Of a stretch of 64,000 nucleotides of DNA, positions 1 through 64,000 are shown in pieces. Made by a program: the position numbers and the translations under genes. Origin of the DNA: Rhodospirillales bacterium (lineage in GTDB: Bacteria; Pseudomonadota; Alphaproteobacteria; Rhodospirillales; Casp-alpha2); contig JAGLED010000013.1 of assembly GCA_023145215.1 (NCBI GenBank), forward strand, positions 1-64,000, read 5' to 3'. The stretch's first letter is position 1. Every line of letters starts with the position of its first letter. The notes beneath the pieces are model-generated. The model saw nothing but the letters and a program-made list of their open reading frames with translations, was not told the DNA's origin and did not search any database.

Positions 1-1697
1 AGGATCTCGTCGGCGTCGATGATGGTCGACAGCCGGTGCGCGATGGTGATCGTCGTGCGGTCGGCGGAGACGTCCTTGAAGCTGGCGAGGATTTCCTGCT
101 CGGTCCGGCTATCGAGCGCCGAGGTGGCTTCATCGAACACCAGAATGCGCGGGTCCTTCAGGATCGTGCGCGCGATGGCGACGCGCTGCTTCTCGCCGCC
201 GGACAATTTCAGGCCCCGCTCACCGACCATCGACTGGTAGCCGTCCGGCAAGCTCATGATGAACTCGTGGATGCGTGCCTGCCTTGCCGCCTGCTCGACC
301 TCGGCGGGCGATGCGCCGGGCCGGCCGTAGGCGATGTTGTAGTAGATGGTGTCGTTGAACAGCACGGTGTCCTGCGGGACGATGCCGATGGCGGCGCGGA
401 GCGACTTCTGCGTCACGTCGGCGACGTCGTCGCCGTCGATCGTGACCGTGCCGGCGCCGACGTCGTAAAACCGGTAAAGAATGCGCGAGATCGTCGACTT
501 GCCCGACCCCGACGGGCCGACGATGGCGAGCTTCTTGCCCGCCGGGAGCTCGAACGACACGTCCTTCAGGATCGGGCGCCGATCATCGTAAGCGAACCGG
601 ACGTTTTTGAATTCGACCCGGCCCGGCCCGTCCCTGAGCGGCCGCGCGCCAGGTTTATCCGCGATCTCGGCGGGTTCGCCCAGAAGTTCGAACATTTCCT
701 CCAGGTCCGTCAGCGAGCGTTTGATCTCGCGGTAGACGAAGCCCAGGAAATTGAGCGGCATGAAGATCTGAATCAGGTACGAGTTCACCAGTACGAAGTC
801 GCCGACGGTCATCGAGCCGTCCCTGACGCCATAACCCGCCATGACCATTGCCGCGACGACGCCGACGGAGATGATCACCCCCTGGCCGATGTTCAGCAGC
901 GCCAGCGACGAGCCGCTTTTGACGGCGGCGGTTTCGTATCGCTGAAGCGCGCTGTCGAAGCGGGCGGCTTCGTGATCTTCGTTGCCGAAGTACTTGACCG
1001 TTTCGAAGTTCAGCAGACTGTCGATGGCGCGGGTGTTGGCCTCGCTGTCGGTTTCGTTCATGGCGCGGCGGAACTTGAGCCGCCATTCGGTGACCAGAAG
1101 CGTCCAGGCGATGTAGACGAGAAGCACACCGAACGTCAGCGCCGCGTAGGCGACCCCATAGAGATGCCAGAGAATCCCGCACACCAGCAGCACTTCGAGG
1201 AGCGTCGGCAAGACATTGAACAGCATGAAGCGGAGCAGGAATTCGATCCCGGCCGTGCCGCGTTCGACGGCGCGGGCGACGCCGCCGGTCTTGCGCTCCA
1301 GATGAAACCTGAGCGACAGATGGTGCAGGTGGCGGAACGTCTGCAGGCCCGCGCGCCTGATTGCCCGCTGCGCCACGCGCGTAAAGACGGCGTCGCGCAG
1401 CTCGCCGAACGCCAGCGCACCGACCCGGCAGAGCCCGTAGGCGACGATCAGCGCGACCGGCACGCCGATCATGGCGTCGATATTCCCCTTCGCTGTCAGG
1501 ATATCGACAGCTTGTTTGTAAAAGATGGGAACCGAGACGTTGGTCGCCTTGGCGGCGACGAGCAATGCCATGGCGACGACCACACGGATGCGCAGGCCGG
1601 TTTCTCCGGCCGGCCACAAATACGGCAGCAGTGTCTTGACGGTCGTCCATTCGCCGGCCGGGTTCATCGCACCCGGGCCGGGAAGCCTGTTTCGCAT
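1..1697 (-). CDS. Atm1/HMT1-type ABC exporter, fused permease-ATPase (3' end missing)
   Basis: This is a half-transporter of the ABCB heavy-metal/Fe-S type, an inner-membrane exporter thought to move glutathione-linked sulfur or metal compounds. The first 565 codons are present and the gene runs off the left edge. The N-terminal half is a six-helix permease. It holds the Atm1 family signature NETDSEANTRAIDSLLNFET, followed by VKYFGNE. The ATPase half shows Walker A GPSGSGKST, the signature LSGGEKQRV, Walker B ILVFDEATSALD and the H-loop AHRLST. The ATG at 1697 gives MRNRLPGPGAMNPAGEW; a second ATG ten codons in is equally possible. The assignment to the Atm1 subfamily is strong; the physiological substrate is inferred. 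Confidence 0.93.
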   Translation of the reverse strand, partial: MRNRLPGPGAMNPAGEWTTVKTLLPYLWPAGETGLRIRVVVAMALLVAAKATNVSVPIFYKQAVDILTAKGNIDAMIGVPVALIVAYGLCRVGALAFGELRDAVFTRVAQRAIRRAGLQTFRHLHHLSLRFHLERKTGGVARAVERGTAGIEFLLRFMLFNVLPTLLEVLLVCGILWHLYGVAYAALTFGVLLVYIAWTLLVTEWRLKFRRAMNETDSEANTRAIDSLLNFETVKYFGNEDHEAARFDSALQRYETAAVKSGSSLALLNIGQGVIISVGVVAAMVMAGYGVRDGSMTVGDFVLVNSYLIQIFMPLNFLGFVYREIKRSLTDLEEMFELLGEPAEIADKPGARPLRDGPGRVEFKNVRFAYDDRRPILKDVSFELPAGKKLAIVGPSGSGKSTISRILYRFYDVGAGTVTIDGDDVADVTQKSLRAAIGIVPQDTVLFNDTIYYNIAYGRPGASPAEVEQAARQARIHEFIMSLPDGYQSMVGERGLKLSGGEKQRVAIARTILKDPRILVFDEATSALDSRTEQEILASFKDVSADRTTITIAHRLSTIIDADEI

Positions 1698-1833
1698 GGC
1701 GGTCTCGCGTTGCAGTTGGTGCGCTCTTTATATAGTGTGCGCGCGCTTCGACGCCACTAATGCGTTGGATTGGTGTGGGAATTCGGGGTGGTTGTGTTTA
1801 TCCTGACACCCGGGTGAGGAAATTGGGACGCGG

Positions 1834-2331
1834 ATGTCCGGTTACGACTTCGAATCGATGAAGGTGCTGGTGGCCGACGACAGCCGTCCCATGCGCTCGC
1901 TCATCAAGAGCTTCCTCCTCGGCTTCGGCGTCAAGGAGATGTTCGAGGCTGCGGACGCCAACGAAGCCTATGAGCTGGTGACGCAACTGGAACCGGATAT
2001 CGTCATTACCGACTGGCGTATGCCGCCGACAGACGGTCTCGATCTCGTTCGGAAAATCCGGATGGACATGGAAAGCCCGAACCCGTATCTGCCGATCATC
2101 ATGCTGACCGGCTTTACCGAACTGCACCGGGTCAAGCAGGCGCGCGACGCGGGCGTTACGGCGTTTCTCGCCAAACCGATCTCGGCCGCCGCGCTTTACA
2201 GGCGGCTGTGCACGGTGATCGACGACCAGCGGCCGTTCGTTCGGGTCGGCAAGTTCTTCGGCCCCGACCGCCGCGCCAGACGCCGGTCCGAACCTTACAT
2301 GGGTGTCGAGCGGCGCCGCGACTCGCAATAG
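1834..2331 (+). CDS. Single-receiver response regulator with basic tail
   Basis: A CheY-like receiver domain (about residues 8-130) takes phosphate from a histidine donor. The acidic pocket is VADDS and the phospho-acceptor is Asp60 in DIVITDWRMP. The switch Thr lies in IIMLTGFT and the conserved Lys in FLAKPIS. There is no DNA-binding or enzymatic output domain. The last 30 residues are Arg-rich (DRRARRRSE, VERRRDSQ), which suggests contact with nucleic acid or acidic protein. Only 14 nt separate it from the next gene, an HPt-like protein, so the two probably form a phosphorelay pair. Its output is unknown. Confidence 0.9.
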   Translation: MSGYDFESMKVLVADDSRPMRSLIKSFLLGFGVKEMFEAADANEAYELVTQLEPDIVITDWRMPPTDGLDLVRKIRMDMESPNPYLPIIMLTGFTELHRVKQARDAGVTAFLAKPISAAALYRRLCTVIDDQRPFVRVGKFFGPDRRARRRSEPYMGVERRRDSQ

Positions 2332-2345
2332 GATATATCCCGGAC

Positions 2346-2816
2346 ATGGCCGATAAAGCACAGAAGTTTCAGCCGCCCCACCCGCTCACGCGCAAGATCC
2401 GCAAGACCGGCGGGCCGTCGCCCGAGCAGGCGATCCTGCGCGCGCTCAACGCCGCCGAGGATTTGATCGACAACTATCAGGGCTGGGCCGTCGACGACCT
2501 GACGGCGCTCTGGAAGGCGTACGAGGAGTCCCGGAACGGCGGCAGCCCGCGGCAGATTCAGAAGATGTTCGAGATCGCGCACGCGATCCGGGGCGAGGGG
2601 GGGAGCTTCGGGTTCCAACTGATTTCGACCATCGGCGATTCGCTCTGCAAGTTCCTCGAAGGGCGCAAGAAGCTGGCGGGCGCGGAATCGGAAGTGGTGA
2701 AGGTCCACATCCTCGCCATGCGGGCCGTCTTCAAGCAGGACCTCAAGGGGCCACAGCCGGCGATGGAACGGGAACTGCGTCAGCTCCTCGCGTTGCTCCG
2801 CGAACGGATGGGCTGA
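2346..2816 (+). CDS. HPt-like phosphotransfer protein
   Basis: A 156-residue all-helical protein. The motif AHAIRGEGGSFGF, with His79, resembles the HPt phosphorylation motif HxxKGxxxxxG, with Arg in the Lys position. The following helix (LISTIGDSLCKFLEG) also fits an HPt bundle. The ATG at 2346 is chosen because homology-like content begins there and it follows the receiver gene by 14 nt; the longer in-frame extension upstream overlaps the receiver gene out of frame. The likely role is to carry phosphate to or from the adjacent receiver. The motif is seen directly; the partner relationship is inferred from adjacency. Confidence 0.78.
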   Translation: MADKAQKFQPPHPLTRKIRKTGGPSPEQAILRALNAAEDLIDNYQGWAVDDLTALWKAYEESRNGGSPRQIQKMFEIAHAIRGEGGSFGFQLISTIGDSLCKFLEGRKKLAGAESEVVKVHILAMRAVFKQDLKGPQPAMERELRQLLALLRERMG

Positions 2817-2959
2817 GGGGGGGCCGCACGCGATGACCGGGCCATATCCGGTGCGTTCTATAAGTGTATTTTAAAACGCTACTCCCTTAATTGTTGACAC
2901 ATTTGAACGGTTTGCAGGTATGCTTTCCGGATCGGGGAAATTTCGTTGAGGGGGGTATC

Positions 2960-3223
2960 ATGGATCAAACCGATAACAACGTTGCGGCAACCGCAGGCGC
3001 CGCAGTCGCCGGACCGGTGTCGGACAAGGCGATGGTACCGGCGGCACTACTTTGTTTCTTCCTGGGAGCGCTGGGTTTGCACAGGTTCTACGTCGGCAAG
3101 ATCGGTACTGGAATCCTGATGCTGCTGACGTTGGGCGGACTCGGGATCTGGACGTTGATCGATCTCGTGATGATCATCGTCGGATCGTTTAAGGATAAAG
3201 ACGGCCTGCCTCTGCAAAGATGA
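2960..3223 (+). CDS. TM2-domain membrane protein
   Basis: An 87-residue protein of the TM2 family: two transmembrane helices joined by a short turn. The first helix, ALLCFFLGALGLHRFYVGK, contains the typical GxxGLHRFYxGK motif, and the second is GLGIWTLIDLVMIIVGSF. A Gly-rich ribosome site (gaggggggt) lies just before the ATG at 2960, so I prefer this start to an ATG 69 nt upstream. The stop overlaps the start of the next gene in ATGA, so the pair is translationally coupled. TM2 proteins in bacteria have no settled function. Confidence 0.85.
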   Translation: MDQTDNNVAATAGAAVAGPVSDKAMVPAALLCFFLGALGLHRFYVGKIGTGILMLLTLGGLGIWTLIDLVMIIVGSFKDKDGLPLQR

Positions 3224-3528
3224 ACGGCCGGATGGAAGAGCCGTTCCCGGGAGCGCCGGAAAAATCGCCGAAGAGCTACGGCCTCGCGGTTGCCTTATGC
3301 GGTATTTTCGGCGTCATCGGGGTGCATCATTTCTATATTGGAAACTGGCTCCATGGCCTGCTCGATTTCGGGTTGTTCGTGGCGTTCGTCGTGCTGCTCG
3401 GCGCAGAGATGGATGGCGCGGCCTATAGCGTGCTCGCCGTCGATGCGCTGCATACGATTTACGTTTTCTATCATCTTATCGTCGGCACGCAGCAAGACGG
3501 ACAGGGCCGGTTGATTTCGTGGAAGTGA
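3220..3528 (+). CDS. Second TM2-like membrane protein
   Basis: A 102-residue protein starting inside the stop of the preceding TM2 gene (ATGA). It has the TM2-like motif IFGVIGVHHFYIGNW (GxxGxHxFYxG) followed by three hydrophobic stretches (LLDFGLFVAFVVLLG, YSVLAVDALHTIYVFYH). It differs from its neighbour by a longer C-terminal half and an acidic-proline N-terminus. The tandem arrangement and coupling suggest that the two products act together, perhaps as hetero-oligomers in the inner membrane; this is inference. No terminator is evident in the 140 nt downstream. Confidence 0.75.
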   Translation: MNGRMEEPFPGAPEKSPKSYGLAVALCGIFGVIGVHHFYIGNWLHGLLDFGLFVAFVVLLGAEMDGAAYSVLAVDALHTIYVFYHLIVGTQQDGQGRLISWK

Positions 3529-3668
3529 AGTCTGAATAAGAATCGGGACAAGGGGGACGTTGTCCGGGTTTACCTCGGCGCGTCTTCCGTTCTGCCGGTG
3601 GCCGTTTTGAACTCGAACGTTGGGTCGCGGGTATCCGGTTAATGGATCGATCAGGGCGGGATGCTCGC

Positions 3669-4115
3669 CTACGTGTCGCGGCTGTCCATGACGATGGTGA
3701 ACGGACCGTCGTTGATCAGGTCGACTTTCATCTCGGCGGCGAAGATGCCCGTTTGGACGGGGATGCCGTCGTCACGTAGCGTCTCGCAAAAAAGGTCGTA
3801 GAGAAATTTCGCGCGCTCCGGTGCCTCGGCGTGGGAAAATCCGGGGCGGTTGCCCTTGGTCCATTGGGCGGCGAGGGTGAACTGGCTGATGGCGAGTATT
3901 TCGCCGCTGATTTGGTTAATATCCAGGTTGGTCTTGCCGTTCTCGTCGGAAAAGATGCGCATTTTTGCAACTTTATGCGCAAAGCGGCGCGCTTCGTCGT
4001 CGCTGTCGCCGGCCTCGGCGCAGAACAGGACCGCGATCCCCGGGCCGATCTCGCCGACAACCCTCGAATCCACGGTGACCGCGGCTTTCAGGACCCGTTG
4101 CAGGACGGCCTTCAC
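3669..4115 (-). CDS. dtd: D-aminoacyl-tRNA deacylase
   Basis: This cytoplasmic proofreading enzyme removes D-amino acids (and glycine from tRNA-Ala) from mischarged tRNA. The 148 residues match the usual length of about 145. Key motifs are present: the catalytic-loop SQFTLAA, GNRPGFSHAEAPERA, and the C-terminal NDGPFTIVM corresponding to the cross-subunit Gly-Pro motif. The start is a GTG at 4115 (VKAVLQRVLKAAVTV), which overlaps the TGA of the upstream nnrU gene by 4 nt. An in-frame extension upstream of it overlaps nnrU and is not plausible protein. Confidence 0.95.
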   Translation of the reverse strand: MKAVLQRVLKAAVTVDSRVVGEIGPGIAVLFCAEAGDSDDEARRFAHKVAKMRIFSDENGKTNLDINQISGEILAISQFTLAAQWTKGNRPGFSHAEAPERAKFLYDLFCETLRDDGIPVQTGIFAAEMKVDLINDGPFTIVMDSRDT

Positions 4116-4672
4116 AGGATGCTGACGCCGAACAATGTCTCGTGGAAGTGGGCGATGGCGCCGGTCGCCGCGATGCCCCCGGCGAGCGCCACGATATCTC
4201 GCCAAAGTGGTTGTTTTTCCTGCATTTTTTGGGCGCCGCGAAGGTTCGCGGAGAGCATCGCCAGAACGGAATAGGCCATGAATCCGCCGAACAGCAGAAG
4301 CGATTCCACATCGCCGTTGTTCAACAGATGCACCGCCGCCCACAACGCCACGCCCCACAGCATCGGATGTGCCGTCAAGCGCTTGATATTGCTTCTGATT
4401 TCGGCCGCAACAGCGAGGCAAAGCGCAACCGGCACGACCGCATAAGCGAGGTGACGGGCGCCCTCGGGCGCGGCCCAGAGAAACGTCCTGTCGGCGTTGC
4501 CGTAACCGTAAATGATCAGTCCCAGCCCAATCGCAGACGTCAGCGCGAACAGCCCCCGGTATCGCTGTCTTCCGAGTTTTGCGATCGCGGCGTCACGACG
4601 CGCGGGAAACCATGGAAAGACATGGATTCCGAAGAACACGATCAGGCCCGCGATAAGATAGCTCATGCCCAT
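4112..4672 (-). CDS. NnrU family integral membrane protein
   Basis: A 186-residue polytopic membrane protein of the NnrU family (about five to six hydrophobic segments). Family hallmarks are the N-terminal FFGIHVFPWFPARRDA, then RYRGLFALTSAIGLGLIIYGY, and LTAHPMLWGVALWAAVHLLNNGD (His-Pro and HLLNNGD). NnrU was first noted in denitrification gene sets, but homologues are widespread in alphaproteobacteria without nitrite reductase. No denitrification gene occurs here, so that role should not be assumed. It is coupled to dtd by a 4-nt overlap. Confidence 0.85.
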   Translation of the reverse strand: MGMSYLIAGLIVFFGIHVFPWFPARRDAAIAKLGRQRYRGLFALTSAIGLGLIIYGYGNADRTFLWAAPEGARHLAYAVVPVALCLAVAAEIRSNIKRLTAHPMLWGVALWAAVHLLNNGDVESLLLFGGFMAYSVLAMLSANLRGAQKMQEKQPLWRDIVALAGGIAATGAIAHFHETLFGVSIL

Positions 4673-4696
4673 GCCCCTTGCTCGGTTAGCGGAAGA

Positions 4697-6265
4697 CTAT
4701 TCCCATTCGATGGTGCCGGGCGGCTTCGACGTGACGTCATAGACGACGCGGTTGATCCCCTTCACCTCGTTAACGATGCGGCTTGAGACGCGGCCCAGGA
4801 ACTCATGATCGAAGGGAAAATAATCGGCCGTCATACCGTCGGTCGACGTCACGGCCCGAAGGGCGCAGACGAAGTCATACGTCCGGGCGTCGCCCATCAC
4901 GCCAACGGTCTGCACCGGCAAAAGCACCGCGAACGCCTGCCAGATTGTGTCGTACAGACCGGCGTTCCGGATCTCTTCGAGATAAATCTTGTCGGCGGCT
5001 CGCAGGATATCGAGGCGGTCCTTGGTGATGACGCCGGGGACCCGGATCGCCAGGCCCGGACCCGGGAACGGGTGCCGGCCGACGAAGCTGTCAGGCAGGC
5101 CCAACTCGCGGCCAAGTGCCCGTACCTCGTCCTTGAATAACTCACGAAGCGGTTCGACCAGCTTCATGTTCATGCGCGCCGGCAGGCCGCCCACGTTGTG
5201 GTGCGATTTGATGGTCACACTCGGACCGCCGGTAAACGAGACGGACTCGATCACGTCGGGATAGAGCGTTCCTTGCGCGAGGAAATCGGCACCGCCGACT
5301 TTCTTTGCTTCTTCCTCGAAGACGTCGATGAATAGCTTACCGATGGTTTTGCGCTTCACTTCCGGATCGGACACGCCCTCAAGCTCGCCCAGAAACAGGT
5401 CTTCGGCGTTCTTGTGGACGAGCGGGATGTTGTAGTGATCGCGGAAAAGCGACACGACTTCGTCGGCTTCATTCGCGCGCATCAGGCCGTGATCGACGAA
5501 CACGCAGGTTAACTGGTCGCCGATGGCTTCGTGCAGCAGAACGGCGACGACGGAACTGTCGACCCCACCGGAAAGCCCACAAATCACGCGGCCCGAGCCT
5601 ACTTGCTCGCGGACTTTTGCAATCGCTTCGTCCTTGAACGATGCCATCGTCCAGTCACCCTTGGCGCCGCAGATATTGTGCGTGAAATTCTTCAGCAGCT
5701 TATGGCCGTCGGGCGTGTGCATCACTTCCGGATGAAACTGCACGCCGAACAGTTGGCGTGCTTCGTCGGCGATGATGGCGAACGGCGAGCCGTCCGAAAC
5801 ACCGACGACGTTGAACCCTTCCGGGATCGCATCGATGCGGTCGCCGTGGCTCATCCACACCTGATGCCTTTCACCCGGCTTCCACACGCCTTCGAACAGG
5901 CAGCTTTCGGCCGTGATCTCGACAAAGGCGCGGCCGAACTCGCGGTGCGTGGAAGGCTGCACCTGACCGCCCATTTGCTGCACCATGGTCTGTTCGCCGT
6001 AGCAGATTCCGAACACGGGCACGCCCATCTGGAATACGGCGTCGGGTGCACGCGGCGTGGTCGCCTCGTGCACGCTGGCCGGTCCGCCGGAAAGGATGAT
6101 GCCCTTGGGCGCGAAATCCTTGAGGGAATCTTCCGTGACCGCGTTGAACGGATGAATTTCGCAGTAGACGCCGGATTCCCGGACCCGGCGTGCGATGAGC
6201 TGTGTCACCTGCGAGCCGAAATCGACGATCAGAATACGGTCGTGATGCTGGGTGATGTCAGACAT
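4697..6265 (-). CDS. guaA: GMP synthase (glutamine-hydrolysing)
   Basis: Converts XMP to GMP using glutamine and ATP. The 522 residues contain an N-terminal class I amidotransferase (nucleophile in GICYGEQ, His/Glu in FHPEVMHT), then the ATP-pyrophosphatase P-loop [10 protein letters not shown], and the C-terminal dimerisation domain ending in [12 protein letters not shown]. All catalytic elements are intact. It stands apart from guaB (50.3 kb), although guaB-rsmB-guaA are often neighbours in alphaproteobacteria. The 57-nt gap to the upstream kinase gene contains no evident terminator, so co-transcription is possible. Confidence 0.98.
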
Positions 6266-6322
6266 GAGGTCTGATACTTGATTGTGCGCGGATTGAAAAG
6301 AGGGAAGCAGCCATCGCGCGCT

Positions 6323-8299
6323 TCAAGCCTCAGCGTGCGGACCCGGGGAAGTCGAATCCACGGGAAAAATGACGCGGAACGTTGATCCTTTGCCGGGTTC
6401 ACTCTCAATCTCAAGGGTGCCACCGTGAAGTTCGATCATTTCCAGGCACAACTGCAAACCAAGCCCGGTGCCGGTTTCGCCGGCTGTCCCCTTGCGCGAC
6501 GTGCTGGCCCCGAGATCCAGCAGTTTTTCGCGGATTTCCGGGGGGATTCCGATGCCCTGGTCCGAAATGCGAATGCATGCAGCGTCGGCATCCCGCGTGA
6601 GCGACAGCGTGATGCGGCTTCCAGCATTGGAAAATTTCACGGCATTCCCGATGAGGTTCCGGACGATGGTTTCGATCATGTGCGGATCGACGATCGCGTC
6701 GAATTCGCTTGGTAGGTCAAGTTTGAGCTCGACCGATTTCTGTTCCGTCATCGGGCGGAGAATATTTGCCGTTTCCGACAGCAAGGCCGGCAAATCCGTA
6801 TCAACCGGTGCGAATCGGAGATCTCCCCGTTGCAGCCGGCTCCACGCCAGGAGGTTTTCGAGCAATTGGTGCAGGTTGTTGGCGGCCTCGTTGAGGTCGC
6901 CACTGTACTCGACGATTTTCTCTCTGGGCAGCTGGTCGGCGCGATTTTTCAGGTAATCGGAGACACCGATCAGCGAGCTAAGCGGTCCGATCAAGTCGTG
7001 CGCGATAATCGAAAAGAACTTGTCCTTCTGCTGGTTGAGCGTCAGAAGTTCGTCGTGCTTTCGCTGCAACTCGCGCGTCCGCGCCGCGACCTCGTCCGAC
7101 AATGCCGTCGTGTGCGCCGCGACCGCGGTTGCCATTTCGTTGAAGTCCAGCCGCAGTCTTCCGATTTGATCGGGCGTGTCGTCGATCGGTTCGTCAACGC
7201 CCGGTGATTTCCCGTCCCGGAACGCGCTGACGGCCCGGTCAAGCTCGTCGATACGCTTCAATACGATTTTGTCGAGGGCGACACCCAGTGCGGTCAGGCT
7301 GACCAGGACGGCGAGCGCGACCAATACAGCCAGCGGGACGAAGTAGTGCCCGAGGACGAACATTCGGAGTTCGATCACGGATATGCTGTACCAGTTGACT
7401 TCGGGCATAAACGTTGCGCCCACCAGCACGTCGCGGCCGTCAATCGTTACGGCAACCGTCGCAGCTTTGTCGGGGGCGGCCATTGCGTCCTGTAAAGCTT
7501 GCTTCAGCAGATCGCGGTCTTCGTCCGTATCGAGGATATTGAAGATGGTATTCTTGAGGTTGTCCGGCTTGGTCAACGCGTCGTGTTCGATCAGGTCGAC
7601 ATTCGGATGTGCTTGGATCGCGCCGTGGCGGTCGACATAGATCGTCGTCACGCCGTCCGGCTGGCTCTTCTGCAGATCGTCGATGAACGCGGTCAGGTCT
7701 ATGCCGGTTCCGACGATGCCCACCACCTTGTCGTTAGACGGATTGCGAATGTTGCAGTTGAACCAGACTTTCGTTTCACGAATGGCGCGATCGAAATCGA
7801 TGTTGAGATAGCAGACGCCGGGCAGCGCGATGGTGCTGAAGTACCAGGCATCGTCTCGATTGTCTTTTGCGAGGGTATACTTCACAAGCGAGTCCGGGTC
7901 GCTTCCCGGTGTTTCATTGAAATAGAATTCTTTGGTGGCGTCCGGAACGAAGAAATAATTGCCGTCGCGAAACATCGACCGATAGCGTTCCAGCGTTTCA
8001 AGCCCAGGTACGCGAGCCGCCGGGTCGTTCGGATTTTGTGCGAATTCGACCATGGCCGGGTCTTGTGCGAGCGCCATGGCCAATGTGTATTCCCGGTTGA
8101 GCGGCAAGGCGGCCCGGGCCTTGTCGAGCAGCACCTGATCCGCCGAAATCCGTGCGCCGAGTTCGCCGACGATATTGTGGGCCAGGAGCCAGAAGACAAA
8201 CAGCAGCGAGGCACTGATCGCGAGCGCGATCGGAACAGCAAGAGCGATAAACCTGTATCTGAGATTGCCGTTGATGCTCGGCGGCAAAAGATTTCGCAT
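6323..8299 (-). CDS. Membrane sensor histidine kinase with dCACHE-like sensor
   Basis: A 658-residue kinase with a TM helix near the N-terminus (FIALAVPIALAISASLLFVFWLL). A large periplasmic region of about 270 residues (including WYFSTIALPGVCYLNIDFDR and VVGIVGTGIDLTAFIDDL) looks like a double-CACHE ligand sensor. A second TM (FVPLAVLVALAVLVSLTALG), a HAMP-like linker and the kinase core follow. The H-box is FFSIIAHDLIGPL, the N-box RNLIGNAVKFSN, and the G-boxes DQGIGIPPE and GTGLGLQLC. I place the start at 8299 (MRNLLPPSING) because the 13 residues upstream are unlike a membrane N-terminus. No cognate regulator is adjacent; the small-molecule ligand is unknown. Confidence 0.92.
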   Translation of the reverse strand: MRNLLPPSINGNLRYRFIALAVPIALAISASLLFVFWLLAHNIVGELGARISADQVLLDKARAALPLNREYTLAMALAQDPAMVEFAQNPNDPAARVPGLETLERYRSMFRDGNYFFVPDATKEFYFNETPGSDPDSLVKYTLAKDNRDDAWYFSTIALPGVCYLNIDFDRAIRETKVWFNCNIRNPSNDKVVGIVGTGIDLTAFIDDLQKSQPDGVTTIYVDRHGAIQAHPNVDLIEHDALTKPDNLKNTIFNILDTDEDRDLLKQALQDAMAAPDKAATVAVTIDGRDVLVGATFMPEVNWYSISVIELRMFVLGHYFVPLAVLVALAVLVSLTALGVALDKIVLKRIDELDRAVSAFRDGKSPGVDEPIDDTPDQIGRLRLDFNEMATAVAAHTTALSDEVAARTRELQRKHDELLTLNQQKDKFFSIIAHDLIGPLSSLIGVSDYLKNRADQLPREKIVEYSGDLNEAANNLHQLLENLLAWSRLQRGDLRFAPVDTDLPALLSETANILRPMTEQKSVELKLDLPSEFDAIVDPHMIETIVRNLIGNAVKFSNAGSRITLSLTRDADAACIRISDQGIGIPPEIREKLLDLGASTSRKGTAGETGTGLGLQLCLEMIELHGGTLEIESEPGKGSTFRVIFPVDSTSPGPHAEA

Positions 8300-8359
8300 T
8301 ACGCCCTTTCCCGGCGGTTCAGCACCTAAGTGGCGCATTGGAGGCGTCTTGACGCTTCG

Positions 8360-8367
8360 TTAACCAT
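8360..8367. promoter_or_regulatory. TTAACCAT octamer (possible CtrA half-site)
   Basis: The octamer TTAACCAT lies in the divergent gap between the histidine kinase gene and the Ala-rich protein gene. It resembles the half-site bound by the alphaproteobacterial cell-cycle regulator CtrA. Two further copies occur in other intergenic gaps (18087 and 30567). Binding is inferred only from the string. Confidence 0.35.
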
Positions 8368-8440
8368 TTTATCACCGAATCGCGCGACAATGAAAACGGC
8401 GATTAGATCGAGTGTATAGCGAGACCCGGGGGAACTGTTC

Positions 8441-9400
8441 TTGTCTAGGCCAACGCGATATTTGCACGTCGGATGCGGCGCCTTATTTTTGGCGGTGGCG
8501 GTGTTTGGCGCGGGGGGCGACAGCCCGGCGCTGGCACAGGGTGCGGAGGCGAGTGCCGCCGAACCGCCGAAGGTGCGAATCACCAAGAAGGACTGCAAGC
8601 GGATTATCCGTCACCAGCCGTCGGCGGATGTCGCTTACAAACCGGGTGTCGATGTCCGGGGGAACCCGGTTGCAGCGGCGGATGTGAACGGTGGTTTCAC
8701 CGTCCCTCTGCCTGACGTTTTCGAGTTCAATATCACCAAGGATCTGACCGCCTATCTGGATGGACCGGAAGAACAGCTTGCGGCGGACAAGGCGGCCGCG
8801 ATCGCTGCGGAGCGTTCGGTCGCAGCGACGAATGCCGCCGTGTCATCGGCGGAGACAGCGGTTACGGAAGCGCAGGCGGTCTATGACGACGCGGTTACCG
8901 CCGCGGAAGCGGCAGCCGCTGCATCTGAAGCGGCGCCCAACGATACCGACCTCGCTGCGGCGGCGACATCGGCGCAGGCTGAAGCCGATGCGGCGGCGGC
9001 CGGGCTTGCGACGACCCGGACGGCGTACAGTTCGACGCAAGCGGCGGCAACGTCCGATGATGTGACTGGCGCACTTGCCGGGGCACAATCGGCCAAGGCA
9101 GCCGCCGAGGCGACGGCGGCGGCGGCGGGCTTGGACGCAGACGCGGTTTCGGCGGCGACATCGGATACGTCCGCGGCGCTGACCGAAGCGGCGCAGGCGG
9201 CAACGGATTCAGCGGCAGCCGACACGGCGGCGCTGCAGGCGATGGAGACGGTATCGAAAAGCGCCGACATGACGCTGAACGTGGGGACGGTCCGCTACAA
9301 CATAAATACCGGCGCGATGACCTTTAACGGCAAGCCGTTGAACGATGCATCGGAAGCCGAGCTGGCTGAAAAATGCCGTTCCATGATGGAAGCAAAATAG
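8441..9400 (+). CDS. Exported Ala-rich helical protein, function unknown
   Basis: A 319-residue protein with a signal peptide (hydrophobic core GALFLAVAVFGAG, cleavage likely after SPALA). The mature part has an N-terminal segment of about 80 residues (VRITKKDCKRII, GVDVRGNPVAAADV, FTVPLPDVFEFNITKDL). About 165 residues of extremely Ala-rich, probably helical sequence follow. A C-terminal 45-residue segment (VGTVRYNINTGAMTFNGKPL) completes it. One Cys lies in each flank (KKDCKR and AEKCRS), so a disulfide could close the ends. The start is TTG at 8441, eight nt after a gggggaac ribosome site; no ATG fits. I do not recognise a family. Confidence 0.75.
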   Translation: MSRPTRYLHVGCGALFLAVAVFGAGGDSPALAQGAEASAAEPPKVRITKKDCKRIIRHQPSADVAYKPGVDVRGNPVAAADVNGGFTVPLPDVFEFNITKDLTAYLDGPEEQLAADKAAAIAAERSVAATNAAVSSAETAVTEAQAVYDDAVTAAEAAAAASEAAPNDTDLAAAATSAQAEADAAAAGLATTRTAYSSTQAAATSDDVTGALAGAQSAKAAAEATAAAAGLDADAVSAATSDTSAALTEAAQAATDSAAADTAALQAMETVSKSADMTLNVGTVRYNINTGAMTFNGKPLNDASEAELAEKCRSMMEAK

Positions 9401-9407
9401 CGTTCGA

Positions 9408-9698
9408 TTAGAAACACTGGGTGCGCTGCTTGCGGCACGTGGATTTGCAGTTGTTGTCGGACCCGCAGCTTTGCAGGCATTGCTTGTAGATTGCACCGCA
9501 ATCGCGGCCCTGACCGGCCCCCGTATTGCCCGAACCATAGCCGCATTGAAGCGCGCAAGCTTGCTTCTTGTCGGAACCATACGTTTCGATGCAGGTCTTG
9601 AGGCAAATAGCCGGATCGCCGGCGGCTTCAACGGTATTTAGCGGGGGTCCGACGCTGAGCGCCAGAGCCGCCAGGGCAATGAACAGAAATGCGCGCAT
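9408..9698 (-). CDS. Exported Cys-rich protein with CX3C pairs
   Basis: A 96-residue protein with a clear signal peptide (MRAFLFIALAALALSVG, likely cleavage after VEA). The roughly 70-residue mature part has ten Cys. They include CLKTC, CALQC, CLQSC and CKSTC, four CX3C pairs separated by 11, 21 and 5 residues, plus two single Cys. The pattern predicts disulfide-stapled helical hairpins in the periplasm, as in twin-CX3C proteins. The start at 9698 follows a GAGGAG ribosome site. It converges on the Ala-rich gene with only 7 nt between the stops. The function is unknown. Confidence 0.75.
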   Translation of the reverse strand: MRAFLFIALAALALSVGPPLNTVEAAGDPAICLKTCIETYGSDKKQACALQCGYGSGNTGAGQGRDCGAIYKQCLQSCGSDNNCKSTCRKQRTQCF

Positions 9699-9831
9699 GT
9701 GCAATCTCCTCGAATGCTGAATTTTCAAAGCTAGCACGGCCATGCCGCATTGAGAATTCCCGTGGGTGCGCTAAGCTTGTGCGTATCACAAAGGCGCCAG
9801 ACGCCGAAATAAGCTTAGGGAGCTGAAATCA

Positions 9832-10359
9832 ATGGACGGAAACGTGCACCCGCACGATGTTTGGTCGCGGGAACTTTTCAAACAATTCAAGGACGCGGGC
9901 GTCAGGCTGTACAGCTATATCCCGGACGCCGGTAATGCGCGTCTGGTGGAACTGGCCGACGCAGATAACGAAACGCGGACCGTGCTGCTGACCACCGAGG
10001 AAGAGGGGGTCTCGCTGGCCGCCGGCGCCGATCTGGTCGGCGAGAAGGCCGTGCTGATGATGCAGTCGTCGGGCGTCGGTAACTGCCCGAACTTTCTGTC
10101 GTTTGTGAAGGGTGGGAACTTTCCGATCCTGATGATGGTCTCGATGCGTGGCGATTACGGTGAACAGAACCCGTGGCAGTACCCGATGGGCGAGGCCGTG
10201 GAGCCGATCCTGGAGGCGATGGGCGTGTTGGTCTTCAAGGTCGAGCGCGCGGACGAGCTGGAAGGTGCCGCGACCGCGGCGCTGAATACCGCGTTCAAGG
10301 CCGGGAAATCGGCGGCACTCGTGCTGAGCCAGAAATTCCTGGGCGCCAAGGGCTTTTGA
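9832..10359 (+). CDS. TPP-dependent decarboxylase, alpha (PYR) subunit; ComD-like
   Basis: A 175-residue protein similar to the N-terminal (PYR) domain of sulfopyruvate and phosphonopyruvate decarboxylases. The conserved Glu that activates the cofactor lies in LTTEEEGVSLAAGADL. QSSGVGNCPNFLSF and MMVSMRGDYGEQNPWQYPMG are also typical of this family. The next gene, 16 nt downstream, supplies the TPP-binding half, so the active enzyme should be an alpha/beta oligomer. The substrate (sulfopyruvate, phosphonopyruvate or another 2-oxoacid) cannot be read from sequence, and no coenzyme M or phosphonate biosynthesis genes are adjacent. Confidence 0.85.
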   Translation: MDGNVHPHDVWSRELFKQFKDAGVRLYSYIPDAGNARLVELADADNETRTVLLTTEEEGVSLAAGADLVGEKAVLMMQSSGVGNCPNFLSFVKGGNFPILMMVSMRGDYGEQNPWQYPMGEAVEPILEAMGVLVFKVERADELEGAATAALNTAFKAGKSAALVLSQKFLGAKGF

Positions 10360-10375
10360 GGGGGAGGAAACGAAA

Positions 10376-10957
10376 ATGACCGAAGTTACGCTTAACCGTA
10401 TCGGCGCACTGCCGCAGATCTTTCCGAGCCCGGATGATTACCTGTTCGTGACCGGGCTTGCCGGTCCGGCGCGCGACGCCGCCGCACTGACCAACGACGG
10501 CCCCAACATGTTCACCATGGCGGGCTGCATGGGCGCCGCGATGACCATGGGCCTCGGCATGGCGCTGGGTGCGCCCGACCGTGACGTCGTGGTCATTGCC
10601 GGCGACGGCGAGATGATGATGAACATCGGCTCGATGGCGACGATTGCCAGCCAGGCACCGAAAAACCTGACGGTCGTCTGCGTCGACAACGGCGGGCACG
10701 GCGAAACCGGCGGCCAGGACGGCCATACGTCGGTGCGCACCAATCTTGCCAAGGTCGCTGAAGGGTTCGGTATCCAGAACATTCTGACGGTGTCGTCGGA
10801 TGCCGGGCTTAAGGATGCCGCCGAATTCGTGAAATCCGGCGACGGGCCGCGCTTTCTCTGGCTCCGCGTCATGGCCGGCGAACCGACCAAGTTCAAACGC
10901 AACATGAACCCGGCGGAATGCAGAGTGCGGTTTAAAACGGCGTTCCAGTCGGCCTGA
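10376..10957 (+). CDS. TPP-dependent decarboxylase, beta (PP) subunit; ComE-like
   Basis: A 193-residue TPP-binding C-terminal half. The TPP motif starts at GDGEMMMNIGSM and ends near VVCVDNGGHGETGGQ. The Asn-Gly-Gly-His-Gly-Glu segment matches sulfopyruvate/phosphonopyruvate decarboxylase beta chains. SLVSAAASRAG-like elements on the opposite strand are out-of-frame noise. The gene has a good ribosome site (gggggaggaaacgaaa) before the ATG and follows the alpha gene closely, forming a two-gene operon. A short palindrome follows the stop at 10970. Confidence 0.87.
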   Translation: MTEVTLNRIGALPQIFPSPDDYLFVTGLAGPARDAAALTNDGPNMFTMAGCMGAAMTMGLGMALGAPDRDVVVIAGDGEMMMNIGSMATIASQAPKNLTVVCVDNGGHGETGGQDGHTSVRTNLAKVAEGFGIQNILTVSSDAGLKDAAEFVKSGDGPRFLWLRVMAGEPTKFKRNMNPAECRVRFKTAFQSA

Positions 10958-10969
10958 TCACATTCGTCG

Positions 10970-10988
10970 TCCTGAACTTGGTTCAGGA
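10970..10988. repeat. Short palindromic repeat (8-bp stem, 3-nt loop)
   Basis: TCCTGAAC-TTG-GTTCAGGA forms a perfect 8-bp hairpin directly after the decarboxylase operon. From memory this resembles dispersed intergenic palindromes that recur in many alphaproteobacterial genomes. No T-run follows, so it is not a canonical terminator. Confidence 0.6.
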
Positions 10989-11175
10989 CCCATGGGACAA
11001 ATAACGCGCGCGCCACGGGCGGCGGATTGAAATCCGCAACCCGCCCCCGTGGCCAGCCCGCGCGCTTGCCCTTGCACTGCCCAAAGGAAGCGATTGATCT
11101 CCCTCAATGCCGTCTATTCTCGCGTATGGAAATATCTTCACTCAAAGATACCCGCAACTCGGAAAGGAGGGTGCG

Positions 11176-11628
11176 ATGCTTTTCGGAAATCCGTCGCTGT
11201 TTACCCGGATCGCCATCGGCAAGGGCGTCGGCTTTGTGCTCGGCATCATCGGATTTTTTGTGCTGCCATGGTTCTGGCCCGAGGTGCCGATGGAACTGCG
11301 CATCGGTTTCCTGTTTTGGTACGCGACCGTGGGCGCGATGATCGGCGTGTTCGGGGTCGTCACCTGGCATCCGGTCCTGCATCTGCCGATGCCATGGTGG
11401 TTCCGCGCCCCGCTATTGGGGGCCTGGATGAACCTGCTGGTCGTCCTGATCGCGCACACGGACCTGAGCGCTATGATGGCAGCCGGGTTCGGCGCCGAAA
11501 GCTTCCTGAATTCATCCTATTGGTTGGTGCCCGAAGGCGCGCTGGTCGGCCTGTTGATCGGATATCTCTGCACGAAATTCGGTGGGGAGGGGAAGGGAGC
11601 TGTCGACGCGGTGTCGAAACCGGGTTGA
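11176..11628 (+). CDS. Uncharacterised inner-membrane protein, four TM helices
   Basis: A 150-residue hydrophobic protein with helices near GKGVGFVLGIIGFFVLPWFW, RIGFLFWYATVGAMIGVFGVV, PLLGAWMNLLVVLIAH and LVPEGALVGLLIGYL. The ATG at 11176 is preceded by a strong ggaaaggagg site. An upstream in-frame ATG at 11107 lacks a ribosome site and would add a non-hydrophobic leader. Short charged loops and HPVLHLPMPWWFRAP between helices 2 and 3 are the only distinctive features. I do not recognise a functional family. It stands alone between the decarboxylase operon and thiC. Confidence 0.75.
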   Translation: MLFGNPSLFTRIAIGKGVGFVLGIIGFFVLPWFWPEVPMELRIGFLFWYATVGAMIGVFGVVTWHPVLHLPMPWWFRAPLLGAWMNLLVVLIAHTDLSAMMAAGFGAESFLNSSYWLVPEGALVGLLIGYLCTKFGGEGKGAVDAVSKPG

Positions 11629-11636
11629 GTGTTCAC

Positions 11637-11735
11637 CCCCTCACCTAACCTCTCCCCCTGAGTGGGGGAGAGGGATAAGTGGTTGGGCGCATGCGTCAGG
11701 GGGCTTCCCGGCCACTTAGGTGGGGGAGAGGACAG
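11637..11735. repeat. Intergenic C/G-rich inverted and direct repeat element
   Basis: The hairpin CCTCTCCCCC-tgagt-GGGGGAGAGG (11649-11673) is followed by a second copy of tgggggagagg near 11721. The left end carries cacctaacctctcccc, whose reverse complement overlaps the right copy in pattern. The layout resembles the small intergenic GGGGGAGAGG repeats common in Proteobacteria. It lies between two convergent genes and may help end transcription of either. Confidence 0.6.
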
Positions 11736-11750
11736 CTGGTGAGCCAGCCC

Positions 11751-13800
<2,050 letters not shown>

Positions 13801-13813
13801 GGTTAACGGCGGA

Positions 13814-13842
13814 ATGTTGGGTTTTTTCCGGCGTCGGGTCAA
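13814..13842 (-). promoter_or_regulatory. Candidate sigma-70 promoter for the thiC leader
   Basis: On the minus strand TTGACC (13837-13842) is followed, after a 17-nt spacer, by the weak -10 candidate CAACAT (13814-13819). This would start transcription just before the riboswitch. The -35 is good and the -10 poor. Confidence 0.4.
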
Positions 13843-13953
13843 GGGGGCCTGAGGATACCCGGCAAAAATCCACTTGGATTTGAGCCGGATCGGATTTTTT
13901 TCATCCGCATGTGATCCGGACGGCACGGCGGGGCGTAAATTAGTTAGACAGTT

Positions 13954-14046
13954 AAGCAACCGCCCCCTGACGTCATCTCCCCCTGAGGTTGCTTGCGGTC
14001 AAAATCAGTTGAGCCGCCGGATACCGCTCTGGCGGCTCAATTATTT
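13954..14046 (+). ncRNA. Candidate small RNA with C-rich loop and terminator
   Basis: An 8-bp stem AAGCAACC/GGTTGCTT (13954-13961 with 13987-13994) encloses a 25-nt loop that carries CCCCCTGA twice and the palindrome TGACGTCA. About 15 nt later comes a terminator-like hairpin. C-rich loops of this kind can pair with Shine-Dalgarno sequences and are typical of several alphaproteobacterial sRNAs. No clear promoter is visible upstream. It may instead be a structured leader of the downstream kinase gene. Confidence 0.4.
14009..14046 (+). terminator. Intrinsic-terminator-like hairpin
   Basis: TTGAGCCGCC (14009-14018) pairs perfectly with GGCGGCTCAA (14031-14040) over 10 bp, with a 12-nt loop, followed by TTATTT. 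It lies far from any upstream plus-strand protein gene (the nearest ends at 11628). It therefore most likely ends a short non-coding transcript. Confidence 0.65.
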
Positions 14047-14171
14047 CCGGTCCGACATTGAACCCATCCTTTGCATATCTGTCACAAAAGCGACATGGCC
14101 TTCACGTAGGCTGCGCGCAATTCCGGCGCCCACGGGGCAGCCGGGGCGATGAATATGACGGATGACTGCCG

Positions 14172-15389
14172 GTGGGACAAAATCAGAATATGACGTATGC
14201 AACACCGACATCTCTTATTCCCGAAGTTCCGTCTTTCTCCAGCAAGCATCGCTTTGAAATGCATGATATCGCGCGCTGTGTGCGGCCGATTGAACCTCAT
14301 ATCGCGGGTGTCGAGGCGATCGAAATTTTTAACCGCGACCCGACCCTGACGGCGATGCCGGTCATAGACGACGGCGATGTCGTCGGCTTGCTGACCCGTC
14401 AGAAGGTTTTCTTGAATTTCTCGCGCCAGTTCGGCCATGCCGTGTTCGCTCGGCGACCGGTATCCCGCCTGATGTCCTCGTCCCCTCTGATCGTCGATGC
14501 CTGTACAACGCTCGACGAGCTCCGGCATCGGGTCATCAACGAGGCACCGACGGCGTTGGAAGATGGGTTTGTCATCACTAAGAACGGCCGTTATCTCGGA
14601 ATCGGCACATCGCTCGGGATTCTCAGACTGGGGATGGCGCAGACCGAAAGCCGGGCCCGCGAGCTTGCCGAAGCAAAAAGGGCTGCCGAACATGCGAACG
14701 CCGCGAAGTCACGGTTTCTGGCGAATATGAGCCACGAACTACGCACGCCGCTGAACGCGATCATCGGGTTCTCCGAAATGATCGCGGCCGAGACGCTTGG
14801 GCCGCACAACACCCCCCGCTACAAGGAATATGCCGAAGACATCAACGGCAGCGGCAGATTACTGCTCGACATCATCAACGACATTCTCGACATGTCGAAG
14901 ATCGAAGCCGGTCATTTCAAGCTTGAACTGGATGCCGTCGACATACCATCGATCGTTCAGGGCGCGGTTCGCCTTGTGCGCGACCGGGCCGACAAGAAAG
15001 GCGTCATTGTTGCCATCGACATGGATAAAGATTTGCCCAATCCTCGTGCCGACGTTCGTGCCGTGCGGCAAATCCTGCTGAATCTCCTCAGTAACGCGAT
15101 CAAGTTCTCCAGAACCGGGACCGAGATAACGGTCCACGTCGACGTCACCCCCGAAACCTTGAAGATATGCGTTGCCGACCAGGGCGTCGGCATCTCCGAA
15201 GGCGATCTGAAACGAGTGTGTGACCCGTTCTTTCAGGTCGAAAATGAAATGACCCGAAAAGAGCAGGGAACCGGCCTCGGCCTTCCAATTGTGGTTTCGT
15301 TGGCTGAGCGTATGAAGGCGGGGTTCGATCTGGAAAGTGAGGCGGGGGTGGGGACGCGGGCAACGCTTACGCTGCGGCGCGCGGGTTAA
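14172..15389 (+). CDS. Soluble sensor histidine kinase with N-terminal CBS-pair-like region
   Basis: A 405-residue kinase without membrane helices. Residues 30-155 look like a pair of CBS motifs (LTAMPVIDDGDVVGLLTRQK, ARRPVSRLMSSSPLIVDA, DGFVITKNGRYLGIGTS), which would bind an adenine nucleotide. A coiled linker leads to HisKA and HATPase. The H-box is FLANMSHELRTPLNAIIGFS, the N-box LLNLLSNAIKFS, and the G-boxes DQGVGIS and EQGTGLGLPI. The start is GTG at 14172 or ATG at 14190 (MTYATPTS); neither has a strong ribosome site. It converges on the next gene with a 3-nt gap. No cognate regulator is adjacent. Confidence 0.9.
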   Translation: MGQNQNMTYATPTSLIPEVPSFSSKHRFEMHDIARCVRPIEPHIAGVEAIEIFNRDPTLTAMPVIDDGDVVGLLTRQKVFLNFSRQFGHAVFARRPVSRLMSSSPLIVDACTTLDELRHRVINEAPTALEDGFVITKNGRYLGIGTSLGILRLGMAQTESRARELAEAKRAAEHANAAKSRFLANMSHELRTPLNAIIGFSEMIAAETLGPHNTPRYKEYAEDINGSGRLLLDIINDILDMSKIEAGHFKLELDAVDIPSIVQGAVRLVRDRADKKGVIVAIDMDKDLPNPRADVRAVRQILLNLLSNAIKFSRTGTEITVHVDVTPETLKICVADQGVGISEGDLKRVCDPFFQVENEMTRKEQGTGLGLPIVVSLAERMKAGFDLESEAGVGTRATLTLRRAG

Positions 15390-15392
15390 ATG

Positions 15393-15887
15393 TTACTCCG
15401 CCGGTGCCGGTAGTCGCGCACCGGCATCGCCAGGCTCAGGCGGCATCAGTTCGTCGCCGCCAAAATCGGCATCGGTGATCACTTCGTCACCCCATTCATC
15501 GAGAATTTCGCGTTGGGTCTTGCGGAGCTGCTGCAGTCGCCGCTCCGACATGACCTGAATAAACGATGCGATGACAGGCGGCAGGGACAGATAAAGCATC
15601 CAGCCCATGCACGCCCCGCCGTACATGACCGCCAATGCGAACACATCCGTGAGTAGGGTGATCGCTTGGTTAAGGCTGTGATCGCCGAACCACAAATCCA
15701 TCAGATACGGAAACACGCCGCAGAAATTCAGGCCACCTACACAGAATGTGGCGGAGCGCTCCTCCGTCCGGTCCACGATCATGGCGACGAGGCCGGGGAG
15801 CATGCCGAAACCGAGCAGCATTACCGTCGGCAGCGCCACGATTAGCAGCAGCATGAATATAAGCAGGCCCCAGACGAGAATTCTCAT
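15393..15887 (-). CDS. Membrane protein paired with the pseudokinase
   Basis: A 164-residue protein with helices at LVWGLLIFMLLLIVALPTVM, then FGMLPGLVAMIV, and two more around TLLTDVFALAVMYGGACMGW and LYLSLPPVIASFIQVM. A cytoplasmic tail of about 50 residues follows (charged, then acidic and Pro-rich at the end). The helix-2 region carries two Cys (FCVGGLNFCGVF). It begins 13 nt after the stop of the upstream pseudokinase gene, so the two are almost certainly co-transcribed. I do not recognise a named family. A role as membrane partner of the kinase-like protein is inferred from position only. Confidence 0.75.
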   Translation of the reverse strand: MRILVWGLLIFMLLLIVALPTVMLLGFGMLPGLVAMIVDRTEERSATFCVGGLNFCGVFPYLMDLWFGDHSLNQAITLLTDVFALAVMYGGACMGWMLYLSLPPVIASFIQVMSERRLQQLRKTQREILDEWGDEVITDADFGGDELMPPEPGDAGARLPAPAE

Positions 15888-15900
15888 GTCCGCCTCGCCT

Positions 15901-17943
15901 TCACAAAATTTCCGAGAAGAACATGATTGTCACGGCGATCATCGTCGTGATGATGGAGATGGTTGCGGCGGTCTTCTGTCCGGTTTTCTCCGCTTTGACC
16001 TGTAATTCGTTGCCACTGCCCTCGATCTCCAATATTTCGTTCGCGCAAGCGCTGTATTCCTCAACCGCATCGGCGTAACCGTCCTGGTCTTCGCGCCGTT
16101 TCTCGGCGTTGTCGATAAGGTCGAACAGGTCGGGCAGGCTGCCGCGGCGGACAAGTTTCGGAATTTCCTTTTCCAGTTCGCGGCGCGTGGTACGGCTGTG
16201 ATATGCGTTGATGGCTGGGCCAAGCAGACCCCCAATCCAACTTGCTAAGCCGAATACCGGTTCCGCCTTAAGCTTCCATTGCAAGAATGCCAAGAGGCTC
16301 AGCATGCCGATCACGGCGGTGCTTTCCTTGGCTGCGGCGAGGGCACGAAGGTGCGGGTGGATATCTTCGGTGAAACGCGCGGCAACGAATGCGGTGACGT
16401 GGCGGTCCATCGGTTTGTTGTGCGAGTCGGCATGATTGGCGGCACGATCGAGCGCGGGGAGTAGTTGCTCGATCTCAATGATGCCGTCTTCGATTATATG
16501 CGGACTTTGGCACGATAGGCCGGGGTTCAGTTCATACAGGCAGCGTTCAAGACCGAAGCCCGGTTCTTTGTTCGACAACCAGGCTTTGAGTTGCGCGAAC
16601 ATTTGGGATACCTCGATGCTGTCGAGAAAGTTTGCGCGGTCGCTGACCCAGAATTGGTATATCTCGCGTGTGATAATCTCGGTGAGCACCTGATAATTGC
16701 CGTTGCGGATGATCTCCATCGCCAGCATCGGCCCGAACCCATCCAGATATACCGAGACGCCCTTGTATCGGATCGGCCCATAGGGATCCATCGCGGCACA
16801 GCAGCGGGCGACCAGATACTCCTCGGTGCCCTGAAAGTCGTCCTTGTGAAAGTTGGCCGTGTCGACGAAGCCCTTGAGCGTTTCCGACAGGTTTCCCTCG
16901 TTCAACGAACGCTTCATCCATGCATGGAACGTTTCGTCCTTCAAAAGGCGGACCGCTTCCGGAATCTGGCGGTTAAAGGCGTGTGCCAGTGTACGTACGT
17001 TGGTGTGATCGCGCCCGCCGAACCGAAGCGGCGAGTCGCCCCTGCGTGCCGGCTTCTTCTGTTGCGGCGTCTGTTTGAGACCATTGAGCCAGTTCGTGAT
17101 CTCGTCGAGACCCCAGCGGTCGGTCGGCGTGTCCGATAGAAGACCGCGTAGCGGCTCCAGCAATGACAAGGGAATGCGCGCGTTGCCGCAGATCGCGGCA
17201 TAACTGCCGAGATTAGTGCGGCGGAACAACAGGTCTTCGCCCTTCATGCGCTCAATCGGGTTGCCGCCGAGGGTCAGAACGACGAGCGATGCGCCAAGGG
17301 CGTACATGTCGTCGACGGTAGACCCGGTGCCTCGGCCGGCCGGGTTGGCGAGCGCACGTTCCAGCGGTTCGTACATGAGCGGTTGGTCGAACCCTTCGGG
17401 CGCGGTCACGCAATCGCCGAGGACGATTTCCTGCAGGTCTTCATCGACGAAGTAAATGTTGTCCGGCCGCACTGCCCGGTGGGCAAGGTTCAGCGAGCGA
17501 ATGTGGCGAAGCCCATCCACCATCGGCTGGATCACCTTGCGGGGAATATCGTATTCCGTGATCCGGGCCTGATTGTTGCGGACCTGGGTCAGCACGCGGC
17601 CACCCATCGGGCGCTCGTAGATAATGATCATGGTGCGTTGGCCGATGATCGGCCAGAACACGGACTCGTGCTCGATCAGTTCGAGCAAGCCGGGCCCCGG
17701 ATTGGCCTTGAACTGACGCATGGCTTTGGTGCGAAGCGGGATGCCCGGCGTGCAGACCAGAGCAAAAAGATTGCGCGACAGATCGTGCCGATCTTCCGCC
17801 ATGAATGCCTTGGCATTCGGCGAATCAAGATCGGGCAACGGCTTATCGCCGTTCACCAAAAAGCGCTCACGAATAACGACCGAACCGCCGCGCACGGGCG
17901 CCGGGTCGTTTATTTCGTCCGCGTCTATAGGCTCTTCTGCCAT
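15901..17943 (-). CDS. Tail-anchored protein-kinase-like protein (pseudokinase)
   Basis: A 680-residue protein whose first half (about residues 20-300) has the shape of a Ser/Thr kinase C-lobe. It shows GLRHIRSLNLAHRAVRPDN in the catalytic-loop position, LGDCVTAP where DFG is expected, DDMYALGASLVVLTLGGNP for helix F, and TPTDRWGLDEI. The catalytic Asp of HRD is Ala (HRA, residues 155-157), the following Lys is Arg, and I find no clear VAIK Lys, so it should be inactive. A long helical region follows, with a hydrophobic hairpin near LSLLAFLQWKL. It ends in a single terminal TM (TISIITTMIAVTIMFFSEIL). I start at 17943 (MAEEPIDADEI). The role is unknown. Confidence 0.82.
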   Translation of the reverse strand: MAEEPIDADEINDPAPVRGGSVVIRERFLVNGDKPLPDLDSPNAKAFMAEDRHDLSRNLFALVCTPGIPLRTKAMRQFKANPGPGLLELIEHESVFWPIIGQRTMIIIYERPMGGRVLTQVRNNQARITEYDIPRKVIQPMVDGLRHIRSLNLAHRAVRPDNIYFVDEDLQEIVLGDCVTAPEGFDQPLMYEPLERALANPAGRGTGSTVDDMYALGASLVVLTLGGNPIERMKGEDLLFRRTNLGSYAAICGNARIPLSLLEPLRGLLSDTPTDRWGLDEITNWLNGLKQTPQQKKPARRGDSPLRFGGRDHTNVRTLAHAFNRQIPEAVRLLKDETFHAWMKRSLNEGNLSETLKGFVDTANFHKDDFQGTEEYLVARCCAAMDPYGPIRYKGVSVYLDGFGPMLAMEIIRNGNYQVLTEIITREIYQFWVSDRANFLDSIEVSQMFAQLKAWLSNKEPGFGLERCLYELNPGLSCQSPHIIEDGIIEIEQLLPALDRAANHADSHNKPMDRHVTAFVAARFTEDIHPHLRALAAAKESTAVIGMLSLLAFLQWKLKAEPVFGLASWIGGLLGPAINAYHSRTTRRELEKEIPKLVRRGSLPDLFDLIDNAEKRREDQDGYADAVEEYSACANEILEIEGSGNELQVKAEKTGQKTAATISIITTMIAVTIMFFSEIL

Positions 17944-18086
17944 CACACGCGTCCTAACAAGCGTTACGCCTGGCTGCACGTTCGCATGCCGGGCACCTTG
18001 ACCGAAAGAGTTTCTCTCCGGTTGACCCACCCATTGAATCGCTAAATGTGCATATTCGCAAGCTTTTCCTCCGTTTTTGAGCGATC

Positions 18087-18094
18087 ATGGTTAA
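18087..18094. promoter_or_regulatory. TTAACCAT octamer (minus strand; possible CtrA half-site)
   Basis: ATGGTTAA on the plus strand sits in the divergent gap between the pseudokinase and the racemase-like gene, 40 nt before the latter's start. It is the same octamer as at 8360 and 30567. Confidence 0.35.
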
Positions 18095-18133
18095 CGTCGG
18101 AAGCCTCGGGGACAGTGCCGGAAAGGGGCAGCA

Positions 18134-19213
18134 ATGAACGCATCAGCACATGTTAAGGAGATACGCCTGACACCCGTACAGGTGCCACTTGCCCGGCCCA
18201 TGCGAACGGCTTCGGGCGCACTTCCCGGGGCATCGTTGTGTCTGATCGATGTTGAAACGGACGCAGGTGTGACGGGGGCGTCCTATATCTTCACCTACAC
18301 GCCGAAGATGCTGCGTGCCATGCAGGCCGTGCACCAGGACGTTACGGAGATATTCCAAGGCGCGCCGCTGGATCCCGGCGCGGCGTTTGAGCGGTTTCAG
18401 GCGACGTTCAGGCTGTTGGGTATCCAGGGCCTGCTGGGCATGTACTTCGCCGGGATCGAGCAGGCGATGTGGGACGCCTGCGGCAAGATCGTGGATGAAC
18501 CGGTGGCGACGCTGCTCGGCGGGTCAGCGGCCCCGGTTCGCGCTTACGACAGCTTCGGGTTCATTGACCCGAAAGAAGACCTGCCGATGGTCGAAGATAG
18601 TGTCAGGTCGGGATTTAGCGGCATCAAAGTCAAGCTGGGCGTTGGCGATTTCGATGCCGACCTCAAGAGCGTCGCAGCCGTCCGCAATGTGATCGGACCG
18701 GACGTCGCCCTGATGCTCGATTACAATCAGTCGCTCGATGTTGCAAAGGCGATCGATTTTGCGGAACGCCTCGCGCCGTACGATATTCACTGGATCGAAG
18801 AGCCGGTGCCGGCCGAAGACCTTGCCGGCCATGCCGAGGTGCGCGCGAAGTCGCCAATCAAAGTGCAGACGGGAGAGAACTGGTGGTATCCGGCGGGCGC
18901 GGCAAATGCCATCAACGCCAAAGCCAGCGACTACGTTATGCCGGACATGATGAAGATCGGCGGGTTTACCGGATGGATGGCGGCGGCGAAATTGGCTGGC
19001 GCAGCCGGGTTGCCGGTATCCAGTCACGCTTTTGTCGAAGTCAGCGCGCACGCCCTCGCGCCGATCCCAAATGCGCACTGGCTGGAGTATCTCGATAAAG
19101 CACGGCCGCTCCTGAAAGAGCCATATGATGCCGTTGGCGGTTTCGTGACACCGCGCGGCCCGGGTCTCGGTATCGAGTGGGATCCGAAGAAAGTCGCCGA
19201 ATTCGCGCTTTGA
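18134..19213 (+). CDS. Enolase-superfamily enzyme, mandelate racemase subgroup
   Basis: A 359-residue enzyme. The two-base catalytic set of mandelate racemase is complete and shifted by one residue from the Pseudomonas enzyme: Lys165/Lys167 (IKVKLG), Asp196 and Asn198 (LDYNQSLD), Glu222 (IEEP), Glu248 (TGENW), Asp271 (MPDMMKIGG), His298 (SSHAF) and Glu318 (HWLEYL). The capping domain begins at TPVQVPLARPMRTASG. It should abstract the alpha-proton of a 2-hydroxy or sugar acid bound through Mg2+. No catabolic operon surrounds it, so the substrate is open. The stop abuts that of purA with no gap. Confidence 0.9.
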   Translation: MNASAHVKEIRLTPVQVPLARPMRTASGALPGASLCLIDVETDAGVTGASYIFTYTPKMLRAMQAVHQDVTEIFQGAPLDPGAAFERFQATFRLLGIQGLLGMYFAGIEQAMWDACGKIVDEPVATLLGGSAAPVRAYDSFGFIDPKEDLPMVEDSVRSGFSGIKVKLGVGDFDADLKSVAAVRNVIGPDVALMLDYNQSLDVAKAIDFAERLAPYDIHWIEEPVPAEDLAGHAEVRAKSPIKVQTGENWWYPAGAANAINAKASDYVMPDMMKIGGFTGWMAAAKLAGAAGLPVSSHAFVEVSAHALAPIPNAHWLEYLDKARPLLKEPYDAVGGFVTPRGPGLGIEWDPKKVAEFAL

Positions 19214-20506
19214 TCAGTCTTCGAACGGATCGTGGACGAGGATGGTGTCGTCCCGTTCCGGACTGGTCGACAGCAGCGCCACGGGCGCGTCGATCAACTC
19301 CTCGATACGCCGGATGTACTTGATCGCCGTCGCCGGAAGGTCAGCCCACGAGCGCGCACCCTGCGTGCTTTCATCCCAGCCTTCGAGTGTTTCGTAGATC
19401 GGCTTGACCCGGCCCTGACGCACGGTCGAGGCCGGCAGGTGATCAATCTTCGTGCCGTCGATTTCATAACCGACGCAGACATTCAGTTCCTTGAGGCCGT
19501 CCAGCACGTCGAGTTTCGTGAGCGCGATACCGTTGATGCCGTTGACTTTTACAGCCTGACGCACCAACACGGCATCGAACCAGCCGCAACGCCGCTTGCG
19601 GCCCGTCACGACGCCGAATTCGCGGCCCCGTTCACCGAGACGTTGCCCGATCTCTTCAGTCAACTCGGTCGGGAACGGGCCTGAGCCGACACGTGTCGTA
19701 TAAGCCTTGGTGATGCCGAGCACATAGTCGATGGCGCCGGGACCCTGTCCCGATCCGATCGCGGCCTGGCCGGCGACGGTGTTGGAAGATGTCACGAACG
19801 GATAGGTGCCGTGATCAATATCGAGCATCGTGCCCTGAGCCCCCTCGAAAAGGATGCGGTGGCCCTTGCGGCGCATCTCGTCGAGATCCTGCCAGACGGT
19901 TGTCGCATAGGGCAGAAGCAGCGGCGCCATCTCGTTGAGTTCGTTCAACAGGGCGTCACCGTCGACCTCCGGCATACCCATGCCGCGGAGCAGGGCGTTG
20001 TGGTGGAACAGCAGGGCGTCGACCTTGTCGGCCAGCACGTCCGTGTCCGCGAGGTCGCCGACCCGAATGGCACGGCGGGCGGTCTTGTCTTCGTAGGCCG
20101 GGCCGATGCCACGACCGGTGGTGCCGATTTTGGCGCTGCCGGCGGCCAGCTCCCGTGCCTGGTCAAGATTCTTGTGCAGCGGGAGGATCAACGCCGCGTT
20201 CTCGGCGATGCGCAGGTTCTCGGGAGTGACGACGACGCCGAGTTCCTTGATCTTCTCTATTTCGCTCATCAACGCCCACGGGTCGACGACGACACCGTTG
20301 CCGATGATCGACAACTTGCCTTTTCTGACGATGCCGGAGGGCAGCAGGCTCAGCTTGTAGGTCACACCATCGATGACCAGCGTGTGGCCGGCATTGTGGC
20401 CGCCCTGGAAACGGACGACAACGTTGGCGCGCTCCGACAACCAGTCGACGATCTTGCCTTTACCTTCGTCACCCCATTGCGAGCCGATCACGACGACGTT
20501 GGCCAT
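19214..20506 (-). CDS. purA: Adenylosuccinate synthase
   Basis: Joins IMP and aspartate with GTP to give adenylosuccinate, the first step to AMP. The 430 residues match the family length exactly. The N-terminal GTP-binding loop is [15 protein letters not shown] with the catalytic Asp, and GGHNAGHT carries the catalytic His. [15 protein letters not shown] and [14 protein letters not shown] are also standard. I start at 20506 (MANVVVIG), preceded by aaggagaaag; a longer version overlaps hisZ. It follows hisZ by 20 nt, the usual hisZ-purA arrangement in alphaproteobacteria. Confidence 0.98.
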
Positions 20507-20526
20507 GCGAACTTTCTCCTTCGGAT

Positions 20527-21708
20527 TTAAAGATCGCCGAGCGGCGTGGCTTTGCCGTCCAGCAGAATGTGTGTGCACTCAAGGCGACGCGCTTCGTTGC
20601 GGGCATCATCGCCTGACGTGTAGCCTTCGACGGTACGAAATCCCTCGGCGCGAAGCGCCTCCCCGGCGCCGCGTTTGCTACCTTCGGGCAGGTATACCTT
20701 TGCCGGTAGGGCCGGCAATTCCAGCGCGCGCAAAATACTGTCGAGAAACAGGGTGAACCCGGTCGCAGCCTCACCGTCGATGTTGTCCGCGGCTTCGTTA
20801 ACACCCGCCATATAGCGGCCGCCGGTGCCGAGCTCTCCCCGGACATTCGGTGCAAACAGGGTGAAGGTCACGCCGGTGTGGTACTCGAAGCCCCGGTTCT
20901 CGACGGCATCGAGCGTCAGGTCGAGCGACGGGTCCGCACGCTCAACCAGCCTGACGATGTCGAGTAGCATATCGCGGGCTTCGGCGGCCGCACCGGAAAG
21001 CGGCAACGCGGCAATCTTCGAGGCGACGGCCTCAGCCGGGCCGGACGCCGCCAGCAATTTGACGAAGAGCGCGCGTGCATCGCCCCCGAGAGCGCTTGCG
21101 AGCTTTTTGACTTCGGCGGCATCCTTGGCGTCGAGCGCGGCGCGCATGGCTGCGGCAGCATCGGGATCGAAATACATGTCCGCCATCACGTGCGGCACCA
21201 GGGTGGGTTGGCAAAGGTCCACCTTGATATCTTCGATCCCCAACATGCGGAGCGTTTCGGCAGCCATCAGGACCATTTCGGCATCGGCACGCGGATCGGT
21301 GCTGCCAATTAGTTCCGCGCCCGCCTGGCTGAACTGACGTTCCGGGCGAAGTTGCGAACCACGAATACGCAGCACCTCACCGCCGTAGCAAAGCCGCAAC
21401 GGGCGCGGCTCGTGCGACAATCGGGTGGTGGCGATCCGGGCCGCCTGTGGGGTAATATCGGCGCGGAGTCCCATCATCCGCTGCGAAATAGGGTCCATGA
21501 GACGGAAGGTCTGTGCCGCCATCGCGGCACCGGTGCCCGTCAGCAGGTTATCTTCGAATTCCACGAGCGGTGGCGCAATGCGGTCGAACCCCCGTGCGAC
21601 GAAAGCAGCGACGAGCCGTTCGCGGGTTTCGATTTCGAATGCCGCGTTCGGGGGCAACCCGTCCGTCAAACCGGCGGGCAGAAGTGCTTTTTCCGTCGCT
21701 TTCGTCAT
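20527..21708 (-). CDS. hisZ: ATP phosphoribosyltransferase regulatory subunit
   Basis: A catalytically inactive HisRS paralogue that binds short HisG and confers histidine feedback on the first step of histidine synthesis. The 393 residues show the class II aminoacyl-tRNA synthetase core without the tRNA-binding domain: [15 protein letters not shown], the dimer/motif-2 region [15 protein letters not shown], and [11 protein letters not shown]. The region [15 protein letters not shown] and GGRYMAG correspond to HisZ motifs. The start at 21708 ([10 protein letters not shown]) follows atccaact... weakly. The matching short hisG is not in the window. Confidence 0.93.
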
Positions 21709-21837
21709 AAACAGAGATCCAACTGAAATTCCCCGAGGACGCGCGCTCAGCATGCCACAAGCGCGACTGTTTCGTAACGGTTTTGCACGGGAAGGGCAAG
21801 GACGCGAGGTGGTGGAGAAAGGGCAGCCGCCCCAGGT

Positions 21838-22437
21838 TTAGTCGTCGTTTCGAACAGTCTTGCCGATGCTCTCGACAATCGGGTTCACCATCGAGCGGTG
21901 AACGGCCTGATCCTCGCCGACGGGGTAATCGTCCGTAACGCTCCAACCCTGCCAAAGCCGTTTGCCGTCGGTACGGTCTTCGATCGTGGCGTCGATGCGG
22001 AACTGGCTTGGCGCAACCTGGGTGATTCCCTTGTCGCGCTTAGGGTTGAGCAAACCACCACGCTCAGAATCAAAGATATTCACGCGCACATCCGGCGCAT
22101 CCTTGCCGGTATGGTTGTCGCTGTTGCGGATTTCGATCAGTCGGTTCGGGCCGCCTCCGGTCCACTTTCCTTCGGTGTCGCGCGCTTCGAAGCTGAGGAT
22201 CAGGCGGGCGTTTTGGGTCACGGTGTACCCGGCCAGGCGCAATTCTTCTTCGAAAAGCTCCTTGAGCTTCATGACTTTTTCGGAGTCATCGAACGTTTCG
22301 ACCGTGATCTCTTTCGTCGGGGGCAACTCGGCAAAGGACACAGCATTGAGGTCCACACCCTGGGCGCGTGCTGCGGAAACGAGCAGAAAAGCGCTCAAAA
22401 AAACGGTGCCGAAGGCCGGAAAGCCGAATCGCATCAA
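21838..22437 (-). CDS. Exported protein of unknown function
   Basis: A 199-residue protein with a signal peptide (FGTVFLSAFLLVSAARA, cleavage probably after ARA or AQG). The mature part is a mixed alpha/beta domain. It starts with ITVETFDDSEKVMKLKELFEEELRLAGYTV, then RLILSFEARDTEGKW, a segment rich in Asp and Asn, and FRIDATIEDRTDGKRLWQGW. This arrangement (a short-lived 'TF' domain, Gly-rich middle, 'DGKRLWQG') resembles lipoprotein-like domains of the DUF4136 kind, but there is no lipobox Cys. It lies between hisZ and the phn operon with gaps of about 130 and 77 nt. No function can be assigned. Confidence 0.75.
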   Translation of the reverse strand: MMRFGFPAFGTVFLSAFLLVSAARAQGVDLNAVSFAELPPTKEITVETFDDSEKVMKLKELFEEELRLAGYTVTQNARLILSFEARDTEGKWTGGGPNRLIEIRNSDNHTGKDAPDVRVNIFDSERGGLLNPKRDKGITQVAPSQFRIDATIEDRTDGKRLWQGWSVTDDYPVGEDQAVHRSMVNPIVESIGKTVRNDD

Positions 22438-22514
22438 TAAATCCCCAGATATTGAGAGTCAGGTTTGAACTCAGGGAATCACCTTCCCCACCCGGAGTCA
22501 ACCAAGTCCGCACC

Positions 22515-23330
22515 TTAGATGATGGCGTGGCGGACCTTTGCCGAGACCCACTCACTGACGATAACGGTGCCCAATATCACCAGCAGGATCAGCGAGACCT
22601 GCGTCCATGCGACATTGTTGATTGAGGCGTTGAGTTGCAAGCCGATGCCGCCGGCGCCGACCAGTCCAAGGACTGTCGATTCCCGAATGTTGATATCCCA
22701 CCGGAACACGGAGATGCCGGCAAACGCCGGGAGGATTTGCGGCACGATCCCGTAGTGCAGGATTTGCGGGCCGCTGGCACCTGTCGCGGTCACGGCTTCG
22801 ACCTGTGTAGTGTCGATCTCTTCGATGGCCTCATAGAGAAGCTTGGCGCAGAACCCGATGGAGCGAAACCCGATCGCCAGCACACCCGCCATGACGCCGG
22901 GCCCAATGATCGTGACCAGCATCAGCGCCCACAGAAGCGAATTGATGGAGCGGGACGAAACGATGATGAAGAGTGCGATGGGGCGCACGAAAACCACGGA
23001 CGGGGTGGTGTTTCTTGCAGCCAGAAACGCGATGGGGAACGCCATGACGACGGCCATCAACGTGCCGAGGGTTGCGATGTTGATGGTGTCCCAAATGGCG
23101 AGCCACAGCTTGTCCATGTAATCCCACGCCGGGGGCACCATTCTTGACGCCATGTCGCCGGCCTGGCGCGGGGCGTCATAGACGAACTCCCAGATCGTCT
23201 TTTCCGAAACCAGCGACCAGCAGTACACGAAGATCATCAGGCAGACGAATTGCACGCCCCAGACAGTGAGCTGGGTCTTGCGGTCCCGGCGTTTCCACAG
23301 CTTGTCCGAGGCGGTTTCGGTGACGGGCAT
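22515..23330 (-). CDS. phnE: Phosphonate-type ABC transporter permease (second)
   Basis: A 271-residue inner-membrane permease of the PhnE family. About six TM segments are visible (VWGVQFVCLMIFVYCWSLV, then LGTLMAVVMAFPIAFLAARN and others). The EAA-type cytoplasmic loop is EAVTATGASGPQILHYGIVPQ, in the form found in PhnE. DINIRESTVLGLVGAGGIGLQL matches the C-terminal signature. I start at 23330 (MPVTETASDK), 2 nt after the stop of the upstream permease gene. The two permeases should form a heterodimer. Confidence 0.92.
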   Translation of the reverse strand: MPVTETASDKLWKRRDRKTQLTVWGVQFVCLMIFVYCWSLVSEKTIWEFVYDAPRQAGDMASRMVPPAWDYMDKLWLAIWDTINIATLGTLMAVVMAFPIAFLAARNTTPSVVFVRPIALFIIVSSRSINSLLWALMLVTIIGPGVMAGVLAIGFRSIGFCAKLLYEAIEEIDTTQVEAVTATGASGPQILHYGIVPQILPAFAGISVFRWDINIRESTVLGLVGAGGIGLQLNASINNVAWTQVSLILLVILGTVIVSEWVSAKVRHAII

Positions 23331-23332
23331 GA

Positions 23333-24139
23333 TTACTGCACCCACTTGCGGATATAGCTCGACGAATATTCGACGGCCATGACGATGCCGATGATGACCA
23401 GCAGGATCGCCGCTGCTGAATCGAATTCATAACGGTCGAACGACGTCAACAGGGTTGCGCCGATACCGCCGCCGCCGACAATGCCGACGACCGCGGACTC
23501 ACGGAAGTTGATGTCGAGCCTGTACATCCCAAGCCCGATCATGCGCGGCATGACCTGCGGCTGGACGGCGTAGTTCAGCCATTGGAACCATCCTGCGCCG
23601 GTGGCGCGGACGGCCTCGGCCTGCGACGGGTCCATGTCCTCGATATCTTCGGCCAAAAGCTTTCCATAAAACCCGACCGTGCCAACCGAAAGCGCGATAA
23701 ATCCCGCGAACGGACCGAAGCCGAAAAGTTTGACGGCAAACAGCGCGATGATGATTTCGGGGAAAGTCCTCGAGATCGCGAGAATGGCGCGCGAAGCAAG
23801 ATAGACCGGCCGCGGTGAGAGATTGCGGGCGGCGCCGAGCCCGACGGGGATAGAAATGGCGATCCCGGCGACCGTCGATATGATCGTGATCCACAGGCTT
23901 TCGAGAATACCATCGAAGATATCACCGGCCCGGGACACGAAATCCGGCGGGAAAAACGCCGACACGAAGCGCTGGCCGCGGGGTATGCCGTCGGCGACGC
24001 GGCCCCAATTCACGTCCATCGTGCCGAATGCCAGCGCCAGATAGAACGCGCCGCCGACCACCAGGCCCCAGCGCAACATCGGGCTTTCAATGAACGGCGG
24101 CTTTTTCCATGTGCGGGATTTCATGTTCGCGGTGTTCAT
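23333..24139 (-). CDS. phnE: Phosphonate-type ABC transporter permease (first)
   Basis: A 268-residue permease with the same layout as its neighbour. The EAA-type loop is EAVRATGAGWFQWLNYAVQPQ and the C-terminal signature is DINFRESAVVGIVGGGGIGATL. Six hydrophobic segments are visible. The start at 24139 (MNTANMKSRTWKKPP) is placed by a gcaggacc ribosome site 14 nt after the phnC stop; an earlier in-frame ATG would lie inside phnC. Paired PhnE permeases are common in phosphonate and phosphite importers of alphaproteobacteria. No C-P lyase gene is present, so the compound's fate is unknown. Confidence 0.92.
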   Translation of the reverse strand: MNTANMKSRTWKKPPFIESPMLRWGLVVGGAFYLALAFGTMDVNWGRVADGIPRGQRFVSAFFPPDFVSRAGDIFDGILESLWITIISTVAGIAISIPVGLGAARNLSPRPVYLASRAILAISRTFPEIIIALFAVKLFGFGPFAGFIALSVGTVGFYGKLLAEDIEDMDPSQAEAVRATGAGWFQWLNYAVQPQVMPRMIGLGMYRLDINFRESAVVGIVGGGGIGATLLTSFDRYEFDSAAAILLVIIGIVMAVEYSSSYIRKWVQ

Positions 24140-24152
24140 GGCGGTCCTGCGA

Positions 24153-24974
24153 TTATTCGCTGCCGGCAGCGCGTTTGGGCGCCGCATCGAGATCTTCTTC
24201 CTCGTCCTCGTCGACCTTTTCGATCGTCGCTTCCCAGTCCTCCTCGCCGTAAATCTGCGTCAGCACGTCGGGTGTTAGTCCGTCAGGCGGGCCGTCATAT
24301 ACGATCTCGCCCAGTTGCAAGCCGACAATGCGCTCTGCAAACATTTGCGCCAGAAGCACGTCGTGGATGTTGATGATCGCCGACAGTTTACGCTCTTCGC
24401 AGAGTTCCTTGATCAGCCGCATGATTTGACGCGACGTCTTGGGGTCGAGCGATGCGGTCGGCTCGTCGACCAACAATAATTCAGGCTGCTGGATCAGCGC
24501 GCGGCAAATGCCGACCCGCTGGCGTTGACCGCCCGAGAGTTCGTCGGCGCGCTTGTCCACCATATGGTCGAGGCCGACCCGCGCGAGCAGGCGGAACGCT
24601 TCGTCGATGTCGGATTGCGGAAACTTGCGAAAATAACTGCGCCAGAAGGGCACGTATCCAAGGCGTCCCGAAAGGACGTTTTCCATGACGGTCAAACGTT
24701 CGACGAGTGCGTATTCCTGAAAGATCATGCCCATGCGTCGGCGTGCCCGGCGAAGTTGCCCCTGGCTGAGGGACGTCAATTCCATGTCATTCAGAGAGAT
24801 TTTGCCGGACGTGGGTTCGACGAGGCGGTTGACGCAGCGGATCAGGGTCGATTTGCCCGCGCCCGACGGGCCGATCAAAGCCATAACCTGGCCGTCCGGC
24901 ACCTCAAGATTTACGCCCTTAAGGGCCGTATCGCCTGTCTTGTACTGCTTAACGAGATCGACAAGTCGCAACAT
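24153..24974 (-). CDS. phnC: Phosphonate-type ABC transporter ATP-binding protein
   Basis: A 273-residue ATPase that drives uptake through the PhnE permeases. Walker A is GPSGAGKST, the Q-loop [11 protein letters not shown], the signature LSGGQRQRV, Walker [13 protein letters not shown] and the H-loop INIHDV. The spacing and the [17 protein letters not shown] segment fit the PhnC subfamily. An acidic C-terminal extension of about 25 residues ([17 protein letters not shown]) is unusual for the family and may be regulatory or non-functional. A strong palindrome precedes the gene at 25000. Confidence 0.95.
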
Positions 24975-24999
24975 CGCCCGTTATCCCCCTTAAAGGCTG

Positions 25000-25029
25000 C
25001 GGGGTGCCGGCTTTGCCGTCGGCACCCCG
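25000..25029 (-). repeat. Intercistronic hairpin between phnD and phnC
   Basis: CGGGGTGCCG (25000-25009) and CGGCACCCCG (25020-25029) form a perfect 10-bp stem with a 10-nt loop. It lies 21 nt after the phnD stop and 25 nt before the phnC start. No T-run follows. Such stems after binding-protein genes commonly protect the upstream mRNA from 3' decay and give excess binding protein. Confidence 0.75.
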
Positions 25030-25050
25030 TCCGCAGTGTTTAGCGACCGC

Positions 25051-26010
25051 TTACTTGCAGTCGTACTTAACGCCGTTTGCGGAATCGATCTTGCGGATGA
25101 TCTCCCAATCCTTCTTGTGCGTGATTGGGATGAACTTGTCTTCTTTCTTGAACTCTTTCTTGAGCTCGGAGCCTTCCCAGGGGAAGGAGAAGAAGGCGTC
25201 CTTGATTTTGGCGACCAGCGCGGGATCAAGGTTGTGCGCATGACCGTAGCCGGTGGTCGGGAAGGTCTGCGACTTGTAGATGGACCGGATTTGGTCCTTC
25301 TTGACGACGTCGCGCTGGAACATGCGGTTCATGACCGAGTTGGCGACGGCGGCGGCTTCATAGTCCTTGTTGGCGACGCCGAGCACGGAGTTGTCGTGCT
25401 TGCCGGAAAAGGTGGTCTTGAAGTCCTTGTCGGCAACCAGGCCGAATTCCCCCTTCAGCAGGGCCGAAGGCGCCTTGAAGCCGGAATTCGACGTCGGCGA
25501 TGTGAAGGCCAGGGTATGCCCCTTCAGATCGGCCGGCGATTTGATCGGGCTGTCGGCCGGAACGATCAGTTCCATTTCGTAACCGTAGGAGCCGTCGGCG
25601 GCCGCCATCATCGCGAAGGGTACGAAGCCGGCGCATGCCACGGCGATCGGGTTGGAGCCGGTGTTGAAACCCGCAACATGCAGGCGTCCCGAACGCATGG
25701 CCTCGATCTGTGCTGCGTTGGATTGAACCGGGAAAAAGACGACCTTCTTGCCCGTTTTTTCGGACATGTGGTTGATGAACCCGTCCCAAACCTTTGCGTA
25801 TACGGCCGGGTCTTCGACCGGCGTATAGGCGAAGATAATGGTGCTGGGGTCGGCAATTTTGCTCTTGTCCGTCGGCAGGTCGGCCGTCAGGTCGCCGTCC
25901 CGGTCGCAATACTGTTTGTCGAGGAAACTGCGCGGGCAGTCTTCGGCGCTGGCAGCGCCACTGAATACGAGAAGGGCCGCGGCCAGCGCGGCGCCGAGAA
26001 ACTTTTTCAT
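25051..26010 (-). CDS. phnD: Phosphonate-type periplasmic binding protein
   Basis: A 319-residue exported solute receptor with signal peptide MKKFLGAALAAALLVFSGAASA. Family motifs of PhnD are IIFAYTPVEDPAVYAKVWDGF, EAMRSGRLHVAGFNTGS (part of the anion-binding cleft), and DLKGHTLAFTSPTSNSGFKAP, a Ser/Thr-rich loop that grips the phosphonate oxygens. The start is preceded by gggaggtt. It heads the phnD-phnC-phnE-phnE operon. The ligand (aminoethylphosphonate, methylphosphonate, phosphite or another) cannot be decided by reading. Confidence 0.94.
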   Translation of the reverse strand: MKKFLGAALAAALLVFSGAASAEDCPRSFLDKQYCDRDGDLTADLPTDKSKIADPSTIIFAYTPVEDPAVYAKVWDGFINHMSEKTGKKVVFFPVQSNAAQIEAMRSGRLHVAGFNTGSNPIAVACAGFVPFAMMAAADGSYGYEMELIVPADSPIKSPADLKGHTLAFTSPTSNSGFKAPSALLKGEFGLVADKDFKTTFSGKHDNSVLGVANKDYEAAAVANSVMNRMFQRDVVKKDQIRSIYKSQTFPTTGYGHAHNLDPALVAKIKDAFFSFPWEGSELKKEFKKEDKFIPITHKKDWEIIRKIDSANGVKYDCK

Positions 26011-26187
26011 TGTAACCTCCCAATCTCCGATGCGCCCGCTATGTTACGGTTTTATTGCAGCGGACTCTTCGATCATGCAGTCATTTCCAACCGAAATCTA
26101 GTGGGGATTGCAGCGGGGCGGATGGGGCCGTTATTTATGCAATTCGATCGGAAACCGTATTTTCTTGAAACGTTCTGGAGAACCTGA

Positions 26188-27090
26188 ATGACTGCCGAAA
26201 TCGATGCCGCGTGGGCGTTCCGGCGCTATCGGCAAATCCAGGACCGGTTGCCGTCTGCACGGTTTTCGGATCGCTCGGTTTCGTGTGCGGGCAGTTTGGA
26301 ACTGATCGACACGTTCGACGTCTTCGCGCTCGATTCTTTCGGCGTCTTGAATGTCGGCGAGGCCGCCGTTCCCGGTGCCGCGACGGTGATTAACGAACTT
26401 CGCCATGCTGGAAAAAAGGTTTTTGTGCTGACCAATGCCGCAAGCGCGCCCTTGGCGGGACTTAGCGGGAAGTATGAGGCGATGGGCTTCGACTTCGCCG
26501 CCGAAGAGATCATCTCGTCGCGCGGTCTTCTGGTGTCCGCGCTGAACGAATTCGATGATGGCATGATCTGGGCCGTTGCGGCATCGCCTGGTGCGGGCCT
26601 CGATGAGCTTCCCTGTCATGCAGTCCCGCTCGATGAAACTTCAGTAAGGGACGCCGACGGCATCATTCTGATCGGGATGCGCGAGTGGACGCCGGCCGAT
26701 CAGTACATGCTGGAACAGGCGCTCATCCGAAACCCGCGGCCGGTGCTCGTGGGCAATGCCGATCTGGCAGCCCCGCGTGAGAACGGATTTACGTTACAGC
26801 CAGGTGCCTACGCGCATGTGCTGATCGATGCGACTGGTATTGCGCCCTTGTTTTTCGGTAAGCCGTACCGAAACGCATTCGATGAATTGTTGAAAAGGGC
26901 TGGCCCGGAAATTGAGCCCGGCCGAATTATTATGATTGGCGACACGCTTCATACGGACATTCTGGGTGGGGCGGCCGCCGGGATCGCGACGGCATTGGCC
27001 ACCGATCACGGGATTTTGCGCGGGCTCGACGTCGACGCATGTATCGCTGAATCCGGCATTCGTCCTGATTTCATTATGCCAACGATCTGA
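26188..27090 (+). CDS. HAD-superfamily subclass IIA hydrolase (NagD-like)
   Basis: A 300-residue protein matching the alphaproteobacterial HAD-IIA group. Motif I is FALDSFGVLNVG: the nucleophile Asp is present, but the usual second Asp (DxD) is Phe, as other aromatic residues appear in this group. Motif II is VFVLTNAAS, the Lys lies in FFGKPYRNAFDELL, and motif III is IIMIGDTLHTDILGGAAAGIATALA. It is divergent from phnD with a 177-nt gap. A role in phosphonate or sugar-phosphate turnover is only a suggestion from context. The ATG at 26188 follows a weak ribosome site. Confidence 0.85.
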   Translation: MTAEIDAAWAFRRYRQIQDRLPSARFSDRSVSCAGSLELIDTFDVFALDSFGVLNVGEAAVPGAATVINELRHAGKKVFVLTNAASAPLAGLSGKYEAMGFDFAAEEIISSRGLLVSALNEFDDGMIWAVAASPGAGLDELPCHAVPLDETSVRDADGIILIGMREWTPADQYMLEQALIRNPRPVLVGNADLAAPRENGFTLQPGAYAHVLIDATGIAPLFFGKPYRNAFDELLKRAGPEIEPGRIIMIGDTLHTDILGGAAAGIATALATDHGILRGLDVDACIAESGIRPDFIMPTI

Positions 27091-27127
27091 CCCTCGCCAC
27101 ACTTGCCGTGATATGTAAAATCCCCCA

Positions 27128-28639
27128 ATGACGACGGAGAGAGAATTCAAAGCGGGAGTCGCCGCCGGACATGCCGCGACGGCCGAAGCGGCAGCGTCGA
27201 TCCTGCGCGAAGGCGGCAATGCATTCGACGCGGCGATTGCAGGGTTCCTTGCGGCATGTGTCGCAGAACCTGTGCTGGCGTCTTTAGGCGGCGGCGGCTT
27301 CATGGCCGTAAAGCCAGCCGGCGAAGAAACCGGGGTCTTCGATTTTTTCACCGAAACGCCGCTCAAACGTCCTGTCCGGGGGGACGTCGACTTTCGACCC
27401 ATCGATGTCGATTTCGGAACGACGATACAGGAGTTTCATATCGGTATGGGCGCGGTTGCCACGCCCGGCGCCGTTGCCGGGATATTCGAGATTCATCGTG
27501 CATTGGGGCGTATGCCGATGACCGCAATCGTCGAACCGGCTGTCGAACTCGCCAAGTCCGGGATTCAAGTGAACGCATTTCAGGCATACCTGCTCGGGAT
27601 CGTTGGGCCCATTTACACCGCAAGCGCATCGGCACGCGCGTTCTTCTGCCGTGATGGTGGGAACCAGCTGTTGCGGGACGGTGACTTTTATCATCCCATA
27701 CCGTTTGCGGATTTTCTCGAAGCTCTGGCGGTCGAGGGGGCCGGCCTCTTTTACCTGGGCGAGGTCGCGGCGCGGATCGCCGGTATGGACGGGGTTACGA
27801 TCGGGCGGGACGATCTGTCACGCTACAAGGTGGCGCGGCGGAATCCGCTTCAAAGCCGGGTCAATGGTCACGACGTCTTTTTAAATCCGCCGCCGGCGAT
27901 TGGCGGCGCGCTGATCGACTTCATGCTTAGGGCGCTCGATACGTCAGATCTTGCCGTCGAGGACGCGCTGGGGGGGCGGCACATGAAGGCGCTTGCCGCT
28001 GCCATGGATGCCTGCAACCGCGTTCGGACCGAGAGCCGCATCGATCACGATCCGTTGGCGGGGGCCGCCGCGATTGCCAGGGCGCGCCATCACCCACCCG
28101 CATTTCGGGGGACGACGCACATCAGCGTCGCCGATAAGGACGGCAACATGGCGGCGTTGACTGTTTCCAACGGGGAGGGATGCGGTCATGTCGTTCCCGG
28201 CACGGGGATGATGCTGAACAACATGCTGGGCGAAGACGATCTGAACGCATCGGGGTTCTTTAAGTGGCCCGAGGGCGTGCGGCTGTCGTCGATGATGGCC
28301 CCCGGTATTCTGGTGGCGCCCGACGGCTCATCGACGGCGTTTGGCTCCGGCGGGTCGAACCGGATCCGGACGGCATTGACGCAGGTGATCCTGAACTTGA
28401 GCGTTTTCGGCATGAACGTCGGCGACGCTGTCGATGCGCCACGCATGCATTTGGAAGGTGCAAGGCTCTCGGTCGAGCCGGGCATCGATATCGATGCCAT
28501 CGGGTGGCCGGGAGAGGTTCAAGCCTGGCCTGCACGGAATATGTTCTTTGGCGGTGCGCATCTTATCAAGCGCGATCAGGCAGGCCACGTAACCGGTGCC
28601 GGAGATCAGAGAAGGGACGGGGTTTTTGTTGGCCTTTAG
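27128..28639 (+). CDS. Gamma-glutamyltransferase family protein
   Basis: A 503-residue N-terminal-nucleophile hydrolase precursor. It is related to enzymes that cleave gamma-glutamyl bonds of glutathione or of oligopeptides and process themselves at an internal Thr. AGVAAGHAATAEAAASILREGG is the usual N-terminal region. The cleavage-site motif is RGTTHISVADKDGNMAALT, with the nucleophile about Thr329. The oxyanion region PGTGMMLNNMLGEDDLN and SGGSNRIRTALTQVILNL follow. I see no signal peptide, so it is probably cytoplasmic. Its stop overlaps that of the convergent glycosyltransferase by 4 nt. Confidence 0.9.
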   Translation: MTTEREFKAGVAAGHAATAEAAASILREGGNAFDAAIAGFLAACVAEPVLASLGGGGFMAVKPAGEETGVFDFFTETPLKRPVRGDVDFRPIDVDFGTTIQEFHIGMGAVATPGAVAGIFEIHRALGRMPMTAIVEPAVELAKSGIQVNAFQAYLLGIVGPIYTASASARAFFCRDGGNQLLRDGDFYHPIPFADFLEALAVEGAGLFYLGEVAARIAGMDGVTIGRDDLSRYKVARRNPLQSRVNGHDVFLNPPPAIGGALIDFMLRALDTSDLAVEDALGGRHMKALAAAMDACNRVRTESRIDHDPLAGAAAIARARHHPPAFRGTTHISVADKDGNMAALTVSNGEGCGHVVPGTGMMLNNMLGEDDLNASGFFKWPEGVRLSSMMAPGILVAPDGSSTAFGSGGSNRIRTALTQVILNLSVFGMNVGDAVDAPRMHLEGARLSVEPGIDIDAIGWPGEVQAWPARNMFFGGAHLIKRDQAGHVTGAGDQRRDGVFVGL

Positions 28640-29634
28640 GCGTTGTCGGGTGTGTCTTCGTGAATGGGTCTGGTCGGTTGGCGCCGGGTATCGTGACCGA
28701 TGAATGCGAGCAACAGCTGTACACCCACGATGATCGGCATCGCCGAGAGGATCGCCGTGCCGGCAGTGGCCGGGATGCCGGTGTCAATGCTGCGCCACCA
28801 GTGATACGCCCCATACAGGCTGCCGGCCGGCAACAGGATCGCACCCAGAATAAGTTCCAGAGAGGCGATTCCCACCTCGCGGACGAAATAGGTATCGACG
28901 ATCCGCCGCCACGTGTTGCGAAGATGCCCGAACAGGAAGGTGCAAAAAACGCGGTGTACGACCAGGTGGCTGATTTCTTCGCCGTAATGCGCCCGCATCG
29001 GGACGTCGCGGACGACCGCATTGAGACCGGAAAGCCGGTAAAGCATATCGGATTCGAAGAAAAACCCTTTGGCGATGTCGTCGAGCGGTAACTGACGGGC
29101 GACGTTGGCATGGATTGCGGTAAATCCGTTGGTCGGGTCCATGATGTCCCAATATCCGCTGGATAGCTTCGACATGAGCGTCAACCCCATGTTCCCCATC
29201 AGGCGCACGAACGGCATGCTGCGTACTGCATCGCGCCGGTGTAGTCTGTTGCCCTTGGTGTAATCCGCTTCGTGTCGAAAGATCGGCATGACCAAATTGG
29301 GGATCAGAGACGGATCCATCTGCCCATCCCCGTCGAGTTTGACGATGACGTCACAACCGTCGTCGAGGGCAGCCTTGTATCCGGTCAGGGTGGCGCCGCC
29401 GACGCCTTGGTTTTTCTCGTGCCGGCAGATCTTGACCCTGGGGTCTTTGCTGTTCGCTTCAACATAGTCTCCAGTGGCGTCGGGGCACTTGTCGTCAATG
29501 ACATAAATTGCAGATATATCCGCTCCGATGCCGCTGAGAACATCCAGAATATGGGCTTTTTCGCGGTAACACGGAACGACCACGGCGACCTGGAATTCGC
29601 CAGCGTTCGGGAGTGTCGGTTCGCTTTTTGCCAT
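28636..29634 (-). CDS. GT2 glycosyltransferase with C-terminal membrane anchor
   Basis: A 332-residue family 2 glycosyltransferase similar to polyprenyl-phosphate sugar transferases. The nucleotide-sugar fold starts at VAVVVPCYREKAHILDVL. VIDDKCPDATGDYVE and KNQGVGGATLTGYKAALDDG follow, and the metal-binding motif is IVKLDGDGQMDPSLIPNL. Two TM helices close the protein (ASLELILGAILLPAGSLYGA, SAMPIIVGVQLLLAFIG). It probably moves a sugar to undecaprenyl phosphate at the inner face of the membrane. No partner cell-envelope genes are adjacent. Confidence 0.9.
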   Translation of the reverse strand: MAKSEPTLPNAGEFQVAVVVPCYREKAHILDVLSGIGADISAIYVIDDKCPDATGDYVEANSKDPRVKICRHEKNQGVGGATLTGYKAALDDGCDVIVKLDGDGQMDPSLIPNLVMPIFRHEADYTKGNRLHRRDAVRSMPFVRLMGNMGLTLMSKLSSGYWDIMDPTNGFTAIHANVARQLPLDDIAKGFFFESDMLYRLSGLNAVVRDVPMRAHYGEEISHLVVHRVFCTFLFGHLRNTWRRIVDTYFVREVGIASLELILGAILLPAGSLYGAYHWWRSIDTGIPATAGTAILSAMPIIVGVQLLLAFIGHDTRRQPTRPIHEDTPDNA

Positions 29635-29747
29635 TTATTCTTCCCCAGCTTATGGCGCACAATAAATCACCCGGGAATCAGTGAGCAAGCGCCACGAGCG
29701 CGCGGGGATATTTCTCGGGTTCGCAAAGTTCTTGAATTAGGTCTAAG

Positions 29748-30509
29748 ATGAAACCCATTAATCCGGTGGGAAGTCCGGAAACGGGTGAGGTTGTGCGAAT
29801 GGGGGGCGTGATGTCGGACAGTGAGGCATCGTCACTAAGCGGTATACGCATACTAGAAGGCCTTGGATCGTCGGCACTTGCCGAACTCGAGAAGGCCTGC
29901 AAGTGGCGCCGCTATGTCGACCATGAGCAGATCATCGACCGCCAAAGTGATTCCACGGACGTATTCTTCGTCGTCGAGGGCCGGGTGCGGATCGTCAACT
30001 ACTCTCTCTCCGGAAAAGAAATCACCCTTGAGGATCTGACAGCCGGAAGCCATTTCGGCGAACTTTCCGCGCTTGATGGACAGCCTCGCTCGGCGAGTGT
30101 GATGTCGCTCGACAATTGTTTGATTGCCGCCCTTTCGCAGGACAGGTTCCTTGCTCTCTTACAGGGGAATTCGGAAATCGCATTTCGGGTTTTGCGCGCG
30201 CTTGCGGGGATCATCCGGAATTCGACCGACCGGATCATGGATCTGAGCACTCTTGCAGCAAACAACAGGGTCCAGGCCGATCTGCTGCGCCAGGCGCGGA
30301 GCGGGCTGATCGGTGAAAACCAGGCTGAAATACGACCGATTCCGGTACATGGGGACATTGCCAGTCGGGTTTCCACGACCCGCGAAACCGTGGCGCGCGT
30401 ACTGAGCGACCTGGCCCGGCAGAACATCGTCGAGCGCAAAAAGAATGCGCTGCTGATCAAGGATCTCGCGCAGCTTCGCGAGATGGTCGAGGAAGTCCGC
30501 GGCGAATAA
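29748..30509 (+). CDS. Crp/Fnr-family transcription regulator
   Basis: A 253-residue regulator. The N-terminal cyclic-nucleotide-type beta barrel (about residues 35-145) includes TDVFFVVEGRVRIVNYSLSGK and the phosphate-binding cassette FGELSALDGQPRSASV. That cassette keeps the Arg-Ser pair of true cAMP binders. A long dimer helix leads to a C-terminal winged helix (VHGDIASRVSTTRETVARVL, LARQNIVERKKNALLI). There are no N-terminal Cys for Fe-S, so it is Crp-like rather than Fnr-like. The ATG at 29748 is the longest choice; 29799, after gggtgagg, has the better ribosome site. Confidence 0.9.
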   Translation: MKPINPVGSPETGEVVRMGGVMSDSEASSLSGIRILEGLGSSALAELEKACKWRRYVDHEQIIDRQSDSTDVFFVVEGRVRIVNYSLSGKEITLEDLTAGSHFGELSALDGQPRSASVMSLDNCLIAALSQDRFLALLQGNSEIAFRVLRALAGIIRNSTDRIMDLSTLAANNRVQADLLRQARSGLIGENQAEIRPIPVHGDIASRVSTTRETVARVLSDLARQNIVERKKNALLIKDLAQLREMVEEVRGE

Positions 30510-30566
30510 CGTTGATCAAGTCTTATCCTGTCCGGAACCCAGTAGCGTGAGCCCGGTCACAGATCG

Positions 30567-30574
30567 TTAACCAT
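30567..30574. promoter_or_regulatory. TTAACCAT octamer (possible CtrA half-site)
   Basis: TTAACCAT lies 60 nt before a tiny membrane-peptide gene and about 300 nt before divK. Because DivK controls CtrA in related bacteria, this copy has the most suggestive context of the three in the window. Confidence 0.4.
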
Positions 30575-30633
30575 ATTTTTGCCAAACTCCGTGCATATAT
30601 TACGCGTGCCTGTTTTCAGGACCGGAGGAGCAA

Positions 30634-30729
30634 ATGGTGACGTGGAAGGCTTTTAGTCTCGCCCTGACGCTAATGATTTTGACGGTCGTGCTGGCTTCCG
30701 AATTGAATGGAGGCTTGGCGCCTTTCTAG
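30634..30729 (+). CDS. Small membrane peptide, 31 residues
   Basis: A short frame with a strong ribosome site (accggaggagcaa) before ATG. It encodes a single hydrophobic helix (FSLALTLMILTVVLASEL) with basic residue Lys5 before it and a short Gly/Pro end. The predicted topology is one TM with the N-terminus inside. No homologue can be named by eye. The ribosome site and the clean one-helix design are the reasons to list it. The 147 nt from here to divK holds no other gene that I can see. Confidence 0.5.
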   Translation: MVTWKAFSLALTLMILTVVLASELNGGLAPF

Positions 30730-30879
30730 GTGTCACTTGACGAATGACAGCACCCGGAATAGGTCGGCTACCGGACTTACCATCAATTGACTTGCTACCG
30801 GGAATATACCATGCTCGACGCGACGTCCGTGGGGAAAAAACCCGGCTGTCCGCGTAATAGCCTCCAGGGAAATTAGTTG

Positions 30880-31245
30880 ATGGCGAGTAAAATTCTTATC
30901 GTTGAAGACAACGATCTCAACATGAAGTTGTTCAACGATCTGCTTCAAGCTCATGGTTACGAAACGGTTCAGACCGTCGATGGACGGGATGCATTGAAAC
31001 TGGCGCGTGAGCATTCGCCGGACCTTATCCTGATGGACATCCAGTTGCCGGAAATCTCGGGTCTTGAAGTCACCAAAATGCTGAAGGCGGATGACGACCT
31101 TAAGGGCATCCCGGTAATCGCGGTCACAGCGTTTGCGATGAAGGGTGACGAAGAGAAAATCCGCGAAGGCGGCTGCGAGGGCTATATCGCTAAGCCGATC
31201 TCGGTTCCGCACTTTCTGGACACGGTCAAAAAGTTCCTGAACTGA
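30880..31245 (+). CDS. divK: Cell-cycle response regulator DivK
   Basis: A 121-residue single receiver that in Caulobacter and relatives is phosphorylated by DivJ and dephosphorylated by PleC and modulates the CckA-ChpT-CtrA pathway. The sequence is nearly that of known Div[20 protein letters not shown], phospho-acceptor Asp53 in [36 protein letters not shown] and [12 protein letters not shown] one codon earlier could also start it, but the ATG at 30880 is preferred. A hairpin follows at 31280. Confidence 0.96.
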
Positions 31246-31272
31246 CCGGTTTAAAAAAAAACCGCTGCACAT

Positions 31273-31302
31273 AAAAAAACGCGCCGCTGTTTGAGCGGCG
31301 CG
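31273..31302 (-). terminator. Intrinsic terminator of rpmG (possibly also divK)
   Basis: CGCGCCGCT-GTTTG-AGCGGCGCG forms a 9-bp stem. On the minus strand it is followed by seven T, a canonical terminator about 29 nt after the rpmG stop. On the plus strand only a weak T-run (gtttt) follows after 4 nt, so it could work partly for divK. Confidence 0.85.
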
Positions 31303-31330
31303 CGGCGTTTTAGAGGGCGTTTCAGCCTTC

Positions 31331-31498
31331 TTATTTGATCTTAGCTTCCTTGAACAGGACATGCTTGCGGACCACGGGATCGTATTTCCGCATCTGCATC
31401 TTTTCGGTCGAATTCCGCGGGTTCTTCTTGGTGATGTAGAAGAATCCGGTGTCCGCCGTGCTGACGAGACGAATTTGGATGGTCGCCGGTTTCGCCAT
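31331..31498 (-). CDS. rpmG: 50S ribosomal protein L33
   Basis: A 55-residue ribosomal protein: [20 protein letters not shown], then [20 protein letters not shown] and [14 protein letters not shown]. There is no Cys pair, so it is the zinc-independent form. The start at 31498 is fixed by family length. It ends the minus-strand series dprA-topA-rnr-S41-rpmG, with a 112-nt gap from the protease gene and an intrinsic terminator just after it. Confidence 0.97.
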
Positions 31499-31610
31499 GA
31501 CTTTCGTGTCCTGTCCAAAATCAAAGAACGCCACGCGTTCGAAGAGGCGGCAAGATAGCGGCAACGACGGCCAAGTCAAGGGGGTTCGGAAAAATTCCCG
31601 CAGGCACGGC

Positions 31611-33182
31611 TCAATTGGTGGCTTGCGCGGTGGCCGTGGTCATCCTGAGCGCCCGGGCGTGTAGGCGATGGTTGAGAATCAAGCGCTTGGCGACTTCCAG
31701 ATCGAAAGCCCCTGAGCGGGTCTCCGCAGGACATCCGTCCCGAAGCAATTGCCGTTCCTCATCGCCGAGCATCGCGCGCCGGCGCCAGGAGACCGTTTTA
31801 GCCGCTTGTTCGCCTTCGAGCGCACGCTCAAGAATCCCGGCGACGTGTTCAATATCGGTCTCGCCACTGGTACAGACGGTCGGTACGACCCCCAGCCCAT
31901 GCAGGATATATCCCGATGGGGCGACGAACTTCGACCAGGTGAGGGTGATTTCCCCGTCGTTGGGGAGGCGAATCACCGTTTGCACGCTGCCTTTGCCATA
32001 CGAAGACGTTCCGATGACAACGGCGCGGTCGCGATCCTGCAAGGCCGCAGCGACGATCTCGGCCGCCGACGCGGATTTGCCGTCGATAATCACAACCAAT
32101 GGACGTCCCTGTAATATGTCGGCCCCGCTGGCGCGATAATGATGGAGGCTATCCGGGTGGCGGCCGGATGTGCGCAGAATGTCCCCCTGTGTCAGCACCA
32201 TATTGGCGACATCGATCGACTGGCGAAGCAGGCCGCCCGGATTTCCGCGTAAATCGAGAATCAGCCCCGAAATATGGGGGGCGTCCGGCAGCACGGCTCG
32301 CTTCAGTACGCGTTCAAGCGCATGCGCGGTTTCCTGATTGAAACTGGAAATCTTGATGATGCCGATGCCTTTCTCGACATGCCAATGCACCGTTTCCGGC
32401 ACGATGTGGGCGCGGGCGACCGCAATGGTAAAGGGCTGGACGGCTTCGGACCTGGCCAGCGTGAGTGTAACCTGCGTATGCACGGGGCCCCGGATAAGGC
32501 GTGTTACATCTGAACTGTCGAGCCCTTTGATTTCGTGCCCTTCGACTTTGACGATCCTGTCTCCGGGGCGCATGCCGCTTGTCGCGGCAGGGGTATCGGC
32601 AAGCACCCGGGTGACAATGGCGACGTCGTTCTCAATGCGAAACCGGATCCCGATACCGCCGAAACCGTCGCGGCGCGCGCGATTGCGGGTGGCTTCTTTC
32701 ATGCCGGCATAACGCGAAAAGATGTCGAGGTCGGATAACGCACCGTCGAAGATCGCTTCGTAGATTTTCTCGGATGACGCCGCGCGAATCTCTGGCGAGT
32801 TGTCTCTCGCTTTTTCAGTCAAGGCAACTACGGCAGCACCCCAGGCGCGGGCGTCCCTCTCGGGGGGCAATCGCATGCGGCCGATTTCCTCGCCGTATTC
32901 GAACATCACGAGGTCGCCATGCTGTTCAGAGAGCGTGACCCCCGCGTCGATCGCGCCCAGACCGCGCAATCCCTCTACGCCGATTCGGCGGAGTTCGACG
33001 GGTTCGATGTATTTGTCCGTAATGTTGTCGAAGCCGACGGATATCACCTCGGCTGCAGCAGGTTGAGCAAAGGAAGCAGGTTCAGCGGATTTTTCGCTGC
33101 CCTGGAATGCCGCGCACGCCGACAGCGCGAGCATCGCGATGAGCCCGCCCAACTGCCGCAACGCTTTGATTTCCCCAGTCAT
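31611..33182 (-). CDS. S41-family (C-terminal processing) peptidase, lipoprotein
   Basis: A 523-residue periplasmic protease anchored by lipid. The start at 33182 gives a signal with lipobox LSAC (Cys23); a start at 33227 would add 15 residues. A PDZ domain ([35 protein letters not shown]) precedes the S41 core: [14 protein letters not shown], the catalytic Ser in [15 protein letters not shown] and the general-base Lys in [13 protein letters not shown]. About 110 residues between the signal and the PDZ domain are unassigned and may be a helical lid. It follows rnr by 64 nt. Confidence 0.9.
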
Positions 33183-33246
33183 GGGAGCATTTAAGACTAT
33201 CTTCGAGGGCGTGTATATGCCCTGCATCACATCTGGCCGATCCCGT

Positions 33247-35565
33247 TTAACGCGAACCGCCGCTCTTCCCCTTGCCTTTTGACCGTTTCCCGCCGCTCGC
33301 ATCCTGCGCGGCGCGCTTTTGGCGGCGGGCGGCGCGGCTTTTTCCTTTGACCTTTTTGGGCTTCTGTTTGCGGCCCGGTGGCCGATTCCGAGGGCCGCCG
33401 GTTCCCTTGCCGGCGTCGCTCGATTCGCTGCCACCCATGACCTCGAACAGCATGCCGCCGGTGACGGGCGTGACTTCGCGCAGCGTGACTTCGACGCGGT
33501 CCCCGAGCCTGTATACGAGCCCGTTCGAGCGCCCGGTCAATTGGTGGCGTTCTTCGTCGTGGACGTAGTAGTCGTCCGGCAGTGTCTTGATCGGCACCAG
33601 CCCGTCCGCGCCAACGTCATCCACGGTGATGAAGATGCCGAAGCGTGTGACGCCCGATATCCGCGCCATGAAGTTCGCGCCGACCCTGTCTTTCAGGTAA
33701 TACGCGCCATATCGGTCCATCGCATCGCGTTCGGCGGCCTGGGCGCGCCGTTCCGTGACGGACAGATGTTCGCCGATTTTCGAGAAATCGCCGGGGTCTT
33801 CCCCAAGTGCGCCATCATTCGGTTTCATGCCGCGGATCAGGGCGCGATGCACCAAAAGGTCGGCATAGCGCCGGATCGGCGACGTGAAGTGACAGTAGCG
33901 TTTGAGCGCCAGACCGAAGTGGCCAATGTTTTCCGGATCGTACATGGCCTGTGCCTGACTGCGCAGCACCACGTCATTGATCATTTGTTGGTGCGCTGTC
34001 CCATGGGCCTTCTTCAATATCTGGTTGAACCGGCGCGGCGTCAGGGTTTGGCCCTTGTCGAACCGTATGTGCACGCTGTCCAGCACCTCGGAGAGCGCTT
34101 CGATCTTGGAAAGCGCCGGCTCGTCGTGCACCCGGTACATACAGGGTCGTTTTTTCTCTTCCAAAAATTCGGCAGCGGCGACGTTGGCAAGGACCATGAA
34201 CTCTTCGATCAGTTTATGGCTATCCAATCGCTGACGTGGTTCGATTCCGGTGATCTCGCCGTTGTCGTCGAGGATGACGCGTCGCTCGCTGCTCTCGATT
34301 TCGAGGGCGCCCCGGGCCTCGCGGGCCTTCAAAAGAATATCGAAGGCGCCGTAGAGAGGCTCGATGACATCCTCCATAAGAGGAACTGTCATGTCATCCG
34401 GAGTGCCGTCCCGCGCCATTTGAACCTGTTCGTATGTCAGCCGCGCATGAGAGCGCATCATGGCGCGCTTGAATTTCTTGGAGAGGAGTTTGCCTTCGGT
34501 ATCGATCTTGAGATGCGCGACGAGACACGGCCGGTCTTCGTTAGGCCGAAGCGAACACCAGCCGTTGGAGAGCTGTTCGGGCAGCATGGGCACGACCCGG
34601 TCCGGGAAATAGACCGAGTTGCCGCGCTCAAACGCCGCCTTGTCCAAAGCGTCACCCGGTCTGACGTACCAGGCGACGTCGGCAATCGCGACGATCAGCT
34701 TGTAGCCACCGGGGTTCTTCGGATCGACGTCGGGTTCCGCATGCACAGCGTCATCGAAGTCGCGCGCATCGGCGCCGTCGATGGTCACCAGGGGAATGGA
34801 CCTTAGATCGTCGCGGTCGCCCAACGGCGCGGCCTTGGATTTTTCCGCCTGCCGCATGGCGGCATCGGAAAATGCCTCGGGAATACCATGTTGATGCACG
34901 CAGATCAGACTGATCGCGGATGCACCCTCGGCTTCGGATATGCGCTCCAGCACGCGGGCACGTTTAAGGCCAAGGCGCGCGCGCGGCCCGTGAACGCCCT
35001 GCGCACGAACCAGTTCGCCGGGTAGGGCGCCCTTGTCCTGCCCCTTATCGATGACGAATTCGTGGCGCTCGCGTTTATCGACCGGGCGGATTCGAAGTTC
35101 GCCCTCCGCCTCGATGACGATGCCCAGGATATCCGATGGCGCCGCGCCGATGCGGCGGATGATCTTGGCCTCATAGCCGTCTTCGATCTTTTTGAGGCGG
35201 CCCAGAACGCGTTCGCCGGTTCCCGGTGCCGGACCGGGCGCGCCGTCCGGATTGACGTAGATCGTGGGCGGCGTTGCCGCGCTCTCCCATTTGACGGGCT
35301 TGGCAATGACTTCGCCGTCAAGATCGGTCCCCGTGATTTCGATCACGCAGACATTGGGCAGTTGCGCCGGGTCATGCACGTTGTGGCCTCGTCCGGGCAT
35401 GAGGCTGCCTTCGTCCTTCATTTCCTTGAGCACTTTCTTCAGGGTGCGTTTTTGGTCGGCGTCCAACTTGAAGGCGCGGGCAATCTCGCGCTTGCCGACG
35501 CGGCCGTCCTGCGCGCGCACGAAATCGGCGATCTCCTGCTTGGACGGAAAAGGGGCGTCGTTCAT
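33247..35565 (-). CDS. rnr: Ribonuclease R
   Basis: A 772-residue 3'-5' exoribonuclease that degrades structured RNA. An N-terminal winged-helix (IADFVRAQDGRVGKREIARAF) leads to cold-shock-like domains. The RNB catalytic motif is ITIDGADARDFDDAVHAEPD in effect, with the metal-binding Asp cluster, and the core continues through RYCHFTSPIRRYADLLVHR. The S1 domain follows (GVTRFGIFITVDDVGADGLV). The 45-residue C-terminal tail is Lys/Arg/Gly-rich, as in other RNase R enzymes. It begins 48 nt after topA. Confidence 0.97.
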   Translation of the reverse strand: MNDAPFPSKQEIADFVRAQDGRVGKREIARAFKLDADQKRTLKKVLKEMKDEGSLMPGRGHNVHDPAQLPNVCVIEITGTDLDGEVIAKPVKWESAATPPTIYVNPDGAPGPAPGTGERVLGRLKKIEDGYEAKIIRRIGAAPSDILGIVIEAEGELRIRPVDKRERHEFVIDKGQDKGALPGELVRAQGVHGPRARLGLKRARVLERISEAEGASAISLICVHQHGIPEAFSDAAMRQAEKSKAAPLGDRDDLRSIPLVTIDGADARDFDDAVHAEPDVDPKNPGGYKLIVAIADVAWYVRPGDALDKAAFERGNSVYFPDRVVPMLPEQLSNGWCSLRPNEDRPCLVAHLKIDTEGKLLSKKFKRAMMRSHARLTYEQVQMARDGTPDDMTVPLMEDVIEPLYGAFDILLKAREARGALEIESSERRVILDDNGEITGIEPRQRLDSHKLIEEFMVLANVAAAEFLEEKKRPCMYRVHDEPALSKIEALSEVLDSVHIRFDKGQTLTPRRFNQILKKAHGTAHQQMINDVVLRSQAQAMYDPENIGHFGLALKRYCHFTSPIRRYADLLVHRALIRGMKPNDGALGEDPGDFSKIGEHLSVTERRAQAAERDAMDRYGAYYLKDRVGANFMARISGVTRFGIFITVDDVGADGLVPIKTLPDDYYVHDEERHQLTGRSNGLVYRLGDRVEVTLREVTPVTGGMLFEVMGGSESSDAGKGTGGPRNRPPGRKQKPKKVKGKSRAARRQKRAAQDASGGKRSKGKGKSGGSR

Positions 35566-35613
35566 TGCTCGAAGGTAAGCGTGCGCCCGTCAGCCCACAA
35601 GGGGGTGGTTGAA

Positions 35614-38220
35614 TTACTCCGCCGCGTCGGAATCCGTTTCCGACTTCTTTTTGGCAGCGGTTTTTTTCTTCGCAGCGGTTTTCTTCTTCGCCGGCGCCTT
35701 TTTCGTGGTGGCACCCTTGCCGCCGCCCGCTTTGGCGTCGATCATCTCGATGGCCTTTTCGAGGGTGACGTCCTCTTTCGCCATGTCCTTCGGCAGACGC
35801 GCCATGGTACGGCCCATCTGCACGAACGGGCCCCAACGGCCATCCTTGACCATCAGCGGTTTTTTGCTCTTCGGGTGTTTTCCGAGCTCGATCGGCGGGT
35901 CCTTGCGGGGTTTGTCACCCAGAAGGTCGACCGCGCGGTTGAGCCCGATGGTCAGCACATCGTCGTCATCTTTGAGCGATACATACGTGCCGCCGACCTG
36001 CAGGAACGGTCCGAAGCGGCCGATGCCGGCGCGGATCTCCATGCCGGATACGGGGTCGATGCCGACAAAGCGGGGTAGGGACAACAGGCCGATGGCTTTA
36101 TCCATATCCATGTCGTCCGGATTGACGCCTGCCGGAAGGGACGCGCGCTTCGGCTTGATCTTTTTCTTGCCGTCGAGCTCTTCTTCTCCCAACTGGATAT
36201 AAGTCCCGTAAGGCCCCTGGCGCAGTGTGACGAGCTTGCCGCTTTCCGGGTCGGTGCCCAGTTCCTTTGGCCCATCGCCGAGAGAGTTTTCAGCCGGGTC
36301 GGCACCGAGTGGTGTCGTGAAGCTGCATTCCGGGTATCGAGAACAGCCGAGAAATGCCCCGTGGCGGCCGAGCTTGATCGACAGCTCCCCTTCCTTGCAC
36401 TTCGGGCAGCTCCTGGGATCGGAGCCGTCGGCGCGTTCCGGGAAGAAGTGCGGCTTGAGTTCCTCATTCAATACGTCGAGGACGTCGCGGACGCGGAGTT
36501 CCTGGGTTTCGTCGACCTTGTGTTTGAAGGCCTTCCAGAAATCGATCAGCACCTGCTTCCAATTGACCCGGCCGCCGGAAATATCGTCGAGCTTTTCTTC
36601 GAGCTCTGCCGTGAAGTCGTATTCCACATAGCGCTCGAAAAAACTGGCAAGAAACGTGGTGACCAAACGCCCCCGGTCTTCAGGAATGAAACGGCGCTTG
36701 TCGATATGCACGTAATTGCGGTCCTGCAGCACTGAAATGATCGATGCATAGGTGGAGGGGCGGCCGATACCAAGCTCTTCCAGCTTCTTGACTAGCGACG
36801 CCTCACTGTAGCGTGGCGGTGGCTGGGTGAAGTGTTGCTCGGGTAGCGTCTCGGTACGCTCTTGGCGCTCGTTCTCTTCCAGTTTCGGCAGAATGCGGCT
36901 GTTGTCGTCGTCGTCCGAGCCGTCGTCGCGGCCTTCGCGGTAAACCTTGATGAAGCCATCAAAGGCGATGACCGAACCGGTGGCGCGGAACGCGATTTTC
37001 CGGTCGGCGGACGTAATATCGACTCCAACCTGATCGAGCACGGCGGCTTCCATCTGGCTGGCGACGGTGCGTTTCCAGATCAGGGTGTAGAGCTTCAGTT
37101 GATCGGGGCTCAGATGCCGTTCCAGCGAGTCGGGCGTGCGGCGAACATCGGTCGGACGGATCGCCTCGTGAGCTTCCTGTGCGTTCTTCGCTTTCGACTT
37201 ATATATACGCGGGCTGTCCGGCAGGTACTTGGAGCCGTAAGTCTCTTGAATGACGTTGCGGCTGGCAGCCACGGCTTCGCGCGCCATCTGCACGCCGTCC
37301 GTCCGCATATAAGTGATCAGTCCGACGTTTTCGCCGCCGATGCGCACACCTTCATAAAGGCTTTGTGCCACCTGCATAGTCTTTCGGGCGCCGAAGTACA
37401 GCTTGCGCGACGCTTCCTGCTGCATCGTCGATGTGGTGAACGGCGGCGACGGGTAACGGCGCGTCTGCTTGCGCTCGATCTCACCGGTCGTGAAAGTTTC
37501 CGCTTCGATGGCGGCGACTGCCTGTTCGGCCAGTGCTTCGGTATTGATCGTGAACTTGTCGAGCTTTTCGCCGTTCATGCGCGTCAGCGAAGCCTTGAAA
37601 TCATCGCCGCGCGGGGTCTGAAACGTCGCGTCGACGCTCCAGTATTCCTGCGGCTTGAACATTTCGATTTCAAGCTCGCGCTCGCAGATCAGGCGAAGCG
37701 CCACCGACTGGACGCGGCCCGCAGAGCGTGACCCTGGAAGTTTGCGCCAAAGGACAGGCGACAACGTAAAGCCGACCAGATAATCGAGCGCCCGACGCGC
37801 CATGTAGGCGTCGACCAATTCATGGTCCAGATCGCGTGGATGCGCGAAGGCGTCCTGAACCGCATCCTTGGTGATCTCGTTGAAGACGACCCGTTTGACC
37901 GGCTTGCCATCCAGAAGTTTTCTATCGTCGAGCACTTCTTTGATATGCCACGAGATCGCTTCGCCCTCACGGTCCGGGTCGGTCGCGAGGAAAACGGCGT
38001 CGGCGTTCTTCACCGCCTTGGCGATCTCGTCGACGTGCTTCTTGGAGCGGCTGTCGATTTCCCATTTCATCGCGAAATCGTCGTCCGGTTCGACAGAACC
38101 GTTCTTCGACGGGAGGTCGCGGATGTGGCCATAGCTCGCGAGAACGGTGTAATCGTCCCCGAGATACTTGTTGATCGTTTTGGCCTTTGCGGGCGATTCG
38201 ACAACGACGACGCTAGACAT
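35614..38220 (-). CDS. topA: DNA topoisomerase I
   Basis: Relaxes negative supercoils. The 868-residue protein has the TOPRIM domain (VVVVESPAKAKTINKYLG, LATDPDREGEAISWHI). The active Tyr lies in GLITYMRTDGVQMAREAV, and LVKKLEELGIGRPSTYASII belongs to the core. The first C-terminal module is a Cys4 zinc ribbon (CPKCKEGELSIKLGRHGAFL, GCSRYPEC). Three further modules have lost the Cys, then an (A)KKK-rich tail (KKAPAKKKTAAKKKTAAKKK). I start at 38220 (MSSVVVVESP), one of two closely spaced ATG codons. Confidence 0.98.
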   Translation of the reverse strand: MSSVVVVESPAKAKTINKYLGDDYTVLASYGHIRDLPSKNGSVEPDDDFAMKWEIDSRSKKHVDEIAKAVKNADAVFLATDPDREGEAISWHIKEVLDDRKLLDGKPVKRVVFNEITKDAVQDAFAHPRDLDHELVDAYMARRALDYLVGFTLSPVLWRKLPGSRSAGRVQSVALRLICERELEIEMFKPQEYWSVDATFQTPRGDDFKASLTRMNGEKLDKFTINTEALAEQAVAAIEAETFTTGEIERKQTRRYPSPPFTTSTMQQEASRKLYFGARKTMQVAQSLYEGVRIGGENVGLITYMRTDGVQMAREAVAASRNVIQETYGSKYLPDSPRIYKSKAKNAQEAHEAIRPTDVRRTPDSLERHLSPDQLKLYTLIWKRTVASQMEAAVLDQVGVDITSADRKIAFRATGSVIAFDGFIKVYREGRDDGSDDDDNSRILPKLEENERQERTETLPEQHFTQPPPRYSEASLVKKLEELGIGRPSTYASIISVLQDRNYVHIDKRRFIPEDRGRLVTTFLASFFERYVEYDFTAELEEKLDDISGGRVNWKQVLIDFWKAFKHKVDETQELRVRDVLDVLNEELKPHFFPERADGSDPRSCPKCKEGELSIKLGRHGAFLGCSRYPECSFTTPLGADPAENSLGDGPKELGTDPESGKLVTLRQGPYGTYIQLGEEELDGKKKIKPKRASLPAGVNPDDMDMDKAIGLLSLPRFVGIDPVSGMEIRAGIGRFGPFLQVGGTYVSLKDDDDVLTIGLNRAVDLLGDKPRKDPPIELGKHPKSKKPLMVKDGRWGPFVQMGRTMARLPKDMAKEDVTLEKAIEMIDAKAGGGKGATTKKAPAKKKTAAKKKTAAKKKSETDSDAAE

Positions 38221-38250
38221 AATCACCTTTGAAACTGCGACTTTAATATG

Positions 38251-38282
38251 CCCCGGCCCGATGCCGGACCTTGGGGCCGGGG
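38251..38282. repeat. GC-rich hairpin in the dprA-topA gap
   Basis: CCCCGGCCC (38251-38259) pairs perfectly with GGGCCGGGG (38274-38282) around a 14-nt loop, 31 nt upstream of the topA start on the minus strand. No T-run follows on either strand. It may be a leader structure or a partial terminator of dprA. The rest of the 211-nt gap is A/T-rich and includes tttaaataatgcag; I see no gene in it. Confidence 0.55.
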
Positions 38283-38431
38283 AGAATTGGCGATATTTAA
38301 CCCTCCCGTCAACAGGGGAAATTCTTGATGCTCCTTGAGCGAGATGATCGGCAGTTTAAATAATGCAGTGATATCAATGTGTTAAATGGAGTAAAATCTT
38401 TTTTGTGTGACGTGACGCTTGAAAACACCCG

Positions 38432-39589
38432 TTATGGCGAGATCAGGGACACTGCATTGCCCGCCAGGCGCGCCAACCGGCCGGCGATTTCAAGCTCCAA
38501 CAGAACCACGTGAACGGCCGGGGCGGGGCAGCCTGTTTCACGGATGATGTCATCGATATCGGTGGGTCCGAAATCCAACGCCTGCAGTACGTGCGCGCGT
38601 GTCTGATCGACAACTTTATCGTCCACGGCAGGCGCGGGCGGGCCATCAAAGCGTCGCGAACGGCGCTCGCCGAGCGCATTCCCGGACATCTCGGCAAGAA
38701 CGCGGATGACGTCTTCCGCGCTCTCCGTCAATTGGGCTCCATCCCGGATCAGTGCGTTCGAGCCCTTGACCCGCGGGTCCTGTGGTGCGCCCGGCACGGC
38801 GAAAACTTCGCGGCCTTGTTCAAGTGCCATGCGCGCCGTGATCAGCGAACCGGATTTCGCACCGGCCTCAAGCACCACGATGGCGCGCGCCATACCCGAG
38901 ATGATCCGGTTACGGCGCGGGAAATGACGTGCCTGCGGCGTCACCCCGGTGCGGACCTCCGTACACACGGCCCCCTGAGCAATGAGGTCGTCGTAAAGCG
39001 CCTTGTTTTCGCGTGGATAGCAAATGTCGACCCCGCCCCCCATCACGGCAACGGTACCTGTCGCGAGGGCGCCCACGTGCGCTGCCGTGTCGATCCCGCG
39101 CGCCATGCCGGAGACGACGAGATATCCGGCTTCCCCTAACTTGGCCGCCATGTCGCGGGCAAACCGCCGGCCGTTGACGGAGGCATTTCGGGACCCGACG
39201 AGGGCGACGGCGCGCTTCTTTAACAATGCCGGATGGCCGCGCACGAACAATATCGGCGGTGCATCGTCGATGTGAGCAAGCAGTGGCGGGTAATCGGGCT
39301 GCCCCTTAAACAGCATGTGCGCGCCCATCGCGTTCAATTCCGCGATCTCATCCTCGGCTTCTATGCGAGTGCAGAGCCGGAGCGGTTTAGACCGTCCGCC
39401 GCGGTTCGCGAGACCCGGCAGGGAATCGAGTGCTTTTTGCGCATCCCCGAAACGTTCAAGTAATCGGTGAAACGTCACCGGACCGACATTTTCGGAGCGA
39501 ATCAATCGCAATTGCGATAGCTTCTCTGCATCGCTGAATGGCGACGGGATGGTGCCCGGGTCTTCCTGCTCAGCGAGCGGCATTCCCAT
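38432..39589 (-). CDS. dprA: DNA-processing protein DprA (Smf)
   Basis: Loads RecA on incoming single-stranded DNA during natural transformation; it is kept in many species with no known competence. The 385 residues have an N-terminal SAM-like helical region (RLIRSENVGPVTFHRLLERF). The Rossmann-type core shows VALVGSRNASVNGRRFARDM, VSGMARGIDTAAHVGAL and AVMGGGVDICYPRENKALYD, then FPRRNRIISGMARAIVVLEA. A C-terminal winged-helix (DIDDIIRETGCPAPAVHVVL) completes it. It leads topA-rnr on the same strand. Confidence 0.97.
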   Translation of the reverse strand: MGMPLAEQEDPGTIPSPFSDAEKLSQLRLIRSENVGPVTFHRLLERFGDAQKALDSLPGLANRGGRSKPLRLCTRIEAEDEIAELNAMGAHMLFKGQPDYPPLLAHIDDAPPILFVRGHPALLKKRAVALVGSRNASVNGRRFARDMAAKLGEAGYLVVSGMARGIDTAAHVGALATGTVAVMGGGVDICYPRENKALYDDLIAQGAVCTEVRTGVTPQARHFPRRNRIISGMARAIVVLEAGAKSGSLITARMALEQGREVFAVPGAPQDPRVKGSNALIRDGAQLTESAEDVIRVLAEMSGNALGERRSRRFDGPPAPAVDDKVVDQTRAHVLQALDFGPTDIDDIIRETGCPAPAVHVVLLELEIAGRLARLAGNAVSLISP

Positions 39590-39652
39590 TGTACGTCCTT
39601 TCCAGTTCGCAATGGGCTATGAAAAGACCAGCGGGGAAATTTTACGGGTTGT

Positions 39653-41221
39653 TCAAGACGTTCTGCGGGACGAGCGGGCGAGGACCATTGCCGGAATGAT
39701 CGCAATAAGGAAAGCGACGGAAATGATCATGAAAGTGTCTTGGAAACCGAACGTGCGGGCCTGCGCATAAATCGTCCGACTGAGATAATCGTATGCGCCC
39801 CATTGCAAGGCGTCATGCGTCAATCCGCCTTCGGACAATAAACGACGAACCTGTTCCAGCATTTCGCGGGTAAACTCGTTGCCGGACGTCTGCGTTGCGG
39901 TCAGCCAGTCGGCGTGTTGCGCGCTTCTATATTCGATGAGTGCAGCCGTGATGTTGACCCCGAAAGCGCCGCCGGACTGGCGAATGAAGTTATATGCGCC
40001 AGCCGCGGCGTTCAGCTTCTCGGCCGAGATCGAGCGCATGGCCGCACCACCCAGGTTCGGCATGACGAGCCCGAGGGCGAGACGGCTCATCACCGTCAGG
40101 CTGGCGATGGTCCAGAACGCCGTATTGACGTCGGACGCCGAGATCAACCAGGTGGCCGAGGCGAAAAGAATACATCCGGCCGTGATCGGGATGTGCGGGG
40201 GAACATTGTCGGCAAGCCGTCCGGAGATCGGAATCAGCGTGAAAAGAAATAGCCCGGCCGGCACCAATACCAAACCGGATTGCGTCGGCGAGAAATATTG
40301 GACGGTTTGGACGAACACAGGGATGGCATAGTTGGTCGCGAAGTTTCCGGCCCCGAACGCAAAACCGATTGCCATTGCGGCGGCAAACTTCGGGTCCAGA
40401 AACAGTGTCGGGTCGAGGAGCGGCGATTTCGATCTGCGTTGCGAGTACAGGAAAAGGGCAAACGACAGAATGCCTATGGCGGCGGTCGCCAGCGTTAGGT
40501 CGGACGTCCAGCCCCAGCGGTGACCGTTGCCGATCGCACGCATCACCATGACGAGCGCGAGGCAGACGAGAATGAATCCGGTCCAGTCGAATGGCGGCAG
40601 GCGGCGTTCGAACTTCTTTGCCGGCATGAATAACAGGCCGCCGGCGAACGCCAGCACAACCAGCGGCAATGGCATCAGAAATGCGTGCCGCCATGTCAGC
40701 AGGTCAATGGTCACGCCGCCCACCAGCGGTCCAAAACTGGGCGCTAGCGTTACACCCAATCCGTACATCCCCACCGCAAAGCCACGCCGCTCCCTCGGGA
40801 ATACGGATACCATCGTCGCCAATACCAGTGGCTGGATGATGCCGGCTGAAAAGCCCTGCATGATGCGGCCAATGATCAGAACGTCGATGTTGGGGCTGAA
40901 CGCACATACGAAAGCGCCGGCGACGAAAATGGTCAAAGTCATGGCGTAGGCCAGCCGTTGACCCAAGGCGCGGACGACCCAACTGTTCAGAAGCTGGCTT
41001 GCCACCATGGTCGAAAGAAAAGCCGTCGCTGCCCATTGCGCGACGTCCTGGCCGACGCCGTATGCGCCCATGATGCTCGGAACCGCGACATTGACGATGG
41101 TCGCGGAAAGGATCATGGCGATGGCGCCCGTGAGACCGCTAAGGGTTACCAGCCAGCGATAAGCTGGGCCGTAGCGGTCAAACTGCCTCTGGATTGCCGG
41201 ATCTTCGTGGGTCTCTGCCAC
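39653..41221 (-). CDS. DHA2-family drug:H+ antiporter (EmrB-like)
   Basis: A 522-residue major facilitator with about 14 TM helices. The antiporter motif C-type region is seen in SAGIIQPLVLATMVSVFPRE and RRGFAVGMYGLGVTLAPSFG, followed by PLVGGVTIDLLTWRHAFLM (WRxxFL). It should work with the HlyD-type protein encoded 8 nt upstream to form a tripartite pump with an outer-membrane channel encoded elsewhere. The start is GTG at 41221. The substrate is not evident. Both genes point away from the copA promoter region. Confidence 0.94.
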   Translation of the reverse strand: MAETHEDPAIQRQFDRYGPAYRWLVTLSGLTGAIAMILSATIVNVAVPSIMGAYGVGQDVAQWAATAFLSTMVASQLLNSWVVRALGQRLAYAMTLTIFVAGAFVCAFSPNIDVLIIGRIMQGFSAGIIQPLVLATMVSVFPRERRGFAVGMYGLGVTLAPSFGPLVGGVTIDLLTWRHAFLMPLPLVVLAFAGGLLFMPAKKFERRLPPFDWTGFILVCLALVMVMRAIGNGHRWGWTSDLTLATAAIGILSFALFLYSQRRSKSPLLDPTLFLDPKFAAAMAIGFAFGAGNFATNYAIPVFVQTVQYFSPTQSGLVLVPAGLFLFTLIPISGRLADNVPPHIPITAGCILFASATWLISASDVNTAFWTIASLTVMSRLALGLVMPNLGGAAMRSISAEKLNAAAGAYNFIRQSGGAFGVNITAALIEYRSAQHADWLTATQTSGNEFTREMLEQVRRLLSEGGLTHDALQWGAYDYLSRTIYAQARTFGFQDTFMIISVAFLIAIIPAMVLARSSRRTS

Positions 41222-41229
41222 CGGCGGGG

Positions 41230-42393
41230 CTACTCTTGAATGGCGATCTTGACGACGACCATCATGCCCGGGCGTAACCTCGGGTCGGGATTATCGATGG
41301 TAATCCGGATCGGCAGGCGTTGTGTAATCTTGGTGAAATTGCCGCTCGGGTTGGGTGTCGGCAGTAAGGCGAACTGGCTGGTCGCTGCTGAGCCGATGAT
41401 CGAGACTTTTCCGGAAAACGGATCATCCGGGTAGGCATCGATATGGATGTCGACAGGCTGCCCGGCTTTTAGCTTTCGGATGACGGTTTCCTTGACGTTG
41501 GCTTCAACCCAGACCTTGTCCTGGTTATGCGTCAGCAACAACCGTTGTCCCGGCGTCACGTATTCACCGACATCGACGAAGGTCTTGTCGATAATGCCGT
41601 TCAGGGGGCTTTTGATCGTCCGGTCGGAGATATCCAGGCGTTGACGTTCGATCCGGGCGCGGATTTCCGCCTCGCGCTGTTCGAGGACCAAGACGTCGCC
41701 GTCCAACACATCCAGGCGTGCGCGATCGGCCTCGACCTCGGCGATCCGGGCCCTCGCCGATTGCAGTTCAGCAACGGCGATCCGATATTCGCGGTCGATC
41801 TGTTGATGCTGCTGTTCGGCTTGATCAAGCTGGCGACGCGATGCGACTTTGTCTTCGAAAAGCTTTTTGGCGCGGTTCAGTTCGCGTTCGGCGAGTTCCA
41901 ACTGCGGGCGCAGTGACGACACCACCACCTCGGCAGCGGCGACGCGAGCTTGTTCAGATTGCAGGCGGCTGTCGATCTGGCTGGCGATGAGATTGCGTTC
42001 CGCGGCGAGGCGCGCTCTCTCGGCACGGGCAGCGGACGCCTGGGCTTCGAGTTCGCTCAGGAGAATGCGTGACTCGCGGTCGTCGATTTGGACAAGCACC
42101 GTGCCCTCGTCGACGTGTTCTCCCTCGGCGGCCGGCATTTCCGTGATCCAGCCGGCAACGCGTGATGATACGGTCACCAGATCGGCATGAATGCGGGCGT
42201 CTTCCTCGAAGACGAACGCAAGGCGTTTGTGAACTTCATAAACCGCAAAATACACGCCACCGATAAGGACGAGGATTGCGAAAATGAAGATCGGTCGGAT
42301 ACGGCGCTTCGGCTTTGTTGCGCCCGGAGGGGTGGTTTCGAAGGCCTGACCGTCGGGCGCGACGCGGTCTTCAGATTTGGATTCATCCGGCAT
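41230..42393 (-). CDS. HlyD-family periplasmic adaptor (EmrA-like)
   Basis: A 387-residue membrane fusion protein: one N-terminal TM (RPIFIFAILVLIGGVYFAVY), a split biotinyl-lipoyl domain (VSSRVAGWITEMPAAEGEHV and TIKSPLNGIIDKTFVDVGEY) and a long alpha-helical hairpin between them (about residues 110-245, Ala/Glu/Arg-rich). A beta-barrel follows (KLKAGQPVDIHIDAYPDDPF) and the LRPGMMV motif comes near the end. The start at 42393 (MPDESKSEDR) is chosen because the much longer frame upstream overlaps the divergent copA gene. It is co-transcribed with the EmrB-like gene. Confidence 0.93.
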   Translation of the reverse strand: MPDESKSEDRVAPDGQAFETTPPGATKPKRRIRPIFIFAILVLIGGVYFAVYEVHKRLAFVFEEDARIHADLVTVSSRVAGWITEMPAAEGEHVDEGTVLVQIDDRESRILLSELEAQASAARAERARLAAERNLIASQIDSRLQSEQARVAAAEVVVSSLRPQLELAERELNRAKKLFEDKVASRRQLDQAEQQHQQIDREYRIAVAELQSARARIAEVEADRARLDVLDGDVLVLEQREAEIRARIERQRLDISDRTIKSPLNGIIDKTFVDVGEYVTPGQRLLLTHNQDKVWVEANVKETVIRKLKAGQPVDIHIDAYPDDPFSGKVSIIGSAATSQFALLPTPNPSGNFTKITQRLPIRITIDNPDPRLRPGMMVVVKIAIQE

Positions 42394-42533
42394 GTTATTC
42401 TTCCCAAGTGCCCTGAATTGGGTTTCTGGCGACCCGGGCACGTCGATAAGTTTGCCCCCATTAGTTCCTTTTGGAAAGACCCCGACGGTATTTTCTTTAG
42501 ATTCAGGGCGTTGCGCATGTTTTGCATTTCCGC

Positions 42534-42564
42534 TTGAGATTACAGTAACTAGAACCTTTATTGT
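42534..42564 (+). promoter_or_regulatory. CueR-type promoter of copA-cueR (19-nt spacer)
   Basis: TTGAGA (-35, 42534-42539) and TATTGT (-10, 42559-42564) are separated by 19 nt. This overlong spacer is the signature of promoters remodelled by MerR-family activators. The spacer holds an imperfect dyad centred on AGTaACT (ttacAGTaACTagaa). The copA start lies 34 nt after the -10. Since cueR is the second gene of the unit, the arrangement predicts Cu(I)-dependent positive autoregulation. Confidence 0.72.
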
Positions 42565-42597
42565 GCAGGCAAGACAACTGAAACAAAGGATTTCGTC

Positions 42598-45045
42598 GTG
42601 CAAGCTCCGGTTAGCCAGCCTGAAAACAACAGTATCGCTTTCGGTATTGCCGGTATGACATGTGCCGGGTGCGCAAACCGAGCGGAGAAGGCGCTGCGCG
42701 CCCTTCCGGGCCTTGAAGAGGCGCGTGTCGATTTCGCGACGGAGCGCGCCGTCGTCGCGACGGGACGCGTTCCCGCGAATGACATTAAGAGCGCTATCGA
42801 CGATGCCGGTTTCCAGGCCGAGCAATCCGAGATCGAACTCGACGTCGGCGGTATGACCTGTGCCGGGTGCGCGGCGAATGTCGAAAAAGCATTGAATGCC
42901 GTGCCGGGTGTCATTGCCGCTGAAGTCAATCTCGCGATGGAGCGCGCGCATGTCACTTGGCTGGGGCACGACGTGTCGAGCGGGGCGCTTGTGAAAGCCG
43001 TGGAAGCTGCCGGATACAGGGCGGAGCCGCGTGCCACCGATGCCGAGCGTCGCCGTCAGCAGGCCGCGCGCCAGGCAGAGGAAGACGCAAGGCTGCTGAA
43101 ACGGGAAACCGCCATGGTTGTGGTGTCCGTGATTTTGACGGCACCGCTTCTGGCGATGATGATTCTGCCACCGTTGGGTGTTCAATATCACGTGCCGGCA
43201 TGGTTGCAGCTGTTGCTGGCGGCGCCGGTGCAGTTCTGGGTCGGTGCGCGGTTTTACGTTGGCGCCTACCGCTCGTTAAAAGCGGGCAGCGGTAACATGG
43301 ATGTGCTCGTGGCGCTCGGCACGACGGCGGCTTTCGCACTGAGCACCTGGATCGTGTTTCGCGAAGGCATTGGCACGGTATCCCATCTTTATTACGAAGC
43401 CTCGGCCGTTGTGGTGACGCTCGTCGTCGTCGGCAAGCTGATCGAGAGCCGCGCCAAGCGCGGCACAACGGAAGCGATCCGAAAGCTGATGGCACTGCGG
43501 CCCGAGCGCGCACGCGTGGAGCGCAACGGGGTTCTCACGGAAGTCTCCGTCGACGAGGTCGTCATCGATGACATCGTCATTGTCAGGCCTGGCGAACGCA
43601 TTCCCGTGGACGGGGAAATCGAAGCCGGGGCATCGGAAGTTGATGAGTCCCTGATCACGGGTGAAAGCGCACCCGTTACGAAACGGGTAGGCGATCACGT
43701 CACCGGCGGCGCCATCAACGGTACCGGCGAGTTGCGGGTCCGCGTCAGTCGTGTCGGCGAGGACACGACGCTCTCCAAGATCGTCAAGCTGGTCGAAAAT
43801 GCACAAACGGGTAAGGCGCCGGTACAGCGGTTAGTCGATCGGGTCAGCGCGATATTCGTCCCCGTTGTGGTCGCCATCGCAGTATTCGCGTTAGCCGGAT
43901 GGCTGTTCGTGGGGGCAGGAATTGAAGTTGCTGTTATTAACGCCGTTTCAGTGTTGGTGATCGCATGCCCCTGTGCGCTTGGGCTGGCGACGCCAACGGC
44001 GATCGTTGCCGGCACCGGTGCTGCGGCCAGGGCCGGAATCTTGATCAAGGACGTCGCCGTCCTTGAGCAGGCATACAAAGTGAACACCGTCGCTTTCGAC
44101 AAGACCGGAACGCTCACCCGTGGTGAACCGGCGGTGACCGATGTCGTTGCAATGGGTGTGGAGGGAGCCAGTGTACTGGGGCTAGCCGCTGCGGTGCAGG
44201 CAGGTTCGGAGCATCCGCTCGCTCGCGCCGTTCTCGCAGAGGCGGAGGGGCGTGGCATTGAGTTCTCGGCCGCAACGGATACGCGCGCCCATGTCGGGCG
44301 CGGTGTCGAGGGCCGGGTCGACGGGGATGTCGTTTTGATCGGTAACCGCGCGCTCATGAAAGAAGCCGGGATCGACGCGGCTGCGGCGGAAGATACGTTG
44401 TCGCGGTTCGAGGCTGAAGGAAAGACAGCCGTGATGATTGCGCGAGATGGAGAACTGGTGGGCGTGATGGCGATCCGCGACGAGTTGCGCGCAGAATCGA
44501 CGTCGGCTATTGACCTGCTCAAACGTCTGCATGTCGGCTCAGTAATGTTGAGTGGAGATGCGCCCCGCGTCGCGGAAGAGATTGGCAACGTGGCCGGGAT
44601 CGACGACGTTAAAGCCGGGCTGAGCCCGGAGGGTAAAGTCGACGCACTTAAGCTGTTACGTCTGGAAGGCCGGCACACGGCAATGGTCGGAGACGGTATC
44701 AACGATGCGCCGGCGTTGGCGGCGGCAGACGTGGGCATCGCCATGGGGTCGGGAACGGATGCCGCGATGGAAACTGCCGGTATTACGCTGATGCGTCCTG
44801 ACCCACGGCTCGTCGCGGGCGCCGTGCAAATCGCCAGGGCGACCTGGCTGCGCATTCGATGGAACCTGTTTTGGGCATTCATCTTCAATATTATTGGTCT
44901 GCCCTTGGCGGCGTTAGGTTACTTGTCGCCGGCGGTTGCCGGTGCGGCGATGGCGATGAGTTCTATCACCGTGGTGACGAGTTCGTTGCTGCTTCGCGGT
45001 TGGCGGCCGAGCGGTATCGATACATTGCCTGGAGAGAGCCGATGA
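42598..45045 (+). CDS. copA: Cu(I)-exporting P1B-type ATPase
   Basis: Pumps Cu(I) (or Ag(I)) out of the cytoplasm. The 815 residues hold two N-terminal HMA domains, each with MTCAGC, and eight TM helices with the CPC ion motif ([14 protein letters not shown]). The phosphorylation site is [14 protein letters not shown] and the nucleotide-domain His-Pro lies in [30 protein letters not shown] is the hinge, and late helices carry the YN-type and MSS metal sites ([13 protein letters not shown]). The GTG start at 42598 follows aaagga. It overlaps cueR by 4 nt. Confidence 0.97.
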
Positions 45046-45431
45046 ATGTTCGTGATGCGGCGGCGCGCAGCGGTCTGCCGCCGAAAACCGTGCGATATTA
45101 CGATGACATCGGTCTGGTCGTGCCGGATCGGCGCGGAAACGGTTATCGGGACTATGATAACCGTGCGGTCCAGAAACTGGCGTTCTTGAAGCGTGCACGT
45201 CAGCTCGGATTTTCGATCGACGACTGCCGTCAGCTATTGTCGTTGTATGAGGACAAGGAGCGCGCGAGTGCGGACGTGAAAGCGCTCGCGGAGACCCACC
45301 TGGATGAGATCGACAGGCGCCTCGAGGAACTGCAGCATCTCCGCGACACGCTCAAGCACTTGGTCCATGCCTGTCGAGGTGATGAGCGGCCGGATTGTCC
45401 AATCCTCGCAGATTTGTCGGGCGATAAGTAG
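45042..45431 (+). CDS. cueR: Copper-responsive MerR-family regulator CueR
   Basis: A 129-residue activator that senses Cu(I). The N-terminal winged helix ([20 protein letters not shown]) is followed by a coiled dimer helix. The metal loop has Cys111 and Cys119 in [13 protein letters not shown], the spacing found in CueR (112/120), and Ser76 in ASADVK marks a monovalent-metal sensor. The ATG overlaps the copA stop as ATGA, which fixes the start. The target should be the 19-nt-spacer promoter upstream of copA. Confidence 0.95.
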
Positions 45432-45561
45432 TTTAAGCAACTTAGAGGCGAAATGCGGTAATCCCTTATTTCCGGAATCTGAGCATTGTGCATCCTATCG
45501 TCCGTGCAAAGCGGCGACGCAAGAGGCACAAAGGATTCTGAGAAAGGGCTGGCCACATCAC

Positions 45562-46122
45562 ATGGCTATCGCATTAGACACCGGTTTTGTCCACGGTAAT
45601 GGCCTGGTGCCGGTTTTCATGCAAGCACCACAAGTGCGTGCATTGTGGCAGCACGTCGATTCACTGATGTCTGCATCCGGTCATGTGCCCGTACGTGATT
45701 TCGATTTGATGGACATGCACCGTCTTGCACCGGAAATGATCGTTTGTGACGTCGATATTGAATCCTGCCGGAACCGGCTCAGGTTTGTCGGCACCCGCGT
45801 TGTCGAGGTGTTCGGTGAAGAAACCACGGGGCGTTATCTCGATGAGGTCAATATCGGACCGTTTCGGTCGCAGCAATTGGCGGCCTTCAACCTGGCAGTG
45901 GCCTCTGGTTGGCCCCAATGGATGAAAGTTATTGTGTCTGCAAGCGTGGACAAATCGGTTCCCGCACTGCAACCGACCGGTTTGATTTACGAACGGCTGG
46001 TTGTGCCACTTGCCGGAGACGACGGCGCGGTCAAGCAACTGGCGGCCGTCGTGTCATTTCGCGAAGACGTGTGTGAACAAAGTGCGTTCGAGCATGTTGA
46101 ACTGCCGCCGGGAAGGTATTGA
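45562..46122 (+). CDS. PAS_5-family (single PAS domain) protein
   Basis: A 186-residue protein similar to the PAS_5 family abundant in Rhodospirillales. Residues 40-165 form one PAS-like fold: RDFDLMDMHRLAPEMIVCDV, RNRLRFVGTRVVEVFGEETT, GRYLDEVNIGPFRSQQLAAF, then YERLVVPLAGDDG and AAVVSF. There is no output domain, so it is a candidate ligand or redox sensor that acts through a partner. I choose ATG at 45562, as the sequence upstream overlaps cueR. Its place after copA-cueR (130-nt gap) may be accidental. Confidence 0.8.
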   Translation: MAIALDTGFVHGNGLVPVFMQAPQVRALWQHVDSLMSASGHVPVRDFDLMDMHRLAPEMIVCDVDIESCRNRLRFVGTRVVEVFGEETTGRYLDEVNIGPFRSQQLAAFNLAVASGWPQWMKVIVSASVDKSVPALQPTGLIYERLVVPLAGDDGAVKQLAAVVSFREDVCEQSAFEHVELPPGRY

Positions 46123-46139
46123 ACGCCCGGGACGCCAGG

Positions 46140-46583
46140 TCAGGCTTTTTGAGCCACAAGCGTCGTCAGCATGTCACCGAAGTCGCTAAGCAAGGCGCGA
46201 AGCTCCGGCTCCTCGACCGCGTTGGCGGCACTCGGGAAATCCATCCAGATGCGGTCGCGCTCGGCCTTTTCCGGCCAATCGTCGGAAAGATCGGACACCG
46301 TCATCGGATAGACCCGCACGCGATATGCATTACCGTCCGACTGATCGAATTTGGAGTAGGAGTACGTTCCGATCTTCGAGCCCGCGATTTCGCCTCGGAT
46401 GCCGGCTTCTTCGTAGGCTTCCATCAGCGCCGCTTGTTTCGGCGTTTGGCCCTCTTCGATGCGACCTTTCGGCAAGACCCAGCGGCCACGGCCGCGTGAC
46501 GTGATTAACAGGACTTTAGGCGTACTGCCTTCGAAGCTATAAGCGAGGACTGCGGATTGAGGAACGGGATTCCTGCTTGCCAT
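46140..46583 (-). CDS. Nudix hydrolase with degenerate Nudix box
   Basis: A 147-residue MutT-like protein. The Nudix region reads WVLPKGRIEEGQTPKQAALM followed by EAYEEAGIRG. Compared with Gx5Ex7REUxEExGU, the first Glu is Gln and the Arg is Met, but the metal-binding EAYEEAG core is intact. The remaining sequence resembles diphosphoinositol-polyphosphate/diadenosine hydrolases (YRVRVYPMTV, WMDFPSAANAV). It is transcribed away from the Pit transporter gene, and the Pho-box-like site lies between them. The substrate is unknown. Confidence 0.87.
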   Translation of the reverse strand: MASRNPVPQSAVLAYSFEGSTPKVLLITSRGRGRWVLPKGRIEEGQTPKQAALMEAYEEAGIRGEIAGSKIGTYSYSKFDQSDGNAYRVRVYPMTVSDLSDDWPEKAERDRIWMDFPSAANAVEEPELRALLSDFGDMLTTLVAQKA

Positions 46584-46700
46584 GGATGTTGCCCAAATCA
46601 GAGATGCGACCGTATTTTCCCAGGACCGGCCACTTTTCCCATAGATATAGTAGCATATGCCCGAAATTTACCGAAACAGACTTTTTATTTGGTTAATTGT

Positions 46701-46718
46701 ATGACACTTTTATGACGA
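46701..46718 (-). promoter_or_regulatory. Pho-box-like site between nudix and pit genes
   Basis: On the minus strand TCGTCATAAAAGTGTCAT matches the enterobacterial Pho box consensus (CTGTCATAAAACTGTCAT) at 15 of 18 positions, with the 11-nt direct-repeat period kept. It lies 72 nt before the pit start and 117 nt before the Nudix start and points toward the latter. Confidence 0.6.
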
Positions 46719-46790
46719 ACCGAAAGCGATGCCAATATTCACTTTTTGCCGGGTACTGCCCGGCCTATTGATCTGGACCCGCTTGACGGT

Positions 46791-48317
46791 ATGAATTTCT
46801 TTAACAAGCAGCCCAAAGAACCCAAGGACTTAAAGGCCCGACCGCTCGACAAGGATCTCAAACGGATCGGTCAGCTCGAGCATGCGGCCAAGGAAGTGAG
46901 GACCAACGCCTATAGTCTGGGCATGGGGCTCCTGTTTCTGGTTGGCGTGTGGATCTTCACGTACGTTTATTCCGGCGGGGAGGCCACGGGAGTTCTGATT
47001 GCCGCCGCAGTCATTGGCGGTTACATGGCAATGAATATCGGTGCCAACGACGTCGCCAACAATGTCGGTCCGGCCGTTGGGTCGAAAGCACTCAGCATGG
47101 CCGGCGCATTGGCGATTGCAGCGATTTTCGAGGCTGCCGGAGCACTGATTGCGGGGGGCGAGGTCGTATCGACGATCTCCAAGGGAATTATTTCCACCGA
47201 CACCATTGCCGATGTCGACACCTTCATCTGGGCGATGATGGCCGCATTACTGTCGGCGGCATTATGGGTCAACCTGGCGACCGTCCTGAATGCGCCGGTT
47301 TCGACGACGCATTCCATCGTCGGCGGTGTCATGGGGGCGGGGATCGCTGCGGCGGGCTTAAGCGCCGTGAAGTGGCCGGTCATGGCCGCTATCGCCGCCA
47401 GTTGGATCGTGTCGCCGGTGCTTGGGGGCGGTATCGCTGCCGCGTTCCTGATATTCATCAAGTGGGCGATCCTGTTTCGCCAGGACAAGATCGCCGCGGC
47501 CCGCCGATGGGTGCCGGTCCTTGTCGCCATCATGGCGTCGGTGTTTTCCGTCTACCTGATGATCAAGGGCTTCAAGCGCATCTGGAAACCGGATGGGCCG
47601 ACGATCGCCCTCGTTGCATTCGCCGTGCTGGCGGTTTCTTACGGCTGGTCGCGTCGGCTTGTCGACCGGGCGTCTGTCGGGATGGAGAACAAGCGCAAGT
47701 CGGTTGCCAAGCTATTCACCTTGCCGCTGATTTGTTCGGCGGCGCTGTTGTCGTTTGCCCATGGATCGAATGATGTCGCGAACGCGGTCGGGCCGCTGGC
47801 CGCGATTGTGAGCGCGGTTGATCTGGGCACGATTTCGACCAAAGCATCGTTGCCGTTGTGGGTGCTGTTGATCGGCGCCGTCGGGATTTCGGTCGGTCTG
47901 GCCCTGTTCGGCCCCCGGATTATCAAATTGGTCGGCGAAAAGATCACCAAGCTCAATCAGGTACGGGCATTCTGTGTGGCGTTGTCGGCTGCGATTACCG
48001 TTATCATTGCGTCCGCCTTCGGACTTCCCGTCAGTTCAACGCACATTGCGATCGGTGCCGTATTCGGTGTGGGCTTCGTCCGCGAGGCAATCACGAACCG
48101 CGGCGGCGGCGGGGTTGCTGAGACGGGAGCGCTGTATCCGGAAAGGCTGAACGAGATCGACGAAGGGAAGCTTTTCAAATCGTGGCGCAAATACCGTAAA
48201 CGGCGCTTGGTGCGGCGCCAGCATTTGTTCTCGATCGTGGCCGCTTGGGTGGTGACGGTGCCGGCGTCCGCTTTTCTCGCCGCGGTGCTTTATTTCGTGA
48301 TCTCGCAGCTGAACTAA
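46791..48317 (+). CDS. pit: Pit-family inorganic phosphate transporter
   Basis: A 508-residue low-affinity phosphate carrier. The two PHO4/Pit signature repeats are GGYMAMNIGANDVANNVGPA and LSFAHGSNDVANAVGPLAAI. Each half also has a Ser-Thr-Thr-His element (APVSTTHSIVGG and LPVSSTHIAIGA). About ten TM helices surround a cytoplasmic loop. An N-terminal soluble stretch of about 35 charged residues and a basic loop near the end (WRKYRKRRLVRRQ) are seen. I start at 46791 (MNFFNKQPKE), since a TTG 45 nt upstream has nothing to support it. The Pho-box-like site upstream suggests PhoB control. Confidence 0.92.
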   Translation: MNFFNKQPKEPKDLKARPLDKDLKRIGQLEHAAKEVRTNAYSLGMGLLFLVGVWIFTYVYSGGEATGVLIAAAVIGGYMAMNIGANDVANNVGPAVGSKALSMAGALAIAAIFEAAGALIAGGEVVSTISKGIISTDTIADVDTFIWAMMAALLSAALWVNLATVLNAPVSTTHSIVGGVMGAGIAAAGLSAVKWPVMAAIAASWIVSPVLGGGIAAAFLIFIKWAILFRQDKIAAARRWVPVLVAIMASVFSVYLMIKGFKRIWKPDGPTIALVAFAVLAVSYGWSRRLVDRASVGMENKRKSVAKLFTLPLICSAALLSFAHGSNDVANAVGPLAAIVSAVDLGTISTKASLPLWVLLIGAVGISVGLALFGPRIIKLVGEKITKLNQVRAFCVALSAAITVIIASAFGLPVSSTHIAIGAVFGVGFVREAITNRGGGGVAETGALYPERLNEIDEGKLFKSWRKYRKRRLVRRQHLFSIVAAWVVTVPASAFLAAVLYFVISQLN

Positions 48318-48402
48318 CGCATATCCTTTCAAATCGAGGGTCAGGGCCGTAAGCTAGCCGGTAATGACAAGACGACGGGCGTAAAGTCCGTAGGGAGGAA
48401 TT

Positions 48403-49503
48403 GTGAAGCCCGGTTCGGCACGGAAACCGCGAGCAGGGCGCCATGGTCGCAAGTTCAGGTTTGTCGATCAGCGTGACGCCTATGCTGCGATAGATCTCGG
48501 CACCAACAGTTGCCGGATGCTGATTGCCGTGCCCGATGAGGCCGGTTTCAACGTTGTCGATGGGTATTCCCGTGTGGTCAGGTTGGGCGAGCGTGTTTCC
48601 GAAACCGGAAAGTTTCAACGCGCAGCCGTGGGGCGAACGATTTCAGCACTCAAGCACTGTGCGGAGCGGATGGAAGCGCGCAACGTGATCAAGGTGAGGG
48701 CCGTTGCGACGGAGGCCTGTAGGCGCGCCAGCGATGCAGACGCTTTCATTTCCCAAGTCTACGATGAAACGGGCCTGACGCTCGAAATCATCGGGTCGAA
48801 CGAAGAGGCGGCGCTTACAGTCGCCGGGTGCGGCGATTTGCTCACGTCAGGGTATAGCAACGCCCTCGTCTTCGATATCGGCGGCGGGTCGACGGAAATC
48901 ATCTGGGTTGAGACGCCCCGCGGCGGCAGTGCGCGATTGCTCGACATGATTTCACTTCCGTTCGGCGTGGTGACGTTGCGCGATGAATACGGGCCCGAAG
49001 CACTGCCGACCGATGTCTTCCATGAACTGCTGAGACGCATTGATGACGAGCTTGAGCCTTTCGACCGGCGTAACCGCATATCGGAAGCCATTGCCGCGAA
49101 CGCCGTTCGCATGGTTGGGACATCCGGTACGGTGACCACGTTGGGCGCGATGTACCTGGAATTACCTCGCTACAGGCGCAACAGGGTCGACGGACTTGAG
49201 ATTCGGTTCGACAGCATCCGTCATCTCGGGGGCAGGCTTGCGGCAATGTCATGTGAGGAACGGGTCGCGCATCCATGCCTGGGGCAGGGACGGGGCGATC
49301 TGATGTTGATGGGGCTTGCTTTGCTGCGTGCAATCTGCGAGCGCTGGCCCGTCGGCAAGCTCGGTGTTGCCGACCGCGGCATTCGCGAGGGCATTCTTGC
49401 AGAGCTTATGCTTGCGGACGGACATGATCGTTTCGGGCCGGCGCTGGACCGGGGGGAATTTTGCGCAATACCGCTACTCAGGGAAAATCGTAATGGCGGG
49501 TAA
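48403..49503 (+). CDS. ppx: Exopolyphosphatase / pppGpp phosphohydrolase
   Basis: A 366-residue member of the Ppx/GppA family of actin-like phosphatases. The N-terminal phosphate-binding loop is [15 protein letters not shown], the catalytic Glu lies in [14 protein letters not shown], and the second phosphate loop is [16 protein letters not shown]. It lacks the C-terminal HD-like part of longer Ppx proteins. The GTG start follows tagggaggaa. It lies 85 nt after pit and overlaps rlmE by 11 nt, so phosphate uptake and polyphosphate use may be linked, although pit-ppx co-transcription is only inferred. Confidence 0.92.
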
Positions 49504-50182
49504 GCGCGGCGCCAAGGGGGCCGGAAACCGGGGTCTTCATACCCGGGTTAAGACGGCCAAGGGCAGGCGTTTGTCGTCGACCCGCTGGTTGCAGCGGCAG
49601 TTGAACGACCCTTACGTCCAGGAAGCGAAGCGTCAGGGGTATCGTTCGCGTGCCGCATTCAAGCTGATTGAACTCGACGACAAATTTAAGTTCCTGAAAA
49701 AGGGCGCCAAGGTGATCGACCTGGGGGCCGCGCCCGGCGGCTGGACACAGGTGGCGATGGCACGGATCGGAGACAGCGGTCACGTCATCGGTATCGACCT
49801 GCTGGAGATGGAAGCCATTCCCGGCGCCGACCTGATCCAGGGGGATTTTCTGGACGATGACGCGCCGGAACGGCTTAAGGCGCTGCTCGGCGGGCAGGCG
49901 GACATCGTATTGAGCGACATGGCGGCGGCTTCGACCGGGCATCCTCAGACCGATCACCTGAGAATCATGGGCTTATTGGAAGTCGCTGCCGATTTCGCTG
50001 CCGATGTTCTGGCGCCGGGCGGGGCGTTCGTGGGGAAGGTCCTGCAAGGGGGAACCGAGAACGAGTTGTTGGCGGCGCTGAAAAGGGATTTCAGAACCGT
50101 CAAACATGCCAAACCGCCGGCCAGCCGGAGCGACTCGGCCGAGGTTTATGTCGTTGCGACAGGGTTTCGCGGGCGCGAGTAG
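49493..50182 (+). CDS. rlmE: 23S rRNA (uridine-2552 2'-O) methyltransferase
   Basis: A 229-residue FtsJ/RrmJ enzyme that methylates U2552 in the A-loop of the large ribosomal subunit. The catalytic tetrad is visible: Lys in [12 protein letters not shown], Asp in [11 protein letters not shown], Lys in FVGKVLQGG and Glu in DSAEVYVVA. The SAM site is [15 protein letters not shown]. The basic N-terminus ([15 protein letters not shown]) serves RNA binding. The ATG at 49493 lies within the end of ppx; a longer frame starting far inside ppx is rejected. Confidence 0.96.
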
Positions 50183-50265
50183 GCTGCTTTGCAGCGAACC
50201 TGGGCTGCAATCTGTCAATACAGCCCGTGATTTACAGAATCCGCGCCTCTTGGCGCTTTGTATGC

Positions 50266-51813
<1,548 letters not shown>

Positions 51814-51831
51814 GGCCGGGCGGCGTACGGC

Positions 51832-53154
51832 ATGACTCCCGGCGCCCGCGTTCAGGCGACTGTCGATCTGCTCGAGGCAATCGCCGCGGAGAACCAGCCG
51901 CCCGACCAGGTTATCGACGGATATTTCCGGACCCGCCGCTATGCCGGGTCCGGAGACCGGCGTGATATATCTACACGTGTCTATGACATCCTCCGGCGTT
52001 CGGCCAAACTTGACTGGTGGATCGAGCGGACGGGCCTCGGCATGGAGCCGGATGCACGCCCACGGACAATCGCACATCTGACACTTCAGGAACGGGCCCA
52101 GCCTGACGATTTTTCGATGATGTTTTCGGGTGCGAAGCATTGCCCGAGCGCTTTGAGCGCGAACGAGGTTGCGCTTGCCGAAGCGCTCTACGGACGGCCA
52201 ATGTTGAACCGGGACATGCCCGATCACGTCAGGCTCGAATACCCCGAATGGATGGACCGTTCGTTCCGCGCCTTGTGGGGGGACAACCTCGGGCGTGAAA
52301 TGTCGGCCCTCAACCAGCCGGCGCCACTCGATCTTCGCGTCAACACGATCAAGACAACGCCTGAAGAAGCCTTGGCGCGGCTGCGTGAAGACTACGTTAC
52401 CTGCGAACCGACGCCGCTTTCCCCGATCGGAATCAGGGTCGAGGGAAAGGTGCGGCTTGGCGGTACACGAGCTTTCAAGGACGGCTTGGTCGACGTGCAG
52501 GACGAAGGGTCGCAGTTGGTTGCACTGCTGACCGGTGCGCGCCCCGGCCATCGCGTCGTCGACTTTTGCGCGGGGGCCGGCGGCAAGACTTTGGCCATCG
52601 CCGCGCAGATGTCGGATGCGGGCAAAATCGCGGGGCAGCTTTTTGCCCTCGATATTTCTAAATTCCGCATGGATCGGATGGTGCCGCGGCTCAAGCGCGC
52701 CGGTGCGATGGCCGTTAAGCGCCGGGTGATATCCGCCGTCGACGAGCCCTGGATCGATGAGAACGCGGGCGCCATGGACCGGGTATTGTGTGACGTGCCT
52801 TGTACGGGGACGGGAAGCTGGCGACGGAATCCCGACGCCCGATGGCGGTTTACGCCCGAGGATCTCGCAGAAATCCGCCAAACCCAGCAACGTATTCTGA
52901 AGGATGCCGCAAAACTGGTTAAGCCAGGTGGACGGTTGATCTATGTGACGTGCTCATTGCTGCAAGAAGAGAACGAGCAGCAATTGGCCTGGTTTATCGA
53001 AAATGATCCGCGCTTCGAAGCGCTGTCGATCGAGGATGTCTGGAGCAAAACAGTCGGCGGTCCGCCGCCGCCGCCCGGGCCGTCGTTGCGGCTATCGCCG
53101 GCGTCCACCGGTACGGACGGTTTCTTCTGTGCTGTTCTCGAACGGCAAAATTAG
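51832..53154 (+). CDS. rsmB: RsmB-family rRNA (cytosine-5) methyltransferase
   Basis: A 440-residue m5C methyltransferase of the NOL1/NOP2/Sun family that most likely acts on 16S rRNA. The SAM-binding motif is VVDFCAGAGGKTLAIAAQM. The nucleophile and proton-control Cys lie in CDVPCTGTGSWRRNPDARW and YVTCSLLQEENEQQ. The N-terminal 150 residues contain a helical NusB-like region (DLLEAIAAENQPPDQVIDGY). It is co-directional with guaB with an 18-nt gap, the usual alphaproteobacterial arrangement. Confidence 0.93.
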   Translation: MTPGARVQATVDLLEAIAAENQPPDQVIDGYFRTRRYAGSGDRRDISTRVYDILRRSAKLDWWIERTGLGMEPDARPRTIAHLTLQERAQPDDFSMMFSGAKHCPSALSANEVALAEALYGRPMLNRDMPDHVRLEYPEWMDRSFRALWGDNLGREMSALNQPAPLDLRVNTIKTTPEEALARLREDYVTCEPTPLSPIGIRVEGKVRLGGTRAFKDGLVDVQDEGSQLVALLTGARPGHRVVDFCAGAGGKTLAIAAQMSDAGKIAGQLFALDISKFRMDRMVPRLKRAGAMAVKRRVISAVDEPWIDENAGAMDRVLCDVPCTGTGSWRRNPDARWRFTPEDLAEIRQTQQRILKDAAKLVKPGGRLIYVTCSLLQEENEQQLAWFIENDPRFEALSIEDVWSKTVGGPPPPPGPSLRLSPASTGTDGFFCAVLERQN

Positions 53155-53178
53155 TGTCGCTCGTAACAAAATCTCAAC

Positions 53179-53221
53179 ATTTCCCAGAGACCATTATTTT
53201 AGCGTCACTGTCTGGGGAAAT
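53179..53221 (+). other. Stem-loop after rsmB
   Basis: ATTTCCCAGAGA (53179-53190) pairs with TGTCTGGGGAAAT (53209-53221), with one bulge and one mismatch, around an A/T-rich loop. There is no T-run, so it is not a standard intrinsic terminator. A 24-codon frame starting at 53225 follows directly. The rest of the 169-nt gap to the next gene is featureless. Confidence 0.4.
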
Positions 53222-53323
53222 GACATGTATGCGATGATGAAACCGGGTACCGAAGAAGACCATCCGCTTCAGGGCCCGCACCCGACCGACCTTCGGTAAA
53301 ACCGGTCCGGCGGTTCGCCGCCG

Positions 53324-54313
53324 TCAGCGTAGTCGTTCGTGACGTTCGAACTCGTTCTCGAGTTCCTCGAACTTGCGCCGCGCCTCAGGGTCTTGCGCAA
53401 GTTTCGCCAGATTATCCGCCTCGCAATGAAGACAAACCCGGTCGCGCGTGGATTTTGCGTCACGGCTCCATTCGCCTGATTCCGGTGCAAGTTTCGGGGC
53501 CTGCGGGTATCGGGAGCGCATGAAATAGTAAAAACCGGCGCGTTGCTTATCGATGGCCTTGCACAGGTCTGTCGCGCGCCTGACCGCCCTGACCCCGGGA
53601 TCGACATTATCATCGGCATCCATGGGGAACGTCGGGAACTGGGGCTGGTCGTCTTCGGATTGATCCTCCAGTCGCTCGGCCACGGCGGCAAGCGCTTCGG
53701 CGGCCTGGCCCATCTGATTGGCATAGGAATCCAGATCCGCGCTGTCGAGGTTGCCACCACCCGGCCCCCAACCACCACCGAGTCCAAGGTCGGCTGCGTT
53801 GGCTGTGAACGGCTCGGGCGAAGCGCCGCCGCTCATGCCGGATGAACTTGAATCCGGGATCGGTGAATTTCCGGATGTCGAGGTATCGGATTCTGCCGAT
53901 TGAATTGCCCCGCCGGAGGCATTCGATACGATCTGGCCCGAGACCGGGCTTTCGTCGGCTGTCGCCCGGCTGGATGCCTCAGGTCCGGACTTGATGACGC
54001 GGCGGGATACGTTTTCCAGCGACGCCCGTCGACGGCCGTTATCGGTTTCCGGGGCTTCGCTCTTCACGACCGGTAGGCGCGGCGTGACCTTGGCGCGGGG
54101 GGTGCGCGTCGTGCCGAGGGTTTCGACCTCGCCATCCCCATCGTAAATCGCGATTTCCATCTCCAGGAGCTGACCGTTCTTCGCGCCGACGTCCAGCCCC
54201 TTGAACGGATGCTCGTCTCCGTCGTCAGGCAGTTTGAACGTCACCGTACGTCCGGACGAACTGCTGTCGCCCCAACGAACCAATCTGACGCGGTACTTAT
54301 TCTTTTCGCTCAA
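53324..54313 (-). CDS. Uncharacterised protein with Ser/Gly-rich linker
   Basis: A 329-residue soluble protein. The N-terminal 65 residues look beta-rich (NKYRVRLVRWGDSSSSGRTV, then FKLPDDGDEHPFKGLDVGA and LLEMEIAIYDGDGEVETL). About 130 residues of Ser/Gly/Pro-rich linker follow. A helical C-terminal domain closes it (SYANQMGQAAEALAAVAERL, RRATDLCKAIDKQRAGFYYF, and CLHCEADNLAKLAQDPEARR). The single CxxC could bind metal with other residues. It has no signal peptide or TM. It is divergent from the TerB-like gene by 78 nt. I do not recognise a family. Confidence 0.72.
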   Translation of the reverse strand: MSEKNKYRVRLVRWGDSSSSGRTVTFKLPDDGDEHPFKGLDVGAKNGQLLEMEIAIYDGDGEVETLGTTRTPRAKVTPRLPVVKSEAPETDNGRRRASLENVSRRVIKSGPEASSRATADESPVSGQIVSNASGGAIQSAESDTSTSGNSPIPDSSSSGMSGGASPEPFTANAADLGLGGGWGPGGGNLDSADLDSYANQMGQAAEALAAVAERLEDQSEDDQPQFPTFPMDADDNVDPGVRAVRRATDLCKAIDKQRAGFYYFMRSRYPQAPKLAPESGEWSRDAKSTRDRVCLHCEADNLAKLAQDPEARRKFEELENEFERHERLR

Positions 54314-54391
54314 CGGACAACTCCCATGCGATAGTGTATCCTGCCAAGGCTGCGGTTCGTCAATGCACTGTGGTCAGGAGGATAGAGAGCG

Positions 54392-54886
54392 ATGGGTGGT
54401 GTCATCTCGACCCTCACGGAGAAGTTCCAGGAACACCTGGAACGCCAGCGTAACCGTCCCTTTCTTGAGGGGGTCATGGCGGCGTGCGCGCTTGTTGCCA
54501 CGACGGATGGTGAAGTCAGTTTTGCCGAACAGGTCAGGGTCGATCAGATTCTTCAAACCCTCGACCAGTTGACGGCGTTCGACCCTCATGAGGGCGTCGA
54601 TCTTTTTCGCGAGTTCTCGGATGATATCCTCAAGAACCCGCACGAAGGCCATGAGCGAGCTTTGCAGGCCGTTGCCAATGTTTCCGAGGATCTCGAGGAT
54701 GGCGCGCTTTTGCTTCGGGTGTGCATCGCGGTCAGCGAAGCAGACGGCAAAATTACGCTCGCCGATCAGATCGAGATCGTGTCTCTGTGCTCGCGTTTCG
54801 GGATCGATCCCGCCGAATGCGGTCTTTATATCGACATGCCGGTCGATGAATTTCTGTCCGGTCGAATAGACCAAGACGTCGGCTGA
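54392..54886 (+). CDS. TerB-like (tellurite resistance B fold) protein
   Basis: A 164-residue all-helical protein. Two repeats of the TerB-type acidic helix motif are visible: VMAACALVATTDGEVSFAEQ and LRVCIAVSEADGKITLADQI, each with Asp-Gly-x-(I/V) in a metal-loop-like position. In TerB these loops bind Ca2+. Stand-alone TerB-like proteins occur widely outside tellurite operons, so a link to tellurite should not be assumed. It converges on the MscS gene with 4 nt between the stops and is divergent from an uncharacterised gene. Confidence 0.82.
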   Translation: MGGVISTLTEKFQEHLERQRNRPFLEGVMAACALVATTDGEVSFAEQVRVDQILQTLDQLTAFDPHEGVDLFREFSDDILKNPHEGHERALQAVANVSEDLEDGALLLRVCIAVSEADGKITLADQIEIVSLCSRFGIDPAECGLYIDMPVDEFLSGRIDQDVG

Positions 54887-54890
54887 GCTG

Positions 54891-55781
54891 TCACAAAATA
54901 CGGTCTTCCGCCGTTTCGTCGTCGTCAGCGGACAACGACAATGCAGGCGTGGATGTCGGTTGTGCCGCCATCATTTCGATGCCTGCCGCGTTCAGTTCCG
55001 TGAGCGCCGCTTCATTGACGGCATAGCGGAGTTCGAAGTAACGGCTCGACGGTACCCAAAAACGGATACCCAATACGACACCCCCGTATGCAAAGTCGTG
55101 GACACCGATCTCGGGTGATGGCCCGCCAGCAATATCGGCGACACTTTCGGCTGCTTTCCGGAGGGCGTTTTTGGCCTTCGTGATGTCCTGACCGCCCTTG
55201 ATGGCGATCTTCGTCTGCACCACGCGGCGGGTTTCGGAATTGACGATGATCTGGCCGACGATTTCCTTGTTCGGGACCGTGATTTTCTCGCCGTCCTCGC
55301 CGATCAGGGTAGTGTGGGCGAGGGTGATTTCCTCTACCACGCCACTGGCGGCTTTATTGACCGTGATCGTATTCCCGACCACGAACGGCCGGGCGAGAAT
55401 GATCGACACCCCGGCACCGTAGTTCGAAAGAGGGCCCTGGATGGCGACCGTCGCACCGAAAGCGCCGGCACCGGCCAGGGCGATCAGTGGCGCAATGGAG
55501 ACGCCGAAGTTGCCGAGCGTGATAATGACCAGAAAGACGATGCAGACGATCTTGACCACGTTGCCGATGAACCGGGCCAGGGTGATATCGACATTCCGGC
55601 CTTCCAGCATCCTGGCGACGCGACCGCCGATCCAGGAGGCGACCTTGAGGCCGATAAGCAGGAATACCAGCGCGCCCAGAATCTGGAAGCCGTATTCGAT
55701 GCCGAATTCGACCAGCAAATCGACGTACTTGGAGACCGTATCCAAGTGCTCGCCGACGGTGCCTTGCAGGTTCTGATCCAT
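54891..55781 (-). CDS. Small-conductance mechanosensitive channel (MscS family)
   Basis: A 296-residue channel with three N-terminal TM helices. The pore-lining helix TM3 is Gly/Ala-rich (PLIALAGAGAFGATVAIQGP), followed by LSNYGAGVSIILARPFVVGN. The MscS beta domain (NTITVNKAASGVVEEITLAH, TTLIGEDGEKITVPNKEI) and the alpha/beta C-terminal vestibule end near residue 275. It opens on sudden osmotic downshock. The gene follows the YbjQ-like gene by 6 nt, so the two form an operon. Confidence 0.95.
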   Translation of the reverse strand: MDQNLQGTVGEHLDTVSKYVDLLVEFGIEYGFQILGALVFLLIGLKVASWIGGRVARMLEGRNVDITLARFIGNVVKIVCIVFLVIITLGNFGVSIAPLIALAGAGAFGATVAIQGPLSNYGAGVSIILARPFVVGNTITVNKAASGVVEEITLAHTTLIGEDGEKITVPNKEIVGQIIVNSETRRVVQTKIAIKGGQDITKAKNALRKAAESVADIAGGPSPEIGVHDFAYGGVVLGIRFWVPSSRYFELRYAVNEAALTELNAAGIEMMAAQPTSTPALSLSADDDETAEDRIL

Positions 55782-55787
55782 GGACGT

Positions 55788-56222
55788 TTACTTCGCCTCG
55801 ACCGTCACGGCGGTGCCGCTGGCAACCAGAAACAGCATACTTTTCCCATCGCCCGAGATTTCGTTATAGGACATGTCGATGCCGACAACGGCATTGGCGC
55901 CGACCATCAGGGCTTCGCGGCGCAATTCCGCAAGGCAGGTCATCCGGGCGTCTCGCAGCACTTTCTGCGACGACTTCGAGCGGCCGCCGAAGATATCGGT
56001 GATCGAGGCGAAGAAGTCCTTGAAGATGTTCATACCGAACACGCATTCGGCAGTGATGATCTCGATCCGTTCCGTGATCCGGTACTCGTCCATCCCGTTT
56101 TCGGTGGTCAGGATGATGTCGTTGGCAAGGCGCTCGATCACTTCAGCCGGCAATTCGTCGTACTGCTTGTTGTCGATCAGTTCCTGTATTTGTTCTTCGC
56201 TTTTTCCGAATAGTCCGAACAT
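55788..56222 (-). CDS. YbjQ-family (DUF74) protein
   Basis: A 144-residue soluble protein with the YbjQ-type oligomeric domain: [40 protein letters not shown] (the family's xxGxNIxxD-like stretch), [20 protein letters not shown], and [17 protein letters not shown]. An N-terminal 25-residue helix ([20 protein letters not shown]) precedes it. The start at 56222 ([10 protein letters not shown]) follows the strong site aaaggag; longer frames lie over the divergent gene's leader. Family proteins form pentamers; a metal role has been proposed but not shown. Confidence 0.85.
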
Positions 56223-56362
56223 CTTGGCTCCTTTGCGGTCTTTATCCGGAGTATGCCATGGATTTTCCGAGGGAAAAGATATTCCCGGCGTTCGCGCCAC
56301 CGGGGTCTTGTTCATCGGCGCGGGATCGGACATCTTTTGATCCCGCCAAAGGAGTTCCCGCG

Positions 56363-57226
56363 ATGCCAGACGCCCACACAAGCCCCGAAGCCGATGTCGA
56401 AGCCCTTATTTCCAAAGCGGAAATCGTGAAAACGCCGTGCGGGGACGGCGACATGGTGTGGCAGGTTTGGGGGCAAGAAACCGACAAAGCGCCGCTTTTG
56501 CTGCTGCATGGCGGTTTCGGTTCCTGGACGCACTGGATTGCCAATGTCGAGACACTGTCACGCTCGCGCCGTGTCGTCACTTGCGACATGCCGGGACTGG
56601 GCGACAGCGCGTCGGCGCCGGGAGAACTGACACCGAACAATTTGGCGGCGCCAATCGTCGCGGGCCTGGACACGCTGTTCGGCAAGGGACGCGCGTTCGA
56701 CCTGGCGGGTTTCAGCTTCGGCGGATTGATCGGCTCGCAGGTCGCAAAAACGGTCGGTGAGCGGATGAAAACCTATGTCGCCGTCGGCGCCAGCGGATTT
56801 GAGGACTTGCACGTTCGCGTCCTTGGGATCGAAGTGCCGGAGCCCGAAATGACTGACCAGGAAAAGAACGACATACACCGTAACAATCTGCGTCTCTTGA
56901 TGATCCATGACGAAGCCAAGATCGACGATCTGGCGATCTATACGCATCGCAAGAACGTGTCGCGTTCCCGCGTGCGGTCCCGGCCGATGTCGCTCGGCAA
57001 TCATCTTGTGGACGTCGTGCCGGACATCAAGGCACGGCTCGCCGGAATCTGGGGTGTTCACGACGCGACGGGTGGTGGGCGCGAACAGATCCTGAAACGC
57101 CGGGATATCTTCGCCAAATATCAACCGGACGTGCCGTTCACGATTATTGAAGATGTCGGGCACTGGGTCATGTACGAGGCGCCGGACGAGTTCGATGCGG
57201 CGCTTCTGGATATCCTCGACGATTAG
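56363..57226 (+). CDS. Alpha/beta-hydrolase fold protein
   Basis: A 287-residue hydrolase. The oxyanion motif is [14 protein letters not shown], the nucleophile Ser lies in [13 protein letters not shown], and the catalytic His in [25 protein letters not shown] marks the region where the acid residue is expected (GVHD). The CAP region lies between about residues 130 and 210. The start at 56363 ([13 protein letters not shown]) follows aaaggagttcccgcg. The substrate cannot be told. The stop overlaps that of the convergent cobD gene by 4 nt. Confidence 0.88.
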
Positions 57227-58215
57227 CTGCGGGAGTTAAGGGCGCTTTCCAGCCTGTCCCAATCCGCGTCGCGTCCGGGCAATCCGAATCGCAGCCATGT
57301 CGCGTCGTAATCGAACTTCCGCACCATGATTCCGGCCCGGCCCAGCCTCTCGTATATCGAGGGCGCGTTATCGGACCGGAACAGCCGATAGAGGGGCGTT
57401 CCGCCGACAAGCGCCATTCCCGCGCTCGCGAGGATCTTATCCAGCCGGGCGGAGTCGTTGGCCAGCCGGGAACGAGACTGTTCATGCCAAACCCGATCGT
57501 TCAGCGCCTGCGTTCCGACCTGGAGTGCCGGGCCGGCGACGGCCCACGGGCCGAGCGCGCGCTTCAATATCTCAATGTCGAATGCCGATCCGACCGCGAA
57601 CCCCAGCCGCAAGCCCGCCAAACCGAAAAACTTGCCGAAAGAGCGCAGTATGAGAAGTCCCGCCGCCCCCGTCTCGGGCGTGACAGACATATCCGGCGCG
57701 ACATCGCCGAAAGCTTCATCAACGATCAGGATGCCGCGACCGGACAGGCGCCGTGCGGTGCGCAACAGGACGTCGGGTTCGATAACCCGGCCGTCCGGAT
57801 TGTTGGGATTGACCACGATCACCACATCCGCGTCGGCGGTATCGATATCGTCAATGACTTCGACAGAGTGACCACGCGCGCGCCAGCTTGCGGCGTGTTC
57901 TTCGTACGTCGGCCCCATGACCTGAACCCGGCATTGAGTTTGTTGAATGGGAAGCCATTGGATGATCGCCTGCGTGCCCGGCGCCGACAGAATGGCGGCG
58001 TGGTCCGGCACACGATAATAGGCGCGTGCCGCATCGATAAGCGCCGCTTCATCGGATGCGGTCGGCAAACGCTGCCAGGTGTTTATATTGATGTCGCCGA
58101 CAGGGTAGGGAACCGGATTGATCCCGGTCGAGAGATCGAGCCAGCTTTCGGCCGGTCTTCCGAACGTTTCGGTCGCCGCGTCGATGTCGCCGCCATGTTG
58201 CAATTTCTCGGTCAT
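57223..58215 (-). CDS. cobD: L-threonine-O-3-phosphate decarboxylase (cobalamin)
   Basis: A 330-residue fold-type I PLP enzyme that makes 1-amino-2-propanol phosphate for the cobalamin side chain. LQHGGDIDAATETFG and LDLSTGINPVPYP are typical of the family (HGG and N-terminal loop). VVVNPNNPDGRVIEPDVLL follows, and the PLP Lys lies in RSFGKFFGLAGLRLGFA. The start at 58215 (MTEKLQHGG) is chosen because the longer frame crosses the TauE gene. It is close to histidinol-phosphate aminotransferase, but the HGG start favours CobD. No other cob gene lies nearby. Confidence 0.88.
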   Translation of the reverse strand: MTEKLQHGGDIDAATETFGRPAESWLDLSTGINPVPYPVGDININTWQRLPTASDEAALIDAARAYYRVPDHAAILSAPGTQAIIQWLPIQQTQCRVQVMGPTYEEHAASWRARGHSVEVIDDIDTADADVVIVVNPNNPDGRVIEPDVLLRTARRLSGRGILIVDEAFGDVAPDMSVTPETGAAGLLILRSFGKFFGLAGLRLGFAVGSAFDIEILKRALGPWAVAGPALQVGTQALNDRVWHEQSRSRLANDSARLDKILASAGMALVGGTPLYRLFRSDNAPSIYERLGRAGIMVRKFDYDATWLRFGLPGRDADWDRLESALNSRS

Positions 58216-58220
58216 GTCGC

Positions 58221-58952
58221 TCACAGGCTGAAGTAAACCATGGACATGCCAGAGAACAACAGAACGACATAGACGACCCGATCGAAGCCCCGGTCGCCGA
58301 GTCGTTCGTACAATTTTCGTCCAATCCACACACCGATCAGCGTGCCGGGCAACGCCAACAGCGTCATACGCCAGACCTCGCCGGTCACCAATCCGCCGGC
58401 CCATTGGCTGAAAAATGCGATGGTGAGGATCGTCAGGTTGAACGCCTGGAAGATGCTGCGTTTTTCGTCCTTGCCCCAGCCGCGCAGGATCGCCCAGATC
58501 GTGGTCGGCGCGCCCGATAGCCCTGCAATACCGCCAAGGACACCGCCGACAAGTCCGATGACGCTGTCCGCGATGCGTCCCCCGAAGGCGATATTGAATG
58601 TTCGTCCGCTGATCAGCATGAACCCGCAAAAACAGACCAGGAACGTGCCGATGAAAATCTTGAAGACCTGAACCGGTATGATCGGCAGAAGCCAAGTGCC
58701 GACAGGCACTCCGAGCAATCCTCCGACGATGAAGGGGGCGACACGCTTCCAATCGATCGCATGCCATATCTTGGGAAGGGTCTGGACCTGTCCGACGATG
58801 GAACAAATTACGACCATGGGCGATGCGACGACCGGAGGCACGACGTATAGCCAGAATGTGAGCGCCGTCAGCCCCGTGCCGAAACCGGTCAGACCGTTGA
58901 CAAGCCCGCCCGCGAGGCCGCCGGCAAGCACGATGAGTTCATACTGTTCCAC
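58221..58952 (-). CDS. TauE/SafE-family sulfite exporter-like permease
   Basis: A 243-residue membrane protein with about eight TM helices in two repeats: LVNGLTGFGTGLTALTFWLY (the family motif with Gly-Phe-Gly) and LVGGVLGGIAGLSGAPTTIW. ILRGWGKDEKRSIFQAFNLT lies between repeats. Family members move sulfite, sulfonates or other small organic anions. It ends 5 nt before cobD starts, and the two share a strand, but I see no functional link. The substrate is open. Confidence 0.92.
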   Translation of the reverse strand: MEQYELIVLAGGLAGGLVNGLTGFGTGLTALTFWLYVVPPVVASPMVVICSIVGQVQTLPKIWHAIDWKRVAPFIVGGLLGVPVGTWLLPIIPVQVFKIFIGTFLVCFCGFMLISGRTFNIAFGGRIADSVIGLVGGVLGGIAGLSGAPTTIWAILRGWGKDEKRSIFQAFNLTILTIAFFSQWAGGLVTGEVWRMTLLALPGTLIGVWIGRKLYERLGDRGFDRVVYVVLLFSGMSMVYFSL

Positions 58953-58982
58953 GGACGCCGCCCCCCAACGGCATGAAACAGG

Positions 58983-59876
58983 TCATTCCTGCAGTCGTTT
59001 GGCGAGGGCGTCCGCGAAGGCGCTGACGCTGGTTTCCATGGTGCGCGTGGTGTCCATGTTCTGCCGGGTTTCCGCGGCGTAAGGGGTTTCGCTCAGCAAT
59101 TGAAATATCCATGCCGCGCCGTCATGAAACCCACTGGTAACACCGGCTTCGCTGAAGGTTTTTGCGATTTCCTCCATCTCGCCGACCCAACGTTCGCTGT
59201 CGGCGGGCAACGATGAAATCTTACCGCGCATGTTCTTGAGCAACGCCTGCTGTGAATGATCGAATTCGCCCACCAGATCGTCCAGTAACCCATTGCGCGC
59301 TGCGGTCAGCAGGACGGCGGTCCATAACGTCCAACTGCCCTTCGTGGCAGCCGCGTAAACCATTTTCATCGCCGACGCGCGGCCGATTTCGTCGCCCAGC
59401 GACAGTACTTCAAACCCCATGCCGTTAAGTGCCGTCATCGGCCTGACATCCGGGCCGGAGACGTAAAATCGGGTTTCTTTGCTCTTGTTCGGGGCGAGGC
59501 CGATGATCCCGGCGTCGATAAAAGTCGCGCCCGCTTTCGTGATCCGCGCGCCGACGTCAGCTGCGGTTGCGGGCGATATGGCGTTGCAGTCCACATAAAC
59601 CGGCGTCTTGCCTGTGCGAGACATGGCGGCGGCCACATCTTCGGCCAGACTAAGCGCGGCCGCGGGCGGTAGAATGGACAGGATCAGATCCGCTTCCGAA
59701 ATCGTCGTATCCAGATCGCCCGCATCGCGGACGCGGCCGGCTTCGGCAAGCGATCGGGAACGTTCCGACCGGCCTGTGAGCGAGGTGATCGTTTCATACC
59801 CATGCTCACGCAGAACGAGGCCGACACCGTGGCCCATGTCGCCCGGCATCAGTATGGCGATGGTCTGATTGCTCAT
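58983..59876 (-). CDS. NAD(P)-dependent dehydrogenase of the 6-PGDH/3-HIBDH type
   Basis: A 297-residue oxidoreductase. The N-terminal Rossmann motif is IAILMPGDMGHGVGLVLREH (GxMGxG). ADLILSILPPAAALSLAEDV and VYVDCNAISPATAADVGARI follow, the latter matching the substrate region of beta-hydroxyacid dehydrogenases. The C-terminal 110 residues are helical (DUF1932-like), with the catalytic Lys expected in ASAMKMVYAAATKG. The gene sits 30 nt upstream of tauE-cobD and probably heads that unit. The substrate is unknown. Confidence 0.87.
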   Translation of the reverse strand: MSNQTIAILMPGDMGHGVGLVLREHGYETITSLTGRSERSRSLAEAGRVRDAGDLDTTISEADLILSILPPAAALSLAEDVAAAMSRTGKTPVYVDCNAISPATAADVGARITKAGATFIDAGIIGLAPNKSKETRFYVSGPDVRPMTALNGMGFEVLSLGDEIGRASAMKMVYAAATKGSWTLWTAVLLTAARNGLLDDLVGEFDHSQQALLKNMRGKISSLPADSERWVGEMEEIAKTFSEAGVTSGFHDGAAWIFQLLSETPYAAETRQNMDTTRTMETSVSAFADALAKRLQE

Positions 59877-60156
59877 GTTTCAGTTCCCTTTCGTGGTCAG
59901 GCGGCGAGTCGGGTCAGAACTTCTTCAATATTATTAGAACGTTTGCACTGGGTTGGGGCATGCAAGCTTAATGATGGCTCACCTGCGGGTCACGCGCCAT
60001 CGGGCAAGCGTAAGGTCGCGGGGCGTTCTGAGAATGTTGAATACGTGGCGTAAAGCGCCCTTGATCATGTCCGGCAGCATTTCTGATCCTTCCGCGAAAC
60101 TGTGCTTCAGAACCGGTTATGGAAGCATGTAGGAGAAAATATGCGGATGGGCGCGG
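59877..60156. other. Intergenic stretch without recognised features
   Basis: These 280 nt separate the dehydrogenase gene from the cupin stop. I see no gene, tRNA, terminator with a T-run or repeat. A promoter for the dehydrogenase-tauE-cobD unit (minus strand) is expected near 59890-59950 (A/T-rich ttcttcaatattattagaac), but I cannot place it with confidence. Confidence 0.5.
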
Positions 60157-60459
60157 CTACTTGAGGAACTCGATCTCGACGAAGGCGCATTCGAAGTCGT
60201 TGCCGTTGATGACGTCGTGTTCCACGCCCACTTCACGGAAATACGGGACGCCGTTCTTCATGGGGGCGATGACGCGTTCATCGGCACCCGTGTCGATTTC
60301 CAACTGGCCGTCGAAGAGGGGGACGACCACGTAATCGTATTCGTGCCGGTGCCAGCCTGTATTGTCGCCCTTGTTCTTGAAGCGCCATTCGGTCACGCGG
60401 GTGCGGTCGTTCTCAATGAACACGGTGGGGACGGCGTTGCCGGTTTTGCCTGAGCACAT
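60157..60459 (-). CDS. Small cupin-domain protein
   Basis: A 100-residue single cupin. The metal-binding motif 1 is GDNTGWHRHEYDYVVVPLFD, with His-x-His and the following Glu. The second motif is less typical (REVGVEHDVINGNDFECAFV), with one His. It starts with MCSGKTGNA. Such small cupins bind metal or act as sensors or isomerases. It starts 9 nt after the stop of the Rdx-family gene, closing the series plsY-CULT-Rdx-cupin. The reaction is unknown. Confidence 0.85.
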   Translation of the reverse strand: MCSGKTGNAVPTVFIENDRTRVTEWRFKNKGDNTGWHRHEYDYVVVPLFDGQLEIDTGADERVIAPMKNGVPYFREVGVEHDVINGNDFECAFVEIEFLK

Positions 60460-60468
60460 GACTTTATC

Positions 60469-60750
60469 CTAATTCTTGTCCGAATGGCCGAGGTCTTTGC
60501 CCGGCGCGATGACGTCACGGATCAACTGCTTCAATTCCTTGCTTTCAGGGAATCTCCCCTCGGTTTTACGATCGAAGATCACGTTGCCGTCCGGTGTCTG
60601 GATTCGAAATGTGCCGCCCTCGTCCGGAACGAGTGACAGCGCGCCCAGGTCATCTCCGAACGTAAACAACAGCTCCTGCGCCATCCAGGTTGCGCGCAGC
60701 ACGAAGCGACACGTGCGGCAGTAATGAATCTCGATGACGGGCTTGGACAT
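60469..60750 (-). CDS. Rdx/SelT-SelW-SelH family thioredoxin-like protein
   Basis: A 93-residue protein of the Rdx family. The redox motif is EIHYCRTCRFVLRATWMAQE (CxxC, where eukaryotic relatives have CxxU). LSLVPDEGGTFRIQTPDGNV and FDRKTEGRFPESKELKQLIR complete the fold. Here the second site is plain Cys, so no selenocysteine is needed. It lies 30 nt after the CULT gene and 9 nt before the cupin gene. A role in thiol redox is expected from the family but no substrate is known. Confidence 0.9.
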   Translation of the reverse strand: MSKPVIEIHYCRTCRFVLRATWMAQELLFTFGDDLGALSLVPDEGGTFRIQTPDGNVIFDRKTEGRFPESKELKQLIRDVIAPGKDLGHSDKN

Positions 60751-60780
60751 GGCGGGCTCCTTGGACGGGGAATCTGTTGA

Positions 60781-61161
60781 TCAAGCTTCGCCGCCCGGCG
60801 GGCTTTGCGTCAACGCCGTTTTGATCAGTCCGAAGAAAACGGCGGGCATTGCATCGCCGGCGAATCGCCACCCCAGATGTTCGCCGCAGCCGCGGCATAG
60901 GGCGAAATTCCATTCATATCCCGGAAACCATGAGTGCTCGCCGGTCGGCTCGCCGACATCCTCGGCCCCGGGGGCCTCCTTGAAGCACCCCACCCGAAAT
61001 ACCCGTCCCGCCGGATTGATGAAGACGCGCTCATGCCCGCCGATATCGACGGCCCACCGCATACGCGTCAGCAGGTGGCCGCATTTGGCGCAATAGATCG
61101 CGTCGTCCGTACCGGTGTCGGCTTCGGTATTCTTTTCTTCTTTGGGGGACTTCTGGAGCAT
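60781..61161 (-). CDS. CULT-domain protein (bacterial cereblon-like ligand binder)
   Basis: A 126-residue stand-alone CULT domain, the thalidomide-binding fold of cereblon. The zinc ligands are Cys24/Cys27 (YCAKCGHL) and Cys89/Cys92 (LCRGCGEH). The aromatic pocket is formed by Trp78 (HSWFPGY), Trp84 (EWNF) and Trp98 with Phe100 (LGWRF). Asn50 in FINPAGRVFRV corresponds to the Asn that contacts ligand. Length and order match the Magnetospirillum protein MsCI4; Phe100 is like the human pocket (Phe402). It starts 16 nt after plsY. The natural ligand in bacteria is not known. Confidence 0.92.
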   Translation of the reverse strand: MLQKSPKEEKNTEADTGTDDAIYCAKCGHLLTRMRWAVDIGGHERVFINPAGRVFRVGCFKEAPGAEDVGEPTGEHSWFPGYEWNFALCRGCGEHLGWRFAGDAMPAVFFGLIKTALTQSPPGGEA

Positions 61162-61177
61162 GCGCCATTATGGCACA

Positions 61178-61825
61178 TCAGGCAGAGGGAGTGACCTCGT
61201 CCGTGTCTTCCTTTTTCTCCGCCTTCTTCTGGCCGATCTTGCTTTCCTCGCCCTTGATCAGGCGGCGGATGTTGTCTTTGTGGCGGATCACCGACAGTAC
61301 AGCCAACCCCGCGGCGAAGTAGGCGATGTCCTCGTTCGAGGATATTTTCCACGCAATCACGGGGGATGCGATGATCGATGTGATCGAGGCCAATGAGGAA
61401 TATTTGAACGTACTGGCCATCACCAGCCAGACGCAGCAGGTCAGCACGCCGACCGGCCAAGACACCATCAAAAGCGCGCCCAACGTCGTCGCGACGCCCT
61501 TGCCGCCCTTGAACTTGAGCCAGACCGGAAAGTTATGACCTATGACGGCGGCGAACGCGGCGACGATTCCCGCAAGTTCGCTCATCTGCATGAAGATCAG
61601 CGCCGCGACGGCGCCCTTCGATGCATCGAGGATAAGTGTAAGAAACGCCAGGAACTTGTTCCCGGTCCTGAGGACGTTGGTCGCGCCGATGTTCCCCGAC
61701 CCGATCTGGCGGATGTCGCCCATGCCCGCCAGCCGCGTCAGCACCAATCCCCACGGGACCGATCCCAGCAGATAACCGCAAACCGCCGCAATTGCGACGG
61801 TGATATTGGGGTCGAGATTTTCCAT
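61178..61825 (-). CDS. plsY: Acyl-phosphate:glycerol-3-phosphate acyltransferase
   Basis: A 215-residue inner-membrane enzyme that starts phospholipid synthesis from acyl-phosphate. The three family motifs are GYLLGSVPWGLVLTRL, GSGNIGATNVLRTGNKFLA (glycerol-phosphate loop) and GHNFPVWLKFKGGKGVATTL. Five TM helices are expected. The last 40 residues form a Lys/Glu-rich tail. The start at 61825 (MENLDPNITV) lies 4 nt after the pyrC' stop; a longer frame would overlap that gene. Many alphaproteobacteria have dprA next; here a CULT gene follows. Confidence 0.96.
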   Translation of the reverse strand: MENLDPNITVAIAAVCGYLLGSVPWGLVLTRLAGMGDIRQIGSGNIGATNVLRTGNKFLAFLTLILDASKGAVAALIFMQMSELAGIVAAFAAVIGHNFPVWLKFKGGKGVATTLGALLMVSWPVGVLTCCVWLVMASTFKYSSLASITSIIASPVIAWKISSNEDIAYFAAGLAVLSVIRHKDNIRRLIKGEESKIGQKKAEKKEDTDEVTPSA

Positions 61826-61829
61826 GAAC

Positions 61830-63143
61830 TTAGTCGGCCACGAAAACCGTGCGCCCGTCAATGACTGTGCGGGCAACCGCACCCTGCACAAGACGACCGT
61901 CGAAGGGGGTGTTCTTTGACTTCGACAACAGCTTGTCGGCTTCGACTTTCCACCCTTTGTCGGGATCGAACAGCATCAAGTCCGCAGGCCGGCCCTGCGC
62001 CAACTTGCCGGCGCGAAGTTTAAAGAGGTCCGCAGGCGCAGCGGTGATGAAGTTCAGTGCTTCCAGGATCGAAACATGGCCGTTGTGATAAAGCTCCAGC
62101 GTGACGGCAAGCAGTGTTTCCAGGCCGACACCCCCGCTGGCAGCGACGCCGAACGGCAGCCGCTTGGATTCTTCGTCCTGCGGTGTGTGGTCGGACGCGA
62201 TGCAATCGATGGTGCCGTCCTTGATTCCCTCGACAACGGCACGGCGGTCGGCCTCTTCGCGAAGGGGCGGCGAAAGCTTGGCAAAGGTTCGATAATCGCC
62301 GATCGCGACTTCGTTGAGTGCGAAGTAGGGTGGCGAGGTGTCGCATGTCACCGGCAGCCCGCGGGCTTTTGCCTTGCGGACCGCGTCGACGGCTTCGGCT
62401 GTCGAGACATGGGCAATGTGCAGGCGGCCGCCGGTCAGTTCGACAAGGCGGATGTCGCGCTCGATCATAATGATCTCGGCCTGGCGCGGGATGCCAACAA
62501 GACCCAGGCGCGTCGCGGTCTCTCCGGCGTTCATCATGCCACCGGTGGACAGTGAAGGCTCCTCCGGGTGCTGGCAGATCAACAGGTCGAAGGTTCGCGC
62601 ATACATCATGGCGCGCCGCATGACCTGTGCATTCGCAACGGCGTTGAAACCGTCCGTGAAGGCCACGGCGCCGGATTCCGCCAAAAGGCCCAATTCGGCG
62701 ATTTCCTTGCCCTTCAAGCCCTTCGTCACGGCGCCGTAGGGATAGACTTTCGAAAGACCCTGCAGGCGTGCGCGACGGGCGACGAACTCGACCACGGACA
62801 TGTCGTCGATGACGGGATCTGTGTTCGGCAGGCAAATCATCGACGTGATCCCGCCTTTGGTGGCGGCACGGCCGGCGCTGGCCAGCGTCTCTTTGTAATC
62901 CTCACCCGGCTCACCCAGATGCACACGCATGTCGATCAATCCGGGGGCGAGGCACAGGCCCGAGCAATCAATAACCGTGATCCCTTCGAGCGCCATGTCG
63001 GCATTGACCTTGGGGCCGACCTGCTTGATCAGTTCCCCCTCGGTCAGAACGCCGCCGATCTGGTCCATGCCTGTCGCCGGGTCCAGCAGTCTGGCGCCGA
63101 CGTAGGCGACCCGGCCGGGGGTGCGGTCTCCTTTGGTCGCCAT
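61830..63143 (-). CDS. pyrC: Dihydroorotase-like PyrC' (probably inactive) subunit
   Basis: A 437-residue member of the class I dihydroorotase family whose metal sites look broken. The HxH motif plus Arg of active enzymes (DxHxHxR) reads DMRVHLGEPG, so the first His and the substrate-binding Arg are lost. The TPHH stretch is SPPY (CDTSPPYFALNE). Conserved HVSTAEAVDAVRKAKARGLP and the Asp in SDHTPQDEE remain. In Pseudomonas such PyrC' proteins are needed only to hold PyrB together. It overlaps pyrB by 1 nt (TAATG). An active dihydroorotase should be encoded elsewhere. Confidence 0.9.
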   Translation of the reverse strand: MATKGDRTPGRVAYVGARLLDPATGMDQIGGVLTEGELIKQVGPKVNADMALEGITVIDCSGLCLAPGLIDMRVHLGEPGEDYKETLASAGRAATKGGITSMICLPNTDPVIDDMSVVEFVARRARLQGLSKVYPYGAVTKGLKGKEIAELGLLAESGAVAFTDGFNAVANAQVMRRAMMYARTFDLLICQHPEEPSLSTGGMMNAGETATRLGLVGIPRQAEIIMIERDIRLVELTGGRLHIAHVSTAEAVDAVRKAKARGLPVTCDTSPPYFALNEVAIGDYRTFAKLSPPLREEADRRAVVEGIKDGTIDCIASDHTPQDEESKRLPFGVAASGGVGLETLLAVTLELYHNGHVSILEALNFITAAPADLFKLRAGKLAQGRPADLMLFDPDKGWKVEADKLLSKSKNTPFDGRLVQGAVARTVIDGRTVFVAD

Positions 63144-64000
63144 TACAGATTCCTCTGCAACGTGTCTTCGAGGTTTGCCGTCAGGATCTCGAGCGCCGCC
63201 ATGCGGACGGCGACGCCCATCTCTACCTGTTCGTGAATGGCGCTGCGGCCGAAGTCGTCGGCCACTTCGCTGTCGATCTCGACCCCGCGGTTCATCGGTC
63301 CCGGGTGCATGATCAGCGCGTTCGGCTTGGCGCCCTCGAGTTTTTCGTAATCGAGCCCGAAAAAGTGGAAGTACTCCCGGACCGATGGGAGGTAGTTCCC
63401 GTCCATGCGCTCTTTTTGAAGGCGGAGCATCATGACGATGTCGCAGTCCTCAAGGCCCTCGCGCATGTCGTTGAAGACCTCGACGCCCATATGCTCGACC
63501 CCGGTCGGAATCAGGGTGCGCGGCGCGATCAGGCGGACGCGTGCGCCCATTGTCGTCAAAAGATGGATATTCGAGCGCGCGACCCGGGAATGCAGGATAT
63601 CGCCGCAGATCGCGATCCTGAGGCCCTGAATCTTGCCGACCCGGCGGCGGATCGTGAGCGCGTCCAGTAACGCCTGCGTCGGGTGCTCATGCTGGCCGTC
63701 GCCGGCATTGATGACGGCGCAGTTCACTTTCTCGCTCAGCAGCTTGACCGACCCCGAGTCCGGGTGCCGCACGACCAGAACGTCCGGGTGCATGGCGTTC
63801 AGCGTCATTGCCGTGTCGATCAGCGTTTCGCCCTTTTTGACGGAGCTGGTGGCGACCGACATGTTGATGACGTCGCCACCGAGGCGCTTGCCCGCCAATT
63901 CGAACGATGTGCGCGTTCGCGTCGAGTCTTCGAAAAACAGGTTGATGATGGTGCGCCCGCTCAGAACGGCCTTTTTCTTGTCGGCCTGACGGTTCTGCTC
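63143..64000 (-). CDS. pyrB: Aspartate carbamoyltransferase catalytic chain (5' end missing)
   Basis: Joins carbamoyl phosphate and aspartate, the second step of pyrimidine synthesis. The gene runs off the right edge; 285 codons are visible. The carbamoyl-phosphate motif is [20 protein letters not shown], and [20 protein letters not shown] and [20 protein letters not shown] follow. The aspartate-side loop is [15 protein letters not shown]. The stop overlaps the pyrC' start by one base, which favours equal production of the two subunits of the dodecameric holoenzyme. An ATG visible at 63898 is internal. Confidence 0.97.

What the first reader, a model, noticed from the sequence alone, without database searches (positions are those of the whole stretch)
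60781..61161. Stand-alone bacterial CULT (cereblon-type) domain in the pyrB-plsY transcription unit
The protein keeps the four zinc Cys and the three-Trp cage of cereblon's drug pocket, with Phe100 where MsCI4 has Tyr and human cereblon has Phe. The role of CULT domains in bacteria is not established, so a fixed position 16 nt after plsY, with Rdx and cupin genes following, gives a rare context clue. Motifs are seen directly; the family relation is from knowledge of cereblon and MsCI4; the operon role is inferred.
Basis: partly seen in the sequence, partly recalled or inferred. Interest (0 to 1): 0.78.

Follow-up and report, generated by a model that had tools for sequence, protein, structure and literature searches.

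The report
Bacterial stand-alone cereblon-type drug-pocket protein
This small bacterial protein is a genuine relative of the part of human cereblon that binds thalidomide, with a notably human-like pocket; the family is already known in bacteria, its neighbour plsY is a local accident, and its clearest recurring next-door gene is a small protein of the Rdx family.

Summary
The ORF at 60781-61161 (minus strand, 126 aa) is a real stand-alone CULT domain. PDB sequence search finds MsCI4 at E 8e-33 and cereblon entries at 4e-17 to 4e-15; an AlphaFold2 model matches MsCI4 crystals (Foldseek E 6.8e-12). In 103 bacterial CULTs the cage is nearly invariant: W78 103, W84 103, W98 102; position 100 F 56/Y 47. 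dN/dS is 0.026-0.083 among four sister genomes.
The context clue half holds. plsY precedes CULT in one genus only, with spacers 16, 16, 16, 185 and 966 nt, and two congeners keep the locus without CULT. In the family, 14 of 14 genomes with both genes have Rdx downstream, 13 directly adjacent. gatB, an amidohydrolase and DUF1932 also recur nearby in that family. In the window's order no neighbour keeps place and strand across families.
Most likely it captures cyclic-imide or uracil-like rings; the biological use is inferred. H76 and F100 equal human residues at two pocket positions where MsCI4 differs; 7 of 103 share both. New member of a known kind.

The parts
60781..61161 (-). CULT domain protein, 126 aa, stand-alone
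   Evidence: relatives; dN/dS
61081..61092 (-). Codons of C24xxC27, first zinc CxxC
   Evidence: C in all 99 sequences with letters there, of 103; zinc role from PMC4287342 passages
61006..61017 (-). Codons of N49-P50-A51-G52, the NPxG hairpin tip
   Evidence: N 103/103, P 100/103, G 103/103; NPxG motif in PMC4449219 passages
60985..60987 (-). Codon of C59, a fifth conserved cysteine outside the two CxxC motifs
   Evidence: C in 95 of 103
60910..60936 (-). Codons of H76 to W84, with cage Trp W78 and W84
   Evidence: W78 and W84 103/103; position 76 equals human His378 by the mapping in PMC8900816 passages
60886..60897 (-). Codons of C89xxC92, second zinc CxxC
   Evidence: 103/103 each
60862..60870 (-). 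Codons of W98-R99-F100, third cage Trp and base of the cage
   Evidence: W98 102/103; position 100 F 56, Y 47
60469..60750 (-). Rdx (SelT/SelW/SelH-type) protein with C11xxC14, 93 aa; recurring direct neighbour of CULT in four genera
   Evidence: PF10262 E 6e-26, TIGR02174; linkage
60157..60459 (-). Small cupin, 100 aa; genus-level neighbour
   Evidence: PF07883 E 0.0039, 17.3 bits, below the 27.2 cut-off
61178..61825 (-). plsY, glycerol-3-phosphate acyltransferase; neighbour in this genus only
   Evidence: PF02660 E 1.4e-52
61830..63143 (-). pyrC-type (dihydroorotase-like) amidohydrolase
   Evidence: PF01979 E 1.2e-22, DHOase model E 0.006 below cut-off
63143..64000 (-). pyrB, aspartate/ornithine carbamoyltransferase type, cut by the window end
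   Evidence: PF02729 and PF00185

Best explanation
A free-standing CULT domain. Shown: sequence, zinc cysteines, aromatic cage and predicted fold are those of MsCI4 and cereblon, and the gene is under strong purifying selection. Inferred: the three tryptophans and Phe100 clasp a flat five- or six-membered ring with an imide or lactam edge (uracil/uridine, glutarimide, aspartimide), with hydrogen bonds to the backbone of His76 and Trp78. With no partner domain in the chain, it most likely acts as a passive reader or scavenger of cyclic-imide damage on protein or peptide ends, or of related free rings: an accessory, not essential, function, sometimes encoded beside the CxxC protein Rdx. My confidence is about 0.97 for family and pocket and about 0.4 for cyclic-imide reading as the biological use.
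For: Family and pocket. MsCI4 Phe77 = human His378, Trp79/85/99 = Trp380/386/400; Y101F makes the MsCI4 cage chemically identical (PMC8900816 passages). MsCI4 binds thalidomide and uridine at low micromolar affinity (PMC4449219 passages). C-terminal cyclic imides are natural cereblon ligands (PMC13001092 passages; the Ichikawa 2022 and Heim 2022 papers it cites were not read). In 15 genomes of 6 genera of the family an Amidohydro_3 gene, a superfamily with ring-opening amidases (recalled), lies 1-3 genes downstream. Accessory character: CULT in 27 of 48 family and 81 of 297 order genomes, absent at an otherwise matching locus in two congeners. Selection.
Against: No ligand was tested. PIMT, the one imide-forming enzyme checked, is so common that it tests nothing: 291 of 297 and 48 of 48 genomes at E 0.001, 272 and 43 over the curated cut-off; it also rings in 13 of 14 controls, 4 over the cut-off. 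The amidohydrolase is gone from the window, is kept without CULT in two congeners and is not beside CULT in other families except one shorter, upstream relative (G671). No protease is a recurring neighbour among the clusters printed.
Confidence: 0.55

Rival explanations
1. Pyrimidine sensor or buffer: CULT binds uracil or uridine and reports pyrimidine status to the pyrBC genes in whose unit it lies.
For: MsCI4 binds uridine (PMC4449219 passages) and uracil (PMC4287342 section 9). In the window the unit is pyrB-pyrC-plsY-CULT with spacers -1, 4 and 16 nt.
Against: pyrB and pyrC are near CULT only in this genus, 4 and 5 genomes of 103 neighbourhoods. Two congeners keep pyrB-pyrC-plsY without CULT. 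There is no DNA-binding or output domain.
Confidence: 0.15
2. CULT and Rdx form a redox pair: as in the fold relative MsrB, thiol chemistry on a bound damaged group, with Rdx as reductant acting through C59 of CULT.
For: All 14 family genomes with both genes have Rdx downstream on the same strand, in different upstream settings. A cysteine outside the zinc motifs, C59, is present in 95 of 103. Rdx has a CxxC. MsrB and GFA share the beta-tent fold (PMC4287342).
Against: Rdx linkage is not unique: gatB (8 genera), the amidohydrolase (6) and DUF1932 (8) recur nearby more widely in the same family, so the block may simply travel together. 13 of 27 CULT genomes in the family have no Rdx and 2 Rdx genomes have no CULT. 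C59 is L in the Rdx-linked CULT of G010 and G in that of G035.
Confidence: 0.09
3. No specific partner: a broadly binding small-molecule sponge whose gene drifts among operons, its neighbours being accidents.
For: In the window's order no neighbour keeps place and strand across families; settings include der/engA, PpiC, PPK2, short-chain dehydrogenases and gatB. Patchy presence.
Against: The cage is nearly invariant over 103 sequences, which argues for a specific ligand. Some neighbourhoods do recur: Rdx in the family, and a rhodanese directly downstream in three families of another order.
Confidence: 0.15

Closest known systems
MsCI4 (cereblon isoform 4, MGR_0879) of Magnetospirillum gryphiswaldense
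   Same: Single CULT domain, 50% identical over 100 aligned residues, same four zinc Cys, three Trp, NPxG and fold
   Different: Window has His76 and Phe100 where MsCI4 has Phe77 and Tyr101; the two fall in separate parts of the CULT tree, which has few columns and unsettled bootstrap values
CULT (thalidomide-binding) domain of cereblon
   Same: phmmer E 4e-17 to 4e-15, same cage residues, including the equivalents of human His378 and Phe402 (recalled)
   Different: No LON domain or DDB1-binding region in this 126-aa chain; Ala51 where human has His353
Yippee/Mis18 (PF03226)
   Same: Weak sub-threshold match, E 0.0029; reported fold relative (PMC4287342 abstract)
   Different: 18.2 against 26.6 bits: not a member by this test
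MsrB and GFA (beta-tent enzymes)
   Same: Shared fold according to PMC4287342
   Different: No Pfam hit to either at E 0.1

Membership tests
CULT domain family, bacterial stand-alone group | Significant sequence match to solved CULT domains | tested here: met
   MsCI4 E 7.9e-33, cereblon entries E 4e-17 to 4e-15
CULT domain family, bacterial stand-alone group | Two CxxC motifs for zinc | tested here: met
   C24xxC27 and C89xxC92; zinc itself not measured
CULT domain family, bacterial stand-alone group | Three cage tryptophans | tested here: met
   W78, W84, W98 align with MsCI4 W79, W85, W99
CULT domain family, bacterial stand-alone group | NPxG motif at the inserted hairpin | tested here: met
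   N49-P50-A51-G52
CULT domain family, bacterial stand-alone group | Beta-tent fold | tested here: met
   AlphaFold2 model pLDDT 83.1, pTM 0.74; Foldseek to 4v31, TM 0.89 by target length. A prediction, not a solved structure
CULT domain family, bacterial stand-alone group | No further domain in the chain | tested here: met
   126 aa, match to MsCI4 over 22-121; residues 1-17 have pLDDT under 50
CULT domain family, bacterial stand-alone group | Binds thalidomide and uridine | not testable with these tools
   needs purified protein
Cereblon (E3 substrate receptor) | LON domain and DDB1-binding region | tested here: not met
   126-aa single domain; no LON hit in Pfam at E 0.1
Yippee-Mis18 (PF03226) | Score above the curated cut-off | tested here: not met
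   18.2 against 26.6 bits
Rdx / SelT-SelW-SelH (neighbour gene) | Score above the curated cut-off and CxxC or CxxU motif | tested here: met
   PF10262 90.9 bits against 22.6; TIGR02174 58.1 against 34.2; C11xxC14

The most novel reading that the evidence does not exclude
CULT and Rdx are a two-component unit for damaged proteins: CULT captures an aspartimide or glutarimide end with its human-like cage, and a thiol step between C59 of CULT and the CxxC of Rdx processes or hands on the captured chain, perhaps with the nearby amidohydrolase opening the ring in genomes that have it. This would be a ubiquitin-free parallel or forerunner of cereblon's degron reading.
Probability: 0.06. Interest if true: 0.85.

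Novelty: new member of a known kind. Interest (0 to 1): 0.37.

Why it matters
[quoted passage not shown] This work removes a genus-specific clue (plsY), replaces it with better ones (Rdx, 14 of 14 linked in one family; a recurring amidohydrolase), and supplies natural congeners with and without CULT at a matching locus. It also points to a natural bacterial CULT with the human residues at two pocket positions where the crystallography model MsCI4 differs; PMC8900816 (passages) describes engineering MsCI4 towards the human protein for ligand work.

Tried and rejected
plsY as a functional partner: rejected. Pyrimidine link through pyrBC: demoted to a rival, as it occurs only in this genus.

PIMT co-occurrence: uninformative. 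At E 0.001 it is in 291 of 297 and 48 of 48 genomes (272 and 43 over the curated cut-off), and in 13 of 14 controls (4 over the cut-off).

Rhodanese as partner: it follows CULT directly in 5 called genomes of 3 families of another order, and in a sixth, G693, by the coordinates. But at E 1e-15 the rhodanese is in 43 of 48 genomes of that order, with or without CULT, so a dedicated partnership is not supported.

The 560-aa amidohydrolase (PF07969) as dedicated partner: downstream of CULT in 15 genomes of 6 genera of the family, but lost from the window and kept without CULT in two congeners.

Mobile or viral origin: no CULT match in the plasmid and phage collections with the window protein nor, with profile A1, in the viral contigs.

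Rows dropped: L015 and L024 (a stop inside the match) were left out of A1, which holds the window, 25 of the other 27 positive genomes, and L005. Two partial hits (G125, G114) and a second fragment in G091 were not fetched. So 79 of 81 positive order genomes were examined, plus Azospirillum L005 and 23 genomes in all. One search scanned 10 of the 60 close same-strand neighbours listed. Cluster counts are of printed clusters (the first 40 and 12), made by my own blastp grouping. Gene calls come from my own simple ORF scorer; it missed Rdx in G035, G245 and G224 and cut it short in G030, which the profile recovered. That profile was built from family members only and could miss divergent Rdx.

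Full report
1. The observation. The ORF 60781-61161 on the minus strand encodes 126 aa. phmmer against the PDB gives MsCI4 (cereblon isoform 4) at E 7.9e-33 and entries named cereblon at 4e-17 to 4e-15. Pfam and NCBIfam give nothing above cut-off; the best Pfam hit is Yippee-Mis18, 18.2 bits against 26.6. An AlphaFold2 model from a 27-row alignment (A1) has mean pLDDT 83.1 and pTM 0.74. Foldseek returns MsCI4 crystals first (4v31, E 6.8e-12) and CRBN lower (9nr3, CRBN-DDB1 with GLUL-cN, E 1e-9).

2. The pocket. The 103 bacterial CULTs are 79 genomes of the window's order, one Azospirillum, three other genomes of the class and 20 of one further order. W78 and W84 are 103/103, W98 102/103 (C in G055), N49 103/103, C89 and C92 103/103, and C24 and C27 are C in the 99 with letters there. 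Position 100 is F in 56 and Y in 47, so Phe100 is ordinary. Position 76 is F in 87, H in 13, A in 3. By the mapping printed in PMC8900816 (passages) position 76 is MsCI4 Phe77 and human His378, and position 100 is MsCI4 Tyr101; that this is human Phe402 is recalled. The window has H76 and F100; 7 of 103 share the pair, all in the window's family, though G004 of the same genus has F at 76. At position 51 (human His353) the window has Ala like MsCI4; 14 of 103 have His. A fifth cysteine, C59, is C in 95 of 103 and in MsCI4.

3. Selection. NG86 dN/dS for CULT is 0.026-0.083 in the six pairs of four sister genomes, against 0.044-0.169 for plsY. dS is near or above 1, so the ratios are rough, but constraint is clear.

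4. Distribution. CULT is in 27 of 48 genomes of the window's family, 81 of 297 of the order, 3 of 384 other genomes drawn from the class and 20 of 397 other genomes drawn from the phylum (both draws include some genomes nearer to the window). All 20 lie in one further order, where 20 of 48 carry it. None was found in plasmids, phages or viral contigs. Lupas et al. already reported bacterial stand-alone CULTs, mainly delta-proteobacterial, with a few alpha and gamma (PMC4287342: abstract, sections 9 and 10 and passages seen).

5. Gene context. In the window the order is pyrB-pyrC-plsY-CULT-Rdx-cupin with spacers -1, 4, 16, 30 and 9 nt. Of 103 neighbourhoods plsY is near CULT in 5, all in the window's genus: spacer 16 nt in G000, G001 and G002, 185 in G007, 966 in G004, the last with a 278-codon open frame on the CULT strand. 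G005 and G006 of the same genus have pyrB-pyrC-plsY-Rdx-amidohydrolase-DUF1932 (G006 also the cupin) and no CULT match there or in the genome. Both are draft genomes, 91 and 93% complete, but the site itself is covered. In the rest of the family the commoner setting is GatB upstream (Pfam): 15 genomes, 8 genera, same strand, 1 to 5 genes away. Downstream an Amidohydro_3 gene lies within 3 genes in 15 genomes of 6 genera, and a DUF1932 dehydrogenase-like gene in 16 genomes of 8 genera. In other families CULT follows der/engA (5 genomes), PpiC-type isomerases, PPK2 or short-chain dehydrogenases. In the 80 neighbourhoods no printed cluster kept strand and position across families; the widest (5 families) was on the CULT strand in 3 of 7 cases. 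In the other order a rhodanese follows CULT directly in 5 genomes of 3 families, but it is in 43 of 48 genomes there, CULT or not.

6. CULT and Rdx. In the 48 family genomes Rdx (PF10262) is in 16 and CULT in 27; Rdx rings in 2 of 14 control genomes. All 14 genomes with both have Rdx downstream on the same strand, 13 adjacent and one (G017) with a DoxX gene between. They lie in four genera: after plsY (g1), after GatB-GNAT and a divergent gene (most of g7), after GatB with DoxX inserted (g11); in g4 the contig ends upstream. The table is 14/13/2/19 (Fisher p 0.0023), not corrected for kinship. In the CULT tree the Rdx-linked rows fall in three places, with many unresolved forks and an unsettled bootstrap. 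Outside the family no Rdx was found near CULT in the stretches examined. Rdx is thus the closest recurring neighbour, but confined to one family, and the amidohydrolase and DUF1932 genes move with it, so shared synteny could explain it.

7. How it works. MsCI4 binds thalidomide and uridine at low micromolar affinity and folds its pocket on binding (PMC4449219 passages). C-terminal cyclic imides are natural cereblon ligands and can arise through PIMT (PMC13001092 passages; primary papers not read). From this and the conserved cage I infer that the protein captures imide or lactam rings. PIMT is near universal in both orders and cannot test the damage-reader idea. The redox-pair, pyrimidine-sensor and no-partner readings are kept as rivals. 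After rechecking the neighbourhoods I lowered the redox pair from 0.12 to 0.09 and the novel case from 0.08 to 0.06, because Rdx is not the only recurring neighbour.

8. Novelty. The family and its bacterial stand-alone form are known. In searches of the open-licence library I saw, from titles and abstracts listed, no paper on the gene context of bacterial CULTs; the words operon, plsY and neighbo- do not occur in PMC4287342. Most subscription papers are not held. New as far as those searches go: plsY refuted as a conserved partner, the CULT-Rdx and amidohydrolase neighbourhood, and the natural human-like residue pair.

Noticed in passing
window 59877-60156: Sister genomes carry a 560-aa Amidohydro_3 gene between the cupin and the DUF1932 gene; in the window it is gone and about 26 nt matching its 3' end remain near 59898-59923, so a deletion (or an assembly gap) is likely.
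   Followed up: partly
L205 2902-3147 and L206 7510-7626: Two genomes of the same genus have the matching plsY-Rdx locus with CULT absent, a natural comparison for function.
   Followed up: yes
L169, L174, L180, L182, L183: In another order a rhodanese-domain gene (PF00581) lies directly after CULT in three families; the rhodanese itself is in 43 of 48 genomes of that order.
   Followed up: partly
CULT tree: Family f23 falls into at least two well-supported CULT groups; the crystallographic model MsCI4 sits in the smaller (6 genomes), long-branched one, so it may not be typical.
   Followed up: partly
No name or magnetosome gene was tested.
   Followed up: no
window 60985-60987: C59, a cysteine outside the zinc motifs, is kept in 95 of 103 bacterial CULTs and in MsCI4.
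   Followed up: partly
L053 (G055): One CULT has Cys in place of the third cage Trp while its genus mate G123 keeps Trp; a possible natural cage variant.
   Followed up: no
window 60781-61161: Neither the Pfam nor the NCBIfam copy gives this protein a hit above cut-off, so such proteins may often be annotated as hypothetical.
   Followed up: no
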